Assembly (NCBI GenBank): GCA_018302235.1
Contig: JAGVZW010000032.1
Location: 1 to 40,468 of the forward strand
Length of the DNA stretch: 40,468 bases
From: Candidatus Woesearchaeota archaeon
GTDB taxonomy: Archaea > Nanobdellota > Nanobdellia > SCGC-AAA011-G17 > GW2011-AR18
Direction of reading: 5' to 3'
The translations under genes were made by a program, and so were the position numbers. Shown here in pieces: positions 1-40,468 of the stretch (position 1 is the first letter of the stretch; each line of letters begins with the position of its first letter). The notes below the pieces were generated by a model, which was given only the letters and a program-made list of their open reading frames with translations, did not search any database and was not told the DNA's origin.

Positions 1-161
1 TTTTAGAAGAAAAAAATAAATCTGAACTAAACTCTAGTTACTGTTTTAATAAATTTTATTTGGCAACTAGTCATTAGCAGGAGAACCTAACAAACATTAT
101 ATTCAATTAATTTTAGCATCCATCGAATTATTTATATAGCACATCTTCATTTATTGTAATT

Positions 162-911
162 ATGAGTAAGCCCATTTTTTTACAGAACAACAAAACATTC
201 CAGATTTTTAGAGAAATTGAAAAGTCTGTACCTAAAAAATCCCAGCTTTTTCTTATAGGTGGTACTCTAAGAAACTCGGTTTTTTATCATTTTTTTAAAA
301 AGAAACTCAAACATAGGGATTATGATTTGGTATTTTTAGGGGATAGAAAAAAGTTTATCTCAAATTTAAAAAATTTAAAATTCAAATATGTTAGATTGAG
401 AAGAAAAAATCAAACTGTGTTAAAAAAAGAAATTGTAGATGACCCCCGAGATATTAATGATTTTTTAGTGCTTGACATTTATTTTACTAACCAAAAAGAG
501 GTTTATAAAATTCTGAAAAATAAAATCAACTTTACGATTAACGGTTTTGCTCTAAATATTAAATATATTTTTAATGAAAACTGGGTTGAAAAATTGATAA
601 AACTTCCACATTCTATTGAAGATATCAAATCAAAACAGCTGAGGTTAAACACAGAGAAAAGAAATTTCTTTGGTACAGACCTTTATGCCTGTATTCGATT
701 TATATCAGCAGGATTTAAGAAACCTTCAAAAGATGAGATTGAAACCTTGTATCAGGAGATGAAGAAACTACCAAAATACAAATTTGAAAGAAGTAAAGAA
801 AAAGTTTTTGATTATGTTGGCGGAAAGGAAAAAGCTGAAAAAATAGTTAAAAAAATGGGCTTAAGTGAAGATGTATTTTCTTTTAATACAATACTAAAAT
901 TACAGCGCTAA
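162..911 (+). CDS. Nucleotidyltransferase, class II CCA-adding/poly(A) polymerase head-domain-like
   Basis: Motifs LIGGTLRNS, HRDYDLVF (DxD) and INFTINGFALN resemble GG..R, DxD and RDFTINAL of class II nucleotidyltransferases. Confidence 0.6.
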   Translation: MSKPIFLQNNKTFQIFREIEKSVPKKSQLFLIGGTLRNSVFYHFFKKKLKHRDYDLVFLGDRKKFISNLKNLKFKYVRLRRKNQTVLKKEIVDDPRDINDFLVLDIYFTNQKEVYKILKNKINFTINGFALNIKYIFNENWVEKLIKLPHSIEDIKSKQLRLNTEKRNFFGTDLYACIRFISAGFKKPSKDEIETLYQEMKKLPKYKFERSKEKVFDYVGGKEKAEKIVKKMGLSEDVFSFNTILKLQR

Positions 912-996
912 AATTAACTATCCCTTCAGTCGGTTGCCTTGTAGATTTCCCACATAACATCTTTATCTTTATTAATAAAAAAATAATTTAATTATC

Positions 997-1320
997 ATGA
1001 ATTTTAAACCAACGAAACTTAAGATTATATTAACTATAAGTTTAACAGTATTACTAATTTTCTGGTTTTTAATGATGGATAGAGGAATGATGTGCAAGCC
1101 CTGCCCTATGAATTTAAAAGAAAATTGTATTGACTATGGTTTTATTTCAGCAATAAATCCTTGTTATTGTGGTTGTTTACCTTTATACAAAGCATTGTTA
1201 AGTTGGCTAATAATTATCATTCCAGTTATAATTTTTTATTCAATCTATTCATTATTCCAAAAAAATAGTCCTATTGAGCAAAGCGAAGATAGGACAGCTC
1301 TCCAGAGGGTATCTGGTTAA
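997..1320 (+). CDS. Small Cys-rich membrane protein
   Basis: Two hydrophobic segments flanking a C-rich loop (MCKPCP...CYCGCLP). Confidence 0.5.
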   Translation: MNFKPTKLKIILTISLTVLLIFWFLMMDRGMMCKPCPMNLKENCIDYGFISAINPCYCGCLPLYKALLSWLIIIIPVIIFYSIYSLFQKNSPIEQSEDRTALQRVSG

Positions 1321-4300
1321 CCAAAAAATTTACCTAATCCCTCTTGCTTCTCTTTCTCTTTACCAAAAAACATATCAATCATCTGTTGTGTTAAATCCAG
1401 CGTTTGACACAAATAATGTGGTAGCTTATATTCATTTCTTAATCTTATAGAAGGTTCTAAATATTTTATCACAGAACCCTCAGAGATAGTAAATAATAAT
1501 TTTCCCCCACATTTACAAACACCCTTTAAGAGAGGCCTACGATATTTTTCATTGCATACAACACATCTAAATTCTTGCATACTAAATTTTCTTAAATTAC
1601 CCTTAATATCCCGCATAAAATGCCTCTCAATAACTAATCTAGCCACATCATCCTGGTCCACTGCCCTTAACTTCTTAGCAATATTCATCTGTCCATTAAC
1701 CTTTTCCATCATAGAAGGAATTGTTTTATATCTACTACATAAAACACCAATATTAAAATTATTAGTATCGTGAGTAAACCCATACCCCAAATATTGCTCT
1801 GGTTTATTTAATCTATCATTTACAGTTTCCAACCGAATATCTGATGCATATTTATACTCCTCACAACATTTATAAAAGTCTAAAGGATAATCCCAAACAG
1901 TATCCATATGAAAAACCATATCATCAACCTCTGTCGGGATTAAAGTTGAAGTCAGAACTAAAGGTTCATCCTGTGTAGCCCCCTTATGTTCACCCAATAA
2001 TTTACGAGAAAAATTTAATAATGCATCCAATAATAACATAACCCCGGCCTCATCTCCATCCACATCTCGTCTCATAATACTATGCAACAAAGGATGAGCC
2101 AACATTCCCTGTGTCTTAGAAAAACCAATAATTCTTGCAACTATGCCTGCTGAAGTATGCGGACTCATCGCTAAAACCAAAGAACCAACAACATCATCCT
2201 TATCCCTAAAATTATAAAATCTAGGTAAACCATAAAACTTCTCAAGTAAATCATCTAAAAAATTACCTATTCTAAAAAAAAGCCCATCACTTCCCTCCTC
2301 TAAACTATCAAAACAAGCAGGCATCACAATATCCTGGCACATTAACTCCAAAATCTGATCATCTCTAATTAAATTATTTCCATATATATCCATATCATAT
2401 CCTAATTCCTTTAATCTATCAACGCTCACACCAACCTCCAAGGGCTTAAAATGTGTCAAAGCCATCTCAGTCATATCATATCGTATTGTACCATCTTTAT
2501 TTACATATAAATTATATTTAGCTCTTAATATACCCTTAATCAAATTCTCTGGAATATGCTCTTTATTTGATGTACCCCTAACCCCTTTAACTAAATTTGG
2601 ACCACTACCAATACCTAATCTTCTCAAAGCAACATCATAATATTCCCTGATATCTAAATTAAATATATCAAAAGAATTGCATTTATGGCCTGCTTTCTCA
2701 CATTTTATATCCAAAAAACCACACAGATCACACCTCCATCTCTTTCTAGCAAGACTATCACATCTATGACATCTAGAATAAATTGTATTTTTTCCACATT
2801 TCTCACAAAAAAATAAAGGAAACTGCGCTCTAATATTTCCATTATTCAAACAAGACTGAAAAGATCTCAATCTTCCACCCTCACTGCCAACAGGAAATAA
2901 ACAATGTGGAGAACCAGTCATTTTTCTCATCTTAGCCTTTTCAGGTCTTCCCATTCTTGTTCCAACAAAAATACCAGATTTATCCCTTAATCTCACCTCA
3001 GAAAGCTTATTAACATACTCCAAACCATCCTTCTCATCACCAATATTCAACATAACTAAATCCTTATTATAACAACCCAAACTAACCCTTAATGCCTTAC
3101 TCCAATCATCCTCAACAACAACATGTTCATTCATAACGCACTTATGTGGCAAGCCTATTAACTCAAAAATCCTCTTATTTTTTAAATTAAAATCCAAAAT
3201 AATTCTATCCTCCTTTATAACAGAGGAATTAATCCACGTCAAAACCTCAAAAACATCCCCACCTGTAACATCTTTCCAATGAAAAGTAAATCTTGGATGT
3301 AAAGGTATATTATATTCATTAGAAATAAAAAAAGCATCATCAAAACTAATTTTACAATTTTTAAATTTGAAAATAAGCCCTTTATCCACTAATTTCTCCT
3401 CTAATTCCTTAATCCACCATTCCTCACAATATCCTGGTGGAAGCAAAACATGTGCCCTATCCAAAAAATCCCCATAATTAATTAAAATATCTCCTAAAAA
3501 TAATATCTCATCAACACTATCTTTATATTCTAAAGCCATTTCATAAGTATCCAAAAATCTCACCTCTCCACTTTTCAACTTTACAATTGGTCCCTCAATA
3601 ATATCGCATGTGCTTAAAGTAGTTCCTTTACCTGGCCTCTCAACCTTTAATTGTGTCCCAATTGCAATAAACCCATCTAAAACAACCATACTTGCTGGAT
3701 GAACAGCTGTTCCAGAAAAACCAGATGTTCTTGCCCTCCCATATCTCAATCTCCATCCCCCTTTCCTTAAAGGGTATCCCAAAACAGGTCTTCCAGCAAC
3801 AACGTCCTTTATGTAAGTAAAATCAGGAGCTATATTAAAATCCACCTTATCTTCATCCACTTTCTTACCAACCAATCTAGCTCTTTCTTCCCTTTGAATA
3901 TCTAAAAACTCTTTTAAAAAAATCCAATGCTCCATCCCCATTTCTAACATCCATTTACTCATCCTTCCATAAATCTTCTTAGCCTTACTACTCAAACATT
4001 CAGCAAAAACCAAACAAAAGCCATTTCTTAATCTATTAGAACCAATCCTTGGTAAATCTTTATAATTTGGAACCTCTAAAACCTCACTAGGATCACCGTC
4101 AATTTGTATAGGTAAATGTACAGCTAAAAAACTAATCTCTTTTTCCGAAGGAAAATATTGTAAATTTGTAATTCTAGTATGATAATGTTCTATCTCGCTA
4201 AATACCCTTCTTATCTCTAAATCATCAGGATCATAAACATCATATCCCATAAATTTTCTAATATAATCTATAATTAAAACAGCAACACTTGCCCCAGTTC

Positions 4301-4772
4301 CTCCAGCAGATCTAATAGGGCCAGAAAAATATGCACAAAAATACTCCTTCCCATCCCTTCTTTTTTTCAATTCTAATCTAACAAAACCCTCTAAAGGAGA
4401 AGAAACAACACCAACAGTAACATAAGCAAAACCCACCCTAACTCCAATCTCAATTGCCTCTATTCTACTTTTAAATCTACAAAATTTCTCCTGTGCTACC
4501 TCTAAAGCAATAACCATAGCAACCCTCCAATCCTGCATAGAATACTTACATTCCAACTCATATATCCTCTCACGAATACCAGAATTTTTTACCTGAGGAG
4601 CAACAACAGAAACTAAACCCTCTACCCTCTCTACCAAATTTTTTGCAAAAGGAATACTAACCTCTTCATCATAATCATAACCTAAACTCCTTGCTTTTCT
4701 AGCAATATCATGACATTTCAACATATTCTCATCTAAACATTCAAAATATTTTTTCATTATTAAATCAAACAT
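1317..4772 (-). CDS. polC: DNA polymerase II (family D) large subunit DP2
   Basis: 1151 aa; archaeal DP2 motifs (FSGPIRSAGGT, GRPEKAKMRKM, HPLLHSIMRRDVDGDEAG, Zn-finger clusters); overlaps DP1. Confidence 0.95.
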   Translation of the reverse strand: MFDLIMKKYFECLDENMLKCHDIARKARSLGYDYDEEVSIPFAKNLVERVEGLVSVVAPQVKNSGIRERIYELECKYSMQDWRVAMVIALEVAQEKFCRFKSRIEAIEIGVRVGFAYVTVGVVSSPLEGFVRLELKKRRDGKEYFCAYFSGPIRSAGGTGASVAVLIIDYIRKFMGYDVYDPDDLEIRRVFSEIEHYHTRITNLQYFPSEKEISFLAVHLPIQIDGDPSEVLEVPNYKDLPRIGSNRLRNGFCLVFAECLSSKAKKIYGRMSKWMLEMGMEHWIFLKEFLDIQREERARLVGKKVDEDKVDFNIAPDFTYIKDVVAGRPVLGYPLRKGGWRLRYGRARTSGFSGTAVHPASMVVLDGFIAIGTQLKVERPGKGTTLSTCDIIEGPIVKLKSGEVRFLDTYEMALEYKDSVDEILFLGDILINYGDFLDRAHVLLPPGYCEEWWIKELEEKLVDKGLIFKFKNCKISFDDAFFISNEYNIPLHPRFTFHWKDVTGGDVFEVLTWINSSVIKEDRIILDFNLKNKRIFELIGLPHKCVMNEHVVVEDDWSKALRVSLGCYNKDLVMLNIGDEKDGLEYVNKLSEVRLRDKSGIFVGTRMGRPEKAKMRKMTGSPHCLFPVGSEGGRLRSFQSCLNNGNIRAQFPLFFCEKCGKNTIYSRCHRCDSLARKRWRCDLCGFLDIKCEKAGHKCNSFDIFNLDIREYYDVALRRLGIGSGPNLVKGVRGTSNKEHIPENLIKGILRAKYNLYVNKDGTIRYDMTEMALTHFKPLEVGVSVDRLKELGYDMDIYGNNLIRDDQILELMCQDIVMPACFDSLEEGSDGLFFRIGNFLDDLLEKFYGLPRFYNFRDKDDVVGSLVLAMSPHTSAGIVARIIGFSKTQGMLAHPLLHSIMRRDVDGDEAGVMLLLDALLNFSRKLLGEHKGATQDEPLVLTSTLIPTEVDDMVFHMDTVWDYPLDFYKCCEEYKYASDIRLETVNDRLNKPEQYLGYGFTHDTNNFNIGVLCSRYKTIPSMMEKVNGQMNIAKKLRAVDQDDVARLVIERHFMRDIKGNLRKFSMQEFRCVVCNEKYRRPLLKGVCKCGGKLLFTISEGSVIKYLEPSIRLRNEYKLPHYLCQTLDLTQQMIDMFFGKEKEKQEGLGKFFG

Positions 4773-6237
4773 TCTTCACACCACTGTCTAAAAAATTAAT
4801 TATTCTTACATCTCGTGTTTTAAGATTAACAACAGGAACCTTTGCAGGATGAGGAACAATCCCTCTTTTCTCCATATCCTTCGTTTGTGTTGTCCAACAT
4901 GAACAATTAAACAAACTAACATTCTTATAATTATCCACCATTATCCTATGAATATGCCCACTAATAAAAAAATCTGGAATCTTATCAATAACTAAAGGAT
5001 CATATCTATTATCAGGTATATATAAATTAGAACCATGAGCAGGAGCTAAATGCCTCTTCTTTAATAATAATCTCATAACTAAATCGCTCCTCTCTTGACC
5101 ACCCTTCATTCTTATAGAATTCACAGCATCAGAATAATAAATAAAACTATATCCATGATAAATCAAAACATCAAAACCTAAAAAACCATTTATTTTATGT
5201 ATATTTACAAGAGACGGATTCGTAACTAAATAAACATTATCTAACTTATATAAACACTCACATATTTTTTTATCAAATAAAGGCTGAGGTTCAGCAATCC
5301 TCATAGCATCATGATTGCCTCCACATATAATAATTTTTACATTACTATTAATCCTGCTCAATAACAAACTAATCCCTTCATATTGTTTAACAATATCCTT
5401 AATCTTCAAATCATCCTCTTGTCCTGGATAAACACCAATCCCCTCCACTAAATCTCCAACAATAAACAAATACCTCAATCTAGATGCAATCTCCTTTTGT
5501 TCACCATAATCAGAATTAATCCAATCAATAAAATTAGAAAATTCTTCCTCTAAAAATTGATTCAAACCATAATGAATATCTCCAATAAAAGCAGCATATA
5601 TCTCATCATCACATCTCTTTAATTCCTTATTTAAAGGAATATCTGGAAAAATAATTTCATTACAAAAAACAATATTTTTACCCAAAACACCCACAACACC
5701 TAGTATTTCATCTAATACAATCTCATCAACTATTTCAACCAAATTCTCCTTATTTTTACCTATTAAAACATCAATTATCCCAGTAGTATCTTCTAACCTT
5801 AAAATACAATTGCCAGATTTAGTAATACTCTTTTCAAGAACCAATCCAATCAAAGAAACCCTATCTCCTTCCCTTTTATCCCTTAACCTTATAACTGAAA
5901 TAACAGACTGTAATTCAATTCTTTTAATCAAAATATTTTTAATAGATTCATATCTATTTCTAAAATATTTAACAAAATCCTGAACCTCTTTTTTTTTAAA
6001 ATTATCATTATATATATGCACTAATTCAACATTAAAATCAGTATTAAAAACAAACCTTTTATTATATTCATTTAAAATATAATGAAAATCATTCTTACTT
6101 AAAAACTTATTATTTACACGTTCACATAAAAAATCTAAAAATATAGAACCTAAATTATCTGGTACTAAATCAATTACTTCACTATCTAATAAAATTCCCT
6201 TCTCAACAATCTCTTTAATTATTTCTTCCCTAATCAT
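4765..6237 (-). CDS. polB: DNA polymerase II (family D) small subunit DP1
   Basis: OB-fold region then metallophosphatase motifs (GDIHYG, VGDLVEG, GGNHDAMR, SGHIHR); gene order with DP2 and cdc6. Confidence 0.93.
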   Translation of the reverse strand: MIREEIIKEIVEKGILLDSEVIDLVPDNLGSIFLDFLCERVNNKFLSKNDFHYILNEYNKRFVFNTDFNVELVHIYNDNFKKKEVQDFVKYFRNRYESIKNILIKRIELQSVISVIRLRDKREGDRVSLIGLVLEKSITKSGNCILRLEDTTGIIDVLIGKNKENLVEIVDEIVLDEILGVVGVLGKNIVFCNEIIFPDIPLNKELKRCDDEIYAAFIGDIHYGLNQFLEEEFSNFIDWINSDYGEQKEIASRLRYLFIVGDLVEGIGVYPGQEDDLKIKDIVKQYEGISLLLSRINSNVKIIICGGNHDAMRIAEPQPLFDKKICECLYKLDNVYLVTNPSLVNIHKINGFLGFDVLIYHGYSFIYYSDAVNSIRMKGGQERSDLVMRLLLKKRHLAPAHGSNLYIPDNRYDPLVIDKIPDFFISGHIHRIMVDNYKNVSLFNCSCWTTQTKDMEKRGIVPHPAKVPVVNLKTRDVRIINFLDSGVKNV

Positions 6238-6256
6238 ATAAAACCCTATTAAATAT

Positions 6257-7465
6257 CTATAAGCCTAATCCTTCTCTTAATATTTCTTTTATTTTAGGAA
6301 CCATAGCCTGTGGAACTGCTAAACTTATCTCTCGAGTTCTACCATATCTTCCCTTAGAAATCACCTTAGCATTTATTATACCTAACATATCTAGTTCAGC
6401 TATAACATCTGAAATTCTTCTTTGCGTCAAAGACTTCATTTTAATTTGTATACATAATTCCTTATATCTCTCATAAATATCTCCAGTATATAAATTGCAA
6501 TTATTCTTAACCATATCACAAACATCTAAAATCGAATGTAAACACAATTGAAACTGTTTTGGTTGTGTTCCAACAATATCCAAGACCTTATCCTTTTCTA
6601 TTTTATCCTCTGCTGCATCTATATCCTCTAATTCTATTGTATATCTTCCAATTCTCTCAGCTAACTCACCCGCCACTCTCAATAAATCTAAAGCTCGTCT
6701 GGCATCACCATGTTCCCTAGCAGCATAAGCAGCACACTTCTCTAAAACGCCAGCACTAATAACACCCCCCCTAAATGCCTCTAAAGATCTATTTCTTAAT
6801 ATATCTTGAATCTGTAAAGCATCATAAGGCGGAAAAATCAATTCCTCCTCACTTAAACTACTTTTAACTCTTGGATCAATATGATCTAAAAAAGTAACTT
6901 CATTAGATATACCTATTATAGAAAACTCAACATTCTTTAATTCTGTATTTAATCTAGTCATATTATACAAAATCTCATCCCCAGCTTTTTTAACTAACTG
7001 ATCAATTTCATCTAAAACCAAAATTATTAACTTTTTTTTTTGATCTATATGATTTAAAAAAATTTTATATACCTCATCTGTTGGTAAACCAGTAGCAGGA
7101 ATCTTCTTTCCAAATTCCTCAGCTAACTGAACAATCAACCTATACTCAGTATCTGCAACCCTTTTTAATTTACAATTTAAATAAACTACTTCTATTGGTA
7201 ATTTTTTCTCTCTACTTATTTCAGATATATTATTCATAACATACCTAACAACCAAAGTCTTTCCTGTTCCAGTCTGACCATATAAAAACAAATTAGAGGG
7301 TTTTTCCATCCTTAAGCAAGGTGCAAGAATCCCAGCAACATGATTTATCTGTTCATCCCTATGTAATATTTTACTAGGTGTATAATTAGTTTGTAAACTT
7401 TTTCTATCCCTAAATAAAGGCTCTTTAGCTAAGTAATCATTAAAAAACCCCTTTAATTCTGTCAT
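6257..7465 (-). CDS. cdc6: Orc1/Cdc6 replication initiator
   Basis: Walker A GQTGTGKT, Walker B LVLDEIDQL, REHGDARRALDLLRVAGE, C-terminal winged helix. Confidence 0.95.
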   Translation of the reverse strand: MTELKGFFNDYLAKEPLFRDRKSLQTNYTPSKILHRDEQINHVAGILAPCLRMEKPSNLFLYGQTGTGKTLVVRYVMNNISEISREKKLPIEVVYLNCKLKRVADTEYRLIVQLAEEFGKKIPATGLPTDEVYKIFLNHIDQKKKLIILVLDEIDQLVKKAGDEILYNMTRLNTELKNVEFSIIGISNEVTFLDHIDPRVKSSLSEEELIFPPYDALQIQDILRNRSLEAFRGGVISAGVLEKCAAYAAREHGDARRALDLLRVAGELAERIGRYTIELEDIDAAEDKIEKDKVLDIVGTQPKQFQLCLHSILDVCDMVKNNCNLYTGDIYERYKELCIQIKMKSLTQRRISDVIAELDMLGIINAKVISKGRYGRTREISLAVPQAMVPKIKEILREGLGL

Positions 7466-7877
7466 AATAAAAAAAGAACTTACCTCGTTTTAAATATTGT
7501 CATAATCACACATACACCATTTTTTCTCATGGAAAATCAAATTAAAATATCTAATGAATTTATAAATTATATAATAAACCAAAATATATTATTTAATTAA
7601 CTCAAAAATAACAACAAAATTTAATATTATTATAAAATATATATTATATATAACAACAATATTTAAAAATAAATTAAGTAAAACCCAAATTTAACTATTT
7701 CATTTTATTTAAAAAATATATAAATATTCTTCAATAATCTATTTAACTATAAAACTTTTATAATTAAAAAAAATAAAATCAACTAACTAATCTCAAAATA
7801 AACCAAAAAATTCCATAGGAAATTAAGGTGTCTGTCTCAATAAAAATACTTATTAATATACAAAAAATAATAATAAA
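7466..7877. promoter_or_regulatory. Candidate replication origin (oriC)
   Basis: ~412 bp extremely AT-rich intergenic region between divergent cdc6 and ORF 7878, containing an ORB-like TTCCATAGGAAATTAAGG at 7811..7828. Confidence 0.5.
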
Positions 7878-8612
7878 ATGAACATACTTTTAATTTATTT
7901 AATAATAATCGTTATAATAGGAATTTTAGCATATTTTTTATTAAAAACATTAATAAAAACTATCTTAATTATAAGTATAACATTAATCTTATTATCTTTA
8001 TTTACAACATTACTAATATCTAAAGATATAAATGAATTTAAAACAAAGCTTCCCTCCTCAAATAATTTAATATTAATAAAAAATAATATCTATATTACTG
8101 GTTTTTATTTTAATATTAAAACAAATAATATCTCTTTTTTAACAGAAAAAGAATTAAATTCTTTAAATATAACACAAGAAAAAAATATATATAAAACAAT
8201 AATAATAGATCAAGGATATTTAAAAGAAAATCTGCCAGAAACTATTATTTTCAATAATATATCCATAAACAAAGAAGATATCTTTATCTTACTTAATTCA
8301 AAAGATCCATTAACCTATTACGTTCATAATTTAAATGAAAACCAAATAATTACAACAATAGAATATCCACAATCATATATATTAACTACAAACTCTTCTT
8401 CAGAATTAAAAGGTACATTAATAATATTATCCATTAATGAATTAAGAAAAAATAATTTATTTTTATTTCTATTAAAAGGCTATAAATCAAATCAAATCGA
8501 AATATATGAAGAAACCCTAACATTCAGATTTATAAAATCTCTTCCATTATCTATTATTGAAAAATTTACAAATAAAGAGGAAAATATTTATAAAGAACCT
8601 AGTAACATATAG
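7878..8612 (+). CDS. Membrane-anchored hypothetical protein
   Basis: Two N-terminal hydrophobic helices, soluble remainder. Confidence 0.6.
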   Translation: MNILLIYLIIIVIIGILAYFLLKTLIKTILIISITLILLSLFTTLLISKDINEFKTKLPSSNNLILIKNNIYITGFYFNIKTNNISFLTEKELNSLNITQEKNIYKTIIIDQGYLKENLPETIIFNNISINKEDIFILLNSKDPLTYYVHNLNENQIITTIEYPQSYILTTNSSSELKGTLIILSINELRKNNLFLFLLKGYKSNQIEIYEETLTFRFIKSLPLSIIEKFTNKEENIYKEPSNI

Positions 8613-8626
8613 TTAACGAGGTTAAA

Positions 8627-8890
8627 ATGGTTGACGGCGAAAAAAGGCATTCAATACAATATATAGGCAAAAATATCGTTAGTAAGACTGGAAAAAGATT
8701 TGGTGAAGTTTCAAATCTTACATTTGAACCAAAAACAGGTGAAATTATACATATTGTATTAAAAAATCCAACTCCATATGCCCAAAATCTAGATCTAGAA
8801 AAAACAAAAGATGGTGAAGCCTTAATTCCCTTCAGTTCTGTAATGGCTATAGGAGATTTTATAGTTATAGCAGAAGAAGAAATATTTTAA
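8627..8890 (+). CDS. PRC-barrel domain protein
   Basis: IGKNIVSKTGKRFGEVSNLTFEPKTGEI...IPFSSVMAIGDFIVI. Confidence 0.75.
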   Translation: MVDGEKRHSIQYIGKNIVSKTGKRFGEVSNLTFEPKTGEIIHIVLKNPTPYAQNLDLEKTKDGEALIPFSSVMAIGDFIVIAEEEIF

Positions 8891-8924
8891 TAAAACATTT
8901 AAATTTTACTAATAATCTTAATTC

Positions 8925-9908
8925 ATGTTAAATTATAAAACAACCAAAGATATTAAACTCTCTGAAAAATTAATAGATCAAGTAATCGGTCAAGATGAAG
9001 CCATAAATATTGTTAAAAAAGCAGCTAAACAAAAGCGTCATGTGTTATTAATAGGTTCACCAGGAACAGGAAAATCCTTAATAGGACAAGCATTAGCAGA
9101 GTTATTGCCAAAAGAAAAATTACAAGATATATTAATTGTTCATAATGAACAAGATGATAATAATCCCCTAGTTAAAACCATGCCGAGAGGTCAGGCTAAA
9201 GATTTAGTTAATAAATTAAAAATTCAATCTCTTTCTTCAGCAAAAAATCAAAATCTACTCTTTTTTATCTTATTACTTGCCTCAATATTTACACCATGGT
9301 GGATAAGAAAAGAATATGGTGACATAATGGCAGCCGCATCTTTAATAGGTTCAATGATCTTTTTAGCAGCATTTGTTATTTTTATTAATATTTCAAAAAG
9401 AATGCAAACCTCTAAATTTCACATTCCTAAAGTTCTAGTGGATAACTCTGAAAAAAAAGCAGCCCCTTTTTTCGATGCTAGTGGAGCTAATTCAGGTGCT
9501 CTTTTAGGCGATGTACTTCATGATCCGCTTCAAAGTTTTGTTACTTCAGAGTTACAACAATTAAAAGAAAATAAAAAATCAACAATTAAAATAAAAGAAA
9601 CAATAAATATCTTATTAAAAAAACATAAAAAAGAATTAATAAAAAAAGGAAAATATCAAGCAACAGATTTGAATAAAAACGAACTTAAAGTTTTAGCAGA
9701 GAAAAATAAAAAAGCAAAAGAGGCGGAAGTATTATCAGTTAATAAATACAAATACAATGGAAATTTAATTAAATTAACCACAAAATCAGGAAAATCGGTA
9801 ATTGTCACACCAGAACACAAAGTAGCAGTAAAAAATTGGTTAGGCAAAATAATTTACAAAAGAGCTGATAAAATAAAACCATGGAACAAGCTAATTACTA
9901 TTGCTTAA
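8925..9908 (+). CDS. lonB: LonB N-terminal half (Walker A, TM segments) fused to split N-intein
   Basis: GSPGTGKS, two TM helices, ASGANSGALLGDVLHDPLQ; then ~124 aa intein-like sequence with block B (GNLIKLTTKSGKSVIVTPEHKV) ending ADKIKPWNKLITIA. Confidence 0.88.
   Translation: MLNYKTTKDIKLSEKLIDQVIGQDEAINIVKKAAKQKRHVLLIGSPGTGKSLIGQALAELLPKEKLQDILIVHNEQDDNNPLVKTMPRGQAKDLVNKLKIQSLSSAKNQNLLFFILLLASIFTPWWIRKEYGDIMAAASLIGSMIFLAAFVIFINISKRMQTSKFHIPKVLVDNSEKKAAPFFDASGANSGALLGDVLHDPLQSFVTSELQQLKENKKSTIKIKETINILLKKHKKELIKKGKYQATDLNKNELKVLAEKNKKAKEAEVLSVNKYKYNGNLIKLTTKSGKSVIVTPEHKVAVKNWLGKIIYKRADKIKPWNKLITIA
9534..9905 (+). other. Split intein N-terminal part (124 aa, Ser1)
   Basis: Interrupts LonB motif HDPLQ|SGGLGTP; block B-like VTPEHKV; stops at the canonical split/endonuclease insertion position. 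Confidence 0.8.
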
Positions 9909-10039
9909 ATCTTTTAATCTTTGCTAATAGTCGCACTTGACAACCACACGCCAGATTTAAATATTAAATTTACTTATTATATATTAAATGGAAAACACAA
10001 ATTAATAAAACTTATTAGAATTTAAATATATCACCAAAA

Positions 10040-10138
10040 ATGTTAGAAATTTTAGAAAATAAACTAGTTTTTGGAGATGAATTTGAAGTTAATAATCAAT
10101 TAAATCATACAGAAACACAACAAACCTTAACAATTTAA
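10040..10138 (+). CDS. Short ORF (32 aa), unknown
   Basis: MLEILENKLVFGDEFEVNNQLNHTETQQTLTI; upstream TTTAAATA box; may be spurious. Confidence 0.25.
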   Translation: MLEILENKLVFGDEFEVNNQLNHTETQQTLTI

Positions 10139-10467
10139 TCTTTAACAATCAAACTTTTTATTCTTTGTTTAAAGTCAACATATAATTCTTCAGGCATATC
10201 CACTTTGACATTCAAATAATTAGTTTTTTCATTTAATTCATATTCCAACCTACATTCTCTTTTACAATTTCGATAGATAAATCGTCCAGTAGCACTTTTT
10301 TGATTTACAACCCCCCTTCCTTTTACCCATAATTCTCCCCCACCAAATTCAAAACCATATTGTTCTTTAAACCTATTTTCATCCATATATCTATAAAAAA
10401 ATTTAACAAAAACAATTCTATTTCTTTCTAAAATATTAAATTCAAACATAAAATAATTAAATAACAA
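10135..10467 (-). CDS. Hypothetical protein between split-intein halves
   Basis: 110-aa ORF (true start may be the internal MDENRFKEQYGFEFGGG). Confidence 0.5.
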   Translation of the reverse strand: MLFNYFMFEFNILERNRIVFVKFFYRYMDENRFKEQYGFEFGGGELWVKGRGVVNQKSATGRFIYRNCKRECRLEYELNEKTNYLNVKVDMPEELYVDFKQRIKSLIVKD

Positions 10468-10473
10468 AAATAT

Positions 10474-10869
10474 TTAAAGATTATCTAAAACAATTAATAA
10501 TTCTTCAACATCTTTAAATTTCCAAAAATTAAGAATTTTACCTTTAAAATCATACTCAATTATTATTTTTTTATGCCATGAATAGCCAAATAATCTTATT
10601 TCATTAAACTCTTTAAAACCTTGTTTTAATAATTCTAATTTAAAATAAAAAATTGATTCTCTTTTTTTAACAAGTTGTTTCTTTGCCTTTTCGATATTAT
10701 GTAATTTTCCTTCAAAAACAAAAAGAATATTTTTTCTTTGCGTAAGATGATCTATTTCATAAGTAATTTCCTTTATAGAAAAATCTCGTATAAACAAAGA
10801 ACTTTTTATAATATCAAAATTACTATTTCTTAGTAATATATCAAATTCTTTTTCATAACCTCTTTTCAT
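10474..10869 (-). CDS. Candidate PD-(D/E)XK-like nuclease between split-intein halves
   Basis: ITYEIDHLTQRKNILFVFEGKLHNIEKAKKQL matches an ExD...(hydrophobic)ExK...Q pattern; motif inference only. Confidence 0.4.
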   Translation of the reverse strand: MKRGYEKEFDILLRNSNFDIIKSSLFIRDFSIKEITYEIDHLTQRKNILFVFEGKLHNIEKAKKQLVKKRESIFYFKLELLKQGFKEFNEIRLFGYSWHKKIIIEYDFKGKILNFWKFKDVEELLIVLDNL

Positions 10870-10922
10870 AATATTCTAAAAAATCCACTAATCTTATAAA
10901 TTTTCCTACAAACAGATAAATA

Positions 10923-11033
10923 ATGAAATCAGAAAGAATAAAATTTATAAAAAAAGTTCCATATAAAGGTTACTTATATAACCTAACCACAGAAACAGGT
11001 AATATATTCGTAAATAAAATTCTTTGTAAAAAT
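10923..11033 (+). other. Split intein C-terminal part (37 aa, C-terminal Asn, +1 Ser)
   Basis: Block F-like [20 protein letters not shown] and block G-like ILCKN|S. Confidence 0.82.
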
Positions 11034-12290
11034 TCAGGAGGTTTAGGTACTCCTGCCTATGAACGTGTCATTGGTGGGTTGATTCATAAAGCTAATGGTG
11101 GTGTTTTATTTATAGATGAAATTGCAACCTTACAACCACATTCTCAACAAGAACTTCTAACAGCATTACAAGAAAAAAAATACCCTATAACAGGTCAATC
11201 AGAAAGATCAGCGGGGGCCATGGTGAGAACTGAGCCAATTCCTACTGACTTTATTTTAGTGGCAGCAGGAAATCTAGAAACAATAGAAAAAATGCACCCA
11301 GCATTAAGATCCAGAATAAAAGGATATGGTTATGAAATTTATATGAATGACACAATGGAAGATAATGAAATTAATAGAGAAAAAATAGCAGTGTTTGTAG
11401 CACAAGAAGTAAACAAAGACAAAAAAATTCCACATTTTACAAAAGAAGCAATTGATGAAATTATATTAGAAGCAAGAAAAATGGCAGGTATCTCGGGAAA
11501 AATAACTGTAAGATTAAGAGAATTAGGTGGACTAGTCAGAGCATCAGGTGATGTAGCACTAGAAGAAGGATCAGAATATGTTCAAGCAGAACACATAAAA
11601 AAAGCAAAAAAAATTGCAAGATCCTTAGAAACGCAAATTGCAGACAAATATATAGAAGCAAAGAAAAAATATGAAATAATTATAACAGAAGGAAATAAAA
11701 TTGGTAGAGTAAATGGTTTAGCAGTTATAGGAACAGATTCAGGTTATTCTGGAATTATATTGCCAATAGAATCTGAAGTAACCCACGGCGGAAAAAAAGC
11801 AGAAATAGTTGCAACAGGAAAATTGGGAGAGATAGCAAAAGAAGCTGTTCTAAATGTTTCAGGATTAGTTTCAAAATTCTTTGGAGAAGATATTAAAGAA
11901 AAATATGATATTTATGTACAATTTCTTCAAACCTCATCAGAAGGCGTAGAAGGAGATTCAGCTTCAATAGCAGTAGCAACAGCAATCATTTCAGCACTTA
12001 AAAAAATACCAATTAAACAAGACATAGCTATGACAGGCTCATTATCTATTAGGGGAGAAGTATTAGCTATTGGTGGAGTTACAGCAAAAGTAGAAGCCGC
12101 AATTGAAGGTGGAATAAAACAAGTAATAATCCCATATTCAAATGAAAAAGATCTTATTCTTAATGAAAAACAAAAATCACAAATTAAAATTATTCCAGTA
12201 AGAACAATAACAGAAGTTTTAGAGAGTGCCTTAGATTGGTCAAAACATAAAAAACTTCTAAATAATATAAAAACAATCAATGGAATTTAA
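10923..12290 (+). CDS. lonB: Split C-intein fused to LonB C-terminal half (Walker B and Ser-Lys protease domain)
   Basis: 37-aa C-intein MKSER...[21 protein letters not shown]| then [64 protein letters not shown]. Confidence 0.9.
12184..12290 (+). repeat. Direct repeat copy 1: lonB 3' end
   Basis: ~107 bp, 3 mismatches to 13556..13662. Confidence 0.93.
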
Positions 12291-12349
12291 TAACTAATAA
12301 GTAATAACAAAACGAAAGATTTAAATATTCTCTTAAAAACATAAAATTT

Positions 12350-13210
12350 ATGATAAAATTAGAGGATTTAACAGATATTCCAGAAAGAGAAGCAATTAGA
12401 GCTTGTTTAGATTTTTTACTCATAAGAAGAGATGAAGAAGGTTTTGTTGATCCAATAATTACAGGTTATAATTGTTACATTTATACTCCACAAACCAATA
12501 GAATAATAACATTTAGTCATATGCATGAAACTAAAACCTATAAGCAAGATATGTTAAGCGATTTAGAAACAATGTCTTATTCAAAAGAAGAACTAGATAA
12601 GAGTATTAGAGAGAAGTTGTCTATATTTTTATGGAGTCCAAAATTCTTAATAAGAGATGAAGAAGAGGTACCTTATATATCCCTAAGAGTGAGAGATATA
12701 AGAACAGATAAATTTATAGATTTAAAAAGATTTAAAGTATGTTTGGGAGAGAAAGAAGAATATAGTAATAGTTTTGGTTATTTAATTGGAGAGAACCAAG
12801 GTTGGCAATTAGATATGCTTTTTTCTAGTAAAGAAGAATTGTTCAATTTAATTAAGTTATTTTTAAGAAAATCTGGAAAAGACATTTATAATAATCAAGG
12901 ATTACTCATACCTGAAACAGAAGAAGAGAAAAATATTCGATCTCCATGGAGGGGGGCATATGAAACCCCAGTATTACTCTTAGGTGAATCAGTTTTAGGT
13001 TATTCAAATGAGTTACCTCAATTCAATTCAATTACAAGATTTGTTTTAAATAAAAATTCAAATGAAGTAAGTTTTGTTATCAATGAAAATTTAAAAAAAT
13101 TAATTCAATTGCCACAATATAAAGAATTAATTGATCTTGGATTTATAGAAGAAAAATGTTTAGGTAACAATGCATTCATAAAAGAATATGTTGACAAAAA
13201 GCCACAATAG
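12350..13210 (+). CDS. Hypothetical protein, paralogue of the inverted gene at 13972..14640
   Basis: 286 aa; TTTAAATA box ~30 bp upstream of ATG; clear similarity to both halves of the broken gene. Confidence 0.7.
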   Translation: MIKLEDLTDIPEREAIRACLDFLLIRRDEEGFVDPIITGYNCYIYTPQTNRIITFSHMHETKTYKQDMLSDLETMSYSKEELDKSIREKLSIFLWSPKFLIRDEEEVPYISLRVRDIRTDKFIDLKRFKVCLGEKEEYSNSFGYLIGENQGWQLDMLFSSKEELFNLIKLFLRKSGKDIYNNQGLLIPETEEEKNIRSPWRGAYETPVLLLGESVLGYSNELPQFNSITRFVLNKNSNEVSFVINENLKKLIQLPQYKELIDLGFIEEKCLGNNAFIKEYVDKKPQ

Positions 13211-13244
13211 TAAATTATAAATACTTTTTTATTCTTAATAAAGT

Positions 13245-13559
13245 ATGGCCTTAGATGTTTTTGTAGGAGACTTGGAATTAGTAAGAACAACAGAAGAATT
13301 AGATAGAATTATCTCTAGAATTAAAAGAGTTGAGAACGAGATTCATAACAAATCAGGAATAGTCTTAAAGCAAAATAATCTTGGTGGTAGTTATAGGGTT
13401 GTTTCAGAAGAACAAGCAAAAAGAGGTTTATCAAATTCAGGAATTGGAGAAAGATATATAGAGTTTTACACATTACAGGAGTTGAATAGATTAAAAACTA
13501 TACTTGAGGGCGAAGGAAGAAAAAAATATTTAGATCAACTTCATAGTTTTAGATCTTAA
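13245..13559 (+). CDS. Hypothetical protein
   Basis: 104-aa ORF; its stop lies at the start of the lonB 3' repeat copy. Confidence 0.5.
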   Translation: MALDVFVGDLELVRTTEELDRIISRIKRVENEIHNKSGIVLKQNNLGGSYRVVSEEQAKRGLSNSGIGERYIEFYTLQELNRLKTILEGEGRKKYLDQLHSFRS

Positions 13560-13662
13560 AATTATTCCAGTAAAAACAATAACAGAGGTTCTAGAGAGTG
13601 CCTTAGATTGGTCAAAACATAAAAAACTTCTAAATAATATAAAAACAATCAATGGAATTTAA
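13556..13662 (+). repeat. Direct repeat copy 2: displaced lonB 3' end
   Basis: ttaaaattattccagtaaaaacaataacagaggttctagagag...ggaatttaa, near-identical to the 3' end of lonB. Confidence 0.93.
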
Positions 13663-13677
13663 AAAACAGTATACATA

Positions 13678-13977
13678 ATGAGTATTAAATATTTATGAAA
13701 TCCTATTTTTTTTGTATTATTTTTAATATTAACCTTAGTGTGTACTACTGAAAATATATATGTACAAATAAAAGTATTGTAGATGATACCAATAATTGTA
13801 AAGAATTTATTGAAACAGAAGTTATTGAAGATAAATTCTGTCTAGAATGTTTTAATTTAACAGAAGAAGGCATGTGATTGGTTGAATTTAACAAAACAGT
13901 ACCAATTAATTTAAATATTTTTATTGATTTTTTTTATGACAAAAGACTATTTCACAATACTAAGAACAGCATTAAAT
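13678..13977 (+). pseudogene. Decayed ORF remnant with hydrophobic N-terminus
   Basis: MSIKYL*NPIFFVLFLILTLVCTTEN then frameshift; NNCKEFIETEVIEDKFCLECFNLTEEGM*LVEFN. Confidence 0.35.
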
Positions 13978-14640
13978 AATAAATAAATTTTCAAAAATAA
14001 ATCTTGAAAGGGGTTTATATCCAATAAGTTCATCTTTACACTCTAAAGCTTTTTCTCCAATAACGATTATTGGGGTTTCATAAGCATCTTTCCAATGAGT
14101 TTTCTTTGCCTTATCACTTCTTTCTAAAAAAAGGTTTGCTAATTCTATCAATCTTTCTTTATTATAAAACGGTATGTTTAACTGCCATCCAGAGTCATCA
14201 ACAACAAGATTACCTTCTTCATTTTGAAATTTTTCGTAATCTCTTAAACTTCCAGGATATCTTTCTAAATTAATATATTCCTTAGTTCTCAAATTATAAA
14301 TCTTTAAACCAAATAATGGTTTTGAATCCTCCCCAGAGGTGTTAAATTTCAAATCCCCTGTTATAAGAAGTTGTTTGGAAGAATTAATAATGTATAAAGA
14401 TAACTTTAGACACAGTAGACCTGTAATTTCAGGAGTAAATTGGTTTTTAGAACATTCTTTAACCAATAGTGTAATCACCTTTTCAAACATTCATGAATCA
14501 GATCAATACAAAAGAGATGTATTTAATGATTTACAAAGTTCTGGCTATTCCGTTCAAGAACTTGAAAAAAATCTAAGAGTTAAAAATGGTTTCTTCCTAT
14601 CACCATTTTCAAAATTAGCTAGATTTTCTGGAGGTATCAT
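13972..14640 (-). pseudogene. Gene interrupted by in situ inversion of its 5' half (14333..14631)
   Basis: C-terminal half on - strand, N-terminal half on + strand; inversion between CCAGA (14333..14337) and TCTGG (14627..14631) reconstitutes a 222-aa ORF in frame at both junctions. Confidence 0.85.
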
Positions 14641-14700
14641 AAATTATTCCTCAAAACAAATTATTTAAACCTTTCTATTTATAACTACTATATAGAAGTA

Positions 14701-15252
14701 TTAAACCTCTTCACCACTAATCTTCCCATATAATTTAACAAAAATCTCAGGTTCCAAATCAACACCACACAATTTTAGTAATTTGCCCATATTCACCCCC
14801 ATTTCACCCAAATCCCTAGTAGAACGGAAGTTACTTAATCTATTCAAACTCCAGTCACATAAAAATCCCTCGTTAAATAATAAAACAACCCCCTCTCCCC
14901 TTTTGCCAAACACAGTATTATATTTTAAATCAATTGTAAAAAAACCATTACACCATTTATTATTTTTAATCCTACTAAAACCAAACTTCCATAGCTCCAA
15001 AAGAATCAAATCCTTAAATATTTCAACAACCTCTTTTTTTTCAAAATAATTATCATCACCAACAAAATCATTAAAACACATACTTCTTAATATATCTATT
15101 CTATAAACCCTACCCATATATCTATTTCCTATCTGTTTTACTTTTTTCTTTCGTTTCTTCCATTCATTCTTAACCAAGTAAGCATATAAATATTCATTGC
15201 CATTAGAATTTACTCTCTGTTTTAATCTTATAAAACTCATAATTATGGGCAC
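14701..15252 (-). CDS. Hypothetical protein
   Basis: 183-aa ORF, N-terminus FIRLKQRVNSNGNEYLYAYLVKNEWKKRKKKVKQIG. Confidence 0.55.
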   Translation of the reverse strand: MPIIMSFIRLKQRVNSNGNEYLYAYLVKNEWKKRKKKVKQIGNRYMGRVYRIDILRSMCFNDFVGDDNYFEKKEVVEIFKDLILLELWKFGFSRIKNNKWCNGFFTIDLKYNTVFGKRGEGVVLLFNEGFLCDWSLNRLSNFRSTRDLGEMGVNMGKLLKLCGVDLEPEIFVKLYGKISGEEV

Positions 15253-15362
15253 TATTTTAATTTATTTTAATTCTTCGTTATAACTTATAAATCGCAAATA
15301 TGTTCTTAGATAGCATATTTTAATACAAATACATTTATTAATTATTAATATAAAACACATTA

Positions 15363-16982
15363 ATGAATTTCAAAGATCAGTTGGAAAAAGAGCTTAAAGA
15401 GCAATTAAAATTAGATATATTATTAGAAATTCCCCCCAACGATAAATTCGGAGATTTAGCTATTCAATCATATAAATTAAAGCTGTCACCACAAGATTTA
15501 TTAAAAAAAATCAATTTACCTAAATATATAAAAAAAGTAGAGATAAAAGGCCCATATATCAATTTTTTTATAGACCAAAAAGTTTTAGTAAAAGAAATAT
15601 TAAAAATTAAAAAAATCAAAAATAAAAAATCTAAAGAGAAAATAATGGTTGAATTCTCTCAAGCAAATACCCATAAGGCCTTCCATATAGGTCATATTAG
15701 GGGCACAAGCATAGGAGAATCAATCTCTAGAATTCTAGAATTTCAAGGAAAAAAAGTAATCAGGGCCAATTATCAAGGTGATACAGGAATGCACGTAGCT
15801 AAATGGATATGGTGTTATAAGAAATATCATCCTAAGGAGAAATTAAAAAAAGATGAGTTTTGGATAGCCTCTATTTATGTTGAAGCAGTTAAAAGACTAG
15901 CTAAAGATGAAAAAAACCAAGAAGAAGTAAATAGAATTAATAAAGCCATTTATGAAGGAAAAGACAAAAAATTAATCACATTATGGAAACGCACAAGAAA
16001 ACTCAGTTTAGATGCTTTAGAAGATATATATAAAGAGCTAAACACAAAATTTGATATTTATTTTTTTGAATCAGAAGTAGAAAAAAAGGCCAAATCAATA
16101 TCACTAAATCTTCTTAAAAAAGGAATAGCCCAAGAAAGTGAAGGTGCTATAATTATAGACTTAAAAACATATAATTTGGGTGTATGGGTTCTTTTAAGGA
16201 AAGATGGCACTGTTTTATATCCATCTAAAGATATAGCATTAATAGAAAAAAAGTTTAAAAAATATAAAATCAACCATTCTATTAACGTAGTAGGTTCAGA
16301 ACAGAAACTACATTTTCAACAATTGGCAAAAACCCTAGAATTAATGAATTTCAAACATAATTTTACATTCATACATTTCAATTTAATCAGATTGCCAACC
16401 GGAAAAATGTCATCTAGAACTGGAGATAATATATTATACTCTGAATTCATAAAAGAAATGGTTTCATATTCAAAATATGAAATTAAAAAAAGATTTCCAG
16501 TCTTAAAAGAAAAAGAAATTGAAACTAGAGCCAAAGTAATATCCCTAGCAGCCATAAAATATGCTATATTGAAACAAGATACTAATAAATTAATTACGTT
16601 TAATAAAGAGGAAGCATTTAATTTTGAAGGTGAATCAGGCCCATATATATTGTATAGTTATGCTAGAGCATCAGCTATATTAAGAAAAAGCAAGCAATAT
16701 AATAAAATAAGTCTATATCCCCCAGATGATATAGAATTAAAGTTAATTAAACAATTATTGAATTTTCAAGAAACAATTAAATTAGCAGAAAATAAATTTA
16801 GTCCAAATATGATAGCTAATTATTCACTATCTATAGCCCAAACGTTTAATGAGTTTTACCATGTTTGCCAAGTTTTAAACACAAAAGAAGAATCATTTAG
16901 ATTACAATTAATCAAATCATTTAGAATAGTCCTAAAACAATCCTTATTTTTACTAGGAATAGATGTTTTAGAAGAAATGTAG
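15363..16982 (+). CDS. argS: Arginyl-tRNA synthetase
   Basis: HIGHIRGTSIGES, ANYQGDTGMHVAKW, GKMSSRTGDNI, C-terminal anticodon-binding helices. Confidence 0.95.
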   Translation: MNFKDQLEKELKEQLKLDILLEIPPNDKFGDLAIQSYKLKLSPQDLLKKINLPKYIKKVEIKGPYINFFIDQKVLVKEILKIKKIKNKKSKEKIMVEFSQANTHKAFHIGHIRGTSIGESISRILEFQGKKVIRANYQGDTGMHVAKWIWCYKKYHPKEKLKKDEFWIASIYVEAVKRLAKDEKNQEEVNRINKAIYEGKDKKLITLWKRTRKLSLDALEDIYKELNTKFDIYFFESEVEKKAKSISLNLLKKGIAQESEGAIIIDLKTYNLGVWVLLRKDGTVLYPSKDIALIEKKFKKYKINHSINVVGSEQKLHFQQLAKTLELMNFKHNFTFIHFNLIRLPTGKMSSRTGDNILYSEFIKEMVSYSKYEIKKRFPVLKEKEIETRAKVISLAAIKYAILKQDTNKLITFNKEEAFNFEGESGPYILYSYARASAILRKSKQYNKISLYPPDDIELKLIKQLLNFQETIKLAENKFSPNMIANYSLSIAQTFNEFYHVCQVLNTKEESFRLQLIKSFRIVLKQSLFLLGIDVLEEM

Positions 16983-17017
16983 AAATCTTTAAATAGCAAT
17001 CAATTTAACAAAACATT

Positions 17018-17422
17018 ATGCCCATAGTAGGTTTTAATTTCACAAAGATGAATATAGAAAGAAAAGATAAATTTAATAATGATAAAATAAATTCTAATCT
17101 AAACATAACTCACGTTGAACAAGAGCAGCTTACTATTGGCCCATCAGAAGAGATATTAAAATTTATTTTTGAATTTTCAGTAAATTATGGTACTGCAGGT
17201 GATACCTTATTAGAAGGTCACGTTGTTTACATGGATTCTCCTGAAAAAATAAAAGAATATTTATCTTCTTGGGAAAAAGACAAAAGCATTCCAACAGATA
17301 TCATGTCTCAAATTCTTAATACCATACTATTTAAGTGCAACGTCAAAGCACTAAATCTTTCACAAGAAGTTAATTTACCCCCACACATTCAATTACCAAG
17401 AGTAAAACCAAACAAAAACTAA
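17018..17422 (+). CDS. Conserved archaeal SecB-like small protein
   Basis: MPIVGFNFTKMNIERK...FEFSVNYGTAGDTLLEGHVVYMDSPEKIKEYL...LPPHIQLPRVK. Confidence 0.5.
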   Translation: MPIVGFNFTKMNIERKDKFNNDKINSNLNITHVEQEQLTIGPSEEILKFIFEFSVNYGTAGDTLLEGHVVYMDSPEKIKEYLSSWEKDKSIPTDIMSQILNTILFKCNVKALNLSQEVNLPPHIQLPRVKPNKN

Positions 17423-17452
17423 ATCTTTCACATATAATCCACAGTATGATAA

Positions 17453-17829
17453 ATTGCGTATATTCTTACTTTTTTTACATTATATGCAATCTAAATTTTT
17501 ATCCCTTTAAAAAAAACAACCCCCATATTTTGACATTCCGAAAGCATTTCTCTTCTGTTTTTAACTTTCTATCCATCATTTTTCAATAGTTTAGTTAACC
17601 GTTAATCAGCGTATAATATTATTTTTTTTACATTATACGCTGAAAAATCAAGATATAAAACATATTTTCAAGGATTATACGCAATAGTGCTTAATCATTA
17701 AGCACTCATTAAGCACTCAATCGGTCACTAGTTTACAAGGTTTATAGGTCTTATCTCGAAAAGCACACCAACACTCATTTTCCTAAAAAATCTGCGTATA
17801 ATATATTTTTTATCATATTATACGCAGAT
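17453..17829. repeat. Cluster of spaced inverted repeats TGCGTATAAT-N14-ATTATACGCA
   Basis: Units at 17453..17490, 17607..17642 and 17790..17829, plus half-site 17674..17683; spacers 14 nt and T-rich in all three. Confidence 0.88.
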
Positions 17830-17947
17830 TCTTTAAGTACTCATTAATCAATCAATCAATCACCAAGCACCGTTTAAACACACATTCAATCAATCACTCT
17901 AATTTTTTATACAAATCCTTATATTTACGAACTCTCATTTCTAAATT

Positions 17948-18793
17948 ATGGTATCTTCAAACCTAGAGAATAACCTCAAAAACTCCTTTTCTAAGGTAAA
18001 AGAACACATTTCGCACTTAGAGTCAGAAATCCAATCAATCAAAAACCTAATCAATCAACAAAACCTCTTAATTCAGCAAATTTCAGCCAGAATTGAGGAT
18101 TTTAAGCACTTTAATCAAGATTCCACAAGAAATCCTGCTAAAACACCTATTCTTGAAAGTTCCACTGGAAAAAATGGGGTTAATCAATCAATCAATCAAC
18201 AAGCAATCAATCAATCAACAAGCAATCAAGCACTTAAGCACACGTCGGAAACCCCAAATAATACTTTTTTAGACCAATCAAGCACAATTAGGCCAGATAA
18301 TCAATCAATCACCAATCAATCACCCGTTAATCAATCACCAATCACTAAAAAAAAAGAAGAAAATTCTGATTTTAAGCTATCAAAAGGAATAATTTCGGAA
18401 AATTTCTTTAAAAAAATAACAAAACAAGAAGCAATTCAAGAGCAAAAACTAGAAACAATTAAATCCTTTAAAACCAACATAAATGATATTTTTAGAAACA
18501 TTTCCAAGCAAGAATTAAGAGTTTTTTTAACAATCTACCAACTAGAAGATGATAAAATAGAAGCCACTTATGCTACAGTTTCACAGCAAATTAAACTCTC
18601 AGAATCTTGTATTAGAGGTTATATAAGCACCATTATCAAGAAAGGTCTTCCACTTTCAAAACAAAAGTTAAATAATCAAAAAACAGTTTTTTTTATTATC
18701 CCAGAATTTAAATCTTTAGGCCTCAAAAGTAAGCTAATTACTCGTTTTTATGGATTCGAAGATCCCTATCAAAAGACTTTATTCGAGAGTTAA
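17948..18793 (+). CDS. Coiled-coil + disordered NQS-rich linker + winged-helix DNA-binding protein
   Basis: N-terminal heptads, NQSINQQ linker, C-terminal HTH (ISKQELRVFLTIYQLEDDKIEATYATVSQQIKLSESCIRGYISTIIKKGL). Confidence 0.7.
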   Translation: MVSSNLENNLKNSFSKVKEHISHLESEIQSIKNLINQQNLLIQQISARIEDFKHFNQDSTRNPAKTPILESSTGKNGVNQSINQQAINQSTSNQALKHTSETPNNTFLDQSSTIRPDNQSITNQSPVNQSPITKKKEENSDFKLSKGIISENFFKKITKQEAIQEQKLETIKSFKTNINDIFRNISKQELRVFLTIYQLEDDKIEATYATVSQQIKLSESCIRGYISTIIKKGLPLSKQKLNNQKTVFFIIPEFKSLGLKSKLITRFYGFEDPYQKTLFES

Positions 18794-18937
18794 TTATCAC
18801 TTTTCAATAAATTTCATATTTTTTATTAAAAATTAAATCTATTTTTACCAAACTATCACTTTTTATAGAAAACAAGCCTTAAACTAACTCCAAAGCCATT
18901 ATTTTAACGAACTCTCACTTTCATATTTAAACAGAAA

Positions 18938-18960
18938 GTTCCATAAGAAATCAAGGGGTA
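18938..18960 (+). promoter_or_regulatory. ORB-like sequence
   Basis: GTTCCATAAGAAATCAAGGGGTA: TTCCA..(G)GAAA core followed by G-string; same words as 7811..7828. Confidence 0.35.
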
Positions 18961-19045
18961 ACCCCCATATTCAAGGATACCGAAACCCATTCTTACCAGA
19001 ATAGAAAACATTCAGGTAAAATATACATTTTTTGTTTCCGATGTA

Positions 19046-19224
19046 CAGTTAACGTTAACTGAATTCAGTTAACTGTTGCTTAACTGTTAACTAAACTATT
19101 AAATCAATTACCAAAGAATTCCTAAGAATTTGTGCATTAAACAGCTAAATTTAAGCATTAAACAATTTATTAAACATTTAGTTAACTTAGTTAACTGTTT
19201 AGTTAACAGTTAACTAAACAGTTA
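19046..19224. repeat. Cluster of GTTAAC palindromes
   Basis: CAGTTAACGTTAACTG (19046..19061), CAGTTAACTG (19066..19075), 17-1-17 perfect palindrome TTAACTGTTTAGTTAAC A GTTAACTAAACAGTTAA (19190..19224). Confidence 0.9.
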
Positions 19225-19380
19225 ATTAGTCTAATCATTTCTAAAATATTTTAATCATACTAAATGTTTTTTTAATTAGTTTAATAAATCTTAGTAATTT
19301 TAATTTAAATATCTTGTGTATATTTGTCAAGTGCAAAATTTATGAAAAACTATAAATATTAAAATGATTTTAATATTATC

Positions 19381-20019
19381 ATGTTTAGTATTTTTAAAAG
19401 AAAAAGAGAGCATGAGCATCCTCACATGGATTCTAAAATCAGTAGTTTAAATGAATCAGTAAGAACATCATTTCACCACATAAAATCAGATATGACAAAA
19501 TTTCATGATTGGATAAAAGAACTTGAACAGCACCACAATAAACACTATGAAAGATTCAAAGAATATGATAAAAAAATAAGCAACATTGAAGAAAAAATTT
19601 CTCAACTTTATGAATTAATTTCAGAAGAAAAAAAAATTAAACCAGAATCCTTAGTCAAAGAAACAATACCAACATTAACAGAGTTTTCCAAACCAGAAAA
19701 TATTAATAAATCTCTCTGGAATTCTTTAACCGATACAAAGAAAAACTTCCTTTATACATTATCCATTATTTTACAAGAATCAGGACTAGAATGGATTCCA
19801 ATGAAGATGCTAACAGAAGAACTTTATCCAAATAAAACATACAATGATGTTAAATCTATGATCTCAATTTATACTGAAAATTTGCAAGACCTCGGGTTTA
19901 TTAAAAAAACAAGAAAAGGTCGTGAAATTTTTATAACAATTACAGAAAAAACAAAAGAATTTTTACCAAAAAAAACATTAAAAAATCAAATCAAAATTAA
20001 AAAAACAAAGGAGAAATGA
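19381..20019 (+). CDS. Coiled-coil + winged-helix protein
   Basis: Long N-terminal coiled coil, C-terminal MKMLTEELYPNKTYNDVKSMISIYTENLQDLGFIKKTRKGREIFITIT. Confidence 0.65.
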   Translation: MFSIFKRKREHEHPHMDSKISSLNESVRTSFHHIKSDMTKFHDWIKELEQHHNKHYERFKEYDKKISNIEEKISQLYELISEEKKIKPESLVKETIPTLTEFSKPENINKSLWNSLTDTKKNFLYTLSIILQESGLEWIPMKMLTEELYPNKTYNDVKSMISIYTENLQDLGFIKKTRKGREIFITITEKTKEFLPKKTLKNQIKIKKTKEK

Positions 20020-20023
20020 AAAA

Positions 20024-20170
20024 ATGAGTGAAATCTTAAATATTACCGAATTAAGCCTTACTGCTACTCAATATTTGATTAAGTTAGGTAAGAAACATCC
20101 TGAAATTGTAGGCGAAAAATATTATAAAGATGCTTTAAAATGCTTAGAATTAATTAAAAGAAACGCATAA
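20024..20170 (+). CDS. Small protein (48 aa) in operon with 19381
   Basis: ggagaaatgaaaaaATG; MSEILNITELSLTATQYLIKLGKKHPEIVGEKYYKDALKCLELIKRNA. Confidence 0.5.
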   Translation: MSEILNITELSLTATQYLIKLGKKHPEIVGEKYYKDALKCLELIKRNA

Positions 20171-20180
20171 TAAATTAAAA

Positions 20181-20432
20181 ATGAATACCAAATGAAAACC
20201 ATGGATTTACGAACATTTTAAAGATAAAAGATGTGAAGTCATAGGCATAGTATTACATTCAGAAACTAGAAAAAAATTAGTTCTTTACAAAGCGCTTTAT
20301 AAATCTGAAAAATATCCAAAAGACCAATTATGAGTCCATCCAGAATCAATATTTTTAGAAACAGTAGAACACAATGGACAACAAATTCTAAGATTCAAAT
20401 TAATAAGCTTAAAAGATTTAATCATTTCTTAA
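20181..20432 (+). pseudogene. DUF1653-like gene with two in-frame TGA codons
   Basis: MNTK*KPWIYEHFKDKRCEVIGIVLHSETRKKLVLYKALYKSEKYPKDQL*VHPESIFLETVEHNGQQILRFKLI; second TGA sits at the family's LWVRP Trp. Confidence 0.6.
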
Positions 20433-20605
20433 AATATTTCAAAACAATAAATATCTAAATATTTTTAATTTATAACTGTTTTATTATAACTCAATTATTT
20501 TTATTAAAATTTATAATTTTATAAAAATTCAAACAAAAAAAGAGAAAAATAACCCATTAGACAACCACACACAACCTTTAAAAAATAATAAAATTAAAAT
20601 AAATT

Positions 20606-20815
20606 ATGAAAAATACAATTGAAAAAATAAAACAAAAAAAACAAAAAAAATTTGATATTAAAAACAAAATAAAATCTTTGGAAAAAAATCTAGATCCTTC
20701 CCTATGGTCCCCAATAATTAAAATCAATTTTAAATCATTTTGGGTATGGTTTATAATTATATTTTTAGTAATTATAATCAGCTTAGGCATTTTAGCAAAA
20801 TATTTAATTAAATAG
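20606..20815 (+). CDS. Small single-TM protein
   Basis: 69 aa, basic N-terminus, one C-terminal hydrophobic helix. Confidence 0.45.
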   Translation: MKNTIEKIKQKKQKKFDIKNKIKSLEKNLDPSLWSPIIKINFKSFWVWFIIIFLVIIISLGILAKYLIK

Positions 20816-20845
20816 TTAAAATTATGATATAAAACAAAATTACTA

Positions 20846-20881
20846 AAAACCTTCGTATAATGTACCTTATACGAAGGTTTT
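20846..20881. promoter_or_regulatory. dif/loxP-like recombination site
   Basis: AAAACCTTCGTATAA-TGTACC-TTATACGAAGGTTTT, perfect 15-bp arms with 6-bp spacer, ends 14 bp before the xerA ATG. Confidence 0.78.
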
Positions 20882-20895
20882 ACTGCGTATAATCC

Positions 20896-21741
20896 ATGGA
20901 AATCCAAGAAATTAAAAAAAAAGTAGAAACTGAACTAAAAATCCAAGGAAAAAGTGCACAGACCATCAGAATGTATAGATTTTTTTTATCTAAATTTTAC
21001 GAATTTTTAAAAAAAGATATTGACCAAGCTACCGAAGACGAAATTAAAGAATTTTTAGCATACCTTATATCAGAAAAAAACTATGATTTAAGCTCAGTAT
21101 CCCTAGCAAAATCAGCCTTAAAATTTACCTATCACGATTTTTTTAAAAAAAATATTATGATTCAAATTAAAACTCCAAAAAAACAAAGAAAAATACCAGA
21201 TATCTTAACAAAAGAAGAAATTCTGTCTATGTTAAAACATGCAGGATCCATTAGAAACAAGCTTTTAATCGAATTTATGTATTCCTCAGGTTTAAGGGTT
21301 TCTGAGGTAGCAAAACTAAGATTTTCAGATGTAAATTTACTAGAAAAATCAGGTTTGCTTAAGAGGGGAAAGGGTGGAAAAGACCGTTTCTTTATACTTT
21401 CTGAGGTTTTAATAAAAGATTTAGAAGAATACAAAAAACTAGTAAGTAATTCAGATTTTATCTTTCCTAATAGGGAGAAAAATAGACCAGTTACTACTCG
21501 AGCAATCCAGGATTTAATAGTTAGAATAGCCAAAAAGGCCCAAATTAAGAAGCATGTACACTGTCATTTATTAAGGCATTCTTTTGCCACACATTTGTTT
21601 GAATCTGGTACAGATATTCGAATTATTCAAGAGTTATTGGCCCATTCAAATCTACAAACTACTCAATTTTACACAAAGGTTTCAAAGGCACAACTTAAGC
21701 AAGTTCAATCCCCTCTAGATTCTTTTCTAGAAGAGTATTAG
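20896..21741 (+). CDS. xerA: XerA-type tyrosine recombinase
   Basis: EFMYSSGLRVSEVAKLRFSDV, HCHLLRHSFATHLFESGTDIRIIQELLAHSNLQTTQFYTKVS (R-H-R-H-Y residues). Confidence 0.93.
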   Translation: MEIQEIKKKVETELKIQGKSAQTIRMYRFFLSKFYEFLKKDIDQATEDEIKEFLAYLISEKNYDLSSVSLAKSALKFTYHDFFKKNIMIQIKTPKKQRKIPDILTKEEILSMLKHAGSIRNKLLIEFMYSSGLRVSEVAKLRFSDVNLLEKSGLLKRGKGGKDRFFILSEVLIKDLEEYKKLVSNSDFIFPNREKNRPVTTRAIQDLIVRIAKKAQIKKHVHCHLLRHSFATHLFESGTDIRIIQELLAHSNLQTTQFYTKVSKAQLKQVQSPLDSFLEEY

Positions 21742-22149
21742 AATTTATTAAATATTTTAATCTACTAATTTATTTAATTATTTCTTAAATTATCTAAGCA
21801 TAATTAATTTTAAAAATGACCACTCAATAATTATTACAAAACAATATCTATTTTGCCTTATTGAGCTTCAGAAGTGAATTAAAATTTGTCATAAACAAAT
21901 TTATTATGGGCACTAATATATTCATTTTTTAGAATTTATTTATAACTTTCCTAAGCCTAAAATATTCAAGAATTGACTAAATCTAAAAACTAATAAAATT
22001 AAATTATTTATGTGGATATTTTTAAATATTTTTTTGTAATTAAGTTAGAGCCAAAAGAAAAGCAAAGAAAAAAGGAGCAAGAGATAATCTTTAACCCTTT
22101 CTAAAATTAAAAACATTTATATATAACATTATTTTGTTAATATTATAAC

Positions 22150-22163
22150 ATTAACATGTTAAT
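22150..22163. promoter_or_regulatory. Palindromic candidate operator
   Basis: Perfect 14-bp palindrome ATTAACATGTTAAT just upstream of the ATPase start. Confidence 0.45.
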
Positions 22164-22166
22164 ATA

Positions 22167-23576
22167 ATGGAAAACATAACTTTTTATGACAGAAAACAGG
22201 AACTTGGCTTGTTAAAGGAAGAGTTTAATAATTTGCAAACTGGAAAAATGTTTGTAATTTATGGTCGAAGAAGGGTAGGAAAAACAGAACTAATAAGACA
22301 ATTCATCAAATCAATTTCTGGGAATAAAATGTATTTTTATGTAGATTTAGTTGAAAAACAAGGAATATTAGACTCTCTTTCAAAAACAGTTCAAGAACAA
22401 TTAAGAGAAACAAGAAAGTTTGTAGATTTTAATGATTTTCTAGAGTTTATTGCATCAAAATCAGATAATAGCTTTGTTTTAGTAATTGATGAGTTTCAGA
22501 GATTCCTAGAGGTTTCATCTCAATTCATAACGCAACTGCAGAATTATTGGGATCTAAAATTAAAAAATAAAAAAATCTTATTGATCCTAGTAGGTTCATC
22601 AATAGGCATGATACAAAAAATAACTAACAGTAAAGCAGGTGCATTATATGGGAGAGCAACAAAAATAAAAATATCTCCTTTCAAATACTCTGATTTTAGA
22701 TTAATGTTTAAAGAATTAAATGAAGAAGAAAAAATAATAACTTATGCAGTATTTGGAGGAACGCCATATTATCTAGAAAAAGTAAAAAAAATACAAGGAG
22801 ATATTTATAAGAGAATATTTGAATTATTATTAAAAAAAGGTGCTGAATTATTCGAAGAACCAAAAAATCTATTAGAATATGAAAACGTAAGAACCCATGC
22901 TAAATATAATTCAATTCTGCAAGCAACCTCTACAGGTAAAGAAAACCTTAAAGAAATACAAGACCTTACAGGTATAGATACAAATACTCTTCCAGCATAT
23001 ATTAAAAAACTTGACGAATTACTTGAACTACTTGGAAGAAGTGATCCTGTATTAGGTAAAGAACGTCTTGGAAGATATTGTTTAAAAGATAATTTCTTTA
23101 ACTTTTGGTATAAATTTATTTTTCCAAATCAAACAGCATTGAATCTAGGAAATATTAAAATTGTAGAAGAAAATATAAAAGAAAATTTTAATGCCTATAT
23201 TGGAAGAGTATTTGAAAAAATATGTAAAGAATTACTCATAGCCCATATGAATAAAGAATTTAATGACTATCTCTTAGATTTTGAGAATATTGGTAATTGG
23301 TGGAATAGAACAGGAGAAGAAGTAGATATTGTTGCATACAATTACAAAGCTAAAAAAATATTAGTAGGTGAAGTCAAATGGACTAAAGACCTACTAGACA
23401 TAAATGTTGTTGATGATTTAATGAGAAAAGCAAAGCTTATAAATTTCACAGGAGAATATAAATTCTTATTTATTTCAAAAAAGGGTTTTACAGAAAGAGC
23501 ATTGTCTAGGATGAAAGAGATAAATGCAATACATTTAAACTTAGAGGATATTGAGAAAAAGTTTGAAGAAATTTAA
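22167..23576 (+). CDS. Archaeal ATPase (AAA, PF01637-like) with DUF234-like C-terminal domain
   Basis: FYDRKQELGLLKEEF, IYGRRRVGKTELIRQF, LVIDEFQRF, C-terminal GEEVDIVAYNYKAKKILVGEVKW. Confidence 0.9.
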   Translation: MENITFYDRKQELGLLKEEFNNLQTGKMFVIYGRRRVGKTELIRQFIKSISGNKMYFYVDLVEKQGILDSLSKTVQEQLRETRKFVDFNDFLEFIASKSDNSFVLVIDEFQRFLEVSSQFITQLQNYWDLKLKNKKILLILVGSSIGMIQKITNSKAGALYGRATKIKISPFKYSDFRLMFKELNEEEKIITYAVFGGTPYYLEKVKKIQGDIYKRIFELLLKKGAELFEEPKNLLEYENVRTHAKYNSILQATSTGKENLKEIQDLTGIDTNTLPAYIKKLDELLELLGRSDPVLGKERLGRYCLKDNFFNFWYKFIFPNQTALNLGNIKIVEENIKENFNAYIGRVFEKICKELLIAHMNKEFNDYLLDFENIGNWWNRTGEEVDIVAYNYKAKKILVGEVKWTKDLLDINVVDDLMRKAKLINFTGEYKFLFISKKGFTERALSRMKEINAIHLNLEDIEKKFEEI

Positions 23577-23791
23577 TTAAAACTTAAAATATTTAGTAGT
23601 TTACAAGTAACTTTAATTGTCGAAGCAAGTGCAGAATCATATAGCCATCTGCCGAAATGTAATCTTAAATATTATAGAGGAGATAAAGAAATAAACGTGC
23701 TTAGTGAAGGAGTATATTAAAATATAGATCAACTCAAACTTTCAGAAAATTCCAATAAAGTTTAAATACTTTCTAGCCATATTAATTTTAG

Positions 23792-24478
23792 ATGAATACA
23801 CTCATCAATCTTCCCAATTTAATTCTGCAAAATAGAGGCTTAATATTATCTACAGAAATCCAAACCTTAAACAGAAGATTAGAGAGAAAGCAAGCAATTA
23901 GTCTTATCCATAGATTAAGTGATTCATTTCCAGAGCCAGGCGAAAAAGATCATTCTAGAAAAGTGAGTATTTTTTCAATACAATTTTATGAATTACTTGG
24001 TAGAAATCCTGGAGAAATAAAAAATGCTTCATTGTTACACGATTTAGGAAAGGTCTATGTAGATCAAAGGTTATTATACAAACCCTCAAGTTTAACAAAT
24101 GAAGAATTTGCAGTTATTCAAGAGCATCCAAACTATGCACGAAAAATACTTGAATATTGTATTGCAAGATATGGTTCACACGAACTTTTAACAAGCGCCC
24201 AAAGAATTGCAGAATTCCATCATGAGAGATTTGATGGTACAGGTTATCCTAATAAATTAGGTGGAACAGAAATTCCTGAAGAAGCAAGAATCGTTTCAAT
24301 ATTAGATGTTTTTGATGCATTAATCTCAGAAAGACCATATAGAAAGGCAATTCCAGCAGAGAAAGTATACGAAATAATGAGTAAAGGAGATGGTAGAACA
24401 AAGCCAGAGCATTTTGACCCAAACTTTTTAAAAATTTTTTTAAAAAACTATCTTAAATTTACAGAATTATTAAATTAA
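23792..24478 (+). CDS. HD-GYP domain phosphodiesterase-like protein
   Basis: LLHDLGKVYV, EHPNYARKILEY, EFHHERFDGTGYPNKLGGTEIPEEARIVSILDVFDAL. Confidence 0.92.
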   Translation: MNTLINLPNLILQNRGLILSTEIQTLNRRLERKQAISLIHRLSDSFPEPGEKDHSRKVSIFSIQFYELLGRNPGEIKNASLLHDLGKVYVDQRLLYKPSSLTNEEFAVIQEHPNYARKILEYCIARYGSHELLTSAQRIAEFHHERFDGTGYPNKLGGTEIPEEARIVSILDVFDALISERPYRKAIPAEKVYEIMSKGDGRTKPEHFDPNFLKIFLKNYLKFTELLN

Positions 24479-24480
24479 CC

Positions 24481-24622
24481 TTTATTTTCTTCTAAAGCAG
24501 CAAAAGAAAGCGGAGAAGTTGTAGGTAATGCTAAAATAGAAGCAGAAAAGAAAATAGGAAAACCAATATCCTCTGGAGAAAACTATTTAGATGCAGCTGA
24601 AAAGAGAAAAAGAATGAAATAA
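24481..24622 (+). pseudogene. C-terminal remnant of a DinD-like (DNA damage-inducible protein D) gene
   Basis: SSKAAKESGEVVGNAKIEAEKKIGKPISSGENYLDAAEKRKRMK resembles the DinD C-terminal tail; no upstream body. Confidence 0.5.
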
Positions 24623-24661
24623 AACCAAAACTTATTTAATCTAATAATTAAAATTATAATT

Positions 24662-25063
24662 ATGATTTACATTAACTGTGATGGCGGTTCTAGAGGAAAT
24701 CCTGGAAAAGCAGCCATAGGAATAGTTCTCTGGGATAAAAATCATAAAAAACTAGAAGAATACAAAGAATACATAGGAATTGCAACAAATAATATTGCAG
24801 AGTATAAATCACTTATCAAAGCACTTAAATTAGCAATAAAATATTCTAAAGAAGTAGAAATTAACATGGACTCAGAATTGGTTATTAAACAAATCAAAGG
24901 AATATATAAAGTGAAAGCTACCCACCTAATATCTTTATTACAAGAAGTAAAAACCAACGAAAAAAATTTTAAAAAAGTAATATATCATACTGTTTCCAGA
25001 GAAAACATCCATCAAAAAGCAGCAGATTTTTTAGTAAATCAAAGTTTAGACAAAATCCATTAA
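24662..25063 (+). CDS. rnhA: Ribonuclease HI family protein
   Basis: INCDGGSRGNPGKAAIG, NNIAEYKSLIKAL, INMDSELVIKQI, VSRENIHQKAADFLVN. Confidence 0.92.
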   Translation: MIYINCDGGSRGNPGKAAIGIVLWDKNHKKLEEYKEYIGIATNNIAEYKSLIKALKLAIKYSKEVEINMDSELVIKQIKGIYKVKATHLISLLQEVKTNEKNFKKVIYHTVSRENIHQKAADFLVNQSLDKIH

Positions 25064-25371
25064 TATCTATTTATTCCCCATTTTCTTTTAAATCTAAAAA
25101 GTCTATATTTTTCTTTAAAGATTCCATAAATCCAACCAAAAAAACTACCAACGAATATAGAGAATATCAAATGAAATAAAGAATATTTTAAATCAGGCAA
25201 AGAATAATACAAAAAAAAACCACTATCTACTTTCGGATTTAAGTCATGCCAAAGCCCAGTATTATAATAATTTGTTAAAAGCTTAGCTAAATAGATATAA
25301 ACACTAAATAAAAAACCAATTATTGCTCCCTTTGTCCAATACTTTAGTTCTTTCCAGCTCATTTTGTCCAA
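25060..25371 (-). CDS. Small membrane protein
   Basis: 103 aa, hydrophobic helices; overlaps next gene. Confidence 0.5.
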   Translation of the reverse strand: MDKMSWKELKYWTKGAIIGFLFSVYIYLAKLLTNYYNTGLWHDLNPKVDSGFFLYYSLPDLKYSLFHLIFSIFVGSFFGWIYGIFKEKYRLFRFKRKWGINRY

Positions 25372-26090
25372 TTATAAAATATTATCCCAATTAAAATTAA
25401 ACCAATCAACCCGCCAAGTATAACAAACAACCAAAAAGATACAAAAAATAGGAGATAACACAAAATTAAAAATACCAAACCAAAAATATAAACAAACCTT
25501 CCCCCAAAGAAGATATACGCACCATCTAATCTATGGAAGGGTAAATAATTAAATAACATTACAAAAAAAATAACCCTCACAAACAAATCAATATCCATAC
25601 CTATTTTTCTAGATAAAACATTTAAAATTATTAGAAATAAGCCCAAAAAAACAAAACCACCAAAACAGATCAAATTTCGTTCATAATCACTTACTTTAAC
25701 CCAAACCCCCCCAGTTCTTAATAATTTGTTTCCCTTTATTTTATGTTCTCCTACAAAAGTTAAAGGCAACCAACCATTTGTTAAAATAGTACCAAAAATA
25801 GGCAACCATAAACCTATTCTAAACCTATTTTTAAATTCTGAAGCCTTACTAAACCACAAACTTTTTATAGACCAAATTTCAAATTTAACATCACAATCTC
25901 TCCATAAAGCAAAGACTTTATGACCCAATTCCTTAACAAACAAAACAATTAACACTACAAAAAAAACATACAAAAAATGGCTTAACCAATTTGTAAAAAC
26001 AAAAACTTCAGATTTATCATTAAATCCAAAAACAAAAGTTAATATTATTAAAGCTATAATTAAGCTAAATATCTCTTTTTTATTAAACAT
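25359..26090 (-). CDS. Site-2-protease-like (M50) membrane protein with degenerate zinc motif
   Basis: LFVKELGHKVFAL in place of HExxH, and LPFHRLDGAYIFFG resembling the LDG motif. Confidence 0.55.
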   Translation of the reverse strand: MFNKKEIFSLIIALIILTFVFGFNDKSEVFVFTNWLSHFLYVFFVVLIVLFVKELGHKVFALWRDCDVKFEIWSIKSLWFSKASEFKNRFRIGLWLPIFGTILTNGWLPLTFVGEHKIKGNKLLRTGGVWVKVSDYERNLICFGGFVFLGLFLIILNVLSRKIGMDIDLFVRVIFFVMLFNYLPFHRLDGAYIFFGGRFVYIFGLVFLILCYLLFFVSFWLFVILGGLIGLILIGIIFYNWTK

Positions 26091-26174
26091 ATATTTCTAT
26101 TAATTTATTCTTTTTTAAATCTTCCTACAATTTTTAATAGCAACTTTTAAAAATCAAAAAAACATATTTTATTT

Positions 26175-27386
26175 ATGGCATATATACTCACTATAGCTCT
26201 ACTCGGATTTGGCTTAGTTTTGGTTTTTTATTTAGCACATAAATATGGAATTATTGAAAGAACAATCGGAGCAACAGAAAAAAGTGTTATTGCAGCAGGC
26301 AAAGGGACAGGTAGCTTATTAAATAGACTAGGTAATTTAATTTCTTCAGATGGAAAAACCAGGTTAGAAAGAAAAAAAGAAAAACTTGAAAATAAGGTCA
26401 GAAGCAAAGAATTAAAGGGAAAATTAAATGATCTAAAAGAAGAAAAATCAAGATTACCTGAAAAAGTAATAGACTCTAACGGAAGAACACACCCAAATCC
26501 AGAAAGAATTAAATTAGAAGAAAGAGAAACAGAGCTAGAAACAGAATTAGAAGTAACAGAAAGAGAAACAGAGAAATTAGAAGAAAGAGAAACAGAGCTA
26601 GAAGAAGCAGGCAAGATTATAAATGTAAGTTCTCAAAGAGAATTGTCCGTTATAAATGAGATAAATGAAGATTTAACAAATTTAGAAAAAATTATAGGTA
26701 CAGCAACCGTAGCAAAACAATCAAATTTATTAAGACAATTTCAATCTTTATATACTGATAAAACAGAAATCCTAAATAAAGCCGTTACTAATAATGCAGC
26801 ATTATCTGGTGAAGCATTAAATGCTTTAAAAAGATATAATGAAACAGGATTTTCAATAATTACAAAATTAAAAATTGATTTTGTAACAGAAGGTAAATCT
26901 ATCAAAATAGGAATAAACACAAGTGATAAACTAATTCATGATTTTAGATTATTATTGAACAGTTTAGACCAATTAACCTCTTCATTAAAACAGATTAAAG
27001 ATCCAGAAACAAAAAAAACAATTTTAGAATTTGAAACAAACACAAAAAACTTTGTAAATAAAGCTTATAGTTATTTTGTAAAAAGAATCATGCCAAATAT
27101 AAAAAAATATGTTTCTTCTTTTGAAACCATTGAAAAACTATTTGATGGATTTTTATATTCCTTAAAACAAGAAAAAAAATATTTTGAGCAAGAACAAATA
27201 GATATCTTAGAATTTGCAAAATTTTCTTCAAATCAATTATATCATCTAAAAGAAATTTCTAACGCCTTGCAAGATCTAGAGCAGCCAAAATTAGAGTTTA
27301 CTAGACAAATTGCATTTTTTTTAGAAAATACCAAACAACTAACAGAAGAATATAAAAAAACATTAACTAAACTTACAGCTCTTTAA
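26175..27386 (+). CDS. TM-anchored coiled-coil protein
   Basis: N-terminal TM helix, ERETELETELEVTERETEKLEERETELEE repeats. Confidence 0.6.
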   Translation: MAYILTIALLGFGLVLVFYLAHKYGIIERTIGATEKSVIAAGKGTGSLLNRLGNLISSDGKTRLERKKEKLENKVRSKELKGKLNDLKEEKSRLPEKVIDSNGRTHPNPERIKLEERETELETELEVTERETEKLEERETELEEAGKIINVSSQRELSVINEINEDLTNLEKIIGTATVAKQSNLLRQFQSLYTDKTEILNKAVTNNAALSGEALNALKRYNETGFSIITKLKIDFVTEGKSIKIGINTSDKLIHDFRLLLNSLDQLTSSLKQIKDPETKKTILEFETNTKNFVNKAYSYFVKRIMPNIKKYVSSFETIEKLFDGFLYSLKQEKKYFEQEQIDILEFAKFSSNQLYHLKEISNALQDLEQPKLEFTRQIAFFLENTKQLTEEYKKTLTKLTAL

Positions 27387-28041
27387 TCTCTTTTATTAAC
27401 CCATCTACATGTCCAGCACCAACAACAACAACAATCAAATTAAAATTTTTCATTAACTCATTTAATTTTTTAGCCATATGTAGATTTCTTTCAAGAACCA
27501 AGACCGTATAAATTGAAGGATATCTTTTTTTTACATACAATAACATTTTTTCTATTAATTCTTCAGAAGGAACCTTATTTAGATCAAATTCTATTTTTTC
27601 TCCAAAACCAAGAATAGCTTTTAATATATCTATAAAAAATCTGCCCTTTTCTCTCCATGTTATAGTCTCATTTAATCTTTGCAAGGTTAAAGCTATTTTT
27701 TGATCTATTAATGCAATCTTAATTCTTTCCTTTTTAGCAATATCAGCTGCCTTTAGCATATCCTCGCCAGGCCTAACACCAACCTTGTCACCAAGTTTTT
27801 TTTCTATCCATTCAACCATCAAAGCAAAAATAAACCCCTTTATACCTATTTTTTTTAATTCTCCCCATTTCTTCTTTTTTTCAACATTATCTTTGTTTAA
27901 TAGAGCCAAAAATCTTTCTTTATCGAGCTCTAAAGCAACAATATCTGGCTTTTTTTCAAGAATAATTAATTCTACCTCATCCAAACTATTTTTAGAGATA
28001 TGGGAAGTACCAATAACAATTAAATTCTTATATATTTCCAT
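27373..28041 (-). CDS. TraB/PrgY family protein
   Basis: NLIVIGTSHISKNSLDEVELIILEKKPDIVALELDKERFLALL; start at internal Met preferred over 28113. Confidence 0.85.
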   Translation of the reverse strand: MEIYKNLIVIGTSHISKNSLDEVELIILEKKPDIVALELDKERFLALLNKDNVEKKKKWGELKKIGIKGFIFALMVEWIEKKLGDKVGVRPGEDMLKAADIAKKERIKIALIDQKIALTLQRLNETITWREKGRFFIDILKAILGFGEKIEFDLNKVPSEELIEKMLLYVKKRYPSIYTVLVLERNLHMAKKLNELMKNFNLIVVVVGAGHVDGLIKEIKEL

Positions 28042-28100
28042 AAAACATAGAAAACTATTTAAATTTAAATAAGTTCCTATTAAGGAAAGGGAGGTAAAAA

Positions 28101-28376
28101 ATGGTAAGAACACTAAAAGTTACAAGTTTAATAGGCATGCCCGTTTATACAGATGAAGGCAATTATTATGGGGACATAGAAGAATCAATAATTCTTAATA
28201 ACAAGGTTTTTGGTTGGAGAGTAAAATCTACAAAACATTCTCAATTAACCAAAGTATTAAGCGGTGCAAGAGGTGTAACAATTCCACACCAATTAGTAAA
28301 ATCTATTGGTAATATAATGATAATATCAAGATCAGCATTACCTAGTTTTGATGAAGCAATAGAAGAAAACGCCTGA
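28101..28376 (+). CDS. PRC-barrel-like small protein
   Basis: SLIGMPVYTDEGNYYGDIEESIILNNKVFGWRVK. Confidence 0.5.
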   Translation: MVRTLKVTSLIGMPVYTDEGNYYGDIEESIILNNKVFGWRVKSTKHSQLTKVLSGARGVTIPHQLVKSIGNIMIISRSALPSFDEAIEENA

Positions 28377-28504
28377 AATGTCAGATATATTTCCAACATT
28401 TAGAAAATCTAAATGTGATAAGAAACAAAAAAGGAGATATAACATATATAAAAGAGGAGGTCCCAAAAGGACCAAACAAAAACCTTTATTAATATAAAAT
28501 TTCT

Positions 28505-29098
28505 TTGATATATAAAAGAGGTAGAATGGCAGAAACAGTATTAGGCAATGCAATTGATTTTTTTAAAGAATTTGGTTTATTTGATATAGTCTTACCATTT
28601 CTATTAATATTTACAATCTCTTTTGCTTTACTAGAAAAATCAAGGATCTTAGGTGTAGAGGGCTCTGGAGATAAGACTACAAGTAAAAAAAATCTCAATG
28701 CAATGGTAGCTTTTGTCTTAGGCCTTTTAGTTGTAACAGCCAATAAAGTAGTTAACGCTATTAATACTGCCCTTCCAAACATTGTATTTTTAATAATAAT
28801 CTTAATCTCTTTTTTATTATTAATAGGTACATTTTTTAAAACAGGGGAATTAGAGTTTTTCAAAGAATATTCATGGACCAAGATTATATTTATGATAGTG
28901 CTCTTAATTTTAGTAATCTTGATATTCTTAAATTCAATACCAACAAGTACAGGAGAATCATGGCTAAGTTATGCATTTAATTATACTCTAAATAATTTCT
29001 CAGGTGCAATTGTCACGTCTTTAATAGTCTTAGTTGTAGTAATAATAGCTATATTAATAGTTGTTGGAACAGGAAAGTCAACAACAGGAGCAAAATAA
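28505..29098 (+). CDS. 4-TM membrane protein, tandem paralogue 1
   Basis: LPFLLIFTISFALLEKSRILG...LNAMVAFVLGLLVV. Confidence 0.65.
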   Translation: MIYKRGRMAETVLGNAIDFFKEFGLFDIVLPFLLIFTISFALLEKSRILGVEGSGDKTTSKKNLNAMVAFVLGLLVVTANKVVNAINTALPNIVFLIIILISFLLLIGTFFKTGELEFFKEYSWTKIIFMIVLLILVILIFLNSIPTSTGESWLSYAFNYTLNNFSGAIVTSLIVLVVVIIAILIVVGTGKSTTGAK

Positions 29099-29682
29099 TG
29101 GCAATAAATTTTAATATAGGTGATATAATACAAACCCTACAAAACATTGGTGTATACGATTACCTATTACCTTTCATATTGATATTTGCAATCATATTTG
29201 CAATATTAGAAAAAACAAAAATTTTAGGTACAGACAAATCAAATATTAATGCAGTAGTAGCATTTGTTGTTGGTTTTTTATTAATAGTACAACAAGGTAT
29301 AGTAGCAACAATAAATAATTTTTTACCACGAGTATCTTTAATTATAATAATATTTTTAATGGCATTACTGGTTATAGCAATGTTAGCTGGTAAGGAATAT
29401 AAAGGGCTGCAAGGCACCTTATTTACATTTGCAGCAATAATATCAATAATAGCAATAATAATTGCTTTATCCCCAGATATTGGTTTCAGTACTTATATAA
29501 CTAGTTGGGGCATTTCAGAACAAGACCAAGAAACATTGTTAGGAATAGGTATTCTTGTTTTTTTATTGATAATTATTACAATAATAATAACAGGTAAAAG
29601 AAAAGGAACGCAAAATGAACCTAATAAGGGAGGTCTTTTAACAAAAATAGATAACATGTTTAACCAAGGATTAAAGGACTAA
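29098..29682 (+). CDS. 4-TM membrane protein, tandem paralogue 2
   Basis: LLPFILIFAIIFAILEKTKILG...INAVVAFVVGFLLI. Confidence 0.65.
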   Translation: MAINFNIGDIIQTLQNIGVYDYLLPFILIFAIIFAILEKTKILGTDKSNINAVVAFVVGFLLIVQQGIVATINNFLPRVSLIIIIFLMALLVIAMLAGKEYKGLQGTLFTFAAIISIIAIIIALSPDIGFSTYITSWGISEQDQETLLGIGILVFLLIIITIIITGKRKGTQNEPNKGGLLTKIDNMFNQGLKD

Positions 29683-29684
29683 TA

Positions 29685-30224
29685 ATGGCATCAATAATGG
29701 ATACATCAGCATTAGCATATTTTTTGCCAGTTGTCGTGTTTTTATTTATATTTGTAGCAGCCTATGCATTTTTACAAAAATCTAAAATATTTGGAGAAAA
29801 TGTAACAAAACTTAATCTTGTAGCAGCATTTTGTATAGGGTTATTATCTATTTTTATAGGTAATCTATCTAAAGTAATTGCAGCATCCATTCCATGGTTG
29901 TTTTTCGTAGTAATTGTTTTAATTATGGTATTTGGTACATTTATTTTTTTTGGGTACGGAGAAAAACCAGAAACAGCATATAGAGAAATATGGGAGATGG
30001 TGGGATCTTCACCAGTATATATAATAATGTTAGTTATAGTTTTTATTGCAATTACACAAGTTTTTGATGCAACCCTATCCCCATATTCAACAGGAGAAGA
30101 TGGGGAAACAACACCAACATCTGAAACAGTTAAAACATTAACACACCCAAGAATGTTAAGCGCATTATTTCTTCTTATAATTGCAAGTGTTGTAGTAAGA
30201 TTTTTAGTAGATAAAGTAAAATAA
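29685..30224 (+). CDS. 4-TM membrane protein, tandem paralogue 3
   Basis: FLPVVVFLFIFVAAYAFLQKSKIFG...LNLVAAFCIGLLSI. Confidence 0.62.
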   Translation: MASIMDTSALAYFLPVVVFLFIFVAAYAFLQKSKIFGENVTKLNLVAAFCIGLLSIFIGNLSKVIAASIPWLFFVVIVLIMVFGTFIFFGYGEKPETAYREIWEMVGSSPVYIIMLVIVFIAITQVFDATLSPYSTGEDGETTPTSETVKTLTHPRMLSALFLLIIASVVVRFLVDKVK

Positions 30225-30226
30225 AA

Positions 30227-30757
30227 TTATCTATGGTGTCTTTTTATCTCTTCAGTTATTTTTCCTAGTTCTCTAATATTCATTACCAAAGGATCCAATA
30301 TCTTCTCAAATACCTTTTCTAGAGCCTTCATTTCATCATGTATTCCTCGAATATTATCATCATAAATCTTAACCCTTCCAACCATAGCATTCTGCATATT
30401 CTCAAATTTATCATTTATTCTAACTAGTTCTTGTTTCATAGCGGTAATATTACTTTCAACCCTTTCCTTCCACAAGGTCAAATTTCCCAAATTTCCCATT
30501 AAATTGTCCCATTTTTCATTTACTACAGCCTCAACAATCTCATGTATTCTATCAGTATCTATATTTATATTTTGAGCAACATTCTCTTCATTATAATATT
30601 CTTCATTTCCACCCCCAGAAAAACCACCATTCATTTCAGTAGTCATAGGTGCACTTTCTACTGAAACAGGAGTTTCACTTGTTTGAGATGGTGAAGGAGC
30701 CTCTATTACCCCAGAAACACCAGCTTTTATATTATTATAATTTTGCTCTTCTACCAT
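30227..30757 (-). CDS. Coiled-coil accessory protein, low-complexity N-terminus
   Basis: PSPSQTSETPVSVESAPMTTEMNGGFSGGGNEE then coiled coil; next to pilus-like genes. Confidence 0.5.
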   Translation of the reverse strand: MVEEQNYNNIKAGVSGVIEAPSPSQTSETPVSVESAPMTTEMNGGFSGGGNEEYYNEENVAQNINIDTDRIHEIVEAVVNEKWDNLMGNLGNLTLWKERVESNITAMKQELVRINDKFENMQNAMVGRVKIYDDNIRGIHDEMKALEKVFEKILDPLVMNIRELGKITEEIKRHHR

Positions 30758-31135
30758 CTATTTTACCTTCTTTTTATGTTCTTCTAATAAATTAATAACC
30801 TCTTCTTCAGTTACAAATTTTAAAGGATTCCAGAAAGTAATATATTTTTCTAAAACCCTTACATCACCCTTAGTTGCGTATTGATTTATATCCTTTAAAG
30901 CATGTTTTAATGTTTCAGTAATCTGAAATATTTCTGATTTTAATTGTTTTATATCATCATCCATCATATTTATATTACTCAATAATTTTTTATGTTGCAA
31001 CACCATATTTTGATTTATAACCAATGTCCTATCTCTTAATAAATTATATTTGCCTTCTATTGTTCTAATTCTAGAAATTAAATCAATATACATCTCTTGT
31101 TCCTGAGCTTCTTCTACCACAAAAAGAAAAGACAA
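30758..31135 (-). CDS. FlaCE/FlaD-like coiled-coil protein
   Basis: C-terminal EKYITFWNPLKFVTEEEVINLLEE resembles archaellar FlaC/E C-terminus. Confidence 0.5.
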   Translation of the reverse strand: MSFLFVVEEAQEQEMYIDLISRIRTIEGKYNLLRDRTLVINQNMVLQHKKLLSNINMMDDDIKQLKSEIFQITETLKHALKDINQYATKGDVRVLEKYITFWNPLKFVTEEEVINLLEEHKKKVK

Positions 31136-31246
31136 AACATACTAATAAAAGTTATTATATTTAATATCATTTAAACCAAACACCCAAGCATTAATTAAAA
31201 GAATAAACATCATAAACTTTATTAGTTAAATTTCAATGAATCACTT

Positions 31247-33538
31247 ATGGTTCTATTTAAAAAAGCAACTAAACCAGGAGAACATGAGGTTGTAAACGAA
31301 GGGAATAATAAGGTTATGCATGTAAATTATTTTAATTATCCTATTATTCCATCCATAGAATCTGATCCATTAATAATGGCTAAAACCATAGATGTTCTTG
31401 CTCAAATCCAAAACATAACAAGGATAGTCTTTCATCAAAGACAAAAATATGAGTATAGCCCCCTCCAAACAAAAATGTTAAGTGAAATAGCTCAAATATA
31501 TAATATGTTTTTAAAACAAAAAAAGATATTAGTTCAAGCAGCACTAGGTTATTATGGAGATCATGAATATTTCAATCAAAGACTGCAATCACTCCAGTAC
31601 ATAATCCTAAATCTTTTAAAAACAGACCCCATAGGAGCCTACGTAGAAACAAAAAGAATCTTAAGGGATGAAAAAATAAATATAGAGCACACAGAACAAG
31701 AATATGAGCAGCATGCAAAGGCCTATTTAGACTTTTTAACTGAATTATTTAATCTTTTAGGAAATACATTATTAATTAAAAGGATTGAATCAGAATTAGA
31801 AGGGTATTCAATAAATGATCGCTCCCTATATCAAAAAATTCTTTCACCACTATCATCACCAAATTTTCTCTATACACGTTTATTTACAAACCCCCCGATA
31901 GAGGGAGAAGAAATAGATGCTTACGAACTAGATACAAATACAAATATACAGATTTTTAATATCAAAGAAACAATAAAACCGCTTTATCACCTAATTGTTC
32001 CAGAATTTCAACTCACAGAAGAAAAATATGGACTTATAGAGCTAGCAAGAAAGGTTCTTTCTGAACATAAACCAAAGACAGAAGAATTTATAGAACCAGA
32101 AAAAATGAGAGAAAATTTTTTTAATATAGGTAGGGATTTGATTATAGAACTTGCTTCACATAAAAATCTTAATCTAGATTTTCAAGAAATAAATGAATTA
32201 ACAAACATTTTAGTTAGGATAACAGTTGGTTTTGGTTTCATAGAAACCCTATTATTAGATGAAAATATTCAAGATATTTCTGTTAATAGCCCAGCTGGAT
32301 CCACACCAATATTTATAGTACATGGGATATATAGCGAATGTGTAACAAATCTAATTCCCTCACCAGAAGATGTAGAATCTTGGGCCTCTAAATTTAGATT
32401 AATATCTGCACGCCCATTAGATGAAGCAAATCCAATATTAGATACTGAACTCATCTTGCCCCATGCAAGGGCTAGAATAGCTATTATTACAAAACCACTT
32501 AATCCAACAGGGATAGCATTCTCAATAAGAAGACACAGAGATAAACCATGGACATTATGTTTATTTATCAAAAACAAAATGCTCACCCCATTAGCAGCAG
32601 GTCTTTTAAGTTTTATAATAGATGGTGCGCGTTCTATTATCGTAGCAGGTACGAGAGGATCAGGAAAAACATCCCTTTTAGGCTCTGTTCTAGTAGAAAT
32701 TTCTAGAAAAACAAGAATAATTTCAGTTGAAGACACCCTAGAACTTCCAACAGAACAGTTAAGGCAACTAGGGTATAATATTCAACAAATGAAGGTAAGA
32801 AGCGCACTAGCAAAGTCTGGATCAGAAATCCCAGCAGAGGAAGGAATAAGAACATCATTAAGATTAGGAGATTCTTCATTAATTGTAGGGGAGATTAGGA
32901 GCACAGAAGCCTTGGCACTATACGAAGCAATGAGAGTGGGCGCCTTAGCAAACGTAGTAGCAGGAACTATTCACGGAGATTCACCATATGGCGTCTTTGA
33001 TAGGGTAGTTAATGATCTCAAAGTTCCAAAAACATCATTTAAAGCAACTGACTTGATAGTTATTGCAAATCCAATAAGATCAGCAGATGGCCTTTCTAGT
33101 AAAAGAAGAATTGTACAAATCACAGAAATAAGAAAAGAATGGGAAGAAGACCCATTGAGAGAACAAGGTTTTGTAGATCTAATGAAATACGATGCAAAAA
33201 CAGATATGCTACAGCCAACAGACGAATTAATTAATGGAGACACATTTATTTTAAAAGCAATTGGAGCACAAATCAGAGAGTGGGCTGGTAACTGGGATGC
33301 CATATGGGAAAACATAGAACTAAGAGCAAAAATAAAAGAAACAATGGTTAATTATTCAATAAATACCAACATTCCAGATTTAATAGAAGCATATTCTGTA
33401 ATTTTTATGAATGATGAACTACATAGAATAAGTGAAAAAATAAAAAACAAAACAGGAGAATTAAACTCAAAAAGAATATTTTTTGAATGGGAAGAATCAT
33501 TAAAAAGACATATAAAGGAAAATTACAAACCATATTAA
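31247..33538 (+). CDS. Type II/IV secretion (GspE/FlaI-like) ATPase
   Basis: IIVAGTRGSGKTSLLGSVL, RIISVEDTLEL, DSSLIVGEIRSTEALALYEAMRVGALANVVAGTIHGDSPY. Confidence 0.93.
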   Translation: MVLFKKATKPGEHEVVNEGNNKVMHVNYFNYPIIPSIESDPLIMAKTIDVLAQIQNITRIVFHQRQKYEYSPLQTKMLSEIAQIYNMFLKQKKILVQAALGYYGDHEYFNQRLQSLQYIILNLLKTDPIGAYVETKRILRDEKINIEHTEQEYEQHAKAYLDFLTELFNLLGNTLLIKRIESELEGYSINDRSLYQKILSPLSSPNFLYTRLFTNPPIEGEEIDAYELDTNTNIQIFNIKETIKPLYHLIVPEFQLTEEKYGLIELARKVLSEHKPKTEEFIEPEKMRENFFNIGRDLIIELASHKNLNLDFQEINELTNILVRITVGFGFIETLLLDENIQDISVNSPAGSTPIFIVHGIYSECVTNLIPSPEDVESWASKFRLISARPLDEANPILDTELILPHARARIAIITKPLNPTGIAFSIRRHRDKPWTLCLFIKNKMLTPLAAGLLSFIIDGARSIIVAGTRGSGKTSLLGSVLVEISRKTRIISVEDTLELPTEQLRQLGYNIQQMKVRSALAKSGSEIPAEEGIRTSLRLGDSSLIVGEIRSTEALALYEAMRVGALANVVAGTIHGDSPYGVFDRVVNDLKVPKTSFKATDLIVIANPIRSADGLSSKRRIVQITEIRKEWEEDPLREQGFVDLMKYDAKTDMLQPTDELINGDTFILKAIGAQIREWAGNWDAIWENIELRAKIKETMVNYSINTNIPDLIEAYSVIFMNDELHRISEKIKNKTGELNSKRIFFEWEESLKRHIKENYKPY

Positions 33539-33539
33539 A

Positions 33540-35705
33540 ATGGCTGAAAAAGAGGTAGAAGACATTTTAAGAAAATATCGTTCAAAATTATCAGAACACA
33601 TAGATATTGAGAGTGTTGGAGATGTAACATCAGAAGATATTAAAGAATTTTCTCAGCAATATGAAAAATTTAGAGAAGAATGGTTATCTAAAAAAACAAC
33701 AACATACGAGGATCTTTGTAATACTGCAGACTCTTTATTGTCTTTAAAACCCTCAGTAAAGGATGAAATAAAATTAATAGAGGCCATAAAGGCAGCACAT
33801 TTAAATATTACCCCATCAGGAGCAGCATCCCTATCAACCCTTACAGCATTTTTATTTGTACTTTTTGGTTTGTTAATCGGAGGATTGCAATATGCTTTAT
33901 ATGGCAGTTTAGAAGAAATTTCATTCTTTTGGCCATTATTATTTATTATTTCAGGTATAATTTTATTAAGATTATTATTAAAATACCCAATTTACCTTGC
34001 AGCAAGGTGGAGATTACAAGCCTCTAATCAAATGGTTCTTTGTATTCTTTATATTGTTATGTATATGCGTCACACATCAAATTTAGAACACGCAATAAAA
34101 TTTTCAGCACAACACATTGAACCACCATTATCATTAGATTTAATAAGAATATTTTGGAACATAGAAACAGGAAAATTTTCAACAATAAAAGAATCTATAG
34201 AAGAGTATTTAGAATTTTGGAGAAATCATAACTTAGACTTTGTTACTTCTTTTCACTTAATAGAGTCTTCGTTATATGAACCAACAGAATCTAGAAGATT
34301 AGATCTACTAGACAAAGCATTGAATGTTATTTTAGAGGGCACATATGAAAAAATGTTAGACTTTGCACAAACCCTGAAAAATCCGATTACAATGCTCCAC
34401 ATGTTAGGTGTAATTTTACCTATATTAGGGCTAGTAATATTTCCTTTAGTAGGCTCTTTTTTAGGTGGCTTGGTAAAATGGTATCATATTGCTTTATTAT
34501 ATAATCTTATTCTTCCAGTTTTAGTATTTGCTTACGGGTATTCTATGTTAATTAAACGCCCAACAGGATATGGGGAGTCAAAGGTGTTATCTCAGCAACT
34601 AGAAGAGCGTTCAGACCCATTTTTATTATGTTTTTTTATAGCACTATTCTTCTTATTTATTGGTTTTTTGCCAATTATAATGCATGCATTAGATCCAGCC
34701 TTTGAAATAGAGTTGCCATTAATAGGTCCAGTCTTAAATTATATATCTGTTACAACAATACAAGGGGTAGAATCAGCAACATATGGTCCATTTGGTTTAG
34801 GTGCTTTGATTCTTAGTTTTTTTATACCACTCAGTATAGCATATTCTTTTGGTCTTTATTATAAATTAAAAACAAAAGGTTTAATTGAACAAAGAGAAGA
34901 AACAAAAAGATTAGAAAAAGAATTTAGTGCATCATTATTCCAGCTCGGTAATAGAATAGGTGATGGTATTCCTGTAGAGATAGCATTCTCAGACGTATCT
35001 AAAACAATGCACAACACACCAACAGGAGAATTTTTTAGAGATGTTGATACAAATATAAGAACATTAGGTGTTAGCATAAGAGAAGCAATTTTTGATAAAG
35101 ACATAGGTGCAATAAACAAATATCCCTCTCCATTAATAGAAAGTTCAATGGAGGTTCTTTTAGAATCTTCACAGAAATCACCAGAGATAGCAGCGCGTTC
35201 AATGATTTCTATATCGAATTACGTAGAAAGAATCTATAGAGTAAACCAAAGATTAAAAGACCTATTAGCAGAAATCACATCATCTATGAAATCACAAATT
35301 AATTTTTTAACACCAGCTATAGCAGGGATAGTTGTAGGAATCTCATCAATGGTTGTGAATATTATTGTTCAGCTAAATACAAACATCCAAGCATTAGCTA
35401 TGGAGGGTGGAGAAACACAAGAAATGGCAGCATCTTCTTTGTCAACAATTACATCTTTATTCAATGTAGCTGGTGTAATTCCAGGATTTTTCTTTCAAAT
35501 GGTTGTAGGCCTTTATGTTGTACAAATATCCTATATCTTAATAATTTTATATAGTACAATAGAAGAAGGTCCAGATAAAATAAAAAAAGAACACAGTATT
35601 GGTTCTATGTTAATCCGCAGTGGCTTGTTATATATATTAATTGCAGGTATAACAACAGTATTATTTACACTCCTAGCAAAAAACATCTCTTCAGGCATAG
35701 CTTAA
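33540..35705 (+). CDS. TadC/FlaJ-like polytopic membrane protein (duplicated T2SSF-like)
   Basis: 721 aa, multiple TM segments, directly downstream of the ATPase. Confidence 0.8.
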   Translation: MAEKEVEDILRKYRSKLSEHIDIESVGDVTSEDIKEFSQQYEKFREEWLSKKTTTYEDLCNTADSLLSLKPSVKDEIKLIEAIKAAHLNITPSGAASLSTLTAFLFVLFGLLIGGLQYALYGSLEEISFFWPLLFIISGIILLRLLLKYPIYLAARWRLQASNQMVLCILYIVMYMRHTSNLEHAIKFSAQHIEPPLSLDLIRIFWNIETGKFSTIKESIEEYLEFWRNHNLDFVTSFHLIESSLYEPTESRRLDLLDKALNVILEGTYEKMLDFAQTLKNPITMLHMLGVILPILGLVIFPLVGSFLGGLVKWYHIALLYNLILPVLVFAYGYSMLIKRPTGYGESKVLSQQLEERSDPFLLCFFIALFFLFIGFLPIIMHALDPAFEIELPLIGPVLNYISVTTIQGVESATYGPFGLGALILSFFIPLSIAYSFGLYYKLKTKGLIEQREETKRLEKEFSASLFQLGNRIGDGIPVEIAFSDVSKTMHNTPTGEFFRDVDTNIRTLGVSIREAIFDKDIGAINKYPSPLIESSMEVLLESSQKSPEIAARSMISISNYVERIYRVNQRLKDLLAEITSSMKSQINFLTPAIAGIVVGISSMVVNIIVQLNTNIQALAMEGGETQEMAASSLSTITSLFNVAGVIPGFFFQMVVGLYVVQISYILIILYSTIEEGPDKIKKEHSIGSMLIRSGLLYILIAGITTVLFTLLAKNISSGIA

Positions 35706-35735
35706 ATTTATAAATAATTAAAAAATTAATACAAT

Positions 35736-35846
35736 ATGAACAAAAAAGGGATGGAGGTAAAAGAATTAGCTAAAATTATATTAACATTACTTGTACTTGC
35801 ATTATTAATCTTAATAATATATAATATACTAAAAATAATACCATGA
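35736..35846 (+). CDS. Pilin-like small protein (36 aa)
   Basis: MNKKGMEVKELAKIILTLLVLALLILIIYNILKIIP; ATGA overlap with next gene. Confidence 0.6.
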   Translation: MNKKGMEVKELAKIILTLLVLALLILIIYNILKIIP

Positions 35847-36577
35847 ATAAAAAAGGGATAGTAACATCAACAATAATAAAATTAATTTTATTAGTTATAA
35901 CAGTAATGACCTTAATTGGTATTTTTAGTTATTTATTTACTACTATAAGTCAAGATACAAATAAAAGAGCCATTCAAGAGTGGATTCTTATGAATTCTGC
36001 AGTAAAACAAGGAACATTAGACATAACAGAATTTAGTGAAGTTCCTCCAATTTCAATGTTGCATGAAAAACCAATCTCTATTAACGCAGACGATCTAAAA
36101 ATCCAGGAAAATCAGAAAACAACAGGATTTAATCAAAAACTAGCTGATGAGGTATATGATTGTTGGGACGCCTTCTTTTTTGGAGAAACAGAGTTTAAGG
36201 CTCTTTTTTCAAATACAGATTTATTTTGTTTCCCATGTGCAAGCATAACATCCTCAGAAGAAATAAAATCTGAAAAAATAAAGGATTTTTATAAATATCT
36301 TGATTTATATCCAATTAAAAATGGTCAATCATTATATCAATCTATCTATAAAAATAAGCCAGTTCAACCCAATAAAAACAAAGAAATAGAATTGAAAGAA
36401 AATATATATGTTTATTTTATTGGTGGAAATTATTTAAATTGGAAGAATATGAATAGTTTACTTAAAGCAAGCGCAATTACTTGGACATGGGTTAGAGATA
36501 TATTTGTAGAAAATAATGAGTGGACACCAATAATATTCATTGGAACAAAAGAAGAGGTAATGGAATTATGTGGCTAA
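35843..36577 (+). CDS. Pilin-like/minor pilin protein
   Basis: MNKKG|IVTSTIIKLILLVITVMTLIGIF class III-like signal peptide. Confidence 0.6.
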   Translation: MNKKGIVTSTIIKLILLVITVMTLIGIFSYLFTTISQDTNKRAIQEWILMNSAVKQGTLDITEFSEVPPISMLHEKPISINADDLKIQENQKTTGFNQKLADEVYDCWDAFFFGETEFKALFSNTDLFCFPCASITSSEEIKSEKIKDFYKYLDLYPIKNGQSLYQSIYKNKPVQPNKNKEIELKENIYVYFIGGNYLNWKNMNSLLKASAITWTWVRDIFVENNEWTPIIFIGTKEEVMELCG

Positions 36578-36720
36578 AAAAAGGAGACATAGAATTAAGT
36601 ATAATAGCTAAACTTATCTTAGGAGCAGCCCTTTTAATTTTATTAATTATAATAATATATCTAACCAAACAAAAAATAATGACATATATTGGCAATCTTA
36701 AATACATTTTCAGGTTTTAA
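36568..36720 (+). CDS. Pilin-like small protein (50 aa)
   Basis: MWLKKGDIELSIIAKLILGAALLILLIIIIYL; internal start of ORF 36520..36720. Confidence 0.55.
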   Translation: MWLKKGDIELSIIAKLILGAALLILLIIIIYLTKQKIMTYIGNLKYIFRF

Positions 36721-36722
36721 AA

Positions 36723-39700
36723 ATGGCATCAGAAACACCTTGGGCAAAAATAATTTCATTTATAATATTAGCAATAGTTCTAGTTAGTTTATTTATAGGA
36801 ATATTCCCATCTATAAGATCTTCTGCTTCATCCTTACTTAGCTATTTAGATGAATTAATGGGAAAAAGCGAATTAAATATAAAAAATGAATCATTAATTC
36901 TTACTACATTTTATGATAATTATAAATTATGCAAATTATCCCCAACTGATGATTGTATTTGTTATATAAACCTAAATATTCCAGAGGATTATTTAATAGA
37001 ATTAAGAAATTCAGTAGATCAAACAGAATTTTATCTGTATCATGGTTCAATTAAAGAAAATACAAAATTAGTTGGAGAAGATTCAATATCCCTAACACAA
37101 GAAGAAAAAACACCAATCACAGGAATATTAGATTCAAAACAAACAACATATAAACCCCCTACAATAAATGATGATAATCTATATTTAGCCAATTTATTTG
37201 GGTTAGTAGGGAATATTCAGTATGATTTTGATAAAGATATTAAATATAGTAAGCAAAAAAGTTCTCCTATTTATTTAACTAACTATGAAAATAAAGATGT
37301 AGCTTATTTTGAAGGTAAAAAAGAAAAAATATCATCTCCATATTTTATATACAAATCCAACCAAGATATGATTTTTTTTAATTCAAATAATTATGAGCTT
37401 AAAAATAGACAAAAATGTGAGATTTCTACAAAACTTACTCCACCACTATTAGAATTTGGTAATTTAATAAACACCATACAAAATTGTTTTCCTAAATCTC
37501 AAAGCTTGGATTCAGAAGAGATTAGATTTATGATACCATCTTTTATAGAATCAGAAGAACTAAGGTTTGAAATAGATTCTAAAGGTGGTTTAGGTATACA
37601 ATGTGTCCTTTATTCTAATGGAGCTAACGAGTGGAAATTAGTAAATTACTATAAATACGAAGATGTTTGGGGTGGAAAAAAAATAATACAAACAAATAAA
37701 GAATTATACCCAAACATATTACAAGAATTAAAAACATTATCTTGCCAAGAAGGATACAATAAACTTTCTAAAAACAAAGAACTACAAGCCTCAGAAACAC
37801 TACCCAGACTCTATGTATCAACAACAAATCCTGCAATAGGAAACATAATTATTATAGAAGATTCAATCTTAAATAATAAACAATTAAATCGTTTTATTTT
37901 ATCAGAAGAATTAAGATATTCTTTCAAAGGAGATAAACAATTTGGAGTCCAATGTAAGCTCTATGAAGATCAAACAAATGAATGGTTATATATCAACACT
38001 TATAAAACAAAAAAAGGAAAGGAACTACAATCTGAAGAAATAAGATATCTCATAGATCAAAATATTGTTGTAGATTCTGAAGAAATAAGGTATAAAATTG
38101 ACGAAACAAAAGCATTAGGTGTACAGTGTAGTCTTAATATTTTAGGGCAATCAAAATGGAAATTAGTAAATTATTACAGACCAACTTTAATTTTTGAAGA
38201 ACCTAGTATTTTTGAAGAAGCTAATTCTTATTATATTCTAGAAACTTCTAATAGACCAATCTCTGAGTTTAATGAATTAAATGAAAAAACATGTAAAGAG
38301 GGATATAATTTAATTAAAAATTACGAATCTTTTGCCGAAGCAGAACCAAAAACTAAAATTATTCCATCAAAATTCACCCCAAGCATTACTGATATAATAA
38401 CCATAGAATCAAATATTAAAGCAGGAACTATAGAAGAAAAGAATAAAGCGAAAGCAGATTTATTTATTTATTCTTCAGATTCCCCATGGTATGATGCGTC
38501 AGAAAAAAAATATGTAGCAGGAATCCAATGTATCTTAACTGAAGATGGATTAAACACATGGAATATCAAACAAAACCAGATATATAGAGGAATGACAGAA
38601 TCAGAATTATATTTAGAAAAAGGAGATTGGTCACAAGATTACATTGAATCAATTTTGCAAGGAAAATCTTGTCAAGATGGTTTAAACTATTTTGAAAATA
38701 ATTATTTAGATCTTAAATATATTACAGAACCAATAGCTGATTTTGCAGCCTATCCATTAATACACATTTCAGAAAATAGCCCTTCATTTTCAGATACAAT
38801 AAACATTCAAACAAAAATTCAGAATAAACAAACACTTACACAAGAAGAATCAGACTACTTTGGAGAAGAAATAATCTCTATAGAGATAACAACACAAGAC
38901 ACAGAAATAAATAAAGAATTTGAAAATGTTAAAAAAATGAAATGTGAACAAGGTTACAATAATTTAAAAAAATTTGGAAATCCATTATCAGGATCTTATA
39001 ATCTTCCTTTAAAAGAAGGTAGTTCAATAGATTATCTTATTAAATATCAAGAAAATAGAAAAGATCAGTATATTAATGATTTAAAAGCCTTATTTTTTTC
39101 AAAAGACATTTTTAATGAAGAAAAAGATGAAGGCATAGGTATAAATTATAACACCATTAAAGGATGGCAATTACTACAAACATATGCAATTTCTATAACA
39201 AACAATGAAATCACACAAGTCACAGTAAGAGACATAACAAATCCAGTATCTTTATCATCAAAAAGTCAAGAGTTTGTTAATACCCTATTAAATTTATTGA
39301 ATTCAATGTCTTTTAATGATGCAATAACCAATTTACAAAAACAAATAGATGAAAAAAAATTAATAAAACTTCCAGATTCACCCTCAAAACAAACGACAAA
39401 TTTCCCAAATAGAAAAGTAGGAACAAATTATTTATTTTTTAATATAATCCAAGAAAAAACATCTAACATAAAAGATATAGAAACACCCACATATTGTGGA
39501 GATTATGAACCAAAAAGATTTCCAGATTTTGAAATTAAATATTCTAATTCTCAATTTACTCTTTATGAAAATAATCTTCCTAAAAAAACCTCTAATTTAA
39601 ACCTAAAATTTTGTGAATTACAAACCTTTGATGAAAATAATATTTACTCATCACAAACAACAGATTTACAAGAATTTAGTGTAGAAAAACAAGCAAAAAT

Positions 39701-39818
39701 AAAATTTGTAGCATATCCAGAAAACAGGGTTTGTTTGTACAAATTAGACAGTTTAGAAGCTAAACAATTAGATCTTCAAAAAACAAAAAAATTAGCAGAA
39801 CAAACAATTGCATTATAA
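36723..39818 (+). CDS. Large TM-anchored repeat protein with Cys-containing repeats
   Basis: N-terminal hydrophobic helix; repeated SEE(I/L)R...G(I/V)QCxL...(E/K)WKLVNYY and CxxGxN motifs. Confidence 0.7.
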   Translation: MASETPWAKIISFIILAIVLVSLFIGIFPSIRSSASSLLSYLDELMGKSELNIKNESLILTTFYDNYKLCKLSPTDDCICYINLNIPEDYLIELRNSVDQTEFYLYHGSIKENTKLVGEDSISLTQEEKTPITGILDSKQTTYKPPTINDDNLYLANLFGLVGNIQYDFDKDIKYSKQKSSPIYLTNYENKDVAYFEGKKEKISSPYFIYKSNQDMIFFNSNNYELKNRQKCEISTKLTPPLLEFGNLINTIQNCFPKSQSLDSEEIRFMIPSFIESEELRFEIDSKGGLGIQCVLYSNGANEWKLVNYYKYEDVWGGKKIIQTNKELYPNILQELKTLSCQEGYNKLSKNKELQASETLPRLYVSTTNPAIGNIIIIEDSILNNKQLNRFILSEELRYSFKGDKQFGVQCKLYEDQTNEWLYINTYKTKKGKELQSEEIRYLIDQNIVVDSEEIRYKIDETKALGVQCSLNILGQSKWKLVNYYRPTLIFEEPSIFEEANSYYILETSNRPISEFNELNEKTCKEGYNLIKNYESFAEAEPKTKIIPSKFTPSITDIITIESNIKAGTIEEKNKAKADLFIYSSDSPWYDASEKKYVAGIQCILTEDGLNTWNIKQNQIYRGMTESELYLEKGDWSQDYIESILQGKSCQDGLNYFENNYLDLKYITEPIADFAAYPLIHISENSPSFSDTINIQTKIQNKQTLTQEESDYFGEEIISIEITTQDTEINKEFENVKKMKCEQGYNNLKKFGNPLSGSYNLPLKEGSSIDYLIKYQENRKDQYINDLKALFFSKDIFNEEKDEGIGINYNTIKGWQLLQTYAISITNNEITQVTVRDITNPVSLSSKSQEFVNTLLNLLNSMSFNDAITNLQKQIDEKKLIKLPDSPSKQTTNFPNRKVGTNYLFFNIIQEKTSNIKDIETPTYCGDYEPKRFPDFEIKYSNSQFTLYENNLPKKTSNLNLKFCELQTFDENNIYSSQTTDLQEFSVEKQAKIKFVAYPENRVCLYKLDSLEAKQLDLQKTKKLAEQTIAL

Positions 39819-39853
39819 TAATATTTATAAAATATTATAAAAAATTGAATTTA

Positions 39854-40468
39854 ATGAAAGAGTACAATGGAAAAGGATACTTAGAAGTGATTTGCGGACC
39901 AATGTTTCAGGAAAAACAGAGGAATTAATAAGAAGATTAAGATTAGCAAGGATAGCTAAAAAAATCCCATTATAATTAAACCACAGATAGATAATAGATA
40001 TTTAGAAGATAATATTGTTTCTCACGACGGTAGACAACTAAAAGCATTAAGCATATCAAACAACCCAAAAACAGAACAGTATATAAAAAAATCAATTCAA
40101 GAATTAAATCCACAAGTTATTGGATTTGATGAAGCTCAATTTTATGGATTATAGGTTATTGATTTAATTGAAGTGTTAAGAAGAGATAAAAGAATTATTG
40201 TAGCAGGTTTATCTGAAGATTTTAGAGGTGTACCATTCAAAACAATTGCTTGCCTAACAATGTTAGCTGATTATGTTACAAAAAAAGAGGCTGTATGTAT
40301 GCAATATCAAGGTCCAGCCACAAAAAGCCAGAGATTACTTAATGGAGAACCAGTGTAGTATAACAACCCAATAATAAAAATAGGTGGTTCTGAAACATAT
40401 GAAGCACGTTGTATAAACTGTCATGAAGTTCCAGGTAAACCAGTAGATTTTTGGAAAACCACAAACTA
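39854..40468 (+). pseudogene. tdk: Thymidine kinase pseudogene (runs off window end)
   Basis: GYLEVICGPMF[frameshift][99 protein letters not shown]. Confidence 0.85.

What the first reader, a model, noticed from the sequence alone, without database searches (positions are those of the whole stretch)
9909..10922. Oppositely oriented ORFs in the split-intein gap, one a possible PD-(D/E)XK nuclease
The ~1 kb gap holds two minus-strand ORFs. The 131-aa protein has YEIDHLTQRKNILFVFEGKLHNIEKAKKQL, matching the E-x-D...hydrophobic-E-x-K pattern of PD-(D/E)XK nucleases. Free-standing homing endonucleases between split-intein halves are known for fractured genes (Vsr-like/EDxHD family). This could be a different nuclease family in the same role. 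The 110-aa partner has no recognised family.
Basis: inference. Interest (0 to 1): 0.8.

Follow-up and report, generated by a model that had tools for sequence, protein, structure and literature searches.

The report
Nuclease-like gene pair in split-lonB gap
In a tiny archaeon the protease gene lonB is cut in two by a split intein; relatives keep the intein's own DNA-cutting gene in the gap, but here that gene is gone and an unrelated small nuclease-like gene and its partner, also found elsewhere in genomes, sit there instead.

Summary
In detail: between the two halves of a split-intein lonB lie two real minus-strand genes. The 131-aa one is a divergent PD-(D/E)XK-type protein (D40, E53-x-K55 invariant in relatives; profile match to a widespread ~95-aa DPANN family, score 48-57 against at most 16 in shuffled controls). 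Its role as the gap's homing endonuclease is not supported. The same protein occurs at four places away from inteins (two in this genome, one of them decayed; two in relatives), and both complete relatives are followed by a ~110-aa partner, as here.

The larger finding is the locus. The same fractured lonB occurs in 25 of 378 genomes searched in the class. Where the gap is readable it usually holds a ~350-aa homing endonuclease related to intein endonucleases: fused to the N-half in other orders, free-standing in this order, then frameshifted, truncated or lost. The window is an endpoint: endonuclease gone, gap taken by an unrelated pair. Other gaps hold up to 5 kb of unrelated genes.

Best reading: trans-spliced LonB with an insertion-tolerant gap; the pair is a passenger, perhaps a selfish or defence-like nuclease module. 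Activity, trans-splicing and the pair's function are untested. New variant of the fractured-gene/split-intein arrangement.

The parts
8925..9533 (+). lonB N-extein (aa 1-203, ends ...HDPLQ)
   Evidence: TIGR00764 E 7e-59; junction from empty-site relatives reading HDPLQSGGLGTP
9534..9908 (+). split intein N-half (S1 ... LITIA, stop)
   Evidence: TIGR01445 intein_Nterm E 1.8e-8; homologues in 12 other genomes with both halves
9909..10134 (.). spacer without recognisable gene; no remnant of the endonuclease gene found
10135..10449 (-). partner protein, 104 aa (ATG start; 110 aa from TTG), no known family
   Evidence: no Pfam/NCBIfam/PADLOC family
10474..10869 (-). 131-aa PD-(D/E)XK-like protein; D40 at 10750-10752, E53 at 10711-10713, K55 at 10705-10707
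10870..10922 (.). 53-nt divergent intergenic region with a TATA-like TTATAAAT (10894-10901), about 25 nt from the start codons on both sides
   Evidence: similar boxes before the C-half in relatives; function inferred
10923..11033 (+). split intein C-half (37 aa, ends ...ILCKN)
11034..12290 (+). lonB C-extein (SGGLGTP..., Lon protease domain)
   Evidence: TIGR00764 E 7e-184

Best explanation
lonB is split at HDPLQ|SGGLGTP by a two-part intein; each half is translated separately and the LonB protein is presumably joined by trans-splicing. The gap once held the intein's endonuclease gene (still present, fused or free-standing, in most relatives). In this genome it was lost, and an unrelated mobile two-gene cassette came to occupy the gap on the opposite strand: a small PD-(D/E)XK-type nuclease-like protein plus a ~105-aa partner. 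The cassette works independently of the intein and sits there because DNA in the gap does not break lonB. Its most likely activity is metal-dependent DNA or RNA cleavage controlled by or with the partner, as a selfish or defence-like module. Shown: the locus, the split, the homologies, the conserved pair, copies away from inteins. Inferred: trans-splicing, loss and replacement, nuclease activity, role of the partner.
For: Invariant E6, D40 and E53xK55 across the four-member family and the EIDH/FEGK motif kept in the decayed C24 copy. Profile match to the widespread DPANN KHD...EIDIxA...YEVKC...KAKKQL family, score 48-57 against at most 16.4 in 100 shuffles, which itself leans to UPF0102, NERD, Hjc and Card1, all PD-(D/E)XK. 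Pair conserved with 23-25 nt spacing in all three complete loci. Copies outside inteins: downstream of a ZPR1 gene on own contig C17, decayed on own C24, in G028 and in G075. Relatives' gaps hold a co-oriented endonuclease gene matching the RtcB-intein endonuclease (E 4e-28, all 9), intact, decayed or lost. Other gaps hold unrelated genes up to 5.4 kb.
Against: AlphaFold models are weak (pLDDT 61.9 and 46.9) and Foldseek gave nothing. One relative has SIDN in place of EIDH. Homology of the partners is weak in pairs (no BLASTP hit; hhalign probability 38). The own-genome C17 copy is cut by the contig end, so its partner is unseen; no partner was found near the decayed C24 copy. Loss of the endonuclease in this lineage is inferred; no remnant remains.
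Confidence: 0.72

Rival explanations
1. The pair has replaced the intein-type endonuclease as the homing endonuclease of this intein: P0001 cuts empty lonB alleles and the gap is copied in.
For: Position between the intein halves; nuclease-like motifs; multiple and decaying copies in one genome fit a selfish nuclease.
Against: The four other places are not inteins and share no target context; conserved pairing with a second protein is not usual for homing nucleases; only 1 of 13 two-half loci in the order has it.
Confidence: 0.07
2. A sharper form of the best explanation: the pair is a toxin-antitoxin or anti-virus module in which the partner holds the nuclease in check or guides it.
For: Compact two-gene operon with constant spacing, sporadic distribution, decay; the G075 pair and own C24 copy lie beside nucleotidyltransferase (MNT-type) genes; relative P0008 matches PADLOC PD_DExK and CARF-PDDEXK models weakly (E 3e-4 to 1e-3).
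Against: No named toxin, antitoxin or defence family matches the window proteins convincingly; partner fold unknown; few loci.
Confidence: 0.4
3. P0001 is a housekeeping DNA-repair or RNA-processing nuclease, or a catalytically dead relative, carried by chance.
For: Its wider family (~95 aa, KHD...EVKC) is found across the class, and a related protein lies beside a HerA-like gene in G095.
Against: P0001 itself is rare (3 genomes with complete genes) and decays, unlike a housekeeping gene.
Confidence: 0.2
4. The two ORFs are chance open frames.
For: A+T-rich, short ORFs; no named family.
Against: Homologues as a pair in two other genomes and ORF length beyond simulation.
Confidence: 0.01

Closest known systems
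Fractured genes with split inteins and free-standing homing endonucleases (Dassa et al. 2009, NAR 37:2560; known to me and cited in PMC6801210 and PMC10448857, full text not held)
   Same: Host gene broken into two ORFs by a split intein, with unrelated ORFs between the halves.
   Different: Archaeal lonB; the resident endonuclease resembles intein endonucleases rather than the Vsr-like family; forms with it still fused to the N-half also occur; in the window it is gone and the gap holds a minus-strand pair.
Intein-resident endonuclease of RtcB-related inteins (NF038162), LAGLIDADG-like
   Same: All nine gap endonucleases match its middle part, E down to 4e-28.
   Different: In this order it is a separate gene; it is absent from the window.
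PD-(D/E)XK nucleases: UPF0102/YraN, NERD, Hjc, Card1
   Same: D-x(12)-E-x-K spacing and a KAKKQL-type helix; weak matches of the wider family.
   Different: Below every curated cut-off; longer C-terminal part; paired with a partner of unknown fold.

Membership tests
PD-(D/E)XK superfamily (P0001) | Catalytic D and (D/E)-x-K in register, conserved among relatives | tested here: met
   D40, E53-G/C-K55 invariant in 4 of 4; aligned with EIDI...YEVKC of the wider family
PD-(D/E)XK superfamily (P0001) | Profile similarity to a recognised PD-(D/E)XK family | tested here: inconclusive
   Direct Pfam hit absent; relative P0008 hits Card1 and NERD at 0.04 and PADLOC PD_DExK at 1e-3; strong link only through the KHD family, itself matched to UPF0102/NERD/Hjc at 0.003-0.005
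PD-(D/E)XK superfamily (P0001) | alpha-beta-beta-beta-alpha-beta core fold | tested here: inconclusive
   AF2 from two sequences, pLDDT 61.9; Foldseek no match
PD-(D/E)XK superfamily (P0001) | Nuclease activity | not testable with these tools
   needs an assay
Homing endonuclease of the split-intein gap (P0001) | Lies between the intein halves | tested here: met
Homing endonuclease of the split-intein gap (P0001) | Associated with this intein site rather than with unrelated loci | tested here: not met
   Four other places outside inteins; absent from 12 of 13 two-half loci in the order
Homing endonuclease of the split-intein gap (P0001) | Cuts the empty lonB site | not testable with these tools
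   needs an assay
Split intein (lonB) | N-half with nucleophile at residue 1 and intein N motifs; C-half ending in Asn before a nucleophilic +1 residue | tested here: met
   S1, TPEHK block, KN|S; S/T/C at residue 1 in relatives
Split intein (lonB) | Uninterrupted alleles at the same site | tested here: met
   about 66 genomes of the order match across HDPLQSGGLGTP in one frame
Split intein (lonB) | Trans-splicing | not testable with these tools
   needs an assay
Intein-type (LAGLIDADG-like) endonuclease in the gap | Present in the window gap | tested here: not met
   No match in the window below E 0.18, none in the gap below E 2.7
Intein-type (LAGLIDADG-like) endonuclease in the gap | Relatives' gap gene belongs to intein endonucleases | tested here: met
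   NF038162 endonuclease part, 9 of 9 members; two LAGLIDADG-like motifs with D106 and E210; Pfam LAGLIDADG models themselves not significant
Toxin-antitoxin or defence module (pair) | Conserved co-oriented two-gene operon | tested here: met
   3 of 3 complete loci, spacing 23-25 nt
Toxin-antitoxin or defence module (pair) | Match to a named toxin, antitoxin or defence family | tested here: not met
   (best for P0001: a stretch of Cas12c at E 0.003, unconvincing)

The most novel reading that the evidence does not exclude
The split-intein gap is a cargo dock: the endonuclease cuts uninterrupted lonB alleles and repair copies the whole gap, so whatever genes lie between the halves (regulators, helicases, nuclease pairs) spread with the intein. 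Hints: the split state is scattered over the lonB tree, cargo is frequent, and the lonB-gap copies of one cargo protein in two families are closer to each other (61-63%) than to copies elsewhere (34-42%).
Probability: 0.25. Interest if true: 0.8.

Novelty: new variant of a known kind. Interest (0 to 1): 0.6.

Why it matters
How split inteins arise is open. This one locus shows forms that look like successive steps: endonuclease fused to the N-half with the C-half already separate, endonuclease freed as its own gene, endonuclease decayed, endonuclease lost and the gap filled by unrelated genes. It gives many candidate natural split inteins starting with Ser, Thr or Cys in a protease gene of uncultivated archaea, and makes testable whether a fractured gene becomes a landing place or vehicle for other genes. 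The nuclease-like pair itself is a small uncharacterised module.

Tried and rejected
Chance ORFs: rejected by homologues and simulation. A remnant of the endonuclease in the window gap: none. The gap spacer as a repeat in the genome: only short A+T-rich matches. Phage, plasmid and viral-contig relatives of P0001: none. Rfam was not searched. Pfam and PDB profile searches with the gap endonuclease: nothing significant, but NCBIfam was clear. Literature: no held paper on a lonB intein or an archaeal lonB fractured gene; Dassa 2009 is not held, so novelty against it rests on memory. A weak hit of P0001 in G020 lies in a radical-SAM-like ORF and was dropped; a second weak hit in G075 (E 0.009) lies in a nucleotidyltransferase ORF and was dropped.

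Full report
1. What is there. The window is contig C3 of an 816-kb draft archaeal genome; its nearest named relative found is an unclassified Nanoarchaeia MAG. lonB is in two ORFs: 8925-9908 (+), LonB-N plus an intein N-half, and 10923-12290 (+), a 37-aa intein C-half plus LonB-C. Uninterrupted relatives match across HDPLQSGGLGTP in one frame, so the junctions are HDPLQ|S... and ...KN|SGGLGTP. The 1014-nt gap carries two minus-strand ORFs.

2. The genes are real. In simulations of the gap's own composition an ORF of 131 aa or more appeared once in 5000. The larger protein (P0001) has relatives in two genomes of the order, G028 and G075, and two more copies in the window's own genome: one cut by a contig end on C17, one decayed on C24. 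In the two other genomes it is followed on the same strand by a 109- or 116-aa gene after 23-25 nt, as here. The partners are alike in length, position and a C-terminal strand-strand-helix pattern; a profile of all three finds no other clear member in 342 genomes of the phylum. Their homology to each other is likely but weak.

3. P0001 looks like PD-(D/E)XK. In four relatives E6, D40, E53 and K55 are invariant. The family profile reaches about twenty ~95-aa proteins of the form KHDxYVxEL...GEIDIIA...DLYEVKC...KAKKQL in other genomes of the class. Profile-profile comparison gives probability 95-96.5 and score 48-57; 100 column-shuffled controls reached at most 16.4. Members of that wider family lean to UPF0102, NERD, Hjc and Card1 (E 0.003-0.005, below curated cut-offs). 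AlphaFold2 from two sequences was poor and Foldseek found nothing, so the fold is not shown.

4. It is not shown to be, and probably is not, the gap's homing endonuclease. All four other places of P0001 are outside inteins: after a ZPR1 gene (C17), near a nucleotidyltransferase gene (C24), beside a large cysteine-rich membrane-type protein gene (G028), and between a transporter-like gene and nucleotidyltransferase genes (G075). None of the other two-half lonB loci in the order has the pair.

5. What the gap normally holds. In the order, 17 of 103 genomes have the split lonB and about 66 have an uninterrupted gene. Twelve besides the window show both halves. Most gaps hold a co-oriented gene of about 350 aa. 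Nine intact copies all match the endonuclease part of the RtcB-related intein (NF038162, E down to 4e-28) and have two LAGLIDADG-like motifs. The gene is frameshifted in G007, 5'-truncated in G073, has a stop in G074, is a 60-aa remnant in G038 and a small fragment in G035. In the window nothing of it is detectable.

6. Forms outside the order. The intein C-half was found in 25 of 378 genomes of the class, every time at the start of a separate LonB-C ORF. In G187, G197, G222, G225, G246 and G262 the N-half ORF (682-700 aa) contains LonB-N, intein-N and the endonuclease in one frame. The C-half ORF follows after 3 nt or with a 4-nt overlap in four of them, and after 224 or 325 nt in the other two. 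In G024 and G095 the endonuclease is a separate ORF that overlaps or abuts the halves. G210 and G103 have lost most or all of it. Reading these forms as successive steps is an inference: no lonB intein in one unbroken frame was found in these searches, and the direction of change was not tested by a tree of the inteins.

7. Mobility and cargo. On a LonB tree of 47 genomes the split state needs 13 changes (at least 6 forced by well-supported branches) and is no more clustered than shuffled labels, as expected of a mobile element, though the 30 uninterrupted rows are the best-scoring ones, not a random draw. Gaps in G002, G046, G035 and G074 are 3-5.4 kb and hold unrelated genes, each including a TrmB-type regulator. 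A ~100-aa cargo protein in the gaps of G002, G007 (one family) and G076 (another) is 61-63% identical between gaps and 34-42% to copies elsewhere. The C-half is preceded by TATA-like boxes about 25 nt from its ATG in many loci of the order, so it could be transcribed on its own; in the window one such box lies between the divergent P0001 and the C-half.

8. Mechanism proposed. LonB halves are made separately and spliced in trans (inferred from intact splicing motifs). Splitting frees the gap from reading-frame constraint, so the endonuclease can decay and other DNA can settle. The window's pair is such a settler. Its activity is probably nucleolytic, with the partner as regulator or co-factor; a selfish or defence-like role fits its rarity, multiple copies and decay, but nothing here tests it.

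9. Limits. These are draft contigs; assembly errors cannot be excluded for single loci, although the many independent split loci argue against an artefact. E-values from small alignments are rough. Novelty against the 2009 fractured-gene paper rests on memory because its text is not held.

Noticed in passing
window 12184-12293 and 13556-13665: A 110-nt direct repeat (96%) of the 3' end of lonB, 1372 nt apart, flanks two ORFs (12350-13210 and 13245-13559); looks like an insertion that duplicated the gene end.
   Followed up: partly
L102-L117 (G076 to G012), L137-L144: Fractured lonB with split intein in 25 of 378 class genomes, with the endonuclease fused, freed, decayed or lost.
   Followed up: yes
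L107 5510-6277, L113 3444-4154, L108 5704-6465, G035 gap (L114): TrmB-family regulators recur in the large lonB gaps.
   Followed up: partly
L121 3683-4195 and L005 169-681: Nucleotidyltransferase (MNT-type) genes lie beside two of the P0001 relatives.
   Followed up: no
L014-L036: A widespread ~95-aa DPANN protein family (KHD...GEIDIIA...YEVKC...KAKKQL) without a Pfam family of its own; one related protein lies beside a HerA-like gene (L010).
   Followed up: partly
G005:C29:18016-18267: A relative of the ~100-aa lonB-gap cargo protein lies about 1 kb beyond the matched part of an uninterrupted lonB.
   Followed up: no
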